Assembly (NCBI RefSeq): GCF_000426225.1
Contig: NZ_AUEY01000007.1
Location: 1 to 64,000 of the forward strand
Source: Desulforegula conservatrix Mb1Pa
GTDB taxonomy: Bacteria; Desulfobacterota; Desulfobacteria; Desulfobacterales; Desulforegulaceae
Length of the DNA stretch: 64,000 bases
Direction: 5' to 3'
Shown in pieces: positions 1-64,000 of this stretch; positions within the stretch are counted from its first letter, which is position 1; each line of letters begins with the position of its first letter. The notes below the pieces were generated by a model that saw only the letters and a list, made by a program, of their open reading frames with translations, was not told the DNA's origin and made no database searches. The translations under genes were made by a program, and so were the position numbers.

Positions 1-234
1 CAGCCTTACCCTCTGCACGAGCCGTATCAGGTTCGCTTTCGCTATGTACCATTCTCTTCCTGTCGCTTCCTTCAAACCCTACCGTTACCAGTAGCGCCCT
101 TGCGATTCGGATTGATTTCCCCTCGGACGGGGCATCTCTGCTTTCTTTCAAACAGACGGGGGCACGGCTTTGCCGGGCAAACAAATAAGGGCAGGTTTTT
201 CAACCTGCCCTTCAAGCAAGGGGAGTATGTGCAC
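1..234 (-). other. Possible 5' portion of a group II intron RNA, running off the left edge
   Basis: Read on the minus strand, the stretch starts GTGCACA at 234, close to the GUGYG 5' end of group II introns. It then contains a phrase typical of domain I (a CTGGTAAC run, then GAAGGAAGC, then GCGAAAGCGAAC; about positions 91 down to 30). An 11-base perfect stem (187-197 with 202-212) closed by a GAAA loop lies near the start. No intron-encoded protein is visible and the right-strand reading frame at 100-372 has no recognisable product. The resemblance is from memory of intron RNAs, not an alignment. It could instead be another structured RNA. Confidence 0.35.
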
Positions 235-285
235 TGCGTTTTATATGCTAAGCCTTTTTCTAATAAGGCATTAAGCCGTTTTGCA

Positions 286-321
286 GATCTGACGGCCAGT
301 GGCCAAACTAACCGTCAGATC
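286..321. other. 10-bp perfect inverted repeat (hairpin)
   Basis: GATCTGACGG (286-295) and CCGTCAGATC (312-321) form a perfect 10-base-pair stem over a 16-base loop that contains a small GGCC-AGT-GGCC palindrome. There is no T-run on either side, so it is not a typical intrinsic terminator. It lies just downstream of the leftward sigma-54 promoter and would be near the start of that transcript. Confidence 0.5.
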
Positions 322-381
322 AAAGGGGAGAGAAGAATGAAAAAATTTTTACAGACAATTTGTTTTTGTTGAAACTATATT

Positions 382-397
382 AGCAATAGGCGTGCCA
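382..397 (-). promoter_or_regulatory. Sigma-54 (-24/-12) promoter, leftward
   Basis: On the minus strand this reads TGGCAC-GCCTA-TTGCT, an exact match to the sigma-54 consensus (TGGCAC-N5-TTGCW). Transcription would start near 370 and run left, through the hairpin at 286-321 and into the intron-like sequence. A dyad (477-482/494-499) lies about 80-100 bases upstream, where an enhancer-binding activator would sit. No protein gene is visible downstream before the window edge. Confidence 0.6.
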
Positions 398-713
398 TGT
401 GTATTTATACTCCCCCTTTTTTTTATAAATATCAGATTTTACAGTATTTATTAATATATCGGAGAGATTGATCCGTTGGCATCAAAGAGACCAATGCCAG
501 AGCTTGTGTATTTATTATCTATGATGAAGTGTCTGCTGCTGATAGCTGTGTAATAAATATACATATGGATTCTAAATGCTTAGAAAGTATCGATATTTTT
601 CATAAATCACTGTACGCAATGTTTCTCTTACAATTTTCAATAAATGATGTATATTATTCTGCTCTTGTTTTCAGTATTGATTTGGCAGTTTAAGCATTTT
701 GCAGGATTATAAG

Positions 714-2318
714 ATGAATGAAATTTTAAGCGAGAAAGCTTTCAAGAAGGAAGTCGAAAAACGCCGTACATTTGGAATCATAAGCCACCCCGACGCTGGT
801 AAGACAACTCTTACAGAAAAGCTTCTCCTTTTTGGCGGTGCCATTCAACAGGCTGGAGCGGTTAAGTCGAGAAAAACCGATCGTCATGCAACCAGTGACT
901 GGATGGCCATTGAACAGGAGCGCGGTATTTCTGTAACAACTTCGGTTATGAAGTTCAATTACAGAGAATTTGAGGTCAATCTTCTTGATACTCCTGGCCA
1001 CAAGGACTTTTCCGAAGATACTTACAGGGTTTTAACTGCTGTAGACAGCGCTCTGATGGTGATTGACAGCGCAAAAGGCGTTGAAACCCAGACAAAGAAA
1101 CTAATGGAAGTATGCAGAATGCGCAATACTCCCATTATCACATTCATAAATAAGCTAGACAGGGACGGCCTTGCGCCTCTTGATCTTCTTTCTGATATTG
1201 AAGAAAACCTTCAGATAGAATGCGTTCCCATGACTTGGCCAATCGGAATGGGAAAGAGATTTAAAGGGGTTTACAATCTATATTCGAAATCTTTGCAATT
1301 GTTCAAACCGGGCGAAGAAATAATAACAAATGACAGCATTGTCATCACAGATATATATGACAAGACCCTTGATAATCTCGTGGGAGAGTCCCTTGCACGG
1401 GAACTTAGGGGTGACATAGAACTGCTTGAAGGAGCAGCTAGCCCTTTTGACTATGATCATTTTCTAAAAGGCAATCAGTCTCCTGTTTTTTTTGGCAGTG
1501 CCATCAACAACTTCGGTGTAAGAGAACTTCTCGACGCTTTTGTGGAAATGGCACCGCATCCTGATTCAAGGGAAACTGAAACAAGGGAAGTCTCTCCTTA
1601 CGAGAATGAGTTCTCTGGATTTGTATTTAAAATCCAGGCAAATATGGATCCATCCCACAGGGACAGAATTGCTTTTCTAAGGATTTGTTCAGGCAGATTT
1701 ACGAGGGGGATGAAGGTTAAACATCACAGAATGGATAAAGATATCAATCTCTCAAACGCCATAATCTTCATGGCCCAGGACAGAGCAAACATAGACGATG
1801 CTTTCCCGGGTGATATTATTGGTCTCCATAACCACGGCACAATCAAAATAGGCGATACTTTTTCAACAAAGGAAGTTTTGAAATTTACAGGAATTCCAAA
1901 TTTTGCTCCTGAACATTTCAGAAGGGTTATTCTTAAAAACCCGCTTAAACTCAAGCAGCTCCAGAAAGGCCTTACACAGCTTGCAGAAGAGGGCGCAGTT
2001 CAGTATTTCAGACCAATAAAAGGTAGCGACTATATATTGGGTGCCGTGGGCGTACTTCAGTTCGACGTTACAATGGCAAGACTTAAAGCTGAATACAGCG
2101 TCGATGCCATTTACGAACCTGTAGAACTTAGTGTCGCCAGATGGATAAGGGCTGATGATAAAAAAACAATCGATGAATTTGAAAAAAAATACAGCCACAA
2201 CCTGGCAAAGGATTCTGAGGGCCATCTCGCATTTATGACCACTAGCGAGTGGCAGCTTAAATTTGTCATGGATGACTGGCCACAAATAACCTTTATGAAA
2301 ACCAGGGAGCAGGGCTGA
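714..2318 (+). CDS. prfC: Peptide chain release factor 3
   Basis: RF3 is the cytoplasmic GTPase that removes RF1/RF2 from the ribosome after peptide release. From the ATG at 714 the product has 534 residues, close to the family length. GTPase motifs are clear: P-loop HPDAGKT at 25-31, DTPGH at 92-96, NKLD at 146-149, followed by the beta-barrel domain II and the RF3 C-terminal domain. The ATG at 714 is preferred to a TTG at 699 because AGGA sits 7 bases upstream of it and family members start close to this point. The gene stands alone, with a long non-coding region before it and hairpins after its stop. RF3 versus EF-G is decided by the overall length and the [12 protein letters not shown] / [12 protein letters not shown] segments. 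Nothing is unusual in the sequence. Confidence 0.95.
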
Positions 2319-2329
2319 TTTTTGCCTCT

Positions 2330-2381
2330 GTTCAGTTTTAATACTGAACTCCTGCAGGGCGCCTTTTTTAACGAACGCCCT
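2330..2381 (+). terminator. Tandem hairpins after prfC
   Basis: Two stems follow the prfC stop: GTTCAGT (2330-2336) with ACTGAAC (2343-2349), and AGGGCG (2356-2361) with CGCCCT (2376-2381), the second enclosing a T-run. Neither has a classic trailing T-tract, so efficiency is uncertain. Confidence 0.4.
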
Positions 2382-2553
2382 AAAAACCATGCACCGAATA
2401 TTGATAATTGATATTATATTGAAGTCGAATAAAAATATCAATATATTGTATATGATTTTATACTTGATACATTTTGTATTATCTGTTTTGTAATGCTCAG
2501 CTCTGTATGAAGTTACTTCTGAATAATATAAGGCTGGCACAGGGGAAAAAAGA

Positions 2554-5500
2554 ATGCATACCGAAGAATATCGTGAGATTCCTTATAATTACACTTCAGC
2601 TGATGATGCCCAGATAGTTAAGCTGTTCATGGGCTACGATGTATGGGAACGTCTTGAGAGTCTCCGTTCGCAGAGAATATCAGGACGATCAGCCAGACTG
2701 CTCATGCGTTTTATGGGGGATCTTTTTGTTTTAAGAAGAAATCCTTTTATATATCAAGAACTTGCAGACTCTGTCTTCAGACGGCACTATTTTTTCAAAA
2801 CAGTCAAGGCTGATCTGGAATATCTTACAAATAAAGGCAGAGATAATGAAGATGTCAGGTTTATTGTAAAAAAATGCGGAGAGGAAACAAAAAAGCTTAA
2901 AAGAGAACTCAATTCAGTTTCATTTAAGAGAATGAAAATCAAAAGGACTCTTTCCCCAATTATTGGTAAAGAGAATATCCTTTTTGATCCGTTCGCACTC
3001 ATAAGCCATGCAACAGATGCAACCGACTGGCGTCTGTACCTTCCCATCGCCATCCTGAGGCCTTATGATGAAAAACAAATAGCGCCTCTTCTTAAAGCTG
3101 TGGAAAAATTAGGACTCCATGTTATTCCAAGGGGAGCTGGAACCGGGCTTACAGGCGGCAGTGTTCCTGTAAGCGAAAACTGTGTGATGATAAATACTGA
3201 AAAACTCAACCGCATCAGAGGGATTCACACAAAAAGCTTTACGGATGAATCAGGCAGAATAGTCGAAATGCCCGTACTTGAAGTTGAAGCCGGAGTTGTT
3301 ACTGAAAGCGCAATGAATTATGCTTCATCCAAAGGTTTTGTATTTGCAACAGATCCGACAAGTGCATGGGCTTCGACAATTGGTGGTAATATTGCTGAAA
3401 ACGCTGGCGGAAAGACTGCCGTTCTTTGGGGAACAGCCATAGATAATATTGTTTCTTACAAAATGGCCATGCCGGGTGGAAAATTCTGGGAAGTAACACG
3501 AACAGATCACAAGGTAAGAAAAATCCTCCATGATGATACAGTCAATTTCGACATAAGGGATGAAAGTGGCGGTCTTGTTACCAACATACAATTGCGCGGA
3601 GATGAAATAAGGAAGCCGGGACTCTGGAAAGACATAACCAACAAGGCTCTCGGCGGACTACCAGGTGTTCAGAAAGAAGGGACTGACGGAATAATAACAT
3701 CAGCCTATTTCATTCTTTATACAGCGTATGAGCATAAAGCCACTGCATGTCTTGAGTTCTACGGCAATGACATGGATGAGGCAAGCAAGGTTATAGTTGC
3801 CATTTCCCAGTCATTTATAAACAAGGGTGAAGAGGCTCTTCAGGCACTTGAACATTTTGACGAGGAATACATCAAAGCCATAAACTATAAAATCAAATCC
3901 CCGGATATGATTAAAAGCCCAAAGGCTGTCCTGCTTGTTGATATTGTGGCGCATAATGAAGAACAGCTTGAGAGGGGCAGACTTAAACTTGCCGAGCTTC
4001 TTGCTCCATATTCAAATACATTCGTAGCTTTTTCAAAAGACAAACAGGAATCAGAGAGATTCTGGGCCGACCGAAAAAAACTTGGTGCAATTTCAGCAAG
4101 AACCAATGCCTTTAAACTCAATGAGGATATTGTTCTTCCTCTCCACGCCCTGGCGGATTTTGCAAATTTCGTTGATCATTACAATTTTGAGGAAGAAAAG
4201 CATAATCAGAGAACAGCAATCAGAAGAATCTGCAATTTCATTGAAAGCCATATTCCTATAGAGGACGCTGAACTTTATGCGTCAAAAGTACCACATGCAA
4301 AAATCTGCTGTGATGACTCGTATGCTTCATACGAAAAAATATCAAATGAAGACATAAAGCATGCAATGCCCATATCAACTCTTATTGAAAATTTGAATGA
4401 CACATTCATGGGCTATTCAGGGGTGTTTGAAAAAATACTTGAGATAAGCGACGCAGAAAGAAAAAGGCTGATTGTTCTTGCTACTCATATGCATGCAGGT
4501 GACGGCAACGTCCACGTAAACATACCTGTTTTTTCAAATGACAGAGAAATGATGGCAAGGGCAAGCATGGCAGCGGACAAGGTCATGGAAAAAGCCGTTG
4601 ATCTTGGCGGTGTTGTAAGCGGTGAGCACGGTATTGGCATTACTAAGATGAAATACCTTGATCGTTCAAGAGTCGTTGATCTTGATGAATACAGAAAAAG
4701 AGTTGACCCAAAGGGAACTATGAATCCAGGGAAATTGTCAGACCCCGATGTTCCTGATCAGGTTTTTACTCCTTCATTCAATCTTCTTGGACTTGAAGCA
4801 GGGATTCTTAAATATAACTCCCTTGAGAATCTGTCCGGAATGATTGCAAAATGCATAAGGTGTTCAAAATGCAAGCCATCATGCTGCACCTATTATCCGG
4901 CGGCAAACATGTTTTATCATCCAAGAAATAAAAACCTTGCAATAGCTTCAATCATTGAAGCCCTGATGTACGAAGCTCAAAGATGGCATTCTGGTAAATT
5001 CCCAATGCTCAGATATCTTGAGGAGATTGCGGATCACTGTACTCTATGCCATAAATGCAAGGCACCTTGTCCTGTTGATATAGACACTGCGGAAGTGTCC
5101 CTTCTTGAAAGAGAGATTCTTGTCAGTCTCAAATACAAGAGAACTGCGCCCCAGACATGGCTAACCTTAAGATATCTTAAAAGCCGATCAAGATATTTTA
5201 ATGCAATTTTCAGAAAGATTGTCTTACAGGGAGGGGGATTCATTCAGAGAAAAACTTCAGAAATATTATCCAAGGTGCGTTATGATTGGATAAAAAATCT
5301 GAAGCCTATGCTTCTTTTTAAATCTCCGGTTCCTAAATCATCCAATGATACTTTAAGGAGCATTCTTCCAAAAATAACCCATCATCAGGCACTTGTAATA
5401 GAACCTGAGTCTGATACAGATAGGACAGTATTCTATTTTCCTGGATGCGGATCTGAAAGATTGTTTTCCCAGGTATCCAAAGCTGCAATTTACATTCTTC

Positions 5501-6174
5501 TTAAATCAGGAGTGCGTGTTGTCCTTCCTCCATCATATCTATGCTGCGGCTTTCCGGTAAAGGCCAATGCAAGGGAAATGCAGCACAGCCAGGTAACATT
5601 AAGAGACACAATAATTCTTTCCCATATAAGGGAAATGATGCAGGATGTGAAATTTGATGCCGTAGTTGTAAGCTGCGGCACATGTAAGGAAGAACTTGAG
5701 AACATCAAAGTGCCGGAACTTTTTGACTGTAACCTCATGGATGTAAGTGAATACGCGATCTCTTCAGGTCTTGAAATCAGCTGTTCAGAAATGAGATTTT
5801 ATCATGCCCCATGCCATGATTCCATGGGCGGAAAGGCAACAAAACTTCTGGAACAGAAATGTGGTTTCAATATGAAATCCACATCACACTGCTGCAGCGA
5901 GGCTGGTACCATGGCACTGAGCAGACCTGATATCACCTCCAGAATGCTTGATAAAAAGCGCGTATCAATAAACGAGGCGCTTGAAAAAAATGAAATTCAT
6001 CAAGGAGTTATTCTTACAAACTGCCCTTCATGTTTACAGGGGCTTGGCAGAAACCAGTCATCTGGTATGGCCCCAAGGCATATAGCAGAAGAACTTGCCT
6101 TAAAATCGGGAGGATATGACTGGGAAAAAGAACTTGTGAGGATGCTCGACAAACACGAAAAAGTAAATTTTTGA
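2554..6174 (+). CDS. Fused FAD-binding 2-hydroxyacid dehydrogenase / Fe-S oxidoreductase (DUF3683 type)
   Basis: A 1206-residue fusion of a GlcD-like flavoprotein and a GlcF-like iron-sulfur protein, expected to oxidise a 2-hydroxyacid such as D-lactate or glycolate and pass electrons to a quinone or other carrier. Order of domains: an N-terminal DUF3683-like segment (about 1-130), an FAD-binding_4 domain with a PRGAGTGLTGG loop near 190 and a DPTSAWASTIGGN segment, the VAO-type C-terminal domain with HMHAGDGNVHVN near 645 and GEHGIG near 690, two cysteine clusters CxxCxxC (about 766 and 828) for [4Fe-4S], and two CCG-type domains (PGCG near 962, CCGF; HAPCHD near 1082, CCSEAG). An AGGGG ribosome site lies 9 bases before the ATG. 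All expected motifs are intact. Substrate cannot be read from the sequence. A 60-codon gene follows 12 bases downstream. Confidence 0.9.
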   Translation: MHTEEYREIPYNYTSADDAQIVKLFMGYDVWERLESLRSQRISGRSARLLMRFMGDLFVLRRNPFIYQELADSVFRRHYFFKTVKADLEYLTNKGRDNEDVRFIVKKCGEETKKLKRELNSVSFKRMKIKRTLSPIIGKENILFDPFALISHATDATDWRLYLPIAILRPYDEKQIAPLLKAVEKLGLHVIPRGAGTGLTGGSVPVSENCVMINTEKLNRIRGIHTKSFTDESGRIVEMPVLEVEAGVVTESAMNYASSKGFVFATDPTSAWASTIGGNIAENAGGKTAVLWGTAIDNIVSYKMAMPGGKFWEVTRTDHKVRKILHDDTVNFDIRDESGGLVTNIQLRGDEIRKPGLWKDITNKALGGLPGVQKEGTDGIITSAYFILYTAYEHKATACLEFYGNDMDEASKVIVAISQSFINKGEEALQALEHFDEEYIKAINYKIKSPDMIKSPKAVLLVDIVAHNEEQLERGRLKLAELLAPYSNTFVAFSKDKQESERFWADRKKLGAISARTNAFKLNEDIVLPLHALADFANFVDHYNFEEEKHNQRTAIRRICNFIESHIPIEDAELYASKVPHAKICCDDSYASYEKISNEDIKHAMPISTLIENLNDTFMGYSGVFEKILEISDAERKRLIVLATHMHAGDGNVHVNIPVFSNDREMMARASMAADKVMEKAVDLGGVVSGEHGIGITKMKYLDRSRVVDLDEYRKRVDPKGTMNPGKLSDPDVPDQVFTPSFNLLGLEAGILKYNSLENLSGMIAKCIRCSKCKPSCCTYYPAANMFYHPRNKNLAIASIIEALMYEAQRWHSGKFPMLRYLEEIADHCTLCHKCKAPCPVDIDTAEVSLLEREILVSLKYKRTAPQTWLTLRYLKSRSRYFNAIFRKIVLQGGGFIQRKTSEILSKVRYDWIKNLKPMLLFKSPVPKSSNDTLRSILPKITHHQALVIEPESDTDRTVFYFPGCGSERLFSQVSKAAIYILLKSGVRVVLPPSYLCCGFPVKANAREMQHSQVTLRDTIILSHIREMMQDVKFDAVVVSCGTCKEELENIKVPELFDCNLMDVSEYAISSGLEISCSEMRFYHAPCHDSMGGKATKLLEQKCGFNMKSTSHCCSEAGTMALSRPDITSRMLDKKRVSINEALEKNEIHQGVILTNCPSCLQGLGRNQSSGMAPRHIAEELALKSGGYDWEKELVRMLDKHEKVNF

Positions 6175-6186
6175 TAAGAAAATAAA

Positions 6187-6369
6187 ATGAAAGATAAAAA
6201 AAACAAAACCGGTAAAAAAAATGATGAGAGAATGGAGGCATTCAAAAGTTTGCCACCAGCTATTAAAAATGCCATTACTCCTGAAGAGCAGGAAATTTTT
6301 TTAAAATCAGATGTGTGGCCTGAATCTCTTTGTGAAAAATTAAGCGAATTTCTTTTCAAAATGAAATAG
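6187..6369 (+). CDS. Small hypothetical protein (60 aa)
   Basis: A short, lysine-rich N-terminus is followed by a compact acidic/hydrophobic helical segment (PPAIKNAITPEEQEIF... LCEKLSEFLF). It begins 12 bases after the stop of the preceding dehydrogenase, so co-transcription is likely, but the ribosome site is weak. No family recognised. Composition and the position at the end of an operon make a real small protein plausible rather than proven. Confidence 0.45.
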   Translation: MKDKKNKTGKKNDERMEAFKSLPPAIKNAITPEEQEIFLKSDVWPESLCEKLSEFLFKMK

Positions 6370-6507
6370 TTCATAATCCATTTCGAGTTATTTAAATTTT
6401 GACAAGATCTCAAAAAGTCCAATTACCGATATTCCGGAAAAATTTTCATGACATGAATTAGGCAATAACAAAAAGGACATGATACAGCATTTAAGATAGG
6501 AAGAGTA

Positions 6508-6530
6508 GGGCGGTTCATTGTGAATCGCCC
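6508..6530. terminator. Hairpin between convergent genes
   Basis: GGGCGGTTCA (6508-6517) pairs with TGAATCGCCC (6521-6530), a 10-base stem with one G-U pair. It sits between the rightward 60-aa gene and the leftward gene ending at 6568, as expected for a bidirectional terminator, although T-tracts are poor. Confidence 0.5.
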
Positions 6531-6567
6531 CTATTGCCAATGCCTGACAATCAAACTGAGAATCAAA

Positions 6568-7440
6568 TTATTCTTCGATTTGTGAGATCTTCTTGTTATC
6601 TGGAAGAAGTCCATCAAGCATATTTTTTCTCATTTGCTTGAAATAATCTATAACTCCTGAGTCTTTAAGAAAGTTTTTGTCAGCGTCTTCAATCTTTTTA
6701 TCGAAAAAATTTTCAAATGAAGGACGTAAAACCGAATTTGGAATTTTGCTTTTATTGGATGCGTCCCTAAGATCATCAACAAGTTTTTGCATTTCAGTTT
6801 TTACATAATCTTGGATACCAGTTTGAACTGGTCGGTCAATCTGATTTTCAGGATTAGTTTCGGGCAGGGCAGCAACTGGCTGATTATCCGTGCCTGCTTC
6901 CGCTACAGGCGATGTGGATTCCTCAGGCAATTCGGACACTAAAGTTGATTGGTACTGTTTTTCTATTTCCACGCTTTTTGAAAATGATATGGAGGACTCA
7001 AAGGAAGATATGGTTTTCCCGTCTGCAGCATCAAGCAAAGTATCAACTGCACCGTCCATATTGCCATTGATCATTTTATTCATGGCTTTTTCTAAATTTT
7101 TCACGGCCTTCATAATATCTTTTAACTCGTCTTTATTTAAATCTCCTTCAATTTTAATTGAAGTGTTTAATTCAGCCTCTGCATATGCAGACTCAACAGA
7201 AGTAGCCCACGAAACATCATCAAGTCTGCCATTCTGATTATATGTAGAATATCCAGAACTAGCATCTGACGAAAACGACAGGGTAATCTTATCGCCTTCT
7301 TTTGTAACCAGCTCCATCTCAGCAGTCTTTGTCTGTCTGACCTGCACGCTTGTTGAACTTGTCTGAACCTGAAGATTCTGATCGGATTGGTTTTTAATGC
7401 TATCCATATAAGAATTTATATTTGATCCTATAGTATTCAT
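6568..7440 (-). CDS. Hypothetical protein, Ser/Thr- and acid-rich N-terminus
   Basis: 290 residues, no signal peptide and no membrane segment. The first 60 residues are rich in Ser, Gln and Asn, with MNTIGSNINSYMDSIKNQ resembling the start of flagellar/DUF5610-like proteins. The middle (about 100-140) is a predicted helical segment (KDELKDIMKAVKNLEKAMNKMINGNMDGAVDTLLDAADG). A Pro/Glu-rich linker (170-205) leads to a helical C-terminus. A strong AAGGAGAT ribosome site precedes the ATG. The family was not recognised with certainty and no function is assigned. It is a single-gene unit convergent with the dehydrogenase operon. Confidence 0.75.
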   Translation of the reverse strand: MNTIGSNINSYMDSIKNQSDQNLQVQTSSTSVQVRQTKTAEMELVTKEGDKITLSFSSDASSGYSTYNQNGRLDDVSWATSVESAYAEAELNTSIKIEGDLNKDELKDIMKAVKNLEKAMNKMINGNMDGAVDTLLDAADGKTISSFESSISFSKSVEIEKQYQSTLVSELPEESTSPVAEAGTDNQPVAALPETNPENQIDRPVQTGIQDYVKTEMQKLVDDLRDASNKSKIPNSVLRPSFENFFDKKIEDADKNFLKDSGVIDYFKQMRKNMLDGLLPDNKKISQIEE

Positions 7441-7629
7441 TTCATATCTCCTTGAAATTTATGATGCAGAATAGCAATAAATAGTTTTTTTATGTGTATC
7501 GGCACAAATAAGGTTTTACTTAAGTACAAAATACATGAGTTTTGTTTATCAAATAAACGGCGATTAAGTATTGACAAAAGATAAATTCGTAATTAAAAAA
7601 ATTATTATTTATCCCTTGAAAGAAAGACG

Positions 7630-7959
7630 ATGATCGAAAATAAAAAGATCTGTACAAGATGTGGCTACTTAAGAAAGCCCCTCGATGATATACTTATACC
7701 TGCTGCTGAATGTCCTAAATGCGGAATCATATACCAGAAATTCGAGGATGGCATGCTCGCTTTTGATATGGCCTTCAATCAAAAGCGAATGAATAGAAGC
7801 AAAAAAAGAAGAAGCTCAAATTTTGCGTATATACTGATATTTTTTTTAGTATTTGCGGTTATTTTTCTGGTGGGATTCATTTCAGGAATAACTTATACCA
7901 AATTTGAAATGCAAAGCCCCAAAAAAAATACTCAGATTCAGACAATGAATCAAAATTGA
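7630..7959 (+). CDS. Zinc-ribbon single-pass membrane protein
   Basis: 109 residues. The N-terminus has two CxxC knuckles (CTRCGY at 8-13 and CPKCG near 30) separated by about 18 residues, a zinc-ribbon arrangement. A basic stretch (MNRSKKRRSS) precedes one strongly hydrophobic helix (about 67-89), so the ribbon should face the cytoplasm and a short Lys/Gln-rich tail the periplasm. A GAAAG ribosome site precedes the ATG. Similar small ribbon-TM proteins are common in Desulfobacterota, but their function is unknown. It is followed by a partial copy of the window's MITE. Confidence 0.7.
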   Translation: MIENKKICTRCGYLRKPLDDILIPAAECPKCGIIYQKFEDGMLAFDMAFNQKRMNRSKKRRSSNFAYILIFFLVFAVIFLVGFISGITYTKFEMQSPKKNTQIQTMNQN

Positions 7960-7970
7960 TAAGCATCAGG

Positions 7971-8011
7971 TACTTCCTGATTCCGGCCTACGCCGGAATG
8001 ACGGTAATGGG
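7971..8011 (+). repeat. MITE family, solitary arm
   Basis: Contains the TTCCGGCCTACGCCGGAATG palindrome and flanking GACGGTAAT of the dispersed family whose best copy is at 62708-62840. Only one internal hairpin is present, so this is a truncated or decayed copy. Confidence 0.7.
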
Positions 8012-8124
8012 AGTGGATTCATATGATTCAAGGCAGCAGCTCTTTTAGTTTACATAATATATCTTATCAGACATAATAAATATTTTATTATGATAAACAC
8101 GAATGCCCTAAATTTGTATTTGTA

Positions 8125-9006
8125 CTAACAGTTTCTTTTAAGTCTTCTGATTGATTTAGGTAGATTATGTAAGGATCTGCTTTCTATATAGTTTGAAATT
8201 TCGGCTCCAAGAAGTATGATCTGAACAGAATAATAAACCCATACAATTGCTGCAACGAGAGTTCCTCCGGCCCCGAATGATGACGCCATCATTGTTCTTG
8301 TAAGGTAAAGCTTCAGCAAATACTTCCCGCATTCAAATAAAAATGCGCTTATTATTATTCCTGGAAGCATCTTCGACATTGATGGTTTTTTTCGGGGTAA
8401 AAATTTGAAGAATAATAAAAAAATCAGGGTCACAACAAAAAAAGACACGCATTGGTTTAAAATTACTATCCAATTAAGTGAAGTGATCTCTGTGAATTGA
8501 GGAAAGAAATCAATAAATTTTTCAAATACTGTCAAAAAAGCAGACACAAAAAAATTGGCCACCACCAAAAAACCTGCTGAAAACGCAAATAATCCGGATA
8601 TCAGCCTTCCCTTTATATAAATAAAAAACTGTTCTCTTTGATTATCCTGGCGTTTCAGACCAAAAATTCTGTTCAAGGCGCTACTTAATTCATCAAAAAC
8701 CATTGAAGCTGAGTAAATCATGAGAAAGACAAGTATGGTAGAAGCGAATCTACCGGTTTCAGGAACCTGGAAATTCATAAGAACAGTTTTTACAATGGCC
8801 GCAGCTTCCGGGCTGGCGATTCTGTGTATTTGTGAAACTATCTCATTTTTTGCATCAGCCGTACTTATAAAAAGGCCTGCGGCGCCAACTCCTATTGCAA
8901 GAAGCGGAGTTATGGAGAAAATTGTATAAAAGGCGATTGCTGCTGAGGCACTGGTGTTTTTATGGGCAATCCACGATGAAATAATTGATTTTGCAATTCT
9001 ACTCAT
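8125..9006 (-). CDS. YihY/BrkB family inner-membrane protein
   Basis: 293 residues with about six hydrophobic helices. It shows the family hallmark near the N-terminus (SASAAIAFYTIFSITPLL) and the conserved central region with IWVYYS near the C-terminus. Members were once annotated as ribonuclease BN and are now regarded as membrane proteins of uncertain function, possibly transporters. The start lies 5 bases after the stop of the upstream NtrC-like regulator and there is no good ribosome site of its own, so translation is probably coupled to the regulator gene. Confidence 0.85.
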   Translation of the reverse strand: MSRIAKSIISSWIAHKNTSASAAIAFYTIFSITPLLAIGVGAAGLFISTADAKNEIVSQIHRIASPEAAAIVKTVLMNFQVPETGRFASTILVFLMIYSASMVFDELSSALNRIFGLKRQDNQREQFFIYIKGRLISGLFAFSAGFLVVANFFVSAFLTVFEKFIDFFPQFTEITSLNWIVILNQCVSFFVVTLIFLLFFKFLPRKKPSMSKMLPGIIISAFLFECGKYLLKLYLTRTMMASSFGAGGTLVAAIVWVYYSVQIILLGAEISNYIESRSLHNLPKSIRRLKRNC

Positions 9007-9011
9007 TAATA

Positions 9012-10469
9012 TCAGGTTACGGATGTATGGATGGTCATCTGGAATTTTTCAATTTTAGCCAGAAGTGTCGGCCTTGAGAAACCAAGCATTTTTGCTGCCT
9101 GACTGCGGTTCCCACGGGTCTGCTCCAAAGCTTCGCTGATTATTATATATGCAATTTTGTCCATTAATTCATCATAACATTTTCCGTAGCTTTCTGTAAG
9201 CATTTCTCTGATCCATAATCTGAGATGCTTTTCAAAACTTTCGGGAGCAAGATCTTTTTCTTTTTCATCCGTCTTTTTGCTGACAACCTGGGCACCGATG
9301 GCTTCCTGAATATCATCAGAAGTAAGAGCATAGCCTCTGTTAAATATAAGTAGCTTATGCATGCTGTTGGCAAGTTCTCTTACATTCCCAGGCCAGTTGT
9401 AAGCTTTAAGAGTTTCAATGGATTCTGTTGTTAATTCAGGTATTTCGCTGTCTATTTCCCTGGCATACTGGGCAAGAAAATAATTTGCAAGAAGGGGGAT
9501 ATCCTGCTTTCTTTTTCGAATTGGGGGAAGCTCAAGATTTACAACCTTTAACCTGTAATACAAATCCTCACGGAATCTGCCGTCTTCGACAGCTTTTTCA
9601 AGATCAACATTGGTGGCTGCAATTATTCTGACATCAACAGGGATCGGACTTCTACCGCCAAGCCTTTCAATGCTTCTTTCCTGAAGAAGTCTGAGAATCT
9701 TTGACTGAATATTGAGGGGCATGTCACCTATTTCATCAAGAAAAACCGTCCCGTGATTGGCTTGCTCAATCTTACCTATTCTTCTGTTAACAGCACCTGT
9801 GAAAGCGCCTTTTTCATATCCGAAAAGTTCACTTTCCAGAAGAGTTTCCGGTATTGCAACGCAGTTTATTATCTGAAACGCATGGTCTGATCTTAAGCTG
9901 TGCTGATATATCGCCCTTGCAACAAGCTCTTTGCCTGTTCCGCTCTCCCCTCTTATCAATACAGTTGCGTCTGTAGGTGCAGCCCTTCCAATGGCTTTAT
10001 AAACTTCTTGCATAACCGGGCTGTTTCCGATTATGGCATCTGTTTCGATATTATCATATGCATCATTATCATCCTTGTCGCCCAATTTAACCTGTGCTTT
10101 CATGAAATGACCTGCTTTTATGGCTTTGTCTATAAGACTGAGGACATCAGGTATATCAAATGGTTTAAGAATATAATCAAAAGCACCAAGTTTTGTAGCC
10201 TCGATTGCTGAATCGGTGGTACCATAAGCAGTCATTATTATAACAGGGATTTTTGCGTCTATTTCCTTTATGATTTTGAATGCTTCGAGGCCTGTCATTC
10301 CTGACATACGAACATCCATGATGATGAGATCGGGTTTAAAAGACGTTACTTTTTTAATACCCTCTTCGGCTGATGGCGCAGTAAGTGTTTCATAGCCTTC
10401 TCTAAGAAGAAGTCTTTCAAAACTCTGCCTCAACTGGGGGTCATCATCTACTACCAGAATTTTAGTCAC
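9012..10469 (-). CDS. NtrC-family sigma-54-dependent response regulator
   Basis: A receiver domain (ILVVDDDPQLRQSF; phospho-acceptor Asp in IIMDVRMSGMTG), an AAA+ domain with Walker A GESGTGKE, the sigma-54-contacting GAFTGA loop and LDEIGDMP, and a C-terminal Fis-type helix-turn-helix (GNRSQAAKMLGFSRPTLLAKI). The GTG at 10469 is chosen because GGAGG lies 6 bases upstream and the receiver starts directly. A longer frame back to 10526 would only add residues encoded inside the kinase gene. The start overlaps the histidine kinase stop by 8 bases. The likely target is the divergent sigma-54 promoter at 12218. A complete activator: no key motif is missing. Confidence 0.93.
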   Translation of the reverse strand: MTKILVVDDDPQLRQSFERLLLREGYETLTAPSAEEGIKKVTSFKPDLIIMDVRMSGMTGLEAFKIIKEIDAKIPVIIMTAYGTTDSAIEATKLGAFDYILKPFDIPDVLSLIDKAIKAGHFMKAQVKLGDKDDNDAYDNIETDAIIGNSPVMQEVYKAIGRAAPTDATVLIRGESGTGKELVARAIYQHSLRSDHAFQIINCVAIPETLLESELFGYEKGAFTGAVNRRIGKIEQANHGTVFLDEIGDMPLNIQSKILRLLQERSIERLGGRSPIPVDVRIIAATNVDLEKAVEDGRFREDLYYRLKVVNLELPPIRKRKQDIPLLANYFLAQYAREIDSEIPELTTESIETLKAYNWPGNVRELANSMHKLLIFNRGYALTSDDIQEAIGAQVVSKKTDEKEKDLAPESFEKHLRLWIREMLTESYGKCYDELMDKIAYIIISEALEQTRGNRSQAAKMLGFSRPTLLAKIEKFQMTIHTSVT

Positions 10470-11946
10470 TCTCTTCCTCCTTGAATGGAAGTGATATCTC
10501 AAAAACAGCACCGCGACCTGGTTCATCCGGCAATAGTGTCAGTTTACCGCCATGACGCTGTATTATATGAGCAGCGATACTCAAGCCAAGGCCAGTTCCT
10601 TCTTCTTTTTGAGTAAAAAAAGGATCAAATATTTTATCCCTGAATTTTTCAGGTATTCCTGGACCATTGTCAGATATTTTTATTACAGCAAGCTTTTCAC
10701 CATTATCAGATCTTTTGGTATATTCCATGATACTGATTTTACCTTCTCTAATAATTGCATCACATGCGTTTATCAGTATATTTACAAGTGCTTCCTTCAG
10801 ATGTTCCTGGTCAATCTTTATAAGAGGGAGACGTCCGTTTTCCCTGCTTATATCGACTTCAGTTTCATAGGATTCAAGCCTGTGCTTTAACAACACAAGT
10901 GTCATATCGACAACGTCCGAGGGACTTACAAACTGGAGTTTAAGCTTCGGAGACCTTGAAAACTCAAGAAAATTTTTAAGAATTGTATCAATATGCCTGA
11001 TTTCTTCTGAAATTACTTCAAAATCCTCTTTTTGAATTTCATTGAGTCTCAAATCTCTTTGAAGAGAAAAAAGTCTCATTTTTACTGATGTCAAAGGATT
11101 TCTTACGCTGTGTGCGACACCTGCGGCCAGTTTGCCTATCAGGGCAAGTTTTTCAGTCTGCATCAGATGTTCCCTGCTTTCTTCGAGCAGAGATTTCGTC
11201 TCGTCAAAATTATCTTCCAGCCCCTTGACTCTAACTTTAAGGGCGACCAGTTCATCCCCTTTAATAATGCTTGTCTTATCTTTTCCCTCACCTGTGGCGA
11301 GTCTTCTTATCGGAACAAAAACTTTTTTGTATAAAACAAAACTACAGAGTAAGCCTACTCCAAGTCCTGATGGCAGCGACAACCACAGTATCCAAATCAT
11401 TATATTGAAAGAGGAATCATATTCTTTTTTCGTAAGATTTATGTGCTCTTCAAATACTTTTTTATAATTCTCACATAGATTATAAATTGCAAAAAACTGT
11501 TCCCTCACCTTCCAGTGAAGATTTGCCCCTTCTTCCTTTTTTCCTTCGGAATAAAGACTTATGACCCTTTCTCTTCCTTCAACGTATTTGACATATCGAC
11601 TTTCAATCTCATTAAGGATAATCTTGGTTTGCTCAATTGATGAATTGTTTTGAGACCTGTTCAAAGCCTCATTGAACTGTTCATGGTAACCTTTAAGACT
11701 TTCAAGCCATTCCTTGGAACCTGTCAGGAAATAATAAGTTGCAAATCCTTTCTGCATGACAAGAGCTTTTTCAAGACGCATGGCATTCAGAAGCGACTCC
11801 ATGTCTCTTTCTATTACCGAGGTGAATTTATTTTTTGTTTGCACGGTAAAATATATGGTCAGGCAAGGGCCAGCGATATTTTGGAATATCATTAAACCAA
11901 GTAAGACAAAAAGCCTTGCTCGAAGAGAGAATCTATTTTGTTTCAT
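10462..11946 (-). CDS. Sensor histidine kinase, partner of the NtrC-like regulator
   Basis: 494 residues: an N-terminal membrane helix (about 11-33), a periplasmic helical sensor region (about 34-185), a second membrane helix (about 187-208), a coiled-coil linker, HisKA with GVAHSVRNPLTS (phospho-His near 278) and an ATPase domain with NACDAI, DNGPGIP and GTGLGLSIAAHI. The residue after the phospho-His is Ser rather than the usual Glu/Asp, a deviation that may alter kinase/phosphatase balance. GAGG precedes the ATG. The gene overlaps the regulator by 8 bases, so the two are one operon. The signal is unknown. Confidence 0.92.
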   Translation of the reverse strand: MKQNRFSLRARLFVLLGLMIFQNIAGPCLTIYFTVQTKNKFTSVIERDMESLLNAMRLEKALVMQKGFATYYFLTGSKEWLESLKGYHEQFNEALNRSQNNSSIEQTKIILNEIESRYVKYVEGRERVISLYSEGKKEEGANLHWKVREQFFAIYNLCENYKKVFEEHINLTKKEYDSSFNIMIWILWLSLPSGLGVGLLCSFVLYKKVFVPIRRLATGEGKDKTSIIKGDELVALKVRVKGLEDNFDETKSLLEESREHLMQTEKLALIGKLAAGVAHSVRNPLTSVKMRLFSLQRDLRLNEIQKEDFEVISEEIRHIDTILKNFLEFSRSPKLKLQFVSPSDVVDMTLVLLKHRLESYETEVDISRENGRLPLIKIDQEHLKEALVNILINACDAIIREGKISIMEYTKRSDNGEKLAVIKISDNGPGIPEKFRDKIFDPFFTQKEEGTGLGLSIAAHIIQRHGGKLTLLPDEPGRGAVFEISLPFKEEESD

Positions 11947-12097
11947 GAGTCCTCATTAATATATTATTTAGCCCAATCTTAGTAAGCAATTCATATACCA
12001 TTATTGAAACAGCTTACTTTATCCGGGTTTCTTATGATTATGCGGAATCTGATTTTTGGAAACACGTCATAAATATTGAAATCGATAACACAGTTTA

Positions 12098-12124
12098 TTT
12101 ACAAGGTGTAAAAAAGATTTACAC
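12098..12124 (+). promoter_or_regulatory. Candidate enhancer (activator-binding dyads) upstream of sigma-54 promoter
   Basis: Three alternating half-sites, TTTACA (12098-12103), TGTAAA (12107-12112) and TTTACA (12118-12123). The outer pair gives a perfect 19-base palindrome GTGTAAA-N5-TTTACAC (12106-12124). It lies about 95 bases upstream of the -24 element at 12218, the usual position of an NtrC-type enhancer, and in the space divergent from the NtrC-like regulator operon. A second, wider pair AGTAAGC (11981-11987) / GCTTACT (12012-12018) lies further left. Confidence 0.55.
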
Positions 12125-12217
12125 ATTTTTTTTATATTTTTTACTTTAATATGCTGGAACTCCGGCCAATCTATTAAATTCTAAAGCATTAACACATTTT
12201 GTGAATTTCAAGATATC

Positions 12218-12233
12218 TGGCACATTATTTGCT
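12218..12233 (+). promoter_or_regulatory. Sigma-54 (-24/-12) promoter
   Basis: TGGCAC-ATTAT-TTGCT matches the sigma-54 consensus exactly. Transcription would begin about 12245, 25 bases before the ATG at 12271. It rules out the TTG at 12229 as start, since that codon is part of the -12 element. It drives the REC / REC-CBS pair. Confidence 0.8.
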
Positions 12234-12270
12234 GCTTAAATCCAAAAAAAATATAAGCCGGGAAAAAATA

Positions 12271-12726
12271 ATGCCACTTAGTCTATTGATAATACTGATT
12301 GCCGACAAAAATCCAAACATAAGGTCTCTGATCATGCGGGAGTTGAAATCAGACGGATATAATGTCAGGCAAGCCGGAACAGTATCTGAAATGCTTTACC
12401 ATATTTCAGGATCAGCAGGTAATCCTATGCTCCTGATTTTGGATCCTGATCTTCCGGATGCAGAACATACATCCCTTGAAAAAATACTTAATGAACGAAT
12501 TCCGCAGATTCCAATTATTATTCATGCACTTAAGCCGGATTTCCTCAATCATAATAGGTTTGTACATGCAAAGGAAATAATTGAAAAAGATGACAAAAGC
12601 ATAGAAACGCTAAAAAAAGCCGTTTCAAAAACTCTGATACTATTTTCTACGTCCCAGGTTTGTGAAGAAATATACCAACCACTTTTCCCTTTAGAAAGCT
12701 TGGCGCCATATAAAGGGAAAGTATAG
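12271..12726 (+). CDS. Receiver-domain protein (stand-alone response regulator)
   Basis: 151 residues. The receiver fold is readable: IILIADKNPNIRSLIMRELKSDGY at the start, the phospho-acceptor region LLILDPDLPD, and a C-terminal helix. The acidic pocket after beta-1 reads ADKN rather than DDD, so it is somewhat degenerate. The ATG at 12271 is chosen because it follows the sigma-54 promoter and a GGGA purine stretch. No output domain, so it probably acts by protein contacts. It is followed 7 bases later by a second receiver protein, almost certainly in the same transcript. Confidence 0.75.
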   Translation: MPLSLLIILIADKNPNIRSLIMRELKSDGYNVRQAGTVSEMLYHISGSAGNPMLLILDPDLPDAEHTSLEKILNERIPQIPIIIHALKPDFLNHNRFVHAKEIIEKDDKSIETLKKAVSKTLILFSTSQVCEEIYQPLFPLESLAPYKGKV

Positions 12727-12733
12727 ATTTGCA

Positions 12734-13801
12734 ATGGAGTCAGGTTTAATGAATGAAAACAGTGCAATACACGAAGAAAAATTAAGTATCCTGCAATACA
12801 AGGGCTTTTACATTGCGACACCTGATTCTAATTCGGCCAAGGAGGAAAAGGAAAAAGCCGGTTTTTTGCAAAACATAAAAATATGGTGGCCTTCCACAGA
12901 TAAAAAGTCGGCGATGCTTTTAAAAAAGAATCTTGAGAAGAATTGCTGTGCGAATGCGGATGTCCATTATGCAGGTCTGCCACAGGATGGAGATGATCGA
13001 TTTCCTGATATTGGTGTGGTTGACCTGACCATATACAATACAGATATGATCAGAATGAATAAATCCGTTTATGCCGATTTGCCAATCATTGCGATCGGAA
13101 CGTCGGAAGACAAAGCCCTTGCCTCGGAAGCTTTATCTTCCGGAGCAGATGATTATTTAATTAAGCCTTTAAGCACTGAATGCCTTGCAAATGTAATTGA
13201 GGAGGTTCTCTATCTCAAGCAGATTACAAGGGCAATGCCAGATGAAAAAAGAGTCATGGGAGTCATGATTCCGATCATGGAATACACTGTCATGAAAGGA
13301 GATATGACTGTTTATGAGGCAATTGAGGCAATAAAAGCTTCTTTCAGTATAAGGGAAACTTCAGGACGCTTTCTCGATACAATACACAGATCTGTTCTCG
13401 TTCTTGATAATAACGGAGGCGTTGAAGGCATGGTTACAATTAGGAACTTCATATCCTCGATTCTTCCTGATTATCTAAAGAACATGTCGTATAGCGACAG
13501 CAAGTCTTTGAGTCTTTCAACAGTCCTTTGGAAAGGCAGATTTTCTGCAAGGCTCAAGAGATTTTCTGAAATGAAACTAAAAGACATAATGACGCCACCT
13601 CCTCCTGTAATTGACGCATGCGCAACTCTTCTTGAGGCATCACTAAAAATGGTTGCATTACAGACAAGAAGACTTGTGGTTGTTCAAAGCAATGAAGTTA
13701 TTGGTATTATTAGAGAGCAGGATCTGTTTTTTGAGATGGAAAAAATAATGAGAAGAAAACCAAGTATTCCAATTAAGATTAATAGAAGCCGCGATATCTG
13801 A
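12734..13801 (+). CDS. Receiver-like / CBS-domain protein
   Basis: 355 residues. The N-terminal half (about 50-165) is receiver-like: VVDLTIYN at the acceptor strand, LPIIAIGTSEDKALASEALSSGADDYLIKPLS with the conserved Lys. The C-terminal half carries a pair of CBS motifs (MIPIMEYTVMKGDMTVYEAIEAIKASF... and KLKDIMTPPPPVIDACATLLEASLKM... VIGIIREQDLF), which usually bind adenine nucleotides. A second in-frame ATG at 12749 is also possible. It belongs to the sigma-54 operon with the preceding gene. An unusual union of a phosphorylation-type domain with an energy-sensing module. The target is unknown. Confidence 0.75.
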   Translation: MESGLMNENSAIHEEKLSILQYKGFYIATPDSNSAKEEKEKAGFLQNIKIWWPSTDKKSAMLLKKNLEKNCCANADVHYAGLPQDGDDRFPDIGVVDLTIYNTDMIRMNKSVYADLPIIAIGTSEDKALASEALSSGADDYLIKPLSTECLANVIEEVLYLKQITRAMPDEKRVMGVMIPIMEYTVMKGDMTVYEAIEAIKASFSIRETSGRFLDTIHRSVLVLDNNGGVEGMVTIRNFISSILPDYLKNMSYSDSKSLSLSTVLWKGRFSARLKRFSEMKLKDIMTPPPPVIDACATLLEASLKMVALQTRRLVVVQSNEVIGIIREQDLFFEMEKIMRRKPSIPIKINRSRDI

Positions 13802-13813
13802 CAGAATACCCAC

Positions 13814-13838
13814 CGGCGGAACAGCCTATATTCCGCCG
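13814..13838 (+). terminator. Hairpin just after the CBS gene
   Basis: CGGCGGAA (13814-13821) pairs with TTCCGCCG (13831-13838), an 8-base GC-rich stem 12 bases after the stop. It is followed by a C-rich rather than T-rich stretch, so it may act as an mRNA-stabilising stem with the larger hairpin beyond it acting as terminator. Confidence 0.45.
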
Positions 13839-13858
13839 ACCTCCCCTCCCCCTAATAG

Positions 13859-13941
13859 GCTCAACAAGTCATGAGATTCGTCCATCGCCAGCATGGGTGG
13901 TCCCCCAGCCATAGAATCTCAGGCTTGTTGAGCATTTTTTT
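13859..13941 (+). terminator. Long two-tier hairpin with T-tract (terminator, possible small RNA)
   Basis: GCTCAACAAG (13859-13868) pairs with CTTGTTGAGC (13924-13933). Inside it GAGATTC (13873-13879) pairs with GAATCTC (13914-13920), and the 34-base apex is itself GC-rich. Seven T residues follow (13935-13941). The outer structure is a good intrinsic terminator for the sigma-54 operon. The 75-base stem with internal loops is larger than a terminator needs. Confidence 0.7.
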
Positions 13942-14102
13942 CAAAAACAGGCTTGCACAGAGCTGATTTATGTAAAAATCCATTTTATATTTAAAAAATG
14001 ATACGCATAGTTTTAAATCAGTGTTATCTTAAAAAGATATGGCTGAGTTCAAGTTTCATCAGTGCTTGAGAAGTCATGGTCCAAAAACATTAAAACCTAT
14101 AT

Positions 14103-14238
14103 TTGATGGTCTCGAAAAAAGTCAAAAAAGGGCATTGGCTTCATGCCTGACTTGATCCGGCATACAGTATTATCAGATGCTTCTGGATTCCGGCCTTCGC
14201 CGGAATGACGGTAATAGGACTTTTTGCTACCTTGTAAA
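14103..14238 (+). repeat. MITE family copy
   Basis: TTGATGGTCTCGAAAAAAGTC at the left end, ACTTTTTGCTACCTTGTAAAA at the right, and both internal palindromes (around CTGACTTGATCCGGCAT and TTCCGGCCTTCGCCGGAATG). Full-length, short-loop subtype. The rest of the 13942-14447 spacer shows no other structure apart from a GGATGA ribosome site for the next gene. Confidence 0.85.
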
Positions 14239-14447
14239 AGTTATTAGCATAAGATTACGAGCAAAGATGGCTCAAAAGTAAGGCATAACCAATATAATTA
14301 TTAAGCGGGATATATGAGTCTTACATACTTGTCTTTTTATTTATTGCCGCATAAAAAACAGATCAATAACAAACAGATTTCATACTGTTCAATAATTATC
14401 TATCCTGTACTCAATCCAGAAAACAAAATCATTTGAAAGGATGACTC

Positions 14448-15008
14448 ATGAAAAAAGAAGACTGCATACTATTCAGCGGTGGAATTAAGGGTGCGGAAGC
14501 TGAGTTTGGAGCTAATGCGGAAAAGTTTGGGATTGAAGAGGTTAATTATACCTTTGAAGGGCATGATATTACCAGAAAGCGTGGCTTGCGCTATCTTAAT
14601 CATAATGAGCTGAAAAAAGGCGACGTGAGCCTTGAATATATTTCTAAGCTCATGAACCGTAGTTACACCAAAGCTCCATTGTTCCGCAAAATTCTTCAGA
14701 GCATCTGGTTTCAGATTAACAGCGGACAGGAAATATATGTTATTGGTGAAATAATGGAGGACAAGACTGTTCGCGGCGGAACCGGCTGGGGAGCAGAATT
14801 TGCCAAAATATGCAACAAACCTCTTTTTGTTTTTGATCAGAAACAAAACGCTTGGTTTGAATGGACCCAGGAGGAATGGAAAAAACTTAAACCGGGAAAT
14901 GAGCCTGTAATATCACATATCCATTTCACCGGAACAGGAACACGTTTTCTTGAAGACAACGCAAAAAAAGCTATTGCCGAACTTTTCCAGAGATCCTTCA
15001 CTGAATAG
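14448..15008 (+). CDS. SLOG-superfamily-like nucleotide-binding protein
   Basis: 186 residues. The first strand-loop FSGGIKGAEAEFGANAEKFG, the later GGTGWGAEFAKICNKPLFVFD, and a C-terminal strand with TGTGTRFLEDNAKKAIAELF resemble the Rossmann-like SLOG/putative molybdenum-carrier fold, in which glycine loops hold a nucleotide-like ligand. No signal peptide or membrane segment. An AAAGGATG ribosome site precedes the ATG. It is a single-gene unit with no informative neighbours, and its stop codon directly abuts a MITE copy at 15009. The function is unknown; a YpsA/DprA-like ligand-sensing role is only analogy. Confidence 0.7.
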   Translation: MKKEDCILFSGGIKGAEAEFGANAEKFGIEEVNYTFEGHDITRKRGLRYLNHNELKKGDVSLEYISKLMNRSYTKAPLFRKILQSIWFQINSGQEIYVIGEIMEDKTVRGGTGWGAEFAKICNKPLFVFDQKQNAWFEWTQEEWKKLKPGNEPVISHIHFTGTGTRFLEDNAKKAIAELFQRSFTE

Positions 15009-15141
15009 TGATAAGGTAGCAAAAAGTCCGATTCTCGTCATTCGCGCAGGCCGGAATCCAGAAGTATCTGATAATACAGGATTCCGGATCAAGTCCGGCA
15101 TGACACTACAGTCATTTTTTGATTTTTTGCAATTCCATCAA
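15009..15141 (-). repeat. MITE family copy, abutting a stop codon
   Basis: Reverse orientation: GATAAGGTAGCAAAAAGTCC at the left and GCAATTCCATCAAT at the right, with both internal palindromes. It begins at the base after the stop codon of the preceding gene, so the insertion has replaced or become the natural 3' flank. Confidence 0.85.
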
Positions 15142-15186
15142 TAGTAATTCAAATCTAAAATGGGATTAGGCAAATCAAAGCGACTA

Positions 15187-15220
15187 TGTCAGGGCAATAT
15201 TTATATTGCCCTGACATTTT
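15187..15220. terminator. Strong intrinsic terminator between convergent genes
   Basis: TGTCAGGGCAATAT (15187-15200) and ATATTGCCCTGACA (15203-15216) form a perfect 14-base stem followed by TTTT. It lies 6 bases from the stop of the leftward HEAT/receiver gene and serves the rightward gene as well. Confidence 0.85.
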
Positions 15221-15222
15221 AA

Positions 15223-16827
15223 TCAGAGTGATAATAAACCTGATATATTGTCGATTTTCTCTTTGATAATATCAATGGTAAAAGGTTTTGTTACAAATGT
15301 GCTGATTCCAGCGCTTGCTGCAAGATCCCGTTGGGACTGTTCAGATTCTGTAGTAACCATAATTACCGGAGTTTCTTCATAGCCTATAAAGTTACGAAGT
15401 TGCTTTGTGAACTCAATACCATCCATAATAGGCATGTTCATGTCTGTTATAATCAAATCAAAATACTCACCAGACTCGATTAAATCAAGCGCCTCTTTTC
15501 CATTCATGGCCGTTATTATCCTGAAACCAATTTCAGCAGCAATGGATCTGTAAAAACTTAGCATGGCCTTTGAGTCATCCACTGCAAGGAGCCCTTTTTC
15601 AGATGTGGACAGTTCAGTCTGTGATAATATTTCAAGATCTTTTTTGGCCCTGTCTCCTTCAATTGAGGCAAGAACAGATTTAAAAGCTTCAAGAGTTTCA
15701 GGATCTTTTGTCTCAGCTATTACTGGAAGTATCGTCGCAGTATTTTTTTCATTTTCATAGATGCTCTTGAATATTGTTGTTGCCTTGGCAGACACCAATG
15801 CTCGAATGAGTCTTTTTGACTGATCATTATCAGATGCGATTATCTCATTTACTGCGCTGATTACTCCTGGGTTTACCTGTTCATTAAGGGCCGTAACAAC
15901 TGACAGAAGAATAAGACCATCTTTCTCAATGCGTAGAGCATCAACAAGACACATAAGCCCTTTTAAAAAAGGAATTCTTCCGAAAGCCTCGTAAATGGCA
16001 TATTTTATATTTGGATCAACTGCCTTTCCTGAATCAAGAGCCTGAACAAGGACTTCCCCGCCTTTTCTGCTTCCTATAAAACCCAGTATATTTGACGCAA
16101 GAATTTTTTTATCGTTATCATTTTCTGAAAATATCGGAGCAAGGAATGGAATGATGTCTGGCCCGATTTTTATCAATTCGTCCTGGATTTTTCTTCTTAA
16201 TGTGGCATTCCTATGATGGATCTTTGAAACAAGAAAAGAAAGGGCCTTTTCTGTTTTGATAGAGGCGAGGGACTGAACAGCCATGCCTGCCTGAAGCGTG
16301 CAGACTTCATATTGATCATCAAGCTCTGCATTATTTATAATTGAAGTCAGAATCTCGATGGATTCGATATCTCTGAATACACCGAGCATTTCAATGCATG
16401 ATGTTGATACAAGCTCATCAGGATAGCTTATGAATTTTCTGAAAATATTCAAGGATTCAGGAGACTTTAATCTTGCCAGAGAAATTAAAATATCGCTGTA
16501 AAGTGATTCATTTGTGGGATCCTCTATAATTTCATGCAAAAGGGGTACTGCGGCCGTGAATCCGTTAATGGCGGCGCTGTTCATGCATAACAGCTTTTCC
16601 TTTAAATCTCCGCTTCTTAATTTGCCAAGGACAATGTTCTCATTGTATGACAAAAGTGATTGCAGACTTGTCGCGACAAGGTGGTCAACCATTGTGTCAT
16701 TAAGAGGCTTTTTCATCAGCTCGAAAAGATGCGATATTGCCTCATTGTCCCTGCTTTCCTGTATCTGATTGAGAATGGTTATTTGTTCAGCAAAGCTTCT
16801 GTTGCGAAAATCTTCTAATATGCTCAT
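15223..16827 (-). CDS. HEAT-repeat protein with C-terminal receiver domain
   Basis: 534 residues from the ATG at 16827, which has AAGGG about 9 bases upstream; a GTG at 16836 has none. About residues 1-405 are repeated helical pairs of HEAT type (for example ALSFLVSKIHHRNATLRRKIQDELIKIG). The last 120 residues are a CheY-like receiver (LLAVDDSKAMLSFYRSI; acceptor Asp in IITDMNMPIMDG; Thr in VMVTTES; Lys in FVTKPF), with all key residues intact. The order, scaffold first and receiver last, suggests a phosphorylation-controlled adaptor. There is no kinase next to it, and the partner is unknown. Confidence 0.88.
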   Translation of the reverse strand: MSILEDFRNRSFAEQITILNQIQESRDNEAISHLFELMKKPLNDTMVDHLVATSLQSLLSYNENIVLGKLRSGDLKEKLLCMNSAAINGFTAAVPLLHEIIEDPTNESLYSDILISLARLKSPESLNIFRKFISYPDELVSTSCIEMLGVFRDIESIEILTSIINNAELDDQYEVCTLQAGMAVQSLASIKTEKALSFLVSKIHHRNATLRRKIQDELIKIGPDIIPFLAPIFSENDNDKKILASNILGFIGSRKGGEVLVQALDSGKAVDPNIKYAIYEAFGRIPFLKGLMCLVDALRIEKDGLILLSVVTALNEQVNPGVISAVNEIIASDNDQSKRLIRALVSAKATTIFKSIYENEKNTATILPVIAETKDPETLEAFKSVLASIEGDRAKKDLEILSQTELSTSEKGLLAVDDSKAMLSFYRSIAAEIGFRIITAMNGKEALDLIESGEYFDLIITDMNMPIMDGIEFTKQLRNFIGYEETPVIMVTTESEQSQRDLAASAGISTFVTKPFTIDIIKEKIDNISGLLSL

Positions 16828-17147
16828 GCGACACACCCTTTTATTATTTATAAATAGTCTGCCAGTATGATTATCAAACTCCTGACAATTTATTTGAAAC
16901 CATCTAAAATAATGATTTCTTAAAATGATGGCGTTTTTTCAAGTAAAATTGAATTTGGTAAGAGCTGATGAATCTGGCTTAGAATAATGAAGCTGGTCAG
17001 TGAGAATACAATGCTGTTAATATGTAAAATATGACGGTAAAAATAGCAATTCCAAAATATCAGAACGAATTCCAGGCATCTTTCTTAAATGGTTATGTTC
17101 CATTTAAATGTTGAAATCTAAAAAACACTTTGAGTTTAATTTTCTAA
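16828..17147. other. AT-rich spacer, no feature seen
   Basis: This 320-base gap between the HEAT/receiver gene start and the end of the export operon is AT-rich with stops in all frames. No hairpin, repeat copy or canonical promoter could be supported. Confidence 0.5.
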
Positions 17148-18626
17148 CTAATTTTTTCTACTCTGATCATAAACCCAGCCTCCTCCGAGGGATTTGTAAA
17201 TGGATACGATATCTGTTGCAAGCTTTCCGTTGCTTGAAGCCAGCGCCTCTTCTGATCCGTACTGGCTGATACGCGCGTCAAGCACACGACTGTAATTGAT
17301 TTTTCCGGCAGAATAAAGGCTCATTGACATTTCTGCAGCCTCATAATTGTCATTTGCTGATGAAGCAAGATGGGCATGTTTTTTAATATCGGCTGAATAA
17401 TTGTAAAGAGCTGTTTCAACATCTTTTAAAGCTGTAAGAACTGTTTTTTCATAATTTATTAGTGCCTGTTCTTCAATCGCACTTTTAGTCTCAATATTTG
17501 CGGCAATTCTGCCTGCATTAAATACAGGGATACTCACAGCAGGGCCAAAAGACCATGATCGACTGCTCCAGTTAAGAAAAGTGTCTGCATCGTTTCCTGA
17601 ATACCCGAAATCACCTGTGAGGGTAATCTTTGGAAAATAATCAGCCTTTGCAGATCCGGTACGGGCGGTTGCAGCGTTAAGCTGGGCTTCCGCTTTTTTA
17701 ATATCCGGTCTTCTTTTAAGAAGATCTGCAGGAAGCCCTACTGGGATTGAAGGAGGCGAAGGAGGCAAATTCATTTTTTCTGAAAGAGATCCAAAAATTT
17801 TGGGGCCGTCTCCTGTGAGCAACCCTATACTGTAAATAAGAGACCTTTCATAGGCCTCAAGCTCAGGAATTCTTGCCTCGGATTCAGCAACTCTGGCTCT
17901 TGAAGAATTCAAATCAAGCTTGCTAACGAGACCTGCCTTATACTTTTTCTCCGTGATTTCAGATATTCGTTTATTCGCATCGATATTTCGTTTGGCTATT
18001 TCGATCTGATCCTGGGCAGATCTGAGATTTAGATAATCAGTTGCGATTTCTGCTGCAACGGTAAGCGCTACGGCATTTTTATCTTCTTCCGAAGCCTTGA
18101 TGTCGGCTTCTGCAGCCTCGGCTTCTCTTCTTTTTCCTCCAAAAAAATCAAGCTCCCAGGTGGCGTCAAAGCCAGCCCTGAAACTCTCATATTCACTCGA
18201 ATTTCTTATGGATAGCGGAGTTTCATCTTCGGAACCAAGAGATTTTTCAGACTCTCCTGAACCATTTTTCTTATATGAGGCATTTGCGTCAAGCTTCGGC
18301 CATAGCCCGGACAGTGCCGAAGTCTTATAGGCCCTTGCCTGTCTTACTCTTGAAGAGGCCATTCTGAGATCATGATTGGCTTCAAGAGCTTTTTTTATGA
18401 GCGATGACATAACAGGATCCTTGAAAATTGCCCACCATTCCAAGGTTTCAGATACGGAATCCATTGCAGCATCAGCTCTTATTACAGTATTATTGTCCAT
18501 GCCAGTCCAGGTTTCAGGCATTTTTGTGTCCGGCTGTTTATAATCATTTCCGACAGCACAACCGCATAATATTAGAAACTGTATAAAACAGACTGATAAT
18601 ACAAGCTGTCTGCAATTATTAATCAT
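17148..18626 (-). CDS. Outer-membrane efflux lipoprotein (TolC/NodT family)
   Basis: 492 residues. The signal sequence ends in a lipobox (LILCGC, Cys near 24), so the mature protein is an outer-membrane lipoprotein. Two repeats of the TolC-type helical barrel are visible (VRQARAYKTSALSGLWPKLDANASYK... and ATARTGSAKADYFPKITLTGDFGYSG), as in NodT-type channel subunits. The ATG at 18626 is preferred to one 33 bases upstream because GGAG lies 9 bases before it and the signal peptide starts there. It is the last gene of macA-macB-OMF, 46 bases after macB, completing a tripartite export pump. Confidence 0.92.
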   Translation of the reverse strand: MINNCRQLVLSVCFIQFLILCGCAVGNDYKQPDTKMPETWTGMDNNTVIRADAAMDSVSETLEWWAIFKDPVMSSLIKKALEANHDLRMASSRVRQARAYKTSALSGLWPKLDANASYKKNGSGESEKSLGSEDETPLSIRNSSEYESFRAGFDATWELDFFGGKRREAEAAEADIKASEEDKNAVALTVAAEIATDYLNLRSAQDQIEIAKRNIDANKRISEITEKKYKAGLVSKLDLNSSRARVAESEARIPELEAYERSLIYSIGLLTGDGPKIFGSLSEKMNLPPSPPSIPVGLPADLLKRRPDIKKAEAQLNAATARTGSAKADYFPKITLTGDFGYSGNDADTFLNWSSRSWSFGPAVSIPVFNAGRIAANIETKSAIEEQALINYEKTVLTALKDVETALYNYSADIKKHAHLASSANDNYEAAEMSMSLYSAGKINYSRVLDARISQYGSEEALASSNGKLATDIVSIYKSLGGGWVYDQSRKN

Positions 18627-18672
18627 TGTTAAGCTCCGGCTATGTTCGAAAAAAATCAAAGAAAATAATTAA

Positions 18673-20835
18673 TTACTCGTATCTTAACGCAATTATCGGG
18701 TCGAGTTTTGACGCTTTCCATGCAGGATAATACCCAAATAAAATACCGACGCCTGCTGAAACACCAAAAGCCATTATTACCGCATCTATTGAAAGCTCCG
18801 TCGGCCATCCGAGTGCAAGCCTGACTATCATTGATATACTTCTGCCAAGAAGAATTCCCGCTGCCCCTCCGAGAAAACAAAGAAGCACGGATTCAGTCAG
18901 AAACTGCTGCATGATGTTTTTCGCCTGGGCACCGACTGCCATTCTAAGCCCTATTTCCCTTGTTCTTTCCATTACGGAAACCAGCATGATATTCATGATC
19001 CCTACTCCGCCGACAAGCAGGGAAATCATGGCAACAGCGAGAAGCAGTCTTGTCATGACCTTGGCAGTACCGGTCAGGGTTTTTGTCATTTCAGTCATAT
19101 TACGGATATTAAAATCATCAGGATCATCAGATTTCAGTCTGTGTCTGTCCCTGAGAAGTCCTGTAATTTCAGCAACCGAACTCTCAACCAATCTTGATGA
19201 CCCGGCAGCCACAATAATCTGATCCACATTCATGAATCTGACAGGAGTCGGCGTATTAAGAGCCTGGGTTTCAGACTGTTCAGGATAAAGACTGGCAGAT
19301 GCCCCTGGATACAGTTTGCCCATTGCGCTGGAATTTGTTGAAGAAGATGATGTGGATGAAGAACTGGTGGTGCTTGAAGTTCCTGTTACTCTGAACTTAA
19401 CGGTCGTCCAAGGTGCTATGAAGATATCGTCCTGATCCATACCCACCATATTGGCGCCCTTTGCACCAAGAACCCCAATAACCTTGAAAGGAACGTTTTT
19501 AACTCGCAGCTCCTTTCCAACAGCATCAGAATCCTGGAAAAGCTCCTTTGCGACGCTCTGCCCCAGCACACATACCTTGTTGGCATTTCTGACATCCATT
19601 TCAGAAAACATTTCTCCTTCTGAAACAGGCCATTCACGCACATCAATGAATGTTGTTGTTGTACCATAAATATAAGCAGGTACCCAGTTTCTGTTCCCAT
19701 AAACGAGCTGTGCCCTTGTCCTTATAACCGGAGCTACTGCTTTGACCGAGGGACATTCCGCGCCTATTGCTTCAGCGTCCAGGTGAGAAAGAGTCATGGC
19801 GCTTCCTGCTCCATGCATGGCTCCGCCGCTTGAAGCAGACCCCGGCAGGACAAGAATACTGTTTGCCCCCATGCTTGCTATGGATTTCTGGATGGCTGTC
19901 GAAGATCCTCTGCCAATTTCCATCATAGCAATCACTGCGCCAACGCCTATTACAATTCCGAGGGTCGTCAGTGCGGCTCTGAGTTTATTTCTTTTAAGAC
20001 TATGGACAGCTGTACTCAATATATAATTAAGATGAACAGCGGTATTGAGCAATCTTCCGGATTCGAGCCTTGTTTCAGCATTGGAGGACGGCTTGACGCT
20101 GCTCCCTTGAACAACTCCGTCAATTGTCAATGATGATGATCCATCCCTGGATTCTGCTCCTGAGTCAATCAGGCCATCTGCTATGCGAACAATTCTCTTT
20201 GCGGCTTTTGCGGTATATTCGTCATGGGTCACAATAATGATCGTGACACCTTCTTCTTCATTCAGATACCTGAATACTTCAAGTATTTCCCTGCTTGTCC
20301 TTGAGTCCAGATTCCCTGTTGGTTCATCTGCAAGAATAATAGACGGCTTATTCACAAGCGATCTTGCTATTGCTACCCTTTGCTGTTGACCGCCCGAAAG
20401 CTGGGATGGTTCATGATTAAGCCGGTCAGAGAGTCCAACATTACCAAGAAGTTCGGATGCCCTTTTTCTAACCTCTTTTTCAGACATTTTGGCTGGAGAG
20501 TAAGAAAGCGGCATCGAGACATTGTCTCGTGCCGATGTTCGCGGAAGAAGATTAAAATTCTGAAAAATGAATCCTATTGTCTGATTTCTTAAGACGGCCC
20601 TTTCATCAGGAGTCATTGATACGACATCCTGCCCATCTAAATAGAATTCACCCGATGTTGGCCTGTCAAGACAACCCAGCAGATTCATCAGAGTACTTTT
20701 TCCTGAACCAGACGCTCCCATGAGAGCGACATATTCGCCTTTTTCGATACTTAAGCTTATTCCGTTCAGAACCGGAACTTCCATTTCTTCAAGATGGTAT
20801 GTCTTGTATATGTTTTTTAATTCAATAAGATTCAT
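18673..20835 (-). CDS. macB: MacB-type ABC exporter (ATPase fused to permease)
   Basis: 720 residues. An N-terminal ATPase carries Walker A GASGSGKST, signature LSGGQQQR and Walker B IILADEPTGNLD. A linker of about 45 residues, a first membrane helix near 285, a large periplasmic MacB_PCD domain and three C-terminal helices of FtsX type follow. It pumps substrates (macrolides, peptides, lipids or siderophores in other species) using periplasmic ATP-coupled mechanotransmission through MacA. The product is longer than usual (about 650): an insertion of almost pure Ser/Thr (about 483-501) lies in the periplasmic domain. It lies 25 bases after macA and the substrate is not readable. Confidence 0.9.
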   Translation of the reverse strand: MNLIELKNIYKTYHLEEMEVPVLNGISLSIEKGEYVALMGASGSGKSTLMNLLGCLDRPTSGEFYLDGQDVVSMTPDERAVLRNQTIGFIFQNFNLLPRTSARDNVSMPLSYSPAKMSEKEVRKRASELLGNVGLSDRLNHEPSQLSGGQQQRVAIARSLVNKPSIILADEPTGNLDSRTSREILEVFRYLNEEEGVTIIIVTHDEYTAKAAKRIVRIADGLIDSGAESRDGSSSLTIDGVVQGSSVKPSSNAETRLESGRLLNTAVHLNYILSTAVHSLKRNKLRAALTTLGIVIGVGAVIAMMEIGRGSSTAIQKSIASMGANSILVLPGSASSGGAMHGAGSAMTLSHLDAEAIGAECPSVKAVAPVIRTRAQLVYGNRNWVPAYIYGTTTTFIDVREWPVSEGEMFSEMDVRNANKVCVLGQSVAKELFQDSDAVGKELRVKNVPFKVIGVLGAKGANMVGMDQDDIFIAPWTTVKFRVTGTSSTTSSSSTSSSSTNSSAMGKLYPGASASLYPEQSETQALNTPTPVRFMNVDQIIVAAGSSRLVESSVAEITGLLRDRHRLKSDDPDDFNIRNMTEMTKTLTGTAKVMTRLLLAVAMISLLVGGVGIMNIMLVSVMERTREIGLRMAVGAQAKNIMQQFLTESVLLCFLGGAAGILLGRSISMIVRLALGWPTELSIDAVIMAFGVSAGVGILFGYYPAWKASKLDPIIALRYE

Positions 20836-20860
20836 AATTTTGCCGGTAAAAGATTATCCG

Positions 20861-22192
20861 CTATCTTGGCTTTCTGCCGAATTTAGGCGTAAATGGGCTT
20901 CCGCCCTGGGATTTGCTGTTTTTATCCTCAGCAACTTCTTCACCGATTATGACCTCTGTGCCTTCTTTCAGATCGCCACCAGAGATTTCCGTATTTGATC
21001 CATCGGTAAGGCCGGTTGTCACAGCTATGCTTTTTACATATCTGCCGTCCTTTACCCATACAGAAGCGTTCCCAACGGAATTTCCGTCAGCTGACTTTTT
21101 AGGCTCAGAACCAGTTGCAGCATTATCCCCTCTTTTTTTCTTTTTTAAGTCAGGATCAATATTATCCTCATTCGGAGACCATCTGATTGAAGCGTTTGGA
21201 ACAAGAAGAATGTCTTTTCTGCTGTCAATTAGAAATTTTACGTTTGCAGAGAGGTAAGGAAGAAGCTTTCCATCCGAATTATCAATATTTACTTCAACTG
21301 TGTAGGTAACAACATTCTGGGTCATTGTTGCATTAAGGCGTATTTTGCCTGTCTCTCCTTTGAATACCTCACCTGGCCAGGCATCAACAGTAAATGAGAC
21401 AGATTGCTTAGGTTTTATACGGCCAATATCAGCTTCGTTTACAGCCACCCAAATCTGAAGTTTTTTTAAGTCTTTAGCTATAAGAAAAAGACTCGGGGCA
21501 CTCATACTTGATACCACTGTCTGGCCGATATTAACCCTTCTGTCTATTATTACGCCATTCACAGGAGAAATGATCGTACAGTAATCAAGGTTTTGCTGAG
21601 CTTTTTTCAGCAAGGATTCTGCCTTCACGGCCGCCTTTTTTGTTTGGATCAGTCTTGCCTTTGATAGCGAAAGCCCATCTTTAGCAGACTCGTAGGCAGA
21701 AAGAGCAGCATCAAGGTCTGTTTCTGAAATGACGTCTTTACCACCGGCTTTTTTTGTTCTGGTCCATTCTCTTTCTGTCTGGGTCAATTTGGTGTCTGCC
21801 TGCCCAAGTTCTGCCTCAGCGATCAATATATCAGCTTTTGCCTGTTCAAAAGCAGCGTGAGCCTGATCCCTGTCGTACCTGTAAAGAGAGTCGTCTATCA
21901 GGGCGAGCCTCATCCCCTCTTCCACTACTGAACCATAATCTATCAATTTACCGGATCCGTCCTTGCCAAAGCTTAGGATCTTGCCCGCAACCTGGGCCCC
22001 CACGTCCACAAGCTCTTCTGGTTCAATGGTTCCTGTTGCGCTGATGGTTGCATCAAGATCACCTTTTTTTGCAATCGCTGTTCTGTATTTGACAGAATCT
22101 CCGTTCTTACCAAATAAGGCCCACCCGGTCAGAGCGATAACGATAATGACCGCAGATATTAAAAGAACGGCTTTCTTGCCTGATAAGTTCAT
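20861..22192 (-). CDS. macA: MacA-type periplasmic adaptor (HlyD/RND membrane fusion protein)
   Basis: 443 residues. An N-terminal membrane anchor (about 8-27, AVLLISAVIIVIALTGWALF) is followed by biotinyl-lipoyl halves flanking a long coiled-coil hairpin (about 95-200), a beta-barrel and membrane-proximal domain. Its RTAIAKKGDLDATISATGTIEPEELVDVGAQVAGKI start is typical of MacA. The charged insert NIDPDLKKKKRGDNAATGSEPKKSADG (about 345-375) is variable in the family. First gene of the macA-macB-outer membrane factor operon. The role is to bridge the MacB permease and the outer-membrane channel. Confidence 0.9.
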   Translation of the reverse strand: MNLSGKKAVLLISAVIIVIALTGWALFGKNGDSVKYRTAIAKKGDLDATISATGTIEPEELVDVGAQVAGKILSFGKDGSGKLIDYGSVVEEGMRLALIDDSLYRYDRDQAHAAFEQAKADILIAEAELGQADTKLTQTEREWTRTKKAGGKDVISETDLDAALSAYESAKDGLSLSKARLIQTKKAAVKAESLLKKAQQNLDYCTIISPVNGVIIDRRVNIGQTVVSSMSAPSLFLIAKDLKKLQIWVAVNEADIGRIKPKQSVSFTVDAWPGEVFKGETGKIRLNATMTQNVVTYTVEVNIDNSDGKLLPYLSANVKFLIDSRKDILLVPNASIRWSPNEDNIDPDLKKKKRGDNAATGSEPKKSADGNSVGNASVWVKDGRYVKSIAVTTGLTDGSNTEISGGDLKEGTEVIIGEEVAEDKNSKSQGGSPFTPKFGRKPR

Positions 22193-22417
22193 GTTTTTTA
22201 CCTTCCATCAATCAATTCAAAAATTCCTTTGATGAAGTTATTTCAAGCGACCCTTTTAATCAAGCATACGTTGGCTTCTTCACGAAAAAAACATAAACTT
22301 GGGCTGCAATGGCACATACTTTTTTATTACACAGGAGATTGTTAAGTGATATAAAACCACTGAAAAAATTCAGCAGCAATAAAAATGCTCAAATAAACAA
22401 CATACGGGGTACTGCGG

Positions 22418-23275
22418 ATGAAAAAATGTCTTATTGTTTATTTCTCTCAGGGCGGCACAACTAAAAAAACAGGGGAAGCAATCGCAGCAGGGTTTCAGGC
22501 TGAAGGATGGGCGACAGATCTTGTGAATCTTAACGCCAACCTGAATCCTCCGTCAAGCTTCGATGAATACGATATCATTGGATTTGGAGCTCCAACATAT
22601 TTCTACAAACCGCCTTTCAACGTTACAGAATATATTGAAAAACTTCCTGACCTGAATGGAAAGCCATTTTTTGTTTATATTCTTTTTGGAACTTATAAGG
22701 GCGATGCCGGCAACTTCATAAGAAAAACGCTTACGGAAAAAAACGGCAGAGAAACCGGATATCTAACAACCAGGGGCGCAGACATGTTTCTTGGATATTT
22801 AAGGGAAGGTTCTCTTTTTTCTCCAGATCGTCCGAACGAGGAAGACTTGTCAATTGCTGAAAAATTCGGCAAAGGCCTTGCAAATGGCAATTATAATTCG
22901 TCTATACCCAAAGACCAAGCCCCGGCATTTCTCAACAAGCTCGAAAGACTATTCCTCACACCTTATCTTTTCAACCATATTTATACTAAATTTTTCAAGG
23001 TCAATTCAGATCTTTGTATTTCATGCGGAATCTGCAAAAAAGTCTGTCCCACATGTAATATAGAAATGGATGAGGATAAAAAACCTGTTTGGGGAAAAGA
23101 TTGCATAGGCTGCATCAACTGCGAGATGAAATGTCCAACAGAAGCAATAACATCTCCATTCGCCTGGCCTCTTTCAAAAATATTCCTCAAGATGAATGTT
23201 TATAAGGCATCGCATGACCCTGAAATAGTCACAGTTCCGGTTAAACAGAAGAATGGAAAGCTGATAAGACTTTAA
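22418..23275 (+). CDS. EFR1-type flavodoxin-ferredoxin protein
   Basis: 285 residues. The N-terminal flavodoxin-like domain starts VYFSQGGTTKKTGEAIAAGF and should bind FMN (TT at the phosphate loop, GAPTYFYKPP). The C-terminal part carries two [4Fe-4S] motifs: CISCGICKKVCPTCN and CIGCINCEMKCP. The EFR1 family has no assigned reaction. The pairing suggests electron transfer between flavin and clusters in the cytoplasm of an anaerobe. Monocistronic and divergent from the macA operon. It is not a nitroreductase or WrbA-like protein, because the ferredoxin part is covalently attached. Confidence 0.88.
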   Translation: MKKCLIVYFSQGGTTKKTGEAIAAGFQAEGWATDLVNLNANLNPPSSFDEYDIIGFGAPTYFYKPPFNVTEYIEKLPDLNGKPFFVYILFGTYKGDAGNFIRKTLTEKNGRETGYLTTRGADMFLGYLREGSLFSPDRPNEEDLSIAEKFGKGLANGNYNSSIPKDQAPAFLNKLERLFLTPYLFNHIYTKFFKVNSDLCISCGICKKVCPTCNIEMDEDKKPVWGKDCIGCINCEMKCPTEAITSPFAWPLSKIFLKMNVYKASHDPEIVTVPVKQKNGKLIRL

Positions 23276-23280
23276 TGGCT

Positions 23281-23345
23281 GTCAAAAAGTGTCCAGCTTA
23301 TACTATTATCAAAAAACAAGTCAGACATGACACCTTTATCTGCCT
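23281..23345. repeat. Decayed MITE-like ends
   Basis: GTCAAAAAGTG, TATCAAAAA and CTTTTTGATAGTCC echo the ends of the MITE family and a nearby GATGGACTATCAAAAAGTC at 24244-24262. The internal palindromes are missing. Further right, GGCAAGGTCGCAAAAAGTC at 23368 is another solitary end. Confidence 0.4.
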
Positions 23346-23452
23346 TTTTGATAGTCCGTCAATACTGGCAAGGTCGCAAAAAGTCAAAAAAAGGTGTCGG
23401 CGTCGTGCAGAAACTGAATAAAAAGAATAAACAAACCTCTAAAGGGGGAACA

Positions 23453-24031
23453 ATGGATCAACTCATCCGCCGCTTAAAAAACGAGTCAGAATATCTTGGC
23501 GGAGGCATAATTAAGGCTGACAGCATAATCAATCATCAACTTGATCCTGATCTCACCGAAGAGATGGGCGCTGAATTCGCAAGACTTTTTAAAGAGTCAG
23601 GAGTATCAGGCATAACAAGAATTCTGACAGCGGAAGTAAGCGGAATAGCCCCGGCGCTTACTACGGCCAGATCTTTTGGCGTCCCCATGGTTTTTGCCAG
23701 AAAAAAGAAACCAAAGACAATGAAGGAAGAACTATTTACATCAAGCGCGCCAAGCAGAACAAAAGATGAAAACGTAACCCTGCATGTTTCATCCAAATAT
23801 CTGAAATCTGATGACAGAATTATCATTATAGACGATTTTCTTGCAACCGGTCATACCATAGAAGCCTTGGCATCGATTGTATCAAAAAGCGGAGCAATGC
23901 TTTGCGGAGTAGGATGCGTGATTGAAAAGGTTTTTGAGAAAGGAAGAAACAGGCTTGATTCTCTTGGAGTGCCTGTTATTACGCTTGCCAGGGTCGATGT
24001 TTCAAGTGAGGATAAAATCAGTATATATTAG
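23453..24031 (+). CDS. xpt: Xanthine phosphoribosyltransferase
   Basis: 192 residues in the size range of Bacillus-type Xpt, which converts xanthine and PRPP to XMP in purine salvage. The PRPP-binding signature reads IIIIDDFLATGHTIEAL (about 123-139), and the N-terminal MDQLIRRLKNESEYLGGGIIKADSIINHQLDP matches the family. The ATG at 23453 is preferred to an upstream start at 23327 because GGGGG lies 4 bases before it and upstream sequence is repeat-derived. No purine-riboswitch core was seen in the 180-base leader, unlike many Firmicutes xpt genes. Confidence 0.92.
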   Translation: MDQLIRRLKNESEYLGGGIIKADSIINHQLDPDLTEEMGAEFARLFKESGVSGITRILTAEVSGIAPALTTARSFGVPMVFARKKKPKTMKEELFTSSAPSRTKDENVTLHVSSKYLKSDDRIIIIDDFLATGHTIEALASIVSKSGAMLCGVGCVIEKVFEKGRNRLDSLGVPVITLARVDVSSEDKISIY

Positions 24032-24104
24032 AACTTGGTTTCGGCTTTTAAGGTTACAGAGATGGACCCATTTTATGAACCATATCAAAAAACAGACATA
24101 AGAA

Positions 24105-24239
24105 TGACAAGTTCGCAAAAAATCATATTACGTCATTCCGGCGCAGGCCTAAAACCAGAAGTGGCTGAAATTACAGAGATGACGGATCAAGTTCGGCATG
24201 ACGATTAAGCCATTTTTAGACTTTTTGCGACTCCATCAA
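24105..24239 (-). repeat. MITE family copy
   Basis: Reverse orientation, TGACAAGTTCGCAAAAAATC at the left and TTTTTGCGACTCCATCAA at the right. It contains the internal CATTCCGGCGCAGGCC and GATCAAGTTCGGCATGAC segments, with some divergence. Immediately right of it a second end-like motif starts at 24244. It fills most of the spacer between xpt and the potassium channel. Confidence 0.8.
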
Positions 24240-24332
24240 GAATGATGGACTATCAAAAAGTCATAAACATTTATTATTAGTATAGGCCTGTGTCAGAAAT
24301 ACGCTCAATAATATAGGAAATTAAAACCAAAC

Positions 24333-25343
24333 GTGAACAGCTCCAGACACCTGATAATCTCCCTTACAGCCCTTTGCCTGATTGTCTTGATCGGCACTGT
24401 CGGGTATATGTCCATAGAAGGATGGGAACCCTTTGATGGCCTTTACATGACCATCATAACCCTGACAACTGTGGGCTATGGTGAAGTACACAGAATAACC
24501 AAGACAGGCAGAGTCTTCACCATTTTTTTGATAGTGGTTGGTGGAGGGCTAAATCTGTATGTTACTGCTGCCCTTGTTCAGTTCTTTGTTGAAGGTAGAA
24601 TAAGGCTGATAATGGGAAGAAGACGGATCGACAGGAAAATCAAAATCATGAAAAATCATTATATTATTTGCGGATATGGTCGTATAGGCAGGGTTTTATG
24701 CCAGAATCTTTCCAAAAAACCCAAAAATGTAGTCGTGATTGAAAAAAGCCAGGATCTTATCCCAACCATGGAAAAAGACAGGATTCCATATATCAGCGAT
24801 GATGCCTCCAAGGAACATGTTTTGATTCAGGCTGGAATAAAGGACGCAAAGGCTCTTGTTGCAGCCCTTGCCACAGACATTGACAATGTTTTCCTTGTGC
24901 TCACGGCGAGGCAGCTTAACCCTGACATATTCATCATGGCCAGATCAAGCCATCATGATACAAGGCAAAAGCTTTTTGCAGCAGGCGCCAACCGTGTTGA
25001 ATCACCTTACGAGATTGGAGCCGTAAGGATGGCAATGAGACTGACAAGACCAAATGTCACCTCCTTCCTTGATTATGCATTAGGCGAAACAGACAAAAGA
25101 ATTCAAATGGATGAAATAGTCGTAACATCCCATTCTCCTCTTATTGGCCAGACATTGAAAGATTCGGGAATAAGACAGCAGTTCGACATTATGATAATAG
25201 CAATCCAAAAAGAAGACGGCAGAATGCTTTTCAACCCCTCATTTGAGTCTGTATTTGAATCAGGAGACACTGTTATTGCCGTTGGAGTCGATGATAATCT
25301 GAGCAGATTTGAAAAAGTACTTGCCGCCCCTGTTAATAAATGA
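24333..25343 (+). CDS. Potassium channel with TrkA (RCK) domains
   Basis: 336 residues with a GTG start at 24333. Two membrane helices (about 7-25 and 70-90) flank a pore loop with the selectivity filter TTVGYG near 49-54. RCK N-terminal Rossmann domain (IICGYGRIGRVL, about 110) and RCK C-terminal domain follow, as in MthK-type ligand-gated potassium channels of the inner membrane. All filter residues are intact. Its stop codon TGA lies within the first bases of a MITE fragment (25341 onwards), so the C-terminus may have been set by that insertion. No operon partners. Confidence 0.9.
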   Translation: MNSSRHLIISLTALCLIVLIGTVGYMSIEGWEPFDGLYMTIITLTTVGYGEVHRITKTGRVFTIFLIVVGGGLNLYVTAALVQFFVEGRIRLIMGRRRIDRKIKIMKNHYIICGYGRIGRVLCQNLSKKPKNVVVIEKSQDLIPTMEKDRIPYISDDASKEHVLIQAGIKDAKALVAALATDIDNVFLVLTARQLNPDIFIMARSSHHDTRQKLFAAGANRVESPYEIGAVRMAMRLTRPNVTSFLDYALGETDKRIQMDEIVVTSHSPLIGQTLKDSGIRQQFDIMIIAIQKEDGRMLFNPSFESVFESGDTVIAVGVDDNLSRFEKVLAAPVNK

Positions 25344-25402
25344 TGGTTTCGCAAAAGTCATAAATAGGTCTCAGCGTCATGCCGGACTTGATATGGCATC
25401 CA
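25341..25402 (+). repeat. Half MITE at the end of the potassium channel gene
   Basis: TGATGGTTTCGCAAAAGTC, then the CATGCCGGACTTGATATGGCATC palindrome. The other half is missing, replaced by a copy of the second repeat family. The stop codon of the channel gene is the TGA of its first bases. Confidence 0.7.
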
Positions 25403-25405
25403 TTT

Positions 25406-25453
25406 ACGAGAGTCTTTGAAGAGTCGCTTTTTTGAAAAAAGCTCCGCAAAAAA
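25406..25453 (+). repeat. Second palindromic repeat family copy
   Basis: Contains GTCGCTTTTTTGAAAAAAGC and CTCCGCAAAAAA, the core of a 48-base family also seen at 26962, 34518, 36322, 45288 and 60491. The core forms an AT-rich hairpin. Confidence 0.7.
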
Positions 25454-25565
25454 ATAATTATGTGGCTTAACGAATAAATGATCCGACCATATCTTTGGGA
25501 CACCCATTTCCCCGTTTTTAAAAGAAACACCGAAGATAAAACATGACCACGAATAGATTTATGGC

Positions 25566-26810
25566 TTAGCTTTCTGACCTCATGATTTTATGTACTGGGA
25601 TACCGCTGCGTATTAATTCCAGCATGCTTTTCATTGATGGATCTACGTGACTGTAAAATTTCTTAAGTCCGTTGCAAAGGTAATTTAATCCTGGATCACC
25701 GTCCGGAGATGCAGAGAATCGATGTTTGGGGCATCCTCCGTTACAGGCAAAAAGAAAATCGCAACTTCTACAATATCCTGGAAGATCCGTCTTTTTTGAT
25801 GCTCCAAATTCCATCTGTTTCCTTGATTCGACCATTGATTTCAAACTGTCGTCAAGTATGTTCCCAAGGCGATAATCGGGATACATGAAATGGTCGCAGG
25901 AAAAAACATCGCCATTGTGTTCGAGTATCATATTTTGGCCGCAACAAGGAGCAAGATAGCAGACTCCGGGCATAACCCTTGCCCAAGATCCCAGAGCCCA
26001 TTCAAAATTCATTACAAAAATTCTGCCGACATCATTTCTGATCCACTCGTCAAAAATCCGTATCAGGAATTCACCGTATTGCTCAGGATCGACACTGAAT
26101 CGCATCACTATTGCAGAATTTATCTTTTGGGTGAGAGATAGATGAGCTGCAAAAGACAGGAAACTGTTTCCGTGGTCAAAGCCAGCCTCTCTTTCTACTA
26201 TGGGTATAAACTGGATGAATCTGACACCTGACTCCCTGAAAAAGTGGTATACCTCAAGCGGATTATGAGAGCTTTCCCTGTTCACAGTGGCAAGAACATT
26301 CACTTCAACCCCGTGCTTCATCATCATTTTAAAAGAATCAAAAACTTTTGCAAAAGTTGGCTTCCCGTCTCTGTAAACGCGGTGTGCGTCATGAACGAAT
26401 TCCGGGCCGTCCATGCTTAATCCCACCAGGAATCTGTTTTTTGAAAGAAAAGAACACCATTTTTCATCTATGAGTGTTCCGTTTGTCTGAAGTGTATTTG
26501 AAATCTGTTTCCCGTCAGCGTATTTTTTTTGAAAATCAAGCGCCGTCTGAAAAAAATCAAGACCCATCAACGTAGGTTCACCGCCCTGCCAGTCAAAAAG
26601 GACAAAAGGCCCTGGCTGGGCTCTTATATATTCTCTTGTGTAAGCTTCGAGGACTTTTTCAGACATGCATAAAACGACATCATCAGGAAAAAAGTTTTTT
26701 TTCTCTTTATAAAAGCAGTATTCACAACTAATATTGCAGATTGGCCCTGCCGGTTTTGCCATTAGGTGAAAGGCGTGTTCTGCCGGGCCATCAGATTTAT
26801 ATGGTTTCAT
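25566..26810 (-). CDS. Anaerobic sulfatase-maturating radical SAM enzyme
   Basis: 414 residues. The radical SAM motif CNISCEYC (Cys 25, 29, 32) binds the catalytic [4Fe-4S]. The C-terminal SPASM region has further cysteine groups (CYLAPCC, CDHF, CRSCDFLFACNGGC). It oxidises an active-site Cys or Ser of a sulfatase to formylglycine without oxygen. The DWQGGEPTLMG and NTLQTNGTLID segments are characteristic. It lies downstream of a Cys-type sulfatase on the same strand, separated by a 255-base gap with a palindromic repeat. The pairing makes the substrate clear, whereas the gap means co-transcription is not certain. Confidence 0.93.
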   Translation of the reverse strand: MKPYKSDGPAEHAFHLMAKPAGPICNISCEYCFYKEKKNFFPDDVVLCMSEKVLEAYTREYIRAQPGPFVLFDWQGGEPTLMGLDFFQTALDFQKKYADGKQISNTLQTNGTLIDEKWCSFLSKNRFLVGLSMDGPEFVHDAHRVYRDGKPTFAKVFDSFKMMMKHGVEVNVLATVNRESSHNPLEVYHFFRESGVRFIQFIPIVEREAGFDHGNSFLSFAAHLSLTQKINSAIVMRFSVDPEQYGEFLIRIFDEWIRNDVGRIFVMNFEWALGSWARVMPGVCYLAPCCGQNMILEHNGDVFSCDHFMYPDYRLGNILDDSLKSMVESRKQMEFGASKKTDLPGYCRSCDFLFACNGGCPKHRFSASPDGDPGLNYLCNGLKKFYSHVDPSMKSMLELIRSGIPVHKIMRSES

Positions 26811-26961
26811 GGCTCGTTTTTTTGCCTGCTATTTGTCGACAAAATCCCATATTCATAAATTTGGATGACTATGCACTCTTTTTAAGTTTGATTGCTTGCT
26901 CTGATAATAATAACTTACAAAAATAACGAAAATATTGTTTCCCAAGCACCCGACAAAATCA

Positions 26962-27010
26962 TAAAGTTTTTACGGAGCTTTTTTCAAAAAGCGACTCGCC
27001 GAAGGCTCTC
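26962..27010 (-). repeat. Second palindromic repeat family copy
   Basis: Reverse copy: AAAGTTTTTACGGAGC, TTTTTTCAAAAAGCGACTC, then CCGAAGGC. It lies in the gap between the sulfatase stop and the maturase start and may terminate or attenuate transcription there. Confidence 0.7.
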
Positions 27011-27065
27011 ATAACTGAAAATAAAACAGAGTCAAATAAATTTATCTTTAAATATAAAAGGTTTA

Positions 27066-29036
27066 TCAGCCAATAATGACCGATTCCTGTCTGGAAAGCT
27101 CTTTTCTTAGCTGCAAGTTTTTTTGTTTTAGCTCTGTTAAGGTCATTCCCGGAACTGAAACATCATCCCTGACCTCTCCTGTTCTGAAATCAACGAGATT
27201 AGCCTGCTCCACAGGATCAGATTTCAGGCAATAAAGTTCCCATTCATCAGATTCAACAGAATTTGGATCAACATAGTGAACCATTTTCCAGTTTCCGGTG
27301 CACAGCGCACGTACATTGTTGGGCTGTCTTACTGGCCCCCTTGCCAGATCAAGCCCTGCATCTATTTGTGTGTTTACACTGGATATGAATGCCTGGTATT
27401 GAGCCCACTTTGTGGGATCGTAGCTTGAGCCCATTTCAGTTATCATGTCATTGGTCATGAAAAAAACGCCGTTCCGATCCCGGCCATCTGCGCCTGTAAT
27501 GGTTCCGCTGTTTTTTCCTCTGACATGGCCAGAAAGATCGGCTCCGGCAAAAGTCTTCGGATTTGATGCCAAACTCATTGACCCCATAAGAGTCTTTAAA
27601 CGTTTTCCGCTATAACCTGCAAGGCCAAGAAGGGTCGGCGCCAGGTCTATAGAGCTGGTCGGTTGAATAATTTCACGTATTTCGTTCTTGTTTGCATTCA
27701 GGAGAGGCGATGAAAAAACCATGGGCACTCTTATTGATTCTTCATATGCGTTGTGCCATTTCTGTATCATGCCGCCGTGAGCGCCTGTCATATCACCGTG
27801 ATCAGACAGAAAAACTACTATCGTATTATTTGTATGCCCGTTTTCATCAAGCGAGCTAAGAATTTTTCGAATCTGCAACTCAGCGAGGTACTGGCAGTAA
27901 AAATAAAACTGATTATATTTCAGTGACCATTCAGCTGCATCCTCACTAAGCTGAAACGGAAGAGGCGACGTTATACCAGTACCAGTGAGACCGTAATTTG
28001 TGCTTGCTCCGTAAGCAAGTCCCCATTTCAGTGAATAGTCCTTCTGGCAGCTTGGTTTGTCATCAAGCGCTTCATTATAAGTGCGTGGCAGAGAACTGTT
28101 ATTCTGGGGGAAACCGTCTGGATTCAAATCAACTCTGTACTGGTTATTCTCATGTATTCCTCCTGTCAGGCTCATCTGGCCCTGATCCGGTATTGACACA
28201 GGAGGAGGATAATTTGCCCATGAAACAACTCCGTTCCCGTCAGATGTCAAAGGCGTTGGAGGCGTTTGCCAGTTGATTGGATACGCGCTGCAGTCATGGG
28301 GATTTACAAGAGATGCCACCGCGAACCAGGGATTCCCGGTTCCGTTTGACCTCTGGTTTTCAAGAAAATTCTTTACGTTATCAGCAAACTCGACATCACG
28401 ATAAGTTCCTGTATTGTCGGCTGTTCCTCCATGTGGTTCAGGGTAGGATTTCTCCCATTCGGAAAACCCCCATGGCTCGAGATATTTCGGAGGCTCGGCC
28501 TCGGAAACGTGCCATTTACCAAAATAATGCGTCGAATATCCGGCGGCTCTGAACCAGTGTCCAATTGTGGGCGTTCCCTCTGGGTCAAGGAACGGAACGT
28601 CAGAGGCTGTCTTGTATAGCCCGTCTGTCTGATCGACACCAGTCAAGCTTGGATACTGGCCTGTCATGATTGCTGTCCTGCTCGGCACACAGGCTGCCGA
28701 CGCAGTGTAGTTTTTTCTCATTACAACTGAATTTTGTCTTAACCTCATAAGACCAGGAAAATATTTGACATATTCATTACCTAAAGACAGGTTTCTGAAT
28801 CCAAGAACTTCCTTCAGTCCCTGGGCAGCGCCTTCGTCAGCGCCATATCCCTCAGGTGGAGTCTGCATTTGATCGACCATGATCAAAAGAATATTGGGCG
28901 CTGAGCCAGTAAGATGACCATCATTATCATCTGTGGAACAACCAGATAGTGTCCCAAATCCAAATACGCCGCTAAACAAAGCCGCTGATGTCATTTGGGC
29001 AGAACGCTTGATAAAATTCCTGCGAGAAATTTTCAT
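27066..29036 (-). CDS. Tat-exported arylsulfatase-family sulfatase, Cys type
   Basis: 656 residues. The N-terminus has a twin-arginine motif SRRNFIK (4-10) and a hydrophobic stretch ending in LSGC (Cys 33), so it is probably a Tat-exported lipoprotein. The catalytic motif CVPSR starts at Cys116, the residue converted to formylglycine, followed by TAIMTG. Metal-binding parts MVDQMQ and FLSDHGDMTGAHG are present. It hydrolyses sulfate esters in the periplasm or at the surface; the actual substrate is unknown. The adjacent anaerobic maturase is the expected activator. Longer than many arylsulfatases (about 500), from large central insertions of Asn/Pro-rich sequence. Confidence 0.92.
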   Translation of the reverse strand: MKISRRNFIKRSAQMTSAALFSGVFGFGTLSGCSTDDNDGHLTGSAPNILLIMVDQMQTPPEGYGADEGAAQGLKEVLGFRNLSLGNEYVKYFPGLMRLRQNSVVMRKNYTASAACVPSRTAIMTGQYPSLTGVDQTDGLYKTASDVPFLDPEGTPTIGHWFRAAGYSTHYFGKWHVSEAEPPKYLEPWGFSEWEKSYPEPHGGTADNTGTYRDVEFADNVKNFLENQRSNGTGNPWFAVASLVNPHDCSAYPINWQTPPTPLTSDGNGVVSWANYPPPVSIPDQGQMSLTGGIHENNQYRVDLNPDGFPQNNSSLPRTYNEALDDKPSCQKDYSLKWGLAYGASTNYGLTGTGITSPLPFQLSEDAAEWSLKYNQFYFYCQYLAELQIRKILSSLDENGHTNNTIVVFLSDHGDMTGAHGGMIQKWHNAYEESIRVPMVFSSPLLNANKNEIREIIQPTSSIDLAPTLLGLAGYSGKRLKTLMGSMSLASNPKTFAGADLSGHVRGKNSGTITGADGRDRNGVFFMTNDMITEMGSSYDPTKWAQYQAFISSVNTQIDAGLDLARGPVRQPNNVRALCTGNWKMVHYVDPNSVESDEWELYCLKSDPVEQANLVDFRTGEVRDDVSVPGMTLTELKQKNLQLRKELSRQESVIIG

Positions 29037-29099
29037 GTGACAGATTCCTCCAAATATTTTATGGGCAAGCTCACATATTTGGAGCTTTAAACAACCATT

Positions 29100-29948
29100 T
29101 TATTCCAGCAGAGAGTTTAGATATCTCATTTTTTCCCAATCATAATTAATAAGAGACGTCAGTATCTCTGATTCTTCTCTGCAATGTTTTTTTGTATGCC
29201 CCAGAAATACAAATATTTTTCTTATTAAGGAATCCTCTCCTTCTTTTTTATCTTCATTTTTTATGATCCGTAAAAAAGACAGGATTTCATCCAGTTTGGT
29301 CATAAGAATAGTATGATCATTTTTAAATTTATTGATGATGTCATGAGTTGCTTCATCTATGTGGTATCCATAAAGAGCAGCTTTAAACACCGCGTTTTCC
29401 TCGAAGAAAAAATGACTCACCAAATCTTTTTTAAGAAATGTCATGAGATTTTCTATTTTCATAATTAAATTACTGTTATCAATATTTTCAACTAATTTTC
29501 TATAAGAATCAATGTATTCCAGAATAATTTCGTGTTCTTTTACTATGGTCAGGTTAAAGCTGTCTATTCTTGAGTCTTTTTTCCTCAAAAGACGAGGCTT
29601 TTTTGGGGTTTCATATAGAGAACTATTAATAAAACACTCAATAATTTCAATAGTCTTTATGTCTGTTTCCATGAACTGAATGCCGTATTCCGTAAACCCT
29701 GCCGTAGTAATAAGGGTGAACGCCACCCTGCCGTCCACATTAATAACATTCTCATCTATTGCTATGGTCATGCTTATATTCTTTATATCTTCATCAAGCA
29801 AACCTTCTATTTCAAGAAGAATACCTCCCTGGCTCATATTAAGGGTTCGCCCAATCCCCTGTGAGATCGAAACGCCGTCTTCGCTGTAAATTATGTAAGA
29901 GACAAGATTGAGGCTGTCATATCTAATATATTCTCTTATTTCATTCAC
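29100..29948 (-). CDS. PilZ-hemerythrin fusion protein
   Basis: 282 residues. The N-terminal 115 residues are PilZ-like: IREYIRYDSLNLVSY and LNMSQGGILLEI, the second matching the N/D-x-S-x-x-G part of the c-di-GMP pocket; the RxxxR part is weak. From about 135 a hemerythrin-like helical bundle follows with EHEIILEY, HFFFEENAVF, THDIINKFKNDHTILM and HTKKHCREE, giving the His/Glu ligands of a diiron site. The combination suggests oxygen or redox sensing tied to c-di-GMP. Cytoplasmic, with no signal peptide. A 31-base palindrome lies 43 bases before the start codon. Confidence 0.8.
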   Translation of the reverse strand: MNEIREYIRYDSLNLVSYIIYSEDGVSISQGIGRTLNMSQGGILLEIEGLLDEDIKNISMTIAIDENVINVDGRVAFTLITTAGFTEYGIQFMETDIKTIEIIECFINSSLYETPKKPRLLRKKDSRIDSFNLTIVKEHEIILEYIDSYRKLVENIDNSNLIMKIENLMTFLKKDLVSHFFFEENAVFKAALYGYHIDEATHDIINKFKNDHTILMTKLDEILSFLRIIKNEDKKEGEDSLIRKIFVFLGHTKKHCREESEILTSLINYDWEKMRYLNSLLE

Positions 29949-29991
29949 TTGGGGTTATCCCTTATTTTATCTGAAAAGTTCAAAAAATTTG

Positions 29992-30022
29992 ATTAACTGA
30001 TATATTTAATATATCAGTTAAT
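29992..30022. promoter_or_regulatory. 31-base perfect palindrome upstream of the PilZ-hemerythrin gene
   Basis: ATTAACTGATATATT (29992-30006) and AATATATCAGTTAAT (30008-30022) are perfect inverted arms around a single central T. It is 43 bases upstream of the ATG at 29948. AT-rich and without a T-tract, it fits an operator better than a terminator. It could overlap a promoter for the leftward gene. The binding protein is unknown. Confidence 0.6.
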
Positions 30023-30202
30023 TTAGACGAATAATTAAGGCGCTATATTCCTCTTGAATAAGTGTAGCTGAACCTTCAGCATGCGATGGCCTAACCCCTA
30101 ACAAGCCTCACGGCTGATGGAAGGAATATCACAACAATGATCAAAATGGCTAAATGCTGTTAACAGGCTCATCATCGCTGGTTTATTTGAAACTCAAAAA
30201 GC

Positions 30203-30224
30203 AATATGAATCATAGTTCATATT
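30203..30224. promoter_or_regulatory. 22-base palindrome upstream of the TetR gene
   Basis: AATATGAA (30203-30210) and TTCATATT (30217-30224) with a 6-base spacer, plus nearby partial copies TATGAAT (30234-30240) and TTCATATTCAT (30298-30308). It lies about 150 bases upstream of the TetR-family start and is a candidate operator for that regulator. The rest of 29949-30373 holds no gene. Confidence 0.45.
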
Positions 30225-30373
30225 CAAAATTTATATGAATAACTTAAAATGAAGTCAATAAAAACATGAATCACAACTCGAATTACAGTGTTAAGTGTTC
30301 ATATTCATAATAAGCTACTGTTTTATAGCATTAATAGCAGTGAAGAATGACTGAACTGTAAACAGGATAATAT

Positions 30374-30985
30374 ATGACCACTGTAAAACCTAAAACAAGA
30401 ATTCCAAAACAGAAAAGAAGCATAGACAAAAAAAACAGAGTCATGGAAGCTGCCATTAGCCTGTTCGCAAAAAAAGGAATCCACAAGACAAACTCCAAGG
30501 AAATAGCTGCCGAAGCTGGTGTGGCCATAGGCAGCTTCTATTCATATTTCCCGGACAAGAAAAAACTTTTGACAGAAGTACTTGAAATCTACCTAGAGAA
30601 CCACTTTGACAGGATATGGTATCAAAATACAAACTGGGAAGCGCTCTCTCCATTGCAGATTATTCGACATTTCATGAAAAATCTACTGTTGGCATATGAC
30701 GTGGCCCCTGATTTCCACAGAGAAACCCATGTTCTCCGTTATTCAGACCCAGAGGTCAAATTACTCTATGATAAGGAAACTGAAAAAGAGCTGAGACAGA
30801 TTGGAGCCGCCCTTGATTTTTTCAAAGATCAGATACAGGTCAAAGACATGGAAGCAGCCGCTGTTGTTATTCACAGCGCAGCAGAAAATTTTGCCCATAA
30901 AATAAAATTCATGGGTAGCCTGGATGACAAGCGCCTCATGGATGAATTTACAGACATGATTTACAGATATCTGTTTAAAGAATAA
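30374..30985 (+). CDS. TetR/AcrR-family transcriptional regulator
   Basis: 203 residues. The N-terminal helix-turn-helix reads RVMEAAISLFAKKGIHKTNSKEIAAEAGVAIGSFYSYFPDKKKLL (about 24-68), the standard TetR DNA-binding domain. The C-terminal ligand domain has no recognisable subfamily. AGGA precedes the ATG. It is divergent from the PilZ-hemerythrin gene and followed by a MITE. An autoregulatory operator may be the TATGAA-rich region just upstream. Target genes cannot be named from position alone. Confidence 0.93.
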   Translation: MTTVKPKTRIPKQKRSIDKKNRVMEAAISLFAKKGIHKTNSKEIAAEAGVAIGSFYSYFPDKKKLLTEVLEIYLENHFDRIWYQNTNWEALSPLQIIRHFMKNLLLAYDVAPDFHRETHVLRYSDPEVKLLYDKETEKELRQIGAALDFFKDQIQVKDMEAAAVVIHSAAENFAHKIKFMGSLDDKRLMDEFTDMIYRYLFKE

Positions 30986-31019
30986 ATATCAGGTATTAGA
31001 AGAATCGTTATGTGAATAA

Positions 31020-31173
31020 TTACAAGGCCACAAAAAGGATGATTCCCGTCATTCCGGCGGGGCCTGTCCCGGTAACACGGGAGCCGGAATCCAAAATAAT
31101 TGAAAGCACAAAGATGCCGGATCTATACCAGTATGACGCCGAGGCCTTTTTTGACTTTTTGCGAGACCATCAA
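31020..31173 (-). repeat. MITE family copy, long-loop subtype
   Basis: Reverse orientation, TTACAAGGCCACAAAAAGG to TTTTTGCGAGACCATCAAT. One internal palindrome is expanded by a second GC-rich stem (GGGCCTGTCCCGG ... ACACGGGAGCC) compared with the 62708 copy. Confidence 0.85.
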
Positions 31174-31219
31174 TAATTTAATACAGACTGTTTTTGACCT
31201 GGTCAACTTACCAGCATAA

Positions 31220-32509
31220 TTAAAAACTTACAGTGGCCTTGGCAGCAAAAAGCCACCAATAAGGCTCTATGTTTTCAGGGTTGTTATAAAAAGGTTGTAT
31301 TGTACCAAATCCGTCATTGTAGCTTGCTTCTAATTTAAGCATCCAATTTTGATTTACGTCGAACTTTGTGGAAACAGTATAAGTCTTCTGCCATCCTTGA
31401 AAATCGTTTCTGCCAGCTGCAACCTGGGTATTACCGTCCTTGTCATTGGCATTAGGATAAAATTCGGAATATGAGAGTCCAATCGTGAATAATTCATTGA
31501 GTCTGTATGCCCCTGAAATATACCAACCCATATATGGGGTATTACGCTTTACTTTAACAGGGCCAAGTTGATAGTATGCGACCAGATCCATATTCATATA
31601 CTCGGCGGCAAGAACAAAATCTCCAATTGTATATTCCGCTGAAGCGACATCAAACCTGACAAGATTATAATCAAGATCAAAGGAGGAAACCGGAATCCCC
31701 TCGCCAGGGCTTATGGTACCATCATGATTGATATCAGCAGGCAGAGTCGCCGAAACATCGCCTTCAGCATACAGACCGTTAACTTCAAAACCTGAGTAAC
31801 GAAACTTCAGACCGTCAACAGGCGGTTCCCATGTTATTCCATAGGACCAGGCATATTCACTGTCAACCTCAGTCAGTTTAAGTTTCCACGCATAGTTAGT
31901 ACTCTCTATAAGCTGGGATACTCCATCATCCACCGAGAACGGGAGTACACCGACCTGAAACTCGTACAAAAAACTTCCAAACAATTTGGTTGGTATGTGT
32001 CCGTAGATATCAGCGCCTGTTATGGCTGCCATACTGTCCCTGTAAACCTCCACATAAACTGACTGGGGCAGAAGGGTCTGGGGTCTTAGCATATCAATTT
32101 CCCGGACTTCATTATAAAGACCATAAATCATCTTCATCTTACCAATTTTAAATCCTGCCCAATCTTTCCAGTTATAGTTCAGAAATGCCCAGTCAAATCT
32201 TATTTCGTCATTTCCCACTGTCCCCATATCCCTGCCGAAAAACTGAACGCCTGCCTCTAAAGAATCTGTAAGACGTGTTGAAAAATTAATCCCGAATTCA
32301 TTGAACTGAAATGTTCCGTCTTCAGTTTTGGCTAAAAAATTATTGTGATCAGATTCAAGATAGCCTTGGGAAAGGAAACCATGAATTTCAATTTTTTCAG
32401 CCGCGCTTTTTTTTATATCCTCAAGACCAACAACAGTTGCAAAGGAAAGTGCTGGAATACATATCATCATAAAAACAACCAAAATATGGATAAGAATATA
32501 TTTTTTCAT
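31220..32509 (-). CDS. Outer-membrane beta-barrel porin-like protein
   Basis: 429 residues with a cleavable signal peptide (about 1-24, ending ALSFA). The body has alternating aromatic strands (WAFLNYNWKDWAGFKIGKMKM...) and the last residue is Phe (KATVSF), typical of outer-membrane barrels. A calcium-loop-like DINHDGTISPGEG lies in an extracellular loop. The substrate class is not recognised; the gene just upstream, a small phosphate-binding-like protein, lies 12 bases away and is presumably co-transcribed, hinting at anion uptake. The start ATG gives a normal signal peptide. Confidence 0.8.
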   Translation of the reverse strand: MKKYILIHILVVFMMICIPALSFATVVGLEDIKKSAAEKIEIHGFLSQGYLESDHNNFLAKTEDGTFQFNEFGINFSTRLTDSLEAGVQFFGRDMGTVGNDEIRFDWAFLNYNWKDWAGFKIGKMKMIYGLYNEVREIDMLRPQTLLPQSVYVEVYRDSMAAITGADIYGHIPTKLFGSFLYEFQVGVLPFSVDDGVSQLIESTNYAWKLKLTEVDSEYAWSYGITWEPPVDGLKFRYSGFEVNGLYAEGDVSATLPADINHDGTISPGEGIPVSSFDLDYNLVRFDVASAEYTIGDFVLAAEYMNMDLVAYYQLGPVKVKRNTPYMGWYISGAYRLNELFTIGLSYSEFYPNANDKDGNTQVAAGRNDFQGWQKTYTVSTKFDVNQNWMLKLEASYNDGFGTIQPFYNNPENIEPYWWLFAAKATVSF

Positions 32510-32521
32510 AAAATATAAATC

Positions 32522-32956
32522 CTATTTTATCTTTAATATTTTAAGATTACCAATATTTGCATCTTCAGGGACATATCCTACTGAGCCGTCTCTATTTGCT
32601 ATAAAATCTACAAGATCTTTTATATTTTCAAAAGTGATCGGAGTCTGACCATTTCCAGTAAAGACATTCTGTTTCCAGTAGTGGTCAAACTGTTCAGGAG
32701 TTTTACCGAGAAAATTTGTCATAAATTCTTCTTGATAAAGCTTGCTTCTAAGAACAACAAAAGTGATTCTGCTGTCATCATCCCATTTTTTCTTTCTTCC
32801 AAGATAAATGAATTTTATCTCATCCTTCGAGATCTCGTTCTGTTTAATATTTCTGTTTGCAACAATGATTAACTCTGCGGCTAAAACAGCTGAAACCTGT
32901 GCATTCAGAAATAGCAAAAAAATACTCAAAATAATTATAAATATTTTCTTTTTCAT
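32522..32956 (-). CDS. Small periplasmic PstS-like substrate-binding protein
   Basis: 144 residues with a signal peptide (about 1-27). The mature part resembles one lobe of a phosphate-binding PBP: IIVANRNIKQNEISKDEIKFIYLGRKKKWDDDSRITFVVLRSKLYQEEFMTNFLGKTPEQFDHYWKQNVFTG and later DGSVGYVP. The full PstS fold would be roughly twice as long, so this is a minimal or single-lobe form known from many Gram-negatives without defined function. First gene of a two-gene unit with the porin 12 bases downstream. Confidence 0.8.
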   Translation of the reverse strand: MKKKIFIIILSIFLLFLNAQVSAVLAAELIIVANRNIKQNEISKDEIKFIYLGRKKKWDDDSRITFVVLRSKLYQEEFMTNFLGKTPEQFDHYWKQNVFTGNGQTPITFENIKDLVDFIANRDGSVGYVPEDANIGNLKILKIK

Positions 32957-33155
32957 GCCAATTCCCTGAAGTCAGTTGAATTATTTTTTCATATAATTTA
33001 GGCTATTCTTAAAAAAAACTTCATGATTTTATTGTGATTGGACTCAAATGCACTGAATCTGTATATACTCTGCAAAAATTTTGCGAATATTTTTAAAAAG
33101 CTGTTCCCTGGAGGTCACTCTTTCATCTAAAACATTAAACAGAGCTTTTTTTAGC

Positions 33156-33419
33156 TTATAAATGAGTTTCCTCTTCGGTAAGTCCAGCAACTTCAAATTT
33201 TTCAAGGCCTTCAAATATGTCGGTGATCGCTTTCAGAATTTGAACGATCGCAAAAAATATAATCCCCATATAGCTTTTAATCTCGATATCAAAAAACTTT
33301 TCTAAGGCCGTTTCAGTTGATTCGAATACTCCCGAAGCAAATAGGATTACACCCGTAAAAATAGATGTATACGGACTTCTTAATAACTTTTTTAATGGTT
33401 CAGGCACTTTGTATTTCAT
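33156..33419 (-). CDS. Small membrane protein (87 aa)
   Basis: 87 residues with two hydrophobic segments (about 19-33 and 51-68) separated by an acidic amphipathic stretch, and an acidic C-terminus (EGLEKFEVAGLTEEETHL). GAGG is 5 bases before the ATG, which supports a real gene. No family recognised. It stands alone between the oleB terminator and the phosphate-binding-like gene. Confidence 0.65.
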   Translation of the reverse strand: MKYKVPEPLKKLLRSPYTSIFTGVILFASGVFESTETALEKFFDIEIKSYMGIIFFAIVQILKAITDIFEGLEKFEVAGLTEEETHL

Positions 33420-33523
33420 TGGATCCTCAACATTCTAATAAATTTGATTAAAAAATGAGCAATGAATAGGGCTTTAATATAAATGGATTAGGAAAGGTGA
33501 TGCGATTTTAAGTATTTCTGGAA

Positions 33524-33563
33524 GGCCGTGTCGTTCCTGTTGAGACAGGAAACTGACACGGCC
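33524..33563. terminator. Strong hairpin after the oleB-like gene
   Basis: GGCCGTGTC (33524-33532) pairs with GACACGGCC (33555-33563), with an upper stem TTCCTGT (33534-33540) / ACAGGAA (33545-33551), followed on the plus strand by ATTATTTT. It lies 40 bases beyond the stop of the leftward oleB-like gene and marks the end of that operon. Confidence 0.8.
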
Positions 33564-33602
33564 ATTATTTTGCTTAAAGACAATTTTTAAAAGAATAGCA
33601 GA

Positions 33603-34511
33603 TCAGATACTAAGAAGAAAATGGTTTATCAAATCAGATGTTTTTTCTGGCTCGTCCTCAAAAAGATAGTGGCCTGCTGATTTAAAGAAATGTGCTTCCT
33701 TGTTAGGGAATCTTCTTGTCCATTCATTGAAATAGTCTGTATCAAAAACAAAATCATGCTCTCCCCACAGAATCTGCATGGGCTTGTCAGAAAGCTTATG
33801 AAGATTGTCATCTGCCCATTTCACAAGGCTAAAGCTTGGATGTGACTCATCAAGAGGAATATCCTGAACAAATTTATATGTAGCGACTCGATTTTCAATA
33901 CATGAATAAGGAGCAATCAATCCTGACTTAATTTTTGAGGATAGCGGCTTTTGGGGAGCCATATATAAGGCAGAACCGGCAAAAATATTAAAGCCGAGAA
34001 CAGCTGGTTTTGAGAAAGCTTTAATGTTTCTAAGAATTTTTAGTCTAAGTGGAAGCTGCTTTGTGCCTGGAGGAAGAAAGCCTGATGTGTTTGTAACAGT
34101 AATGCTCGCAATCCTGTTCATATTTCTTAAGGCAAAAAGGCTGCCGATCATTCCACCCCAGTCGTGAACAATGAGGTGTATTTTTTCTTTCAGGCCGAGC
34201 TTTTCAATTAATGTCTCAATATCATTGACTCTGTTTTCAAGACTGTAAGGATAAGCCTTTGCCGGAGGTTTTTCTGAAAGACCACATCCAATATGATCGG
34301 GAACTATTGCTCTGAAGCCCTTTGGAAGATTTTGGATTATATTCCTGAAATAAAAAGACCAGGTGGGATTTCCGTGCAGCATTAGAACAGGTTCACCAAA
34401 GCCCTCGTCAATATAATGCATTTCAAATCCGTTGATCTTTTGGTAATTCGGGCTGAATGGATATATATCCCTGAATGATTCAGTATTAACCCTGCGTCCG
34501 TATTTTTTCAT
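33603..34511 (-). CDS. oleB: OleB-like alpha/beta hydrolase (haloalkane dehalogenase superfamily)
   Basis: 302 residues. The oxyanion motif HGNPTWS (46-52), the nucleophile elbow HDWGG with Asp117, and the C-terminal SAGHYLFEDEP (catalytic His) match the haloalkane dehalogenase/OleB group. In olefin biosynthesis OleB removes CO2 from a beta-lactone to give the alkene. The gene lies 85 bases downstream of an OleA-like enzyme on the same strand, which is the reason for preferring OleB over a dehalogenase or epoxide hydrolase. The OleC ligase and OleD reductase are not in the window. A repeat separates the genes, and a strong terminator follows. Confidence 0.75.
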   Translation of the reverse strand: MKKYGRRVNTESFRDIYPFSPNYQKINGFEMHYIDEGFGEPVLMLHGNPTWSFYFRNIIQNLPKGFRAIVPDHIGCGLSEKPPAKAYPYSLENRVNDIETLIEKLGLKEKIHLIVHDWGGMIGSLFALRNMNRIASITVTNTSGFLPPGTKQLPLRLKILRNIKAFSKPAVLGFNIFAGSALYMAPQKPLSSKIKSGLIAPYSCIENRVATYKFVQDIPLDESHPSFSLVKWADDNLHKLSDKPMQILWGEHDFVFDTDYFNEWTRRFPNKEAHFFKSAGHYLFEDEPEKTSDLINHFLLSI

Positions 34512-34517
34512 TAAGGA

Positions 34518-34567
34518 TTTGCCTCCGACGGGTCGCTTTTTTAAAAAAAGCTCCGCAAAAAACTTAT
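34518..34567 (-). repeat. Second palindromic repeat family copy, between oleA and oleB
   Basis: GCCTCCGACGGGTCGC, TTTTTTAAAAAAAGCTCCGC, AAAAAACTT. On the minus strand it would put an AT-rich hairpin between the two genes of one operon and could lower expression of the second. Confidence 0.7.
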
Positions 34568-34595
34568 TATTTTTAAATCAAATTATTATATATGG

Positions 34596-35639
34596 CTACC
34601 AGCGAACCCCAAGCATCATACAATTAAGACCGCTTCCAATTCCAAGAAAACATACAAGATCACCAGGATTCAGGAAATCCCTTTCTTCTGCTATGGCTGC
34701 CGTGATTGGAAGAGAAACAGTTCCAATATTACCTAAAAAAGGATAGGTCGGGAAATCCTTATCAGTTGAAATGCCTATGGATTCGAGAATTGTTTTCTGG
34801 TGAGCTGCTCCTACCTGATGGCAGATAACCTTGTCAGGCTGACTGTCCTTTAATCCGATATTTTTTTTAAGAGCCTGATAAGTATCAATTCCAAGCTTTA
34901 CACCGTTATGAAGAACAGAGATGGAATCTGTTCGCATCTGCATTCTGTATCCGTCCAGGGAGAGATTTTTGTACCCCCAGACGCAAAGATCATGATGCCT
35001 CACGCTGTTTTTGACAGCTCCTCCGAGAAGCACCCTTCTCTTTTCAGCGCTAAGATCCTTATGGCAGACAATCACGGCAATCGCTCCTGAGCCGCCTGTA
35101 AGTGTCGCTATCGTCTGCCTGAAATTCTCCATGTCAGGATTCCTGTTCAGGCTTTCAATGGTAATGTCCATGATTCTTTTTGAAGTCTCGCAGGATAAAA
35201 CCATCCCTGCCTTTATCTGCCCGGCTTCTATGGCAGTTGCAATCTGGACTATGCCATTAAGGACTCCGAGACAGGCATTGGTTATGTCAAAAACCATGGC
35301 ATCCTGCCCTATCCCAAGACCGTCAGCCACTGCACAGGCCGTAGCAGGTTCAAGATTTTCACGACACACAGCCGCATAAATTAGCATCTCAATATCTGAG
35401 GGTTTCAAATCTGTTTTTCCAAAGGCATTTTTCCCGGCCATGACAGCGCCTCTGCTCACAGGGAAATCCATACCCCAGTATCTGCGCTCATGAATGCCTG
35501 TCAGGGCTTCAAGCTGGCCTTTTTTGAATTTAAGCTTTTGATAAACAGGTTCAATCAGTTCTTCGATATCATCGGATGTCCAGACATTTGTTGGAAGCTC
35601 ATATCCGAATGCTTCTATGCAGACATTATTGAATTTCAT
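34596..35639 (-). CDS. oleA: OleA-like thiolase-fold condensing enzyme
   Basis: 347 residues of the FabH-like thiolase fold. The catalytic Cys is in NACLG (Cys123). Glu97 in LEPATAC lies 26 residues before it, the same spacing as the catalytic Glu117 and Cys143 of Xanthomonas OleA, which joins two acyl-CoAs head to head to a beta-keto acid. His in ICHQVGAAHQ and Asn in FLGNIGTV complete the site. FabH-type enzymes lack this Glu. Start: ATG with domain-consistent N-terminus. Followed by the oleB-like gene and preceded, 61 bases away, by a FUSC-like gene, likely one operon. Substrates could be polyunsaturated acyl chains made with the upstream megaenzyme; this is inference. Confidence 0.8.
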   Translation of the reverse strand: MKFNNVCIEAFGYELPTNVWTSDDIEELIEPVYQKLKFKKGQLEALTGIHERRYWGMDFPVSRGAVMAGKNAFGKTDLKPSDIEMLIYAAVCRENLEPATACAVADGLGIGQDAMVFDITNACLGVLNGIVQIATAIEAGQIKAGMVLSCETSKRIMDITIESLNRNPDMENFRQTIATLTGGSGAIAVIVCHKDLSAEKRRVLLGGAVKNSVRHHDLCVWGYKNLSLDGYRMQMRTDSISVLHNGVKLGIDTYQALKKNIGLKDSQPDKVICHQVGAAHQKTILESIGISTDKDFPTYPFLGNIGTVSLPITAAIAEERDFLNPGDLVCFLGIGSGLNCMMLGVRW

Positions 35640-35700
35640 GGATGACCTTTTTTATATTGTTTTAGGATATAAACTGCTGAAACGTTGATGGTTATACTGC

Positions 35701-36249
35701 TTATTTCTCAATTGATTCAGACACACTATTCCTGCCGTTTCTCATCTTTTCAAACCTGCTGAAAATATAAGTGATTATAATTGCTATTAAACACCCTACT
35801 ATAACACATCCCATTCTTTCAAAACCCGATGCCCAGCTGCTCCGTTCTTTTTCCTGAATGAGCACAATTACAAGCGCAGCAAGGGCTGATCTGGTCGCGC
35901 TTTCAAGGCCAAGCATGTAACAGATCAGGATATTCACAATCACAGCTATGCAAAGCACGACAAGCACAGGAACATGCTCAAGAAACAAAAAAGCTAATAG
36001 CCCGACGACCGAACCTATAACATTGGCCTTCATTCTGTCCATTGCCAACCTGTTGGAATCGCTGTGGTCAGGTGCAAGTACAAGAAGAACTGAAATTATG
36101 CTCCAGTAAAATTCGTGCTGGGGGACAAGCACATATGGAATATAGCAGACTGAAACACCTATCAGACATTTCAGAATGTACTGAAATTCCAGATTCGTGA
36201 AAGCGAGTCTGTTTTTTATATTAACAATGATATTTTTTGATTCAATCAT
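35701..36249 (-). CDS. FUSC-like inner-membrane protein
   Basis: 182 residues with about five membrane helices (YILKCLIGVSVCYIPYVLV, FYWSIISVLLVLAP, ANVIGSVVGLLAFLFL, VLVVLCIAVIVNILICYML, CVIVGCLIAIIITYIF). The RMKANVIGSVVG and SATRSALAALVIVL patches resemble the FUSC/aromatic acid exporter fold, but only the membrane half is present, about a third of the full-length exporters. It lies 61 bases before the OleA-like gene and 238 bases after the megaenzyme stop. A role in exporting the product or in membrane handling is possible from position only. Confidence 0.65.
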   Translation of the reverse strand: MIESKNIIVNIKNRLAFTNLEFQYILKCLIGVSVCYIPYVLVPQHEFYWSIISVLLVLAPDHSDSNRLAMDRMKANVIGSVVGLLAFLFLEHVPVLVVLCIAVIVNILICYMLGLESATRSALAALVIVLIQEKERSSWASGFERMGCVIVGCLIAIIITYIFSRFEKMRNGRNSVSESIEK

Positions 36250-36321
36250 TTATATAGGCTCTGTTCCCTTTATAAATGGGAACTTTCACTGTCCAAATAA
36301 CTGCTTCATATTTTAAGTAAA

Positions 36322-36370
36322 AAGCCTCCGGCGGGTCGCTTTTTGAAAAAAGCTTCGCAAAAACTTTTTG
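36322..36370 (-). repeat. Second palindromic repeat family copy
   Basis: AAGCCTCCGGCGGGTCGC, TTTTTGAAAAAAGCTTCGC, AAAAACTTTTT. It lies about 60 bases left of the perfect hairpin at 36448-36477; the same spacing to a similar hairpin occurs at 60491/60608. Confidence 0.75.
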
Positions 36371-36447
36371 GTAATAATGCAGAGTAGAGGCAATCATTTA
36401 TAGATAGCTGCACTTCAAATATATAAACCACAAAGTTTTTGAGGGGT

Positions 36448-36477
36448 CTGGGGAACTTTTTTCAAAAAGTTCCCCAG
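36448..36477. terminator. Perfect 14-bp hairpin after the PUFA-synthase-type gene
   Basis: CTGGGGAACTTTTT (36448-36461) and AAAAAGTTCCCCAG (36464-36477), 10 bases beyond the stop of the 7-kb gene. No clean T-tract on either strand follows the stem, but the T/A-rich inner stem is terminator-like. It separates the megaenzyme from the FUSC/oleA/oleB genes, so these are probably separate transcripts. Confidence 0.7.
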
Positions 36478-36487
36478 GTTATTTTCT

Positions 36488-39400
36488 TCAATCCTTAACC
36501 AGCCTGACACCGAAATTTTCCATCTTGTATATACACAGACCATCCACAAAAAGATATCCGTTTGCTTTTATTAAAGGAACAGGATCATTTTCTATTTTGG
36601 TTATATAGCCATGAATCTTCACAAGTTTGCAATGTCCGAGTATCTGGCCTCTGTATGTCCAGGTGTGCTCATCATCAAGAAGATCTGAAAATCTGGCTTT
36701 TCCTTCAAGTTCAGGCCAGATTTTAAAAGCAGCAAATTTAATGAGCTGAATAAATGATTCCAGGCCAAGCGAACCAGGACAGACAGGATCTCCATGAAAA
36801 TGAGCCTTAAAGAACCATTCCTCAGGATCAACGTCCTTTTCGCCAAGGATTATGCCAAGACCTTCTGGCCCGCAGCCCGGAACATAAAGCCCCCTGTCAA
36901 ACATTCTCATTGTCTTGGCAGGAAGAGCCATTCCTGAAAAAGAAATAAAATTTGAATCTTCAGGAAATAAAGGCGCAAACTCAGGCAAATTTTCCAGAAT
37001 ATTTCCTTCTATGTCTTTTTCTTCAGGCATCCATACGGTTTCACCGGTTATTCCTGCCTGGGCGGCAAGGGCAGCTTTTGTGAAAAAACCGAATGAAGTC
37101 GAGCCTGAATATACCATTTCTCCATTTTCAAGAACTTCCATGTCAAAATTCTCGATTATCATTCCGCCAGCTTTGGACGCTCTTGTAAGCCTGCTTCTCA
37201 TGGTCAGTCTTGAATCATTTGAAAAAACTTCCCTGTGCTGGGTCGCTGTTCCTCCAAGATTTCTGAAACGAAGATCCTCTTTCCCATGCAGTGCCGAGCC
37301 CATATAAGCCGCGAGCCATCCGCATGGCTGAAGAGCTGCCTCGAGAAGAAATGAAAACGGCATAGTTTTTGATCTGTTTGCCCTGAAATACCAGGAATCT
37401 GGCTTGATGTCGAACTCAGCAGTTATCCATCCGGCAGGTTTAAGTTCCCACTGGGTAACATCTGCCTCGACAACCCTGTCCATGCACAGATAAGGAGGCT
37501 TTGGAAGCCTTGCAATGAATCTTTGGGGATTCATGTCAGAATCCCAAGGCCTGTATTTTTCACCAAAAGCCCTTGAAGGCTCTCCCATGCAGCATTCCAT
37601 GATCTGATCATTTGTAAATACTTGGGGCTTGGCATTTGGTTGAATATTTTTCACGTCCCAGATGTTTTCTATCTCATTCTTTGTAACGCCGTAGATTTTC
37701 ATGGTCATACTTCTGAAAGAAACTATGCGTCTGCCGTCGGCGTACATTAGAGCATCTGCGATCACAAAAGGCTCGGGATCATAACCAATCTCTTTTATAT
37801 CAACCTCATAAAGAACCTTTTTTGTTTCAGTGGTAACAGGCCCCCGACATTTAAGAACACTACCGACATCTGTAACAGGGCCATAAAAAACATCTTCTTT
37901 TTCAGTTATCCAGCCCATTCTGAGCGTAAGGATACGCAAGGTGTGACAGCAGCATTCATACATGAGCGTGCCGGGCATAACCATGTCATCCACAAAATGA
38001 CATGTGAGAAACCAGGCATCAGGAACAATGTCTGCTTCGGCAAGAATTCGGCCAAGACCGTATCTTCCGCCTTTAGGATCTATTTCAAGAACCCTGTCAA
38101 CCAGCTTCATTTTGCCTGATGGAAGGGTAAGAGATTTTGAAAGAAATTTATTTTTGAAATCAATCCCGAATGCTGCTTCAAGATTTCCATTTCTTAGTGC
38201 CTCGATCTGATTTTCATCAAGGCTCTCTTTTTTCATTGGAACAAGAGGCCTGTAATCAGGAGAGATATTTCCAGGCAAAGGCTTAAGATCTTCGGCAGTT
38301 AATACGATTCCGCCGGAATTGTTAACCTCTTCAGGAGTGAAAAAACCTGCGCATCCGTTTTTCATGGTTATCATCAGCTCATTGCCGATGTATCCGTCAA
38401 AATTGAAAAAGAACATCCATGTATCGCCCTGATGTATGAATTTTTCGATTCTGATGTCGTAGCGGATTGTATCTCCTGGCTGGGGAAAAGGTCTGTGAAA
38501 TTGGGCTTTGGCGTCAAGTAGACGATATGAGCGCTCACCTTTTACCCTTAAGTCAACTCCAAGATATGAACAAAGGAAAAGATCTGCCTGACCTGCTTCA
38601 ATGGAAATGCAAGCTGGCGCCCTTCCCCCGTCAAGATACCATGCTCCTGGAAGAACATCATGCTCAGTGACGCATCTTCCGCTCTTCATGGAATTTTTCT
38701 CGCCGTCCACAAGCACAATTCTGTCCACAAGCATGAGAGGTTCGTCTGGAAGTCTTACCCTTGCCTTGTAAGTATCGAGAGGCGCAAATTCTGGTCCCAG
38801 AACTTTTTCAGCAGAACCAATGGCAAATTCCATACACATGTCACGGTCGTATGCTGGCGGAGTTTTGTCTATACCAGCCTCACTAAAATTAGCTTTAGTC
38901 GATTTTTTATCATTTTCAAGGAGCGGATTATGCACCTTCACACCCGAAGCGGTGGGGAGAACGTTTAAGGAACTGGCTATTTTGAATGAATCATCAAATA
39001 AATCATCAGCCGAAGATGCAATGAGATCAGCCCTAAGATTCACAGCATCGGCCATGCTTTTCTGGAGCTTCATTGAAAAATCAAGAAACTCTGAATGAGC
39101 CTCTGCCGCAGCCCTGCTGTTTTCGGCTATCATTGAGGCTATTTCAGCGACAGGAGATATTTCTTCTTCAAGACTTTCTCCATACCCCATGCCGTCATCA
39201 GCAATGAAAACTGCGCCAGAATAATTATCTGAAAAATTATTGGCGTTTACCGTAAGCTCTGGAGCTGGTTTATCTTTCGTAATATTAGCAGTTCTGGGTT
39301 GAGGTATTATTTCAGCTGCTGAGCCTAAATCTAAATCAGAATCTGTTTTTGAATAATCTGATGATTTCTCCTTTTTTTTGTAGAATTTCTTCAGATCTTC

Positions 39401-42400
39401 ACTTGATGGCAGAATATGTCCAGACGTGGATATTTTTATTGGCTTTGCACCGCATTTTTTATCTTCTATATACCGCTCTTTTTTTAATGAAAAAAGCTTG
39501 TCAATATCCGTAAAAATCCCAAGTGCGGCAAGTCTTGCCAGAAGTTTCAGAAAAGTCAGAGTCCCATCTTCTCCTTTCACACAAGCCGCTGCCGCAATAT
39601 GATTTTTTTCAGAAAGAATCTGGCCTATCATTCTTGTACATGAAGCACCGGGTCCAGCTTCGATAAAAAATCTAACGCCATCTTCATAAGCCTGATTTAT
39701 GACCTTTGTATAATCAAAGCCATGAAGAGCCTGACCAAGAATGGAGTCTGCTGCGCTGTCTTTTGTTATCTCATGGCTTTTCCCGAGAAAGCAGCTGTAA
39801 TAAGTGACTGTCGGATCTGGATTAACATCAAAAACATGAAGATTCCTGTATGCTTCGGCTGAAAGGCTGGCGGCGTCGCAGTGAACTGTCACGACTCCTT
39901 CCATAAAGCCTGCGTCTGTCTTTAGATTTGCAATCACAGACTCAATCTGCGGCTTATGTCCACCAATTACGCACTGAGTAGAAGTGTTTACAAGAAGGAG
40001 CCTTGTGAGCGGATATTTTCCAATTTCCTTAAGAGTTTCCTCAGAAGGTTTATTCACAAGAGCGACAACCCACTCAAAATCAGCTTCTTCAGGAATATTC
40101 CATGCTTTTCTTGTTGAAAGACATTTTCCTGCAAGTTCTGTTTTAAAAAGCGGGGACGCCTGCATCCTTGAGAACATTTCACCAGGATCTGGCCAAGCTC
40201 CTGTTGAAAAATTAGCCGCTGACTCGCCAAGACTATAGCCAATTACAGCTTCAGGTTTTATCCCGAATCCTGCAAGAAGCTTTGTCATTACATAGCCATG
40301 AATGACCTGACCGGCTATCATTTTTTCCATATCAGAAGACGCATTCTTTGCTGCGTCTTCCTCCCATCCCGGCCCCCAGTCTGATCTGTAAGGGATAAAG
40401 ACTTCGGGCGAAAACCAGCTTTTTATGCATGAATTATCAAGGTCAAGTTTTTCAAGAACAAAAGGCCATGCTGCCCCGGTTTCCCTGCCCATTCCAGGAT
40501 AATGGGTTCCTGAGCCTGGATAAACAAAACAGATTTTACCTTTAGGTTTTTCAGGGTAATAAAAAACGCTCTCAGGCCCTGAAATGCTTAACTGGGTTTT
40601 CTCTTTTACGGCCTTAAAAGCTTGGGCTATAAGGGTCAAAAGCTTTTCTTTGACTGAAGAAACAAAAACCAGGATTGACGAGTTTTTTGTTATTCTGCCA
40701 GTATTTGAGCTCCATATTTCAGCTGCTTCAGACATTAATGAATTATTACCTGAAATAAATCTTTCAAAATCACCAAGTTTTTCAAGAAGCAGACTCTCGC
40801 TTGGTGCTGAAATCGCAAAAAATCCGTGGTTCGGCCTGAATGACTGGAATATGTCCTTCTTTTTCTGATATTCGGAAAGAATTGCCACACTGCTTTGATT
40901 GTCATGGGTGTCACAAAATACTGCTGCATGGCGCTTTTTATCATTGGCATTTTTGAACCAGAAAGAAGGCGCAGCAGGCAGATGATATCTTTCACCCAAA
41001 TTTTGACCAGGCTTTAATAATAAGGGAGCTGGTGGAAGAACGTCATTTTTAAGGCTCATTGCAGTTTTTACAATTGAAACAATACCGGACGCAGCGCCTG
41101 AAAAACCTGAAACTCCGGCTACAGATCCAAGGGCTGTATGGATATTATGAAGTTTATTATCAGAAGCTTCGCCTGAAATATCATTACCAATTGCCCCAGC
41201 CAAAACTTCGCTACCCGAGCTCCGCTCAATCAAACTCAGATCAGCATGATTTATCCCGGCTTCTTTCAGGCATTTCTGCATTGAATATAATTCAGAAGCT
41301 GATGAACGGATGCCATCTATTACTGCATATACTGTATCTCCATCTTTTACGGCATCATCGAGGCGCTTCATTATTATTGCAGCCGCGCAGTCAGAAGTGG
41401 GTATATCGCCTTTTAACAGCCCGTTTCTGATGAATACGGATCTTATATCAGACGTAAAATCAACTGCACCTGCCAGAAAAGAGTCTGTTTCTCCATTTTG
41501 AAGTGACCTTACTCCTATTTCAACGGCCTTCATGCCAGACGCGGAATCGCAGGAAACACTGAAACATGGTCCGCCGAGTCTGAATTCCTTGGCAACCCTG
41601 CTTGCGATGATGCTTCCGAGTGAGCCTATTGTCCTGTTTGCGTTTAACGGAGGTGAAACAAGATTTTTAAAATCTTCAAGATCTTTTTCTGTTTGAAGCT
41701 CAAAGCCCCATTCTTTAAGGCGGTTTTCCAGATCCCATCTCAGATGATAGTTTGTGGCTTCATAATCAAACTCTATACCTATGGCTCCGCCCATTTCAGG
41801 TCTTTCTTTCCTTTCTGAAAGACCACCTGAAATCATGGCCTCTTTTGCAGCCTGGAGCATGAGAATATGCTGGGGTAGAATTTCTGGAATCTCATTTGGC
41901 GGTATATGGAATTCGCCCGGATAGGTTGAAACCTCATATAAAGGATTGCCAGTAAGAGTTTTAGAGGAAACGGCTGATATATTTTTAAATCTTTCAGGCT
42001 GAATTTTTTCTAAAGAAGAAATTCCTTTAAAAACACAGTCCCTGAACTCGTCAGTACCTTTGATTTTCCCGGCCTTGATCCCAAGACCTGTTATGGCAAT
42101 TTTGCATTTGTTTTCTTGAGGTTTATTTGCATGATTAATGGCCTTATCAGCTGAATACTCTTCAACAAGAATATGGCCGTTAATCCCTCCGAATCCGAAT
42201 GCGCTGATCGCTGCCTTTCTTGTTTGTCCGGATTTTTCCCAATTTTCAGTTTTTGTCTGAACCTTGACAAGACCTTTTTCAAGTGGACTGTCAGATGAAT
42301 GTCTTGCGTGATTAAAAGTAGGAACAAAGGATTTGTTATGAATTGAAAGAAGGGTTTTAATGAAACCTGCTGCACCAGCTGCTGTAAGCATATGGCCTGT

Positions 42401-43486
42401 GGTTGATTTTACTGCTCCGAGCCTGCATGGATTTTTTTTATACCTTCCCGCCATAATTTCTGTAAGACTTGAAAGCTCGATCTTGTCGCCAACAGGTGTT
42501 CCTGCTCCGTGGCATTCAATAAAATCAACGTCATGGGGATTCCATCCCGCGGCAGTATAAGCTGATTTCATTGCCCGCAACTGACCATTTGAATCAGGCG
42601 CGAGGAGATTTCCGCCCATATCATTTGAAAGCCCTATGCCCCTGATAACGCCAAAAATCTTGTTTCCATCCTTGATTGCATCTTCAAGCCGCTTGAGCAT
42701 TACAAGACCTGCGCCCTCACCTACCACTAGTCCGTTGGCGTCTGCATCAAAAGGTCTGCAAGTGCCTGTCGGGGAAATTGCCTGGAGCTGGGTAAAACCG
42801 ATCTGAGTATAAAGACAGTCAGGACGCGATACGCCTCCTGCAATCATGACTTTAGCCCTGCCTGACGAGAGTTCGTCACATGCAAGTTTAATGGCATAGA
42901 GAGAAGATGCGCAGGCAGCGTCAAGAGTGAGTGTATAACCGCCAATACCAAGACTTTTTGCAGTAATTGATGCGGGGAATCCTGTCACTCTGGCTTCAAG
43001 GCAGTCAATGGTGTCTGGCAAAGTAGCATCAACCGGAGTATTCATTAATCTTGAACGAATCTCAGGCCAGATAAGCTTTCCTGTAAGTTTTGAAGAACCT
43101 TCCGTGGGAAGAGCAATTGCAGCAAGTATTATTCCTGTTTCCGGTTTTTCTTCATCTTTAAGCCTGAAGTCAGTAACAAGCTGACGTGCAGCATCAAGAA
43201 CTATTTTATGGGATGGATCAAGCTTTGACAGTATTTCAGGATCAACTGAAAAACCTTCAGGAATAAATTCAAAACCTTCAATAAGCCCTGCCCGTCTTGA
43301 GCATGTCTTATCAAGCTCGTATTTATCGGACATTACGCTTTCAGGCTTTGCCAGCCATCTTGAGGCTGGAATATCTTTAATCGCGCTTCTGCCGTTTTCA
43401 AGATTTGACCAGAACTGATTCAAATTCAGAGCGTCAGGAAAGACGCATGACATACCTACAACCGCAACAGGTGAGAATTTATTCAT
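36488..43486 (-). CDS. PUFA-synthase-type megaenzyme: KS-CLF-AT-DH-DH (PfaC-like with PfaB-like AT)
   Basis: 2332 residues. KS (about 1-455): Cys near 192 in DAACASS, His in ECHGAGTPVGD and KSTTGH, all intact. Second KS-like unit (about 460-910): Cys replaced by Ser (CDSASG near 643), both His positions lost (ERSSGS; TALGSVAG), so a chain-length factor. AT (about 1010-1370): Ser near 1083 in GYSLGES, PfaB-like. A helical linker (1380-1610). Two double-hotdog dehydratases (about 1610-2000 and 2000-2332), each with one intact motif: CHFVDDMVMPG near 1828 and AHFHGDPVCPG near 2228. No ACP, KR or ER is visible, so partners must lie elsewhere. PfaC normally lacks AT, hence this is a fusion of PfaB and PfaC functions. 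The weak ribosome site (GGATTTTT) is odd for so large a gene. Confidence 0.88.
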   Translation of the reverse strand: MNKFSPVAVVGMSCVFPDALNLNQFWSNLENGRSAIKDIPASRWLAKPESVMSDKYELDKTCSRRAGLIEGFEFIPEGFSVDPEILSKLDPSHKIVLDAARQLVTDFRLKDEEKPETGIILAAIALPTEGSSKLTGKLIWPEIRSRLMNTPVDATLPDTIDCLEARVTGFPASITAKSLGIGGYTLTLDAACASSLYAIKLACDELSSGRAKVMIAGGVSRPDCLYTQIGFTQLQAISPTGTCRPFDADANGLVVGEGAGLVMLKRLEDAIKDGNKIFGVIRGIGLSNDMGGNLLAPDSNGQLRAMKSAYTAAGWNPHDVDFIECHGAGTPVGDKIELSSLTEIMAGRYKKNPCRLGAVKSTTGHMLTAAGAAGFIKTLLSIHNKSFVPTFNHARHSSDSPLEKGLVKVQTKTENWEKSGQTRKAAISAFGFGGINGHILVEEYSADKAINHANKPQENKCKIAITGLGIKAGKIKGTDEFRDCVFKGISSLEKIQPERFKNISAVSSKTLTGNPLYEVSTYPGEFHIPPNEIPEILPQHILMLQAAKEAMISGGLSERKERPEMGGAIGIEFDYEATNYHLRWDLENRLKEWGFELQTEKDLEDFKNLVSPPLNANRTIGSLGSIIASRVAKEFRLGGPCFSVSCDSASGMKAVEIGVRSLQNGETDSFLAGAVDFTSDIRSVFIRNGLLKGDIPTSDCAAAIIMKRLDDAVKDGDTVYAVIDGIRSSASELYSMQKCLKEAGINHADLSLIERSSGSEVLAGAIGNDISGEASDNKLHNIHTALGSVAGVSGFSGAASGIVSIVKTAMSLKNDVLPPAPLLLKPGQNLGERYHLPAAPSFWFKNANDKKRHAAVFCDTHDNQSSVAILSEYQKKKDIFQSFRPNHGFFAISAPSESLLLEKLGDFERFISGNNSLMSEAAEIWSSNTGRITKNSSILVFVSSVKEKLLTLIAQAFKAVKEKTQLSISGPESVFYYPEKPKGKICFVYPGSGTHYPGMGRETGAAWPFVLEKLDLDNSCIKSWFSPEVFIPYRSDWGPGWEEDAAKNASSDMEKMIAGQVIHGYVMTKLLAGFGIKPEAVIGYSLGESAANFSTGAWPDPGEMFSRMQASPLFKTELAGKCLSTRKAWNIPEEADFEWVVALVNKPSEETLKEIGKYPLTRLLLVNTSTQCVIGGHKPQIESVIANLKTDAGFMEGVVTVHCDAASLSAEAYRNLHVFDVNPDPTVTYYSCFLGKSHEITKDSAADSILGQALHGFDYTKVINQAYEDGVRFFIEAGPGASCTRMIGQILSEKNHIAAAACVKGEDGTLTFLKLLARLAALGIFTDIDKLFSLKKERYIEDKKCGAKPIKISTSGHILPSSEDLKKFYKKKEKSSDYSKTDSDLDLGSAAEIIPQPRTANITKDKPAPELTVNANNFSDNYSGAVFIADDGMGYGESLEEEISPVAEIASMIAENSRAAAEAHSEFLDFSMKLQKSMADAVNLRADLIASSADDLFDDSFKIASSLNVLPTASGVKVHNPLLENDKKSTKANFSEAGIDKTPPAYDRDMCMEFAIGSAEKVLGPEFAPLDTYKARVRLPDEPLMLVDRIVLVDGEKNSMKSGRCVTEHDVLPGAWYLDGGRAPACISIEAGQADLFLCSYLGVDLRVKGERSYRLLDAKAQFHRPFPQPGDTIRYDIRIEKFIHQGDTWMFFFNFDGYIGNELMITMKNGCAGFFTPEEVNNSGGIVLTAEDLKPLPGNISPDYRPLVPMKKESLDENQIEALRNGNLEAAFGIDFKNKFLSKSLTLPSGKMKLVDRVLEIDPKGGRYGLGRILAEADIVPDAWFLTCHFVDDMVMPGTLMYECCCHTLRILTLRMGWITEKEDVFYGPVTDVGSVLKCRGPVTTETKKVLYEVDIKEIGYDPEPFVIADALMYADGRRIVSFRSMTMKIYGVTKNEIENIWDVKNIQPNAKPQVFTNDQIMECCMGEPSRAFGEKYRPWDSDMNPQRFIARLPKPPYLCMDRVVEADVTQWELKPAGWITAEFDIKPDSWYFRANRSKTMPFSFLLEAALQPCGWLAAYMGSALHGKEDLRFRNLGGTATQHREVFSNDSRLTMRSRLTRASKAGGMIIENFDMEVLENGEMVYSGSTSFGFFTKAALAAQAGITGETVWMPEEKDIEGNILENLPEFAPLFPEDSNFISFSGMALPAKTMRMFDRGLYVPGCGPEGLGIILGEKDVDPEEWFFKAHFHGDPVCPGSLGLESFIQLIKFAAFKIWPELEGKARFSDLLDDEHTWTYRGQILGHCKLVKIHGYITKIENDPVPLIKANGYLFVDGLCIYKMENFGVRLVKD

Positions 43487-43520
43487 AAAAATCCGATATA
43501 TGTTTGGACTTCAGTCGAAC

Positions 43521-43538
43521 TGGAACCAGCATGGAACC
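43521..43538 (-). promoter_or_regulatory. Direct repeat before the megaenzyme gene
   Basis: TGGAACC at 43521-43527 and again at 43532-43538, 11 bases apart (one helical turn), 35-50 bases upstream of the ATG. It could be a regulator site, though short direct repeats occur by chance. No strong sigma-70 or sigma-54 promoter was found. The remaining 43487-43869 spacer holds only a decayed repeat copy. Confidence 0.3.
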
Positions 43539-43735
43539 GATTCTTCTGATATTGGCGATAAAATTATATGAAAATGCTTCAAAAATTTATAACTGACGTC
43601 GTGTCTACAGGCAAGAAACGCGTGATTAAAGGAAATTATTTTACATTGAGGACATTGTTATGTCGAATTACCTAAATGGATTTTGCTAATACTTGCAAAA
43701 TAAAAGCAGCTGGCAAGCTTTTGAAGGTTTCTAAA

Positions 43736-43840
43736 ATCCCGATTCCCTTCATTCCTAAGGGGCGTGTCCCGATGAAAACCGGAATCCAAAAACAGCTGAA
43801 AGTATCGCATGCCGGATCAAGTCCGGCATGACAGTAACAT
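43736..43840 (-). repeat. Decayed MITE copy, long-loop subtype
   Basis: CCCGATTCCCTTCATTCC, GGGGCGTGTCCCGATGAAAACC and the intact GCCGGATCAAGTCCGGCATGAC segment. Its outer ends are diverged. It lies in the spacer between the megaenzyme start and the patatin stop. Confidence 0.65.
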
Positions 43841-43869
43841 GACTTAATATGTTTGTCTGTTTTAAATCA

Positions 43870-45003
43870 TCACAACTGGGCGGCAATCCTTGATCCCAAG
43901 AATTTATAAACAGAAGAAGCCTTGTACTCCGGCGTGCTCTTAAGCCAAGGCGTCTGGGCTATAATTTTTTTCATATCATCATAACCATGTTCGGCTCTTT
44001 TGCTTATGGATGATCTCGAAAACTCGCAATCCTTGGTTGAGATTTCAAATTCGGGTGGGTCATAAACAACGTGTATAACGTCAAATCTGGAATCTGCCGT
44101 ATACTCTTTGATCTCTTTAAGTACAGGATCATTTTTCAGATCTTGCGGAAGAAGCTCATACACATGCCCCAGGGCTTTGGCGAGGTTATGACGTTTGGAT
44201 ATATGGACAAGGTTATGAGCGGATCTGCTTGTATACATAATATCTTTGGATCTTATTGTTACTTCATCGAGATTAGCCGGTTCTTTGCCTATGGGATTGA
44301 AAAGATCTATCATGAATACGAGGGTGTCCATAGCTGGCTTTGCGTTGAATATACCATCAACAGGAGTATTTGAAACACATCCTCCATCCCAGTAAAGATC
44401 TCCGTCAATAACAGTGCCGGGAAAACCAGGAGGCATAGACCCACTTGCCACAACATGCTCAGGCTCTATTTTCATATGAGCAGAATCAAAATATACAAGC
44501 TCTCCATCTTTAACTCTTACTGATCCAAGAATGAGCCTTGTTTTTCCGGAATTTATTCTTTTGAAATCTAAAAACTTACCAAGATTTTCAAGTATTGGAG
44601 TCGTGTCATAATAGCTTGTGGCCTCCACAGTTCCATCCTGATGAAATTGAGGCGCTGGGACTCTGGGAGTAAAAAAATTGGGCTGGCCAAAAATAAAACC
44701 TTGTAAAGACGACATCTTGTTGTGCATCACTTCCATTTTAAGGTCAGCATCCGCTAAAATTGGAACATCAGGCCATGAAATGGCTTCCCAGAATTCGTTA
44801 AGCTTTGCCAGCCTGTTTTCAGGGTCGTTTCCTGCTATTATTGCTGCCGTAAAAGCGCCTATAGATATTCCAGAAACAAGATCAGGTTTAAATCCGGCTT
44901 CATGCATGGCCTTGTAAGCCCCAATATGATAGGCGCCGAGTGATCCTCCTCCCTGGCATGCGAGGGCTATTCTTTTATAGTCGTGGGATTTATCATTTTT
45001 CAT
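43870..45003 (-). CDS. Patatin-like phospholipase (DUF3734 type)
   Basis: 377 residues. The patatin catalytic parts are present: oxyanion loop GGGSLGAYHIG (about 18-28), nucleophile Ser in GISIG (near 47), and Asp in DGDLYWDGG (near 205). The second half (KDIMYTSRSAHNLVHISKRHNL... ) is the DUF3734 extension. It releases fatty acids from lipids at the cytoplasmic membrane. An AAGGAGG ribosome site 4 bases before the ATG predicts good expression. It precedes the PUFA-synthase-type gene on the same strand, 380 bases apart; a role in freeing or supplying polyunsaturated acyl chains is plausible but not shown. Confidence 0.87.
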   Translation of the reverse strand: MKNDKSHDYKRIALACQGGGSLGAYHIGAYKAMHEAGFKPDLVSGISIGAFTAAIIAGNDPENRLAKLNEFWEAISWPDVPILADADLKMEVMHNKMSSLQGFIFGQPNFFTPRVPAPQFHQDGTVEATSYYDTTPILENLGKFLDFKRINSGKTRLILGSVRVKDGELVYFDSAHMKIEPEHVVASGSMPPGFPGTVIDGDLYWDGGCVSNTPVDGIFNAKPAMDTLVFMIDLFNPIGKEPANLDEVTIRSKDIMYTSRSAHNLVHISKRHNLAKALGHVYELLPQDLKNDPVLKEIKEYTADSRFDVIHVVYDPPEFEISTKDCEFSRSSISKRAEHGYDDMKKIIAQTPWLKSTPEYKASSVYKFLGSRIAAQL

Positions 45004-45499
45004 TGGGCCTCCTTAGAATGGGAAATATGTGGGTTGGGTTTATAGAAATGGGATTTACGATAAGAAACTGCAGTTATTATGATTGTCACAAATAAGAATT
45101 CCAGCAATAGCCGTTGATTGGAAAATCCATTTATAGACGTAGAAGTAATGCTGATTGTTTTTGGCTGTGTTCCCCTTAGATGTTGAAAAGCGAAAGAACA
45201 AACCTTTTTGTAATTCTGGATCTTGGGGAACTTGTTGCAATAAGACGCGAATGTCCTAAAGTTGTGTTTACGCTGTTTACTTACCTGAAAATTTTTGCTG
45301 AGCTTTTTTAAAAAGCGACCAACTGTAGTAGCAGGCCTTTGAACACCTTAAAAATCGGCTTTTTTTGACGGCAGATTAGCCATGCAAACCAACGAACTCT
45401 TCATTCAAATTTGAAATTAAGTATGCCTGCTCATTCTTTTCGACTTTATCAAAATTATAGCAGCTTAAAAGTTATTAACAAAGTATTAATGTGTTTTTT
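45004..45499. other. Spacer with a repeat copy (45288-45325)
   Basis: No gene supported; a 61-codon minus-strand frame at 45055-45240 has no ribosome site and no recognisable content. At 45288-45325 a reverse copy of the second palindromic repeat family is present (AAAATTTTTGCTGAGC, TTTTTTAAAAAGCGACC). The rest is AT-rich. Confidence 0.6.
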
Positions 45500-46681
45500 T
45501 TAATCAATTGGATCCACTGCATTCAGAATCCCTTTTGTAATGGCATCGGCGGCAAGCATTCCTTTTTCACTGAGAATCAGTCTGCCTGAATCAATAAAGG
45601 CAAAACCATCAGATTCATAAAAATCAATCAATGGTTTAATTGCTTTTTCAATATCGGAATCAAACTTATCTTTGAATAGTTTTAAATCAAGGCCTGATAT
45701 TGTTCTGAGAGCCAAAAAAATGGTTTCGGTCATCAGCTCTTCCTTACTAAGGATTTCCTCACCTGAAATAGCAAGCCTTCCACTTGCCAAGTCGGATATC
45801 CAGCTTTTTAATCCCCTTTGATTCCACCACCTTCTTTTCCCGTCGAAACTGTGGGCTGCAGGCCCAAAACCTAAATATGGATCATGGCTCCAGTATTTCA
45901 TATTATGACGGGAATAATAATGATTATTTTTTTCTTTGACCCTGCCGAAATTTGATATCTCGTATCTCTTGTAGCCTAATTGCGCCAATGTTTCCCCTGC
46001 ATCGATGAACATCTGGGCGACGTCATCGTCACTTAAAGGAGATATTATACCTTTGGACATTGAAGCAAAAAAAGGAGTCCCTTCCTCATATGTAAGGCTG
46101 TAGCATGAAATATGCTCAGGCCTGAATTCTGAGGCCTGGTAAAGATCATTTTTCAGGTCATTTGGCGTCTGTCCAGGAATTCCAAAAATAATATCAAGCC
46201 CTATATTACCAAAACCGGCTATTCGGGAGATTTCAAGAGCCTCCTTGGCCTGTTTTGAGGAATGTATCCTTCCAAGAATCCTCAGATTGGAGTCATTGAA
46301 AGACTGAACGCCAAAATTGATCCTGTTTATTCCTGAATCGAGAAAAATCTTAAGGTCTGCCTTTTTGAGTGCGCCCGGATTTGCCTCAATGGTAATTTCA
46401 CTTTCCGGTGATATCCTGAAATAACGTTGAAGTGTTTCCATGACAGAAGAGATCCTTGCCCCACCAAGCAAGGATGGAGTGCCCCCTCCAAAATATATGG
46501 AATCGACACAAGTGCCATTAATTGAATAAATATTTGAATGCATACTTATTTCAATTTCAAGAGCTGATATGTAATCATCAAAAAGGGAAAGGTCGGTTTC
46601 AGAATAAAAATCGCAATAAAGACATTTATTCAGACAAAAGGGTACATGAACATAAATCCCCAGTTTTTTTTCATTTACCAA
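45500..46681 (-). CDS. hemW: Radical SAM heme chaperone HemW
   Basis: 393 residues. The radical SAM motif CLNKCLYC lies near 17-24, with GGGTPSLL, and the HemW-specific heme-binding signature HNMKYW (HNxxYW) near 262. HemW inserts heme into respiratory enzymes and was formerly annotated as an oxygen-independent coproporphyrinogen oxidase; true HemN lacks HNxxYW. No operon partners. The C-terminal HemN domain (ELMTETIFLALRTISGLDL) is complete. The function is assigned by family and motif. Confidence 0.9.
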   Translation of the reverse strand: MVNEKKLGIYVHVPFCLNKCLYCDFYSETDLSLFDDYISALEIEISMHSNIYSINGTCVDSIYFGGGTPSLLGGARISSVMETLQRYFRISPESEITIEANPGALKKADLKIFLDSGINRINFGVQSFNDSNLRILGRIHSSKQAKEALEISRIAGFGNIGLDIIFGIPGQTPNDLKNDLYQASEFRPEHISCYSLTYEEGTPFFASMSKGIISPLSDDDVAQMFIDAGETLAQLGYKRYEISNFGRVKEKNNHYYSRHNMKYWSHDPYLGFGPAAHSFDGKRRWWNQRGLKSWISDLASGRLAISGEEILSKEELMTETIFLALRTISGLDLKLFKDKFDSDIEKAIKPLIDFYESDGFAFIDSGRLILSEKGMLAADAITKGILNAVDPID

Positions 46682-46761
46682 AATAATAAGTCTCGTAAAA
46701 AGTGTTCAAAGTCATGAAAAGGGTAGCTATCTGTTTTAAGTAGCTGATATTTTAATAATTT

Positions 46762-46896
46762 TTATGGAGTCGCAAAAAGACCAATAAGGCATCATCGTCA
46801 TGCCGGACTTAATCCGGCATCCAGTATTTTAAATTTTTTCTGGATTCCTACATGCGCCGGAATGACTGAAATCGGATTTCTTGCGACCTTGTCAAA
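46762..46896 (+). repeat. MITE family copy
   Basis: TTATGGAGTCGCAAAAAGACC at the left, TTTCTTGCGACCTTGTCAAAT at the right, with internal TGCCGGACTTAATCCGGCA and a diverged second palindrome (TTCCTACATGCGCCGGAATG). It sits between the two radical SAM genes. Confidence 0.85.
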
Positions 46897-46968
46897 TAGT
46901 TAGTTCTAAAAAAAAGCACGACAAGCAATAAACTCTGCCGGGTTCCTCTTAAAACCTGTCAACAGGCT

Positions 46969-48126
46969 TTAAATAAATCTTTTCATCAGCTCTGTGATGG
47001 CGTCATCAACAGTATCTGGCGTAACCTCGAATCTTGTACAAAGTTCCTCTGCCTGCTGTCTCATACCCGGGTTTTTCATATCTGCTATTCCATGGAAAAG
47101 GCCTATTCTTCTGCCTATCTGATAAACCATTTTATCTTGCGGAGGCATATCAAGGAAGGCATCAATAATTCCGAGCATCTTTGCCTTATCTTCCGGGAAA
47201 TGGCCCTGAACGTCTTCAAACAAATTCAAAATATGATCGCTGGCAAGATAACTGTCAATACCTTCAATTTTTTCAAGAAACAGCCTTAATTCCCTGGCCA
47301 CGGTCAAATCGCTGCATTTTACAAAAACGCCATTTGACCAGTCATCAAAAAGCTCCACATGATTGGGTATCGCAAGGGTTCTGAGTCTTATAAAATCCGG
47401 ATTTATCTGATTCAGGGCATCTGCGGATTCCAGTGCATGCTCTTTAGAAAGATCTTCCCCCCCAAGTCCAGGCATTATGTATTCTGAAAGCTCAATGCCC
47501 GCTTTTTTAACCTTTTGACCTGCACTGACATGATCGGCCTTTGTTACTCCTTTTTTTACCTTTGCAAGAACCTTGTCAGAACCCGACTCCATGCCGATAT
47601 GTATACGATTAAGCCCTGTTTCTGCCATAAGTTTAAGGTCATCATCACTTATCCTTGCAACTGTGTGGCTTCTTGCATAGGAAGTTATTCTTGAAACCCA
47701 GGGAAAAACAATTTTCAGATGTTTTAAGACATCAATCAGATCTGCTGGCTTAAGTATCAGGCTATTGGCATCCTGAAGAAAAATGGATTCCATACCGTAT
47801 CTGTGCCATTGAAGAGCAGCCTGGAATGCCTGGACTTCGTTGTAGGGAACTTCATTTGCAATTCGGTTGAGCCTGGATCTTGAGCCATGCACACTCCCGG
47901 AAGATTCAACGATTTCGTTAACGTATTTTGAAACCATGTCTATGTCTTTAATTACATGCTCAACAGGTCGCAAAGAAAATTTTTCGCCTTTGTAAACAGG
48001 GCAGAAACTGCATCTGTTCCAGGGGCAGTTCCTCGTTACACGTATAAGAAGACTGGTCGCCTCACTTGGAGGGCGGATAGGTCCCTGTTCAAATCCCTGA
48101 TATCTTTCATTTTCAATATTAGCCAT
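46969..48126 (-). CDS. Radical SAM protein of unknown substrate
   Basis: 385 residues. The cluster motif is CPWNRCSFC (CxxxCxxC, about 34-42). The region downstream has GMESGSDKVLAKVKKG, typical of radical SAM enzymes that resemble HemN/MiaB in the core. No extra cysteine cluster, B12 domain or TRAM domain is visible. The C-terminal part is helical. The family is common in Desulfobacterota, but no reaction is assigned here. It stands alone between two repeat copies. Confidence 0.85.
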   Translation of the reverse strand: MANIENERYQGFEQGPIRPPSEATSLLIRVTRNCPWNRCSFCPVYKGEKFSLRPVEHVIKDIDMVSKYVNEIVESSGSVHGSRSRLNRIANEVPYNEVQAFQAALQWHRYGMESIFLQDANSLILKPADLIDVLKHLKIVFPWVSRITSYARSHTVARISDDDLKLMAETGLNRIHIGMESGSDKVLAKVKKGVTKADHVSAGQKVKKAGIELSEYIMPGLGGEDLSKEHALESADALNQINPDFIRLRTLAIPNHVELFDDWSNGVFVKCSDLTVARELRLFLEKIEGIDSYLASDHILNLFEDVQGHFPEDKAKMLGIIDAFLDMPPQDKMVYQIGRRIGLFHGIADMKNPGMRQQAEELCTRFEVTPDTVDDAITELMKRFI

Positions 48127-48239
48127 ATATATCCGTTTTTACCCGTAAAAATATTATTGTGGTTATTAATATAAGGGCATTGCCGATGTCCTTCAAGATC
48201 CGCAGCAACCTGAAATAAAAACATGTTTTTGTATAATAA

Positions 48240-48399
48240 TGACAAATTAGCAAAAAAGTCCGATTATCTTCATTCTGGCGGGGCCTGCCCTTGTAAAAAC
48301 TGGGAGCCTGAATCCAGAAGTACCTGAAAATACAAAGATGCCGTACCAAGTCCAGCATGACGCGAAAGCCATTTTTCGGCTTTTTGCAATTCTATCAAT
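48240..48399 (-). repeat. MITE family copy, long-loop subtype
   Basis: Reverse orientation: TGACAAATTAGCAAAAAAGTCC to CTTTTTGCAATTCTATCAAT, with the expanded stem (GGGGCCTGCCC ... AAAACTGGGAGCC). The remaining part of 48127-48491 holds the inverted repeat described at 48411. Confidence 0.85.
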
Positions 48400-48410
48400 A
48401 ATGATTTCCA

Positions 48411-48442
48411 TAAAAATAAATACAATATCTGCTGGAAATCAT
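48411..48442. promoter_or_regulatory. Inverted repeat upstream of mltG
   Basis: ATGATTTCC (48411-48419) and GGAAATCAT (48434-48442), 9-base perfect arms with 14-base spacing, 50 bases before the mltG ATG. It could be an operator or form a hairpin in the leader. Confidence 0.4.
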
Positions 48443-48491
48443 CTTTCAATACTGGTAACAGATTACTTAAAAGCATGAAAGATTTAGATTT

Positions 48492-49529
48492 ATGAAATTT
48501 ATAAAAAAAGATTTGATTAAAAAAGCACTCGTCCTGTCAGCAGTATCAGCTGTTATTATATTAATAATTGCTGCCGCCTTGTTTTTTGGCGTTAAATACT
48601 ATTCAAAAATTCCTTATTCAGAATCAGAAGAAACAGTAATTGTCGATATTCAGCCTGGCACAGGACTGGTCAAGACATCTGCCCTGCTTAAGCAAAAAGA
48701 TCTGATCAAATCTCCCCTTATCTTTAAGGCCTACACGGTGATGATCGGTTTTGATAAAAAGATAAGGGCCGGCGAATATGAGCTCAGAAAAAACATGTCA
48801 GCGTCAGAAATACTAACTATTCTAGCCGAAGGCAGAGTCAAGCTTTATAAAATTGTTATTCCTGAAGGGTACGCCCTATCGCAGATTGCTCTTATAGTTG
48901 AAGCATCCGGGCTTTCTGACAAAAAAAGCTTTATGGAATCTGCCACTGACAGGGAATTTATTAGAAGTCTTGGAATTAAAGCAGATTCAATTGAAGGCTA
49001 TCTTTTCCCCGAGACCTATCTGTTTCCCAAAAAAACAAGTCCTCAAAAAATTATAAAAACGATGGTGGCCGGTCTTTTTAAAATTTACACTCCTGATTTT
49101 TTCAAAAAAAGTGAGCAGATGGGGCTATCCCTTCACGAAACCCTCACCCTTGCGTCAATTATTGAAAAAGAGACTGGCAGTGCGGATGAAAGACCAATCA
49201 TATCATCGGTTTTTCACAACAGACTCAAAATTGGCATGAGGCTCGAGACTGATCCCACCGTTATATACGGAATAAATAATTTTGATGGTAATCTGACAAG
49301 GAAAGATCTTGAGACGCCTACTCCATATAATACATATATTATAAACGGGCTTCCGCCTGGTCCGATAGCAAGCCCCGGTGAATCAGCAATTAAAGCCGCA
49401 CTCTACCCTGCTGACACAAAATATCTTTATTTTGTGTCAAAAAATGATTCGACCCATCATTTTTCAGAAAATTACAAGGAACATCAGAACGCCGTAAGGC
49501 AGTATCAGTTGAGAAGAAAACAGGACTAA
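48492..49529 (+). CDS. mltG: Endolytic murein transglycosylase MltG
   Basis: 345 residues. An N-terminal membrane helix (about 14-36) anchors the protein with the catalytic YceG domain in the periplasm. The family hallmarks are present: catalytic Glu in IIEKETG (about 220) and RLETDPTVIYG near 251-261. It cuts nascent glycan strands and fixes their length. It lies two bases before nagZ, so the two form a peptidoglycan-processing operon; a stop TAA is followed directly by AAATG. Length is normal for the family. Confidence 0.93.
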   Translation: MKFIKKDLIKKALVLSAVSAVIILIIAAALFFGVKYYSKIPYSESEETVIVDIQPGTGLVKTSALLKQKDLIKSPLIFKAYTVMIGFDKKIRAGEYELRKNMSASEILTILAEGRVKLYKIVIPEGYALSQIALIVEASGLSDKKSFMESATDREFIRSLGIKADSIEGYLFPETYLFPKKTSPQKIIKTMVAGLFKIYTPDFFKKSEQMGLSLHETLTLASIIEKETGSADERPIISSVFHNRLKIGMRLETDPTVIYGINNFDGNLTRKDLETPTPYNTYIINGLPPGPIASPGESAIKAALYPADTKYLYFVSKNDSTHHFSENYKEHQNAVRQYQLRRKQD

Positions 49530-49531
49530 AA

Positions 49532-50554
49532 ATGCCGATTAACGATTACCTGAACAGCTTTCTTATAAATAACCCGAAACCTGACCTGACTGCTGGCCAA
49601 CTCCTTATGTTTGGCTTTGACGGAACTAAATTCAACTCGGACATCAGATTCCTGATACAAAAACTAAAAATTGGCGGCGTGATTCTGTTCAAGAGAAACA
49701 TCGAAAGCCCGGGACAGGTAAAGGATTTATGCATGGCAATGCAGGAAGCGGCATTGTCTGCGGAACTTCCTCCGCTCTTCATTGCCGTTGACCAGGAAGG
49801 CGGCGCAGTCGCAAGACTTAGAAAGCCGTCTTTTGATGAATATCCCGGAGCTTCAGGCATAAAATCCCTGAAAGAAGCCGAAGAAATATCAAATGAAATG
49901 TCAAAGGTGCTTAATAATCTTGGATTTAATATGAATATGGCACCTGTTCTTGATATTGCTTTTGATCCTTCAACAAGCATAATGAAAGACAGAGCGTATT
50001 CTGACTCGCCTGAAGGCGCAGCCGAATTTGGCAGAACCGTCGTAAAAACATTTCAAAAAAATGGAATAATGGCAGTTGGTAAGCACTTCCCAGGAATTGG
50101 CAGAACAGTACTTGACTCCCACCTGACCCTCCCTCTTCTTGATACAGAAAAAGAGATACTGATAAAAAACGATCTTGTACCGTTCAAGGCAGCAATAGAT
50201 GAAAATGTGTCGGGCATCATGCTTTCACATATTTTATACAAAAATATTGATTCTGAATGGCCGGCAAGTCTTTCAGTTAAAATTGCGGGTGATCTTCTCA
50301 GGTGTGAAATGGGCTACAAGGGCCTTGCTCTAACAGACGACCTTGATATGAAGGCAATCAATCATGATATAAAAACCTGTATTTCCAGAATTATCATGGC
50401 AAATATCGACATGACACTTATTTGCAGCAGAAACTCAAATCAGGAAAACGCGCTGGACGAGATATTGAGACTTTGCAGGGATAATTCCAATGCATCCGGG
50501 AATGCTTTCAAATCAGCAGAGAGGATACTCATTGCCAAGGAAAAATTTATTTAA
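49532..50554 (+). CDS. nagZ: Beta-N-acetylhexosaminidase NagZ (GH3)
   Basis: 340 residues. The GH3 loops are VDQEGGAVARLR, KHFPGIGRTVLDSHLTLP (usual KHFPGHG, with Ile here for the His) and LTDDLDM with the nucleophile Asp. It releases GlcNAc from anhydromuropeptides in the cytoplasm during wall recycling. No signal peptide, so cytoplasmic. It is placed directly after mltG, two bases from its stop, which supports translation coupling. Replacement of the loop His is the only oddity, and the D-S-H dyad is kept. Confidence 0.9.
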   Translation: MPINDYLNSFLINNPKPDLTAGQLLMFGFDGTKFNSDIRFLIQKLKIGGVILFKRNIESPGQVKDLCMAMQEAALSAELPPLFIAVDQEGGAVARLRKPSFDEYPGASGIKSLKEAEEISNEMSKVLNNLGFNMNMAPVLDIAFDPSTSIMKDRAYSDSPEGAAEFGRTVVKTFQKNGIMAVGKHFPGIGRTVLDSHLTLPLLDTEKEILIKNDLVPFKAAIDENVSGIMLSHILYKNIDSEWPASLSVKIAGDLLRCEMGYKGLALTDDLDMKAINHDIKTCISRIIMANIDMTLICSRNSNQENALDEILRLCRDNSNASGNAFKSAERILIAKEKFI

Positions 50555-50570
50555 AACCGCCATCTTTGCA

Positions 50571-50661
50571 AAGATAGCAGAAGGTATGATTTCCGTCAGG
50601 CAGGGTCTGTTCCTTTGAAAACAGGGAACCTAAATATAGAAGCATCTGAAAATACAAGGCT
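50571..50661 (-). repeat. Decayed MITE copy, long-loop subtype
   Basis: Fragments TTTCCGTCAGGCAGGGTCTGTTCC, TTTGAAAACAGGGAACC, GAAGCATCTGAAAATACAAGG are recognisable from the long-loop copies. Both ends are lost. It directly follows nagZ and may hold its transcription end. Confidence 0.55.
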
Positions 50662-50780
50662 ATATTTTAGTTAAATGTTGAAATATGTAGAACAAACTGT
50701 TTTTAGATCAATGTCGGATTACGAGCAAAGGACGCTCTAATCCTACCTACGAATTGTTTTTTTTATGGCTAATTAACCAT

Positions 50781-50912
50781 TATGGACTTGCAGTCGAAAA
50801 ATGGCTTTAGCGTCATGCCGGGCTTGATCCTGCATCTTTGTATTTTCAGGGACTTCTGGATTCCGGCCTGCGGCGGAATGACGAGAATCGGACTTTTTGC
50901 GACTTTGTCAAC
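50781..50912 (+). repeat. MITE family copy
   Basis: TATGGACTTGCAGTCGAAAAA at the left, GGACTTTTTGCGACTTTGTCAA at the right, with internal ATGCCGGGCTTGATCCTGCAT and TTCCGGCCTGCGGCGGAATG. Together with the decayed copy at 50571 it fills most of the 50555-51016 spacer. The rest shows nothing else. Confidence 0.85.
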
Positions 50913-51016
50913 CATTCAAGTTAGCTTTTTAGAAAAAATGCAGGATCAAACCCGGAGTGACCCTGAATAACTTAGATAAATATCTATATTTTTGATAAAA
51001 AGTGTAATCAGGCACT

Positions 51017-54000
51017 TTATTTTTTCTTTTCCATATATTCACAAATTTCTTTCAGAGTATTTGAAAGAACTCCGGAAACGATGGGTTTTTTAAGGAAAAT
51101 TCTTGGCCCTTTGAGATTTGCCTCTTCAGCGTATTTTTTACTGCTGAACCCTGAGCATATAACAACCGGGGTATAAGGACTGATACTAAAAATCTCTTCT
51201 GACAGCTTCTCGCCACCAATTTCTGGCATGGAGAGATCTGTCATTACAATATCAACAGATTCAGGCGATGATTTAAAAAATTCTATTGCATGCAAAGGAT
51301 TCTGCTGTGCGATTACCGAAAAACCCATATTTTTTATCATTTCAGTAAGCATTTCCAAAATAATTGCTTCATCCTCGACAACAAGTACGGTGTATTTTTT
51401 TTTAAGTTTATTTTCTTCAGTGACACCGCCGACTTCGCTTAAATGGCCGGTTTCTGAATGCTCCGAAGCTTTTATGATGTCATGATCTGAAGTATCATAC
51501 TCAGTAAAAAGATTTATTATATTGGAATTTTTCATTAAAACTGGATGGACAGATTCCTTGACTTCCAGCAAAGGCAAAAAAACCTCAAACAATGCTCCTT
51601 CGCCAGGTTCACTTTCAACTCTTATTGCTCCGTCAAGGCTCTTGATAATTCCGTGAACCACCGAAAGCCCCATTCCTGTTTTACCCAGTTTCTGCCTCGT
51701 TGTGAAAAAAGGATCAAAGATTCTGTCAATGGTATCAGGAGTCATTCCATGGCCTGTATCAGAAATTGAGATGCGTACATAATCTCCATATTTTGCCATT
51801 ACGTCATTATTATTATCAAGATATACGTCATCAACAGCAACCTCCAGAATGCCTTTGTTTTCCCCGCTCATGGCATCCATGGCATTTGTGCATATATTTA
51901 TCACAATCTGGTGAATATGATTCGGATCAGCACTCACAGACGAATGGGAACTTATTTCAGTCCTGATCTCAATTATGGAAGGAATGGATGATTTAACTAA
52001 ATTAAGAGCCTCTTTTACAGCAGCCCCCACTTCCACGGTATGTTTTTCTATTTCTTTTCTTGTACTGAAGGTAAGAATCTGCTTCACAAGACTCTTTGCC
52101 CTCTTTGTGGCCTGGATAATTTTTTCCAGACGATCCGAAAAAGCTGAATCAGGGTCAGTGGTAATCTGGCAGAGTTCTGCATGCCCCATTATTGCCGAAA
52201 GAATATTATTGAAGTCATGGGCAATTCCGCCTGCAAGTGTACCTATGGCCTCCATTTTGTAAGCCTGCCTGAGAGCTTTTTCAAGCATGATTCTCTCTGT
52301 TTCATCAAACAGATATCCCCTCATCTGGACAAACACACCATCATCATCAAAAACACCTATAATATTGCCTATGAGGTATACCGGATCTCCATTTTTCTTC
52401 CTCATGGTCCATTTGATGCCTTTAAGCTTCTTTTCTTTTTTTAATATTTCGAGAAGCTGGGTTCTGGACTCACTCAGTATATATAACTCATTTGCATCAA
52501 TATTCATAATTTCTGAAACAGAGTCATAACCGAATATGTTTGCAAACGCGATGTTGCATTCTATGATTCTGCCTTTTGGATCTGAAATAAAATCTCCGGT
52601 CAGATCCTGTTCAAAAAACTCCCTGTATACGGCCTCATTTTTTCTGATCATTTCTTCTGTTGCCTTTAAAATGCTTATATCAACAAAAGATATTATTAGC
52701 ACCTCGCCGTCCCTGCGCTTTAAAGGCGTAATGCTCTTCAGGACATGAAGACTTACGCCAGTATTTTTAAATATCAGACCCTCACATGTATAAACGCCTC
52801 TGCTTTTGGCGGCTGCTGAAGCAGAATGACCTCCGGAAACGTCGGATATTATTTCACTATACTTCCTTCCGATTATTTCCTCCTTTGAATATCCAGTCAT
52901 CTCCATCCCTGCCTGGTTTATATTAAGGACTCTATGATCTGCCATATCTGCTGAAATCACTCCGCAGTCAATGGCGTCCAATAACCTGGCAAGATAGGCC
53001 TCGCTTTCCATCAAGGCATCTCTGTCTTTCATATGATCGAGATAGTATTTTTCAAGTGATTCGAGCATTTCGTTAAGCGAAGTTGAAAGCAAACCAAATT
53101 CTTTGCCTTTGGCAATTTCAAGCCTCGAACTGAAATCTCCTTTTGAAGCAATATTTCTTGCACTTCTGCTCAGATTGAAAAGAGGAGAAAGGACTGACTT
53201 GTCTATGAAAAAAAGCAAAAAAGCCAAAAGAATAAATGATGAAAAAAGAACTATAACAAAATATATTACAGCCTCTCCAAGTACTTTTGTGGCAAATTCC
53301 CTTGGTATTGAAATGGATAAAGCAAAAGAATCAAGGCCGTTTGAGTCTTTTTGAAAAATATATGCCTGGCTGTTCCCTGTGTTTTTTATGGAAATGAATG
53401 CGGTCTGAAATTCATCGTCTGTTTTATGCTCGACAAATTTCAGATTATCTTTGAGTTCAGGCTTTCCCGGAAGGACTGATATGTTAAGCCCAAGATTTTT
53501 TTCAAATTCTTCTAACACTTCATTTGAGAAAATCCTGCCAAAAATAAGAGTTCCTTTTATCGGTCCAGTATAATTGCTCGTTCTTATAGGCCTTGAAATC
53601 AAAAGCACAGGCATTTCCGAATACAGAAAAAAAGATTCTGACTTACTATCAAGCTTGTTATGTTTTAGAAGTTTTTTTTCTTTTAAAATTCTTTCTAAAA
53701 GATCATCTGGGAATGGAGCCGAGGCTTGTGTTAAAGGGTTTAAAAAATTCACATGAACGACTTCTGACTTATTGTTTAAAAAGACAATAACATTTGTTTT
53801 AATATTACTGATGGTTTTATCGTTAAGGTTTTCATCAATAAACTCCTGGTTCTTATCCTCTATAAAAACGTAAGTATCATCCCAGGCAGACCAGTCATTG
53901 CACAAAGAACTGAGGTTTGTTTTTAAAATATTTATTTCATGATTTACTCTTTTTATGTTCATGTCGGCATTTTCAAGCTCAAAGCTTTTTATGCTTCTGA

Positions 54001-54103
54001 AGGTCATGCTGTAAAAAGAGAGGACCAATATGGCCATTATCACAACAGATAAAATGCAGAGAGACAAGAGTACTTTTGTTCTTATGCTTAGTTGTTCGGT
54101 CAT
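51017..54103 (-). CDS. CHASE4/PAS hybrid sensor histidine kinase
   Basis: 1028 residues from the ATG at 54103; an upstream start at 54157 would add 18 residues without a ribosome site. Layout: membrane helix (about 10-30), a periplasmic CHASE4 domain with NDWSAWDDTYVFIED, a second helix (about 265-290), HAMP, two or more PAS domains (LDAIDCGVISADMADHRVLNIN...; EFFEQDLTGDFISDPKGRIIECN...), HisKA with GGIAHDFNNILSAIMGH (phospho-His), an ATPase domain (NICTNAMDAM, GMGLSVVHGI) and a C-terminal receiver (VLVVEDEAIILEML; VMTDLSMP; FLKKPI). A hybrid kinase whose receiver needs a phosphotransfer partner elsewhere. The sensed signal is unknown. Confidence 0.93.
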   Translation of the reverse strand: MTEQLSIRTKVLLSLCILSVVIMAILVLSFYSMTFRSIKSFELENADMNIKRVNHEINILKTNLSSLCNDWSAWDDTYVFIEDKNQEFIDENLNDKTISNIKTNVIVFLNNKSEVVHVNFLNPLTQASAPFPDDLLERILKEKKLLKHNKLDSKSESFFLYSEMPVLLISRPIRTSNYTGPIKGTLIFGRIFSNEVLEEFEKNLGLNISVLPGKPELKDNLKFVEHKTDDEFQTAFISIKNTGNSQAYIFQKDSNGLDSFALSISIPREFATKVLGEAVIYFVIVLFSSFILLAFLLFFIDKSVLSPLFNLSRSARNIASKGDFSSRLEIAKGKEFGLLSTSLNEMLESLEKYYLDHMKDRDALMESEAYLARLLDAIDCGVISADMADHRVLNINQAGMEMTGYSKEEIIGRKYSEIISDVSGGHSASAAAKSRGVYTCEGLIFKNTGVSLHVLKSITPLKRRDGEVLIISFVDISILKATEEMIRKNEAVYREFFEQDLTGDFISDPKGRIIECNIAFANIFGYDSVSEIMNIDANELYILSESRTQLLEILKKEKKLKGIKWTMRKKNGDPVYLIGNIIGVFDDDGVFVQMRGYLFDETERIMLEKALRQAYKMEAIGTLAGGIAHDFNNILSAIMGHAELCQITTDPDSAFSDRLEKIIQATKRAKSLVKQILTFSTRKEIEKHTVEVGAAVKEALNLVKSSIPSIIEIRTEISSHSSVSADPNHIHQIVINICTNAMDAMSGENKGILEVAVDDVYLDNNNDVMAKYGDYVRISISDTGHGMTPDTIDRIFDPFFTTRQKLGKTGMGLSVVHGIIKSLDGAIRVESEPGEGALFEVFLPLLEVKESVHPVLMKNSNIINLFTEYDTSDHDIIKASEHSETGHLSEVGGVTEENKLKKKYTVLVVEDEAIILEMLTEMIKNMGFSVIAQQNPLHAIEFFKSSPESVDIVMTDLSMPEIGGEKLSEEIFSISPYTPVVICSGFSSKKYAEEANLKGPRIFLKKPIVSGVLSNTLKEICEYMEKKK

Positions 54104-54274
54104 GAGGCCACGCTTGATTGAAAAATGATTAAGATAAAAGGTGATCAATAAAAACATGTATTATTATAACTTAAAATAATACATGTTTAATTTAGCATAT
54201 TACATACGGACAGGCCACTTATTACTATTAATATTCCGGGGAACAAGAGCTTGATTATGGAATCAGTCTGGCAG

Positions 54275-56239
54275 TTATTTTTTTCTTCCAGCAACGAATT
54301 TTCTAACCATTGTCGTAAATTCAGAAATATTTTCTTTATTTGACGTGACATTTGCGTATTTTAGAAAAATATATTTATTAATTATTGGCTCAGCGGTATT
54401 TTTCAAATCAGGCCTCTCAATACGAATCCTTTCTAAAAACTCGAATGGGCCTTCATTATTGTATTTATTTAATCCGATCCTTCCCATTTTGTGGCAAAAT
54501 TCAATCCATGCCCAGGCTATGGGGTCTTTTTTTTTCAATGGATCGCGAAACCTGATTTTCCATGATACAAGAAAAATGGCAATTCCTGAAAACAGCATAA
54601 TAAAAATTATATAGAGTGCGCCGCTGACTCTGGTTGAATTTATACCAATGGATTCGAAGAAACTCTTCTGCTTATTGTATGTATATCCTATGACAAAACT
54701 GTTCCATCCATGATTGATATAGTCCAATATATTTGCGGTTTTTTTCCATAAGGTACCTATAAATCTGTTTTCAGGCAGAGTCATCAACACCGGCATTTCA
54801 TCAACAGGAACCGCAGAAGATAATCCTCTTGTAAATATGTCAGGAGCAACCACGGATGTAGGATCAATTATTGTCCAGCCTTTGTTTTCGAGAAAAACCT
54901 CTACCCAGGCATGAGCCTTATCCTGCGTGACTGTTATATGACCGCCAACAGGATTAAGATTACCTCCAAGATAACCGCCAACAACCCTGGCCGGAATTCC
55001 TGATGCTCGCATAAGAAAAGTAAACGCAGACGCGTAATGCTCACAATATCCCTTTTTTGTTGAAAACAGGAACTCATCAACTGAATCGGCAGTAAGGAGT
55101 TTTGGAGGCCTAAGTGAATATGAAAAACCGCCATTCCTTAAAAAATCAAGCGCGGCACCTATAATTCGAGTCTGGGAAGAAAATTCGCTTTTCCATCTAC
55201 TCCCCAGTTTTAAAGACAGATAATTGCCCGATTTCGGTAGGGCCCAAAATTCCTCGCCAGGACTTATCAAGGCCAGCTCATTGCAAGATTCTTCTGAAAG
55301 AACTGTGTATTTTAGCCTTTCAGTTATAATACTTTTTGACTTAAGAGTTCCGTCAGTCTGGATTTCTGATCCTTGGGGCGCTTTTACAGGGCATCCTGAG
55401 ACAAACATATAACGGCTGTTACTCGGTTCAAGAGTAATTACATATTCATATTGAGCCTCGCTTTTTGAAGAATATTCAGGAAAAGCATACGCCATTGATT
55501 TTTTCCAGGCCCGTCCGTCAAAATTTCCAAAAACCAGCCCTTTCCAGTAGAGCTTGTTAACAGGAGGTTTTTTGTCTTTAAAATCGACCCTGAATGCTAA
55601 TTCTCCTGTTAAAGCCAGATCGCTCAAGGCTCCGGGCACAAGCGTATCTGAAAAACCAGCCTTACCTGAGTTGATTCTGAATCCTTTCCACAATGTTCCC
55701 TGTATTCTAGGGAAAAAAACAAACATGATGATCATCAATGGGAGAGCACGTATCAAAAGAGCCCCTGATATCCTGATGCATCTGCCAGGCTCAAGGGACT
55801 TCTGTGTATAAAAAACAAGGACGGAGGTTGTTATAAATACGGAAATAAACATGTAAAAGGTCATCATTACTGAGCTGGAAAACAGCAGATTTGATATTAT
55901 AATAAAATATATAATAAATACGGTTATGATCAGATCCCGCCGGTTTTTTATTTCAAGGAGCTTAAGACTTGTCATTACACATATGAGACCAACTCCTGCA
56001 TCCTGACCAAGAACAGTTCTGTATTCAGAGAGTATTCCTGCGATGCCTGCCAGCGTAAGAAGAACCAAAATCCATTTTTTCGCCTGGTATGACACCCGGA
56101 TGGAATGCCCGGTAAAGGAATATCCCCAGAAAAAGATGCACCAGACCATTATCCACCAAGGCAGCCTTTGGAAATGAGGAATGGTGGCAATGATAATGGA
56201 AATTGTAAGGGGTTTTAAATCCAGGGCATCATTATTCAT
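54275..56239 (-). CDS. TgpA-type transmembrane transglutaminase-like protein
   Basis: 654 residues. The N-terminal DUF3488-like region has about six membrane helices (for example WWIMVWCIFFWGYSF). The transglutaminase core has the catalytic Cys in KKGYCEHYASAF (near 400), His in AHAWVE and Asp in IIDPTSV. One more membrane helix near 555 and a cytosolic tail follow. TgpA-like proteins usually sit beside DUF58 and MoxR genes; here they are missing. The upstream gene is the hybrid kinase in the other direction of transcription flow (same strand, further left), and no operon partner is close. The role is thought to be cell-envelope peptide processing; here unproven. Confidence 0.87.
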   Translation of the reverse strand: MNNDALDLKPLTISIIIATIPHFQRLPWWIMVWCIFFWGYSFTGHSIRVSYQAKKWILVLLTLAGIAGILSEYRTVLGQDAGVGLICVMTSLKLLEIKNRRDLIITVFIIYFIIISNLLFSSSVMMTFYMFISVFITTSVLVFYTQKSLEPGRCIRISGALLIRALPLMIIMFVFFPRIQGTLWKGFRINSGKAGFSDTLVPGALSDLALTGELAFRVDFKDKKPPVNKLYWKGLVFGNFDGRAWKKSMAYAFPEYSSKSEAQYEYVITLEPSNSRYMFVSGCPVKAPQGSEIQTDGTLKSKSIITERLKYTVLSEESCNELALISPGEEFWALPKSGNYLSLKLGSRWKSEFSSQTRIIGAALDFLRNGGFSYSLRPPKLLTADSVDEFLFSTKKGYCEHYASAFTFLMRASGIPARVVGGYLGGNLNPVGGHITVTQDKAHAWVEVFLENKGWTIIDPTSVVAPDIFTRGLSSAVPVDEMPVLMTLPENRFIGTLWKKTANILDYINHGWNSFVIGYTYNKQKSFFESIGINSTRVSGALYIIFIMLFSGIAIFLVSWKIRFRDPLKKKDPIAWAWIEFCHKMGRIGLNKYNNEGPFEFLERIRIERPDLKNTAEPIINKYIFLKYANVTSNKENISEFTTMVRKFVAGRKK

Positions 56240-56428
56240 GAGGATTCCAGTATGGAACGGGTTAACTCAAAAACTTCAGCCGCTTTTTGAGCGTTGCTTA
56301 TGCTTAAGCATGTGTTCGGAGGTAAAACTGATAACCAAAATTCAGCAAATATTGGTGACTTATGTGAATTATACTATTATTCTAAAAGGATATTTAAAGG
56401 TTTTGCAAATTTTTTTTCAAAAAGAAGT

Positions 56429-56588
56429 ATAACAAGTTCACAAAAAGTTCTGTTTCCGACATTCCGGCTGGGCCTGTCCCGGTGAAAACCAGGGGCCTGA
56501 ATCCAGAAACATCTGAAAATACAAAGATGCAGGATCAAGTACGGCATGACGAGGAAGCCCTTTTTCTGACTTTTGGGTAGACCATCAA
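56429..56588 (-). repeat. MITE family copy, long-loop subtype
   Basis: Reverse orientation: AACAAGTTCACAAAAAGTTC to TTTTGGGTAGACCATCAA, with the expanded stem (GGGCCTGTCCCGGTGAAAACC) and GATCAAGTACGGCATGAC. It occupies most of the 56240-56695 spacer. The rest is AT-rich without clear signals. Confidence 0.85.
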
Positions 56589-56695
56589 GAAGAACATGCT
56601 AAAAATCATTCTATTGTTTGTTGACATGGCTTGTCCTTTTTGAGAATGTCCAATCATCCTGATTGATAATTATAACCCCAAATGTGAGTGATGCC

Positions 56696-59623
56696 ATGGC
56701 TGAACACATTGAAAATGTGCGCTGGCAGTCTTTTGTGGTGCGCATAATTCTGCCCACCATATTGACTATTGTCCTGTTTATATTAGCAATTTACCTTTTC
56801 ATAGTTCCGACTATAGAACGTAATAGTATGGACCGCAAAAGGGAAATGATCCAGGAATTAACAACATCAGCCTGGAACATTCTTGCAAATTTTGAACATG
56901 AAGAAAAAAAGGGCCTTTTCACGAGGGAAGAAGCCCAGCAGCAAGCAATGGAACAGATAAAAAATCTTCATTATGGCCATCAGATGAAAGACTACTTCTG
57001 GATTAACGACATGACTCCGCGCATGGTCATTCATCCTTACAGAAATGAGTTGAACGGAAAAGATCTCACAGATTACACAGACCCTGAAGGGAAGCATGTA
57101 TTCATAATAATGCGTGACCTTGTCCGCCAGAACGGCTCAGGTTTTGTACAGTATATGTGGCAGTGGAAAGATGATGAAACACGTGTCGCGCCCAAATTAT
57201 CATATGTAAAAGGATTTGAGCCCTGGGGATGGATCATCGGGACAGGCATATACATTGACGATATAAAACATGAAATATCTGTGATTACAAAAAATGTAAT
57301 CCATATATCGCTTATAATCATGGCCATAATGTCACTTCTTCTGACTTCCATAATCATTCAGCATTTTAAAACAGAAAAAAGAAGAAGCGTAGCAGAAAAA
57401 GCTTTAAGGGCGTCTGAAGAAAAATACCGTACGCTTGTTGAATCAGCGTCCGAAGGTATGCTCATGGCAATGGATGGGAAATATATCTATTCAAACCAGA
57501 CCATTGCAAAACTGCTCGGATATAATCAGGCTGAATTCGGCAATCTGCGAATAGATGAAATTTTTGCAAATAATCCAAGGCATCCCGGATATCAGATTGT
57601 CAGGGATTTCATTGATGGAAAGAAAACATCGGAGCGCACCGAAGCCCAGCTCGTTACAAAATCAGGAGAAATCAAGGATGTAATTATCTCCACTTCAGAC
57701 ATTTTCATTGATGGCAAAGATGGCTTCATAGCAGTTGTGACAGACATCACAACAAGAAAAATGGCTGAAAAGGCACTCGGCGCAAGCGAGGAAAAATTCA
57801 GAACCATTACCAACAATCTCAATGTCGGTGTTTTCAGACTTTCAACCGGAGACAAGGCTCGTTTTGTTGAAGCCAACCCGGCCATGATAAGAATATTCGG
57901 TTTCCCGGACAAGGACACGCTTCTTAATCAGACCGTTTCGGAGCTTTACGTATCCGATGACGACATGAAGAGGATTGCCGTCAAATCCGCAGGAGGAACT
58001 CTTGACAGGGAAATTGTGAATTTCAAAAGATATGACGGCACTGTTTTCTCAGCTGCAATATGGGCAACTGCCGGCAAGAAAAAAGATGGAAGAATCATAT
58101 ATTTTGACGGTATCATTGATGATGTTACGGAGGTCATGGACAGAGAAAGACAAAGAGACAGGCAGTTCAGTGAAATGCAGACTGCCCTGCTCTTCCTCAA
58201 TCAACCCATTGAAACACTGCCACTTGAAAAAACGATTGAGTGTTCAATTGATACTTCAGTCATAGATGCGGCAAAAATAATGAACCGCGACAATACTGAC
58301 GTACTTCTAGTTAAAGATTCAACAAACAAGTCAGTCGGCGTTATTACGGATGGAGACATGAGGCGCAATATTGTGGGGAACTCCGATATGCTGAATGTCC
58401 CTGTAAGCAGAATAATGTCTTCTCCTGTTGTCACAGTTCCTTCATACAGCTGCATATTCGAAGCCGGTATGATGATGGGACAGAATGGAATCTCCCATGT
58501 TTTTGTGACTGACAGAGACGGCAGGATAGAAGGGGTTTTAAGCAGTGACAGCATTGTACCTCTTCAGAAATATTCTCCGGCAGTTCTCCTCAAAGCAATC
58601 CAGAACGCCACAACATGGCAGGAAATGGTGGCCCAGAAAAGCGCCCTTCCATACATAATCACAAACCTCATAAATATCGGCGCAAAACCCCAGCACATAA
58701 ACCACATAAACACCGTGGTCGCAGACACGTTGATGAACAAGCTTATTGAATTCGCGATAGAAGAACTCGGCCCTCCTCCTGTAAAATTCGCTTTTCTTGT
58801 ATTCGGAAGTGTCGCCCGTAAAGAGCAGACCATTAAAACAGATCAGGATAATGCCATTGTGTATGAAGACGTCCCGCATGAGGATGCACACAGTGTACAG
58901 AGCTATTTCATGACATTTGGCGAAAAGGTTTGCGGATGGCTTGACGCAGCCGGTTATTATTTCTGTGACGGAGATGTAATGGCCAAAAATGCGAAATGGT
59001 GCCAGCCTATTTCTGTGTGGAAAAAGTATTTTACATCCTGGGTCACAACAGGAACTGCAGAAGATCTTCTTCAGACAAAAATCATGTTTGATTTCAGATG
59101 CACCTATGGCGAGTATGAATATGCGAGCCAGCTAAGAAATCATCTCCATGAAATATTGGCTAAAACCCCAAGGTTTTTCCAGCTTCTTGCTCGTAACGTC
59201 CTTCTAATAAGTCCGCCCCTCGGCTTTTTCGGAAATTTTGTAACAGTTCCGGTGGGTGACTCAGGAAAAGGGTTTGACATAAAAAGCTCAATGATTCCGA
59301 TTGTTGACTACGCCCGTATTTACGCTCTCCAGCATAAAATGGAAGAGACAAATACCCTGGATAGACTCAATGAGCTTTACAGGCGGAATCTGATGTCTAA
59401 ACAGAATTACCATGAAATGATCCAGGCTTATACATATCTGATGCAGATACGCCTCAGAACCCAGTCAGAAGCAATTTCAGAAGGAAATACCCCGGGAAAT
59501 TACATAAGGCCGCATGACCTTTCTTTTATTGAACAGAGACTTTTAAAGGAAATTTTCTCCCAGACCAAAAACTTTCAGGTCCGCCTGAGTTATGACTTCA
59601 CGGGACAGATGGAAGGCATTTAA
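56696..59623 (+). CDS. Cache-PAS-PAS-CBS-CBS-DUF294 nucleotidyltransferase-type signalling protein
   Basis: 975 residues from the ATG at 56696 (the TTG at 56663 only adds 11 residues). Order: membrane helix (about 12-36), sCache_2 sensor with YFWINDMTPRMVIHPY (about 95) and FEPWGWIIGTGIYI, second helix (about 200-218), two PAS domains (about 225-345, 355-475), a CBS pair (about 505-620), a DUF294 nucleotidyltransferase with VFGSVARKEQTIKTDQDNAIVYED near 700 and a C-terminal DUF294_C domain. The catalytic-type GS...DxD motif appears intact, so it could transfer nucleotides onto an unknown target in response to an external ligand. It shares TAATG with the next gene. Confidence 0.88.
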   Translation: MAEHIENVRWQSFVVRIILPTILTIVLFILAIYLFIVPTIERNSMDRKREMIQELTTSAWNILANFEHEEKKGLFTREEAQQQAMEQIKNLHYGHQMKDYFWINDMTPRMVIHPYRNELNGKDLTDYTDPEGKHVFIIMRDLVRQNGSGFVQYMWQWKDDETRVAPKLSYVKGFEPWGWIIGTGIYIDDIKHEISVITKNVIHISLIIMAIMSLLLTSIIIQHFKTEKRRSVAEKALRASEEKYRTLVESASEGMLMAMDGKYIYSNQTIAKLLGYNQAEFGNLRIDEIFANNPRHPGYQIVRDFIDGKKTSERTEAQLVTKSGEIKDVIISTSDIFIDGKDGFIAVVTDITTRKMAEKALGASEEKFRTITNNLNVGVFRLSTGDKARFVEANPAMIRIFGFPDKDTLLNQTVSELYVSDDDMKRIAVKSAGGTLDREIVNFKRYDGTVFSAAIWATAGKKKDGRIIYFDGIIDDVTEVMDRERQRDRQFSEMQTALLFLNQPIETLPLEKTIECSIDTSVIDAAKIMNRDNTDVLLVKDSTNKSVGVITDGDMRRNIVGNSDMLNVPVSRIMSSPVVTVPSYSCIFEAGMMMGQNGISHVFVTDRDGRIEGVLSSDSIVPLQKYSPAVLLKAIQNATTWQEMVAQKSALPYIITNLINIGAKPQHINHINTVVADTLMNKLIEFAIEELGPPPVKFAFLVFGSVARKEQTIKTDQDNAIVYEDVPHEDAHSVQSYFMTFGEKVCGWLDAAGYYFCDGDVMAKNAKWCQPISVWKKYFTSWVTTGTAEDLLQTKIMFDFRCTYGEYEYASQLRNHLHEILAKTPRFFQLLARNVLLISPPLGFFGNFVTVPVGDSGKGFDIKSSMIPIVDYARIYALQHKMEETNTLDRLNELYRRNLMSKQNYHEMIQAYTYLMQIRLRTQSEAISEGNTPGNYIRPHDLSFIEQRLLKEIFSQTKNFQVRLSYDFTGQMEGI

Positions 59624-60375
59624 TGATTCTTTTTATATCAGATACGCATTGTGCCTATCATCTTATTAATGAACAAATTGAATATGCACAGGAAGAACTG
59701 GCAATACCTGTTTCCTGTGTTATCCATCTAGGTGATTTCGGAATTTTCAGACCCCAGCTTTACGATTTTTTCATAAGAAAGAATGGAAGTTTTTTAAAAC
59801 CTGTCTACTTTATAGAAGGAAATCACGAAGACTTTGACGCCTTTGATTCATTAATGAAAAAATACAACAATGTTTACTTCACATATCTTTCCAGATCCGT
59901 TGTGACTGAAATTGAGGGTTACAAATTCCTGAGCCTGGGCGGGTCAGCATATATGGATGCCATGACAACCCCCACAGCATCAGTGATTAAAGACCATCAT
60001 ATTGATGACTGCCTTGAAATTCATTCTGAGGGAGTTGATATAATAATAACCCATGACTGTCCACAGGGCATAGGAGTGCCAAACAGCCCTGGCCTTGAAG
60101 TTTACGGACAGACAGGCTTTGCCAGGGGCGATGAACTTGCCAGGCATTTCTCTCCTAAATTATGGATATTCGGCCATCATCATAAATGGTTCGAACTTGA
60201 GAAGGGAAACACCAGATATCTCGGTTTGAGCGGAAGCAGAAGAGGATTCGCCCTGCTTGGGGAAAACTACGAGTGCATGATCATAAACCATCATATCCCC
60301 TTTAAAAAGCCATCTTTTTTGAGTAAAGCCCTCACTTTTTTGAGAATATTAAGACCTAACGGGCCTTCGCATTAA
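59623..60375 (+). CDS. Metallophosphoesterase
   Basis: 250 residues. The calcineurin-type metal ligands are all readable: ISDTH (start), HLGDFG (near 43), EGNHED (near 69), ITHDCP (near 145) and FGHHH (near 186). The stop of the preceding nucleotidyltransferase-type protein and this ATG overlap as TAATG, so translation is coupled. The pair looks like an add/remove module: a nucleotidyltransferase-type protein and a phosphoesterase. Substrate not recognisable. Cytoplasmic, no signal peptide. Confidence 0.88.
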   Translation: MILFISDTHCAYHLINEQIEYAQEELAIPVSCVIHLGDFGIFRPQLYDFFIRKNGSFLKPVYFIEGNHEDFDAFDSLMKKYNNVYFTYLSRSVVTEIEGYKFLSLGGSAYMDAMTTPTASVIKDHHIDDCLEIHSEGVDIIITHDCPQGIGVPNSPGLEVYGQTGFARGDELARHFSPKLWIFGHHHKWFELEKGNTRYLGLSGSRRGFALLGENYECMIINHHIPFKKPSFLSKALTFLRILRPNGPSH

Positions 60376-60490
60376 TGTGTCTTTTCACTGCAATAAATCC
60401 CAAATTTATTTTCCATTTGAACGGCTTTGGACTTATTCCAATTTAAAATCAAAAGTAACTATTCACTAAATATGAAATTCAAGCTTTTAA

Positions 60491-60528
60491 AAGGACGCTT
60501 TTTTAAAAAAAAGCTTAGCAAAAAACTT
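60491..60528 (+). repeat. Second palindromic repeat family copy
   Basis: AGGACGCTTTTTTAAAAAAAAG, CTTAGCAAAAAACTT. Its neighbouring hairpin at 60608-60637 has the same spacing as in the 36322/36448 copy. The 72-codon frame at 60427-60645 across this region is judged a chance reading of the repeat. Confidence 0.6.
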
Positions 60529-60607
60529 CAGGTTTTGGATTTGTTGCCTGAATCCGTTGTGCATAACTTTCTTGAAAATATCATAAAAAAGTTTTTGGGA
60601 AAGGTCT

Positions 60608-60637
60608 GGAAAACACTTTTTACAAAAAGGGTTTTCC
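60608..60637. terminator. Hairpin related to the one at 36448
   Basis: GGAAAAC-a-CTTTTT (60608-60621) pairs with AAAAAG-g-GTTTTCC (60624-60637), 13 base pairs with one A-G mismatch. Both hairpins follow AAAGTTTTTG. It is terminator-like and lies between convergent genes. Confidence 0.55.
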
Positions 60638-60691
60638 AAGAATAAAGCCATCCCTAAAAAAACTAACTGAATAGTTGCAATCAAAATAACA

Positions 60692-60811
60692 TTGATTTGC
60701 ATGGCCTCAGCGTCACGCCGGACTTGATCGGGCATCCAGTGTTTTCAGTCATTTCTGGATTCCGGCCTGCGCTGGGATGACGGGAATCGGACTTTTTGCT
60801 ACCTTGTCAAA
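60692..60811 (+). repeat. MITE family copy
   Basis: TTGATTTGCATGGCC at the left, GGACTTTTTGCTACCTTGTCAA at the right, with internal CGCCGGACTTGATCGGGCATC and TTCCGGCCTGCGCTGGGATG. The left end is slightly decayed. It sits between the metallophosphoesterase and the U32 family gene. Confidence 0.85.
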
Positions 60812-60842
60812 TATTGGGAACTGTATGAAATAAAAAATGAAA

Positions 60843-62675
60843 TCATATGCGCCTGATATACATCTCGCATTTTTTGCAGTCGTGAATGATCCTGAATTTA
60901 TAATTTTTGTGTTCGATATAAAAGCCGTCAGCATTATTGGCTTTTTTAAGACACAGCCCCGTATTTTTAAGAATGCAGTGGCGGGAATACATAAGAAAGG
61001 AATCGGGCTGATCAACAGAAATTTCATACGCCGGCTCAATTTCCTTGATTCCGTGCCTTATGTAGAAATCCCTTGCCTTTTGATTTGAAACATTGGCTGA
61101 GTAATCAAGTTTCTGCACGCCTTTTTCATCAAAAAAAACAAAAGAATCAGCAATAATAGATCTTTTTGGCTGAACAAGACAGACAGCCGAGCATCTTGCC
61201 TTTCCCATTTCAGCCACAAGCGCCCTTCTCATCTCGTTCATTATTTTAAGCTGGATAAAATAAGGTCGGGATTCAATTTTAAGCCCCATTTTATAAAAAA
61301 TGGAGTCGCCAAATTTTGAAAGCTGATTTTCGATATTTCTTATTGCAGATTCGGGCTTTTCCGCAGGTATCTTTTCACATTCTATGTGAACACTTGAATA
61401 AATCCCATTCTCGTCTGTCGCTGACAGAGCAAAACCATCCTGTGTTTCATAGAATTTTATGTTAAGGCCGATTCGTCTTTCACAAGTCTTTTGTGAAGCA
61501 AGTATTTTCAGAAACCCGTGATCCCTGTTCCTGAAAACAGTCATTCCGTTTTGAACAGTTTTAAAAATATTAAAGGATGGATAAATCCTGCCGTTGTCAT
61601 TTTTATCGACCTGGAATCCTGTAAGAATGCCTTCGTCATTCACAAAACAGAGACCATCATTATTTGATATTTTTTCTTTTGTGTCTATTTCTATGAAATC
61701 CCTGCTTACTTTTGATACTTTTCCGATCTCCTTCCCAAGCGATTTAGGCGTATTTATTGAAAAGACTGACTCTTCACCATTTTTATTAAAAAACGAATTA
61801 AGGCCTCTGTTGAATGTTCTGTATGGATCAGGCTCAAAAAAGAAAAAAGTTCTGCCTGATGATGAAGCTCCAATATCTTTATTTCCTTCAAATATGCTAT
61901 CAAGCTTTCTTCTGTAAAAAGCCGTGATATTTTTTACATAATCCTCATCCTTGAGCCTTCCTTCAATTTTAAATGACGTAATACCCGCATCAATCATATC
62001 CTTAAGATAATCAGACCTGTCCATATCCTTTAAAGAAAGAAGGTGCCTGTCCTTTAGAAGAAATCCCCCTGCTCCGTTCCTGAGATCCCATTTCAGTCTG
62101 CATGGCTGGCCGCACTCTCCCCGGTTTGCGCTCCTGCCTCCAATATGCTGGCTCATATAGCATCTGCCGCTGTAGCTGTAACAGGCAGCACCATGAACAA
62201 AGGCTTCAAGATCAACAGTGGTTTCAGATCTGATTTTTCTGATTTCATCAATTGAAAGTTCCCTGGCTAGGATAACCCTGTCAAAACCTGATTTTTCAAG
62301 GGATAGAATTTTTTCATGCAAACGGTTATCAGTCTGGGTACTTGCAAAAAGCCTTATTGGAGGCAGATTCATTTCCATATAAGCCATATCCTGAACGATA
62401 ATAGCGCTGACCCCTGCGTTCCATGCTTCCCTTACCATTTCCTCAGCCTCTTTAAGTTCGGAATCCATAAGTATGGTGTTAAGGGTCAGATATATATCAA
62501 CATTGAATCTGTTTCCGTAAGTGACAAGCTTTTCAATATCAGACATGCTGTTTCCCGCAGATTTTCTGGCTCCGAATCTTGAAGCTCCAATATATACCGC
62601 ATCAGCTCCATGATTAATTGCGGCAATTCCGCACTCCGTATTTTTTGCAGGAGACAGCAATTCAATTTTCTTCAT
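60843..62675 (-). CDS. U32 family peptidase-like protein
   Basis: 610 residues from the ATG at 62675, where the family consensus start MKKIELLSPAKN begins. A longer frame to 62747 would run into a MITE. The first half is a TIM-barrel-like domain with CYSYSGRCYMSQHIGGRSANRGECGQPCR (a cysteine-rich U32 signature, possibly an iron-sulfur site), and later there is a DUF3656-like half with repeated strands. E. coli homologues RlhA/TrhP hydroxylate RNA and need iron-sulfur assembly, so an RNA-modifying role is possible; the peptidase name is historic. Nothing is seen on the same strand upstream apart from the MITE. Confidence 0.87.
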   Translation of the reverse strand: MKKIELLSPAKNTECGIAAINHGADAVYIGASRFGARKSAGNSMSDIEKLVTYGNRFNVDIYLTLNTILMDSELKEAEEMVREAWNAGVSAIIVQDMAYMEMNLPPIRLFASTQTDNRLHEKILSLEKSGFDRVILARELSIDEIRKIRSETTVDLEAFVHGAACYSYSGRCYMSQHIGGRSANRGECGQPCRLKWDLRNGAGGFLLKDRHLLSLKDMDRSDYLKDMIDAGITSFKIEGRLKDEDYVKNITAFYRRKLDSIFEGNKDIGASSSGRTFFFFEPDPYRTFNRGLNSFFNKNGEESVFSINTPKSLGKEIGKVSKVSRDFIEIDTKEKISNNDGLCFVNDEGILTGFQVDKNDNGRIYPSFNIFKTVQNGMTVFRNRDHGFLKILASQKTCERRIGLNIKFYETQDGFALSATDENGIYSSVHIECEKIPAEKPESAIRNIENQLSKFGDSIFYKMGLKIESRPYFIQLKIMNEMRRALVAEMGKARCSAVCLVQPKRSIIADSFVFFDEKGVQKLDYSANVSNQKARDFYIRHGIKEIEPAYEISVDQPDSFLMYSRHCILKNTGLCLKKANNADGFYIEHKNYKFRIIHDCKKCEMYIRRI

Positions 62676-62707
62676 TTTAAATACACCCATGACCCAGATT
62701 AAATCTT

Positions 62708-62840
62708 GATGGACTCGCAAAAAGTATAGAAATGGCTTAAACGTCATGCCGGACTTGATCCGGCATCTTTGTAATTTCAGTCACTTCTGGATTCCGGCCT
62801 GCGCCGGAATGAAGGTAATCGGACTTTTTGCGAGTCCATC
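62708..62840 (+). mobile_element. MITE reference copy with perfect ends and target duplication
   Basis: GATGGACTCGCAAAAAGT (62708-62725) and its exact inverse ACTTTTTGCGAGTCCATC (62823-62840). Flanked by ATCTT on both sides (62703-62707, 62841-62845), a 5-base target-site duplication. Two internal palindromes: TGCCGGACTTGATCCGGCA and TTCCGGCCTGCGCCGGAA. It has no coding capacity, so it would need a transposase supplied in trans. It is the least decayed copy of the family in the window. Confidence 0.88.
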
Positions 62841-62992
62841 ATCTTATAAAACAATGATAAACCTCTTTACTCATAGTATCTGCAGAATACAAACTGTAAA
62901 GCAAACTGACAGACCTATTTCCGCGATTTTTCCTCCAAAACACAACAGGCTGATTTTATTAATATTAATCAAATAACAACAAAGACCTGACC

Positions 62993-63008
62993 TGGCACGA
63001 TAAATGCT
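62993..63008 (+). promoter_or_regulatory. Sigma-54 promoter, near-consensus, for the stress protein gene
   Basis: TGGCAC-GATAA-ATGCT: the -24 GG and -12 GC are correctly spaced and only one base differs from TTGCT. Start of transcription would be about 63020, 75 bases before the ATG at 63094. Confidence 0.6.
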
Positions 63009-63093
63009 TTTTAGATAAATAACAACAAATTGAATAATTCCAAATCTAAGTTCAGGTTTTAGATATTTCACACTTATTTATAAGGAGGCAATT

Positions 63094-64000
63094 ATGGCTA
63101 ACAGCACTAATAAAATACTCATTGCTCTTGACGGATCTACACAGTCCATAAACGCGGCGAGATATATAAGTAAGGCTATCCCTCCTGAAAACGCGAAAAT
63201 CGTACTTTTTTCAGTAAGGACCAAAGCGCCGGACAGTTTCTGGGACTTTGACGAAGATCCTGAAATTACGGCACAACAACCAGCCCTCAAAATGTGGTAC
63301 GACAAGCAGAAAGAAATTCTTGACAGAACAATGGAAGCAGTCCGCAAGTGTTTTTTGGAGGCAGGATATCCCGAAGATTCCGTAACTGTAAAGATACAGG
63401 ACAGACAGGTTGGTATTGCCAGGGATATTCTCAAAGAATCCTATAATGGCTATACAGCAATAGTTCTTGGACGAACTGGCATGAGCAGCAATATTGGCGT
63501 TCCAATGGGAAGCATTACGGCAAAACTTCTTCCCAAAATTCATCATGCCACTTTTATTATGGTGGGAGAAGCTCCTGAACCTACAAAATTTCTTATAGGC
63601 TTTGATGGTTCCCACGGAGCAAAGAAGGCAGTGTCTTCTCTAAAGAGTCTCATCAAGAACTCTGATAAGAAAGTAAATATCTGCCATGTTTTAAGATCTT
63701 TGAATCTTCTCCAGGGTTCATATGACCTGTTCCAGTTCAATTTTGACCAGGCTCATTTCCCTAAGGAAGAAAGCACAAGACTCCAGACTGTTGAGAAAAA
63801 ACTTGAACCGGAAATCAACCTCGCAAAACAGAAATTCATAGAAGCAGGAATACCGGCTTTCCATGTGGAAACTAAAATGATAATGGGATACCAGAGCCGT
63901 GCGGCAAGCCTTCTTAATGAAGCTGAAAAAAATGGCTACGGAACAATTGTGATCGGTCGCCGCGGTATTTCAATTGTAGAAGAATTTTTTATGGGCAGAG
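63094..64000 (+). CDS. Tandem universal stress protein (cut by right edge)
   Basis: The frame is open from the ATG at 63094 to the window end, at least 302 residues. TAAGGAGG lies 5 bases before the ATG, an excellent ribosome site. Two UspA domains: MANSTNKILIALDGS...IVLGRTGMSSNIGVPMGSITAKLL, then KFLIGFDGSHGAKKAVSSL...IVIGRRGISIVEEFFMGR. The G-x-x-G...G-S loops suggest ATP binding. Members respond to stress or energy limitation. The sigma-54 promoter at 62993 would place it under an enhancer-binding activator. The C-terminus is outside the window. Confidence 0.92.
   Translation, partial: MANSTNKILIALDGSTQSINAARYISKAIPPENAKIVLFSVRTKAPDSFWDFDEDPEITAQQPALKMWYDKQKEILDRTMEAVRKCFLEAGYPEDSVTVKIQDRQVGIARDILKESYNGYTAIVLGRTGMSSNIGVPMGSITAKLLPKIHHATFIMVGEAPEPTKFLIGFDGSHGAKKAVSSLKSLIKNSDKKVNICHVLRSLNLLQGSYDLFQFNFDQAHFPKEESTRLQTVEKKLEPEINLAKQKFIEAGIPAFHVETKMIMGYQSRAASLLNEAEKNGYGTIVIGRRGISIVEEFFMGR

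Follow-up and report, generated by a model that had tools for sequence, protein, structure and literature searches.

The window analysed here is a stretch of 64,000 nucleotides of Desulforegula conservatrix Mb1Pa (GCF_000426225.1; contig NZ_AUEY01000007.1, positions 1 to 64,000), to which all coordinates without a contig or locus label refer. Five neighbouring genes were found on its minus strand, with ORFs and family-model matches that bear out the families proposed for them in the first-pass annotation. Together with two copies of a dispersed repeat, they are, in the direction of transcription:

43870..45003, minus strand: patatin-like phospholipase (patatin and DUF3734, from family models), a non-conserved neighbour
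36488..43486, minus strand: PfaBC fusion of 2332 aa, with KS, CLF, PfaB-type AT and two double-hotdog DH
36324..36353, minus strand: dispersed repeat copy in the gap between pfaBC and the FUSC gene
35701..36249, minus strand: FUSC/ArAE_1-like membrane protein of 182 aa, between pfaBC and oleA (Pfam FUSC_2, 58.5 bits)
34596..35639, minus strand: OleA, head-to-head condensing thiolase (OleA-type KSIII; NF006720, 456 bits, cut-off 285)
34521..34550, minus strand: dispersed repeat copy in the gap between oleA and oleB
33603..34511, minus strand: OleB, beta-lactone decarboxylase with a haloalkane-dehalogenase fold (Asp-nucleophile alpha/beta hydrolase)

The PfaBC protein contains two KS, an AT of the pfaB family (TIGR02816, in the stretch 979-1321) and four FabA-type hotdog stretches. 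Around 700 residues of its KS-CLF part align with chain 6riw_A (335 bits), which we take to be the KS-CLF of Moritella PfaC. Across the 40 full-length orthologues aligned with it, the KS residues Cys192, His326 and His365, the AT residues Ser1085 and His1202 and the DH pairs His1830/Glu1844 and His2229/Glu2243 are invariant and all of them are retained here, together with 429 of the 456 strongly conserved columns.

The genome contains one OleA and one OleB. The OleA-type model gives 456 bits for the window protein against 108 for the other KSIII of the genome, and this OleA is a full-length match to the 3row_A group that retains Cys123, Glu97, His274 and Asn304 (97/101 conserved columns). OleB has the nucleophile motif HDWGG and 65 of 67 conserved columns, and it is 44-59% identical to the gene adjoining oleA or oleC in most relatives, while the identity with other hydrolases is about 30%. 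These identities, and quick trees with a short search, weak inner support and a large separation from the other proteins, group OleA and OleB with operon-encoded Ole proteins rather than outside the Ole clades, an outcome that had been listed as a possible objection. The reading of OleB as a mere haloalkane dehalogenase is ruled out by its operon position in relatives, its identity and the tree. As judged from the alignments, the retention of catalytic residues and strongly conserved columns excludes chance as the source of these gene calls.

Gene order was compared in 57 other genomes of the same order, 50 of them with an OleA match. PfaBC matches are present in 46 of these 50; in 34 it immediately precedes oleA on the same strand, and oleC is found within about 3 kb downstream of oleA in 38. 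The 20 loci read gene by gene give pfaBC-oleA-oleB-oleC-oleD as the usual operon, and we suggest that the pfaBC-oleABCD unit is no oddity but a trait common in this Desulfobacterota order. A further 80 loci, taken from titled genome records (Desulfobacterota, Planctomycetota, Acidobacteria, Verrucomicrobia and others), were compared as well. In these, pfaBC immediately precedes oleA in 55 of the 69 loci that leave room for it, oleB immediately follows oleA in 64 of 70, and oleC lies within 3.5 kb in 48 of 57. Several of them have pfaA directly before pfaBC, and in a Candidatus Uabimicrobium locus (L155) pfaD follows oleD.

In Deltaproteobacteria, pfaBC fusions have been described as Types C and I, Type K being similar (Shulse & Allen 2011, PMC3098273). 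Of 80 genomes, 44 have such synthases together with ole genes, and the synthases were proposed as suppliers of olefin precursors (PMC3098273), so the pfaBC-fusion family and its link to ole genes have been known since 2011. Our tallies (34 from 50 in the order; clusters in Planctomycetota, Acidobacteria and others) are wider than that survey and leave the picture unchanged. The functional tie between a Pfa-type synthase and the Ole enzymes, as first proposed for this locus, is supported by a co-occurrence conserved across the order and across phyla, and by published work (PMC3098273, PMC4882568, PMC6463001).

The patatin and the membrane protein had also been taken as parts of the system. This claim fails, since no relatives of the patatin and none of the FUSC-like protein were found near ole genes in the 100 comparison loci, which rules both out as conserved parts. 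They could still belong to a lineage-specific system, handling lipid export or release, as they are contiguous with the other genes on the same strand and the FUSC gene lies between pfaBC and oleA. We regard this as quite improbable: neither gene is near ole or pfa genes in the 100 loci, the stretch after pfaBC contains a strong hairpin and a copy of the repeat, and 383 bp separate the patatin gene from pfaBC. The two are best read as neighbours, the FUSC/ArAE_1-like gene being probably an unrelated insertion.

OleC, OleD, PfaA and PfaD were reported as absent in the first-pass annotation, which holds for the window but not for the genome (178 contigs, 4.47 Mb, 96% complete), where all four were found. 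PfaA is encoded on contig C10 as a protein of 2383 aa with the architecture KS-AT-four ACP-KR-PS-DH, including four PP-binding stretches (TIGR02813, 1695 bits, cut-off 1010), so the lack of an ACP-bearing partner, another possible objection, is ruled out. Contig C83 carries the enoyl reductase PfaD (635 bits, cut-off 449), and contig C27 carries OleC (751 bits, cut-off 478), with all 132 strongly conserved columns, and OleD, whose gene overlaps the 3' end of oleC. OleD retains 73 of 76 strongly conserved columns and is 52-66% identical to the operon OleDs of relatives; its top NCBIfam matches are OleD models, yet it falls under their narrow equivalog cut-offs (415 vs 580 bits). Two PPTase genes are present, on C72 and C5, and the (F/S)NxSH motif, tied to Types A-L in PMC3098273, was seen by eye in neither of them. 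Each enzyme of the published Pfa-Ole route has a predicted gene in this genome. Since the pfa and ole genes are each internal to their contigs, their separation is real and does not reflect an assembly break.

The presence of OleC and OleD on C27 also bears on the product. Their absence from the window had led to the idea that, for want of OleC, the beta-keto acid formed by OleA decarboxylates to a ketone, and OleA without OleBCD indeed yields a 31:8 ketone in E. coli (PMC6463001). As no Pfa-Ole step is absent from the genome, and both C27 proteins are well conserved (132/132 and 73/76 columns), the ketone idea is left unsupported and we consider it extremely improbable.

We conclude that the locus is very likely (probability about 0.85), as far as genes and their conservation can tell, the pfaBC-oleA-oleB part of a Pfa-Ole pathway with its remaining genes at three other places in the genome, and that the most likely product is a polyunsaturated hydrocarbon. 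In the related system of Geobacter bemidjiensis, a tandem pfaDABC-oleABCD-pfaE cluster accompanies the production of C31:9 (Yoshida et al. 2016, PMC4882568), and OleA is the link between the Pfa and Ole pathways, being supplied in vivo with intermediates of the Pfa route (Allemann et al. 2019, PMC6463001). Assuming that the genes are expressed, one of the PPTases would activate the ACPs of PfaA (KS-AT-ACPx4-KR-DH), which would then carry the growing chain. The AT and another KS-CLF would be provided by PfaBC, together with FabA-like dehydratase/isomerase units responsible for the cis double bonds that remain, and PfaD would reduce chosen enoyl groups. OleA is expected to make a beta-keto acid from two Pfa-derived acyl chains by joining them head to head; OleD would reduce this acid, OleC would then close the beta-lactone, and its decarboxylation by OleB would give a very-long-chain polyunsaturated olefin. 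In the chain length and number of double bonds that we infer for it, this olefin probably resembles the C31:9 hydrocarbon of G. bemidjiensis and Shewanella. The species would join the anaerobic bacteria for which production of polyunsaturated very-long-chain hydrocarbons is expected.

Another explanation is that the Ole branch works on ordinary type II fatty acids and makes a saturated or monounsaturated olefin, with the Pfa enzymes producing a separate secondary lipid or membrane PUFA and the adjacency being historical. Xanthomonas OleA takes type II chains (PMC6463001), the genome has a stand-alone FabA/FabZ-type dehydratase, and three relatives (G047, G051 and G057) have oleA and oleC with no pfaBC detected. 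However, most relatives, and loci across phyla, have pfaBC immediately before oleA, and OleA in PUFA-producing species condenses exclusively a predicted Pfa-derived chain (PMC6463001), so that we find this explanation unlikely and prefer the joint Pfa-Ole pathway.

Compared with Types C and I (K being similarly configured), this Pfa-Ole pathway has in common the KS-CLF-AT-DH2 fusion, a multi-ACP PfaA and PfaD (PMC3098273). Types C, I and K as a group are likewise found in anaerobic Deltaproteobacteria whose genomes also have ole genes (PMC3098273), but here pfaA, pfaBC and pfaD are spread over three contigs. The G. bemidjiensis cluster has the same enzymes and the same pfaBC-oleA-oleB order (PMC4882568); there they form one tandem cluster, whereas here they occupy four places, with oleCD detached and the FUSC gene inserted. 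The same reactions are expected as in Shewanella, where pfaABCDE and oleABCD lead to hentriacontanonaene and OleA joins both pathways (PMC6463001), although pfaB and pfaC are separate there and fused here. As pfaBC fusions, the pfa-ole tandem cluster and the OleA link are already published, the Pfa-Ole system found here is a known one, and what differs is its scattered layout.

Apart from this gene order the locus is ordinary. An operon that normally lies in one or two pieces lies in four, with the FUSC gene between pfaBC and oleA. One of the relatives (G017) is also scattered, having oleA on a contig apart from oleB-oleC and from pfaBC, so the layout is not unique to this genome. The scattering could be functional, with oleCD and pfaA/pfaD expressed apart from pfaBC-oleAB as a switch between ketone or PUFA and olefin, and FUSC as a new accessory for moving or placing the hydrocarbon, but we give this little credence. 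The dispersed repeat (approximately GCTTTTTTCAAAAAGCGACCCGCCGGAGGC) occurs 94 times in the genome when up to 2 mismatches are allowed, against 0 for the reversed control. The copies at 36324-36353 and 34521-34550 bracket the FUSC-oleA pair and may reflect past rearrangement. As the cause of the scattering, the repeat was set aside, given 94 copies in 4.47 Mb and no mechanism demonstrated. Further copies were seen in the window at 26977-27006 and, on C83, some 220 bp past pfaD.

A second one-chain megasynthase of at least 3854 aa is encoded on the minus strand of C72 (L010:5398-16962; L193 is the whole contig). It has two NMO-type ER stretches, three KS stretches, an AT, three or four ACP repeats, a KR and a PS-DH, and possibly resembles Type S of Desulfobacterium autotrophicum. 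Being ACP-bearing, it could also feed, or compete for, chains. Downstream of it are genes for a PPTase, for a carboxyltransferase like MmdA and for a subunit like PycB/OadA. On C27, an ORF of 209 aa that weakly matches FliL (L019:10356-10985) precedes oleC on the same strand and stops 6 bp short of it, and on C83 an ORF with a phage-integrase/Xer-type domain and Mop/TOBE molybdate-binding domains (L020:10980-12101) adjoins pfaD.

A promoter scan was uninformative (35 matches vs 27 expected). In the gap between the patatin gene and pfaBC, the inverted-repeat sequence CATGCCGGACTTGATCCGGCATG (43800-43845, minus strand) looks like a repeat element. A 16-pair hairpin at 36445-36480, a few bases past the pfaBC stop, has a terminator-like score on the plus strand only.
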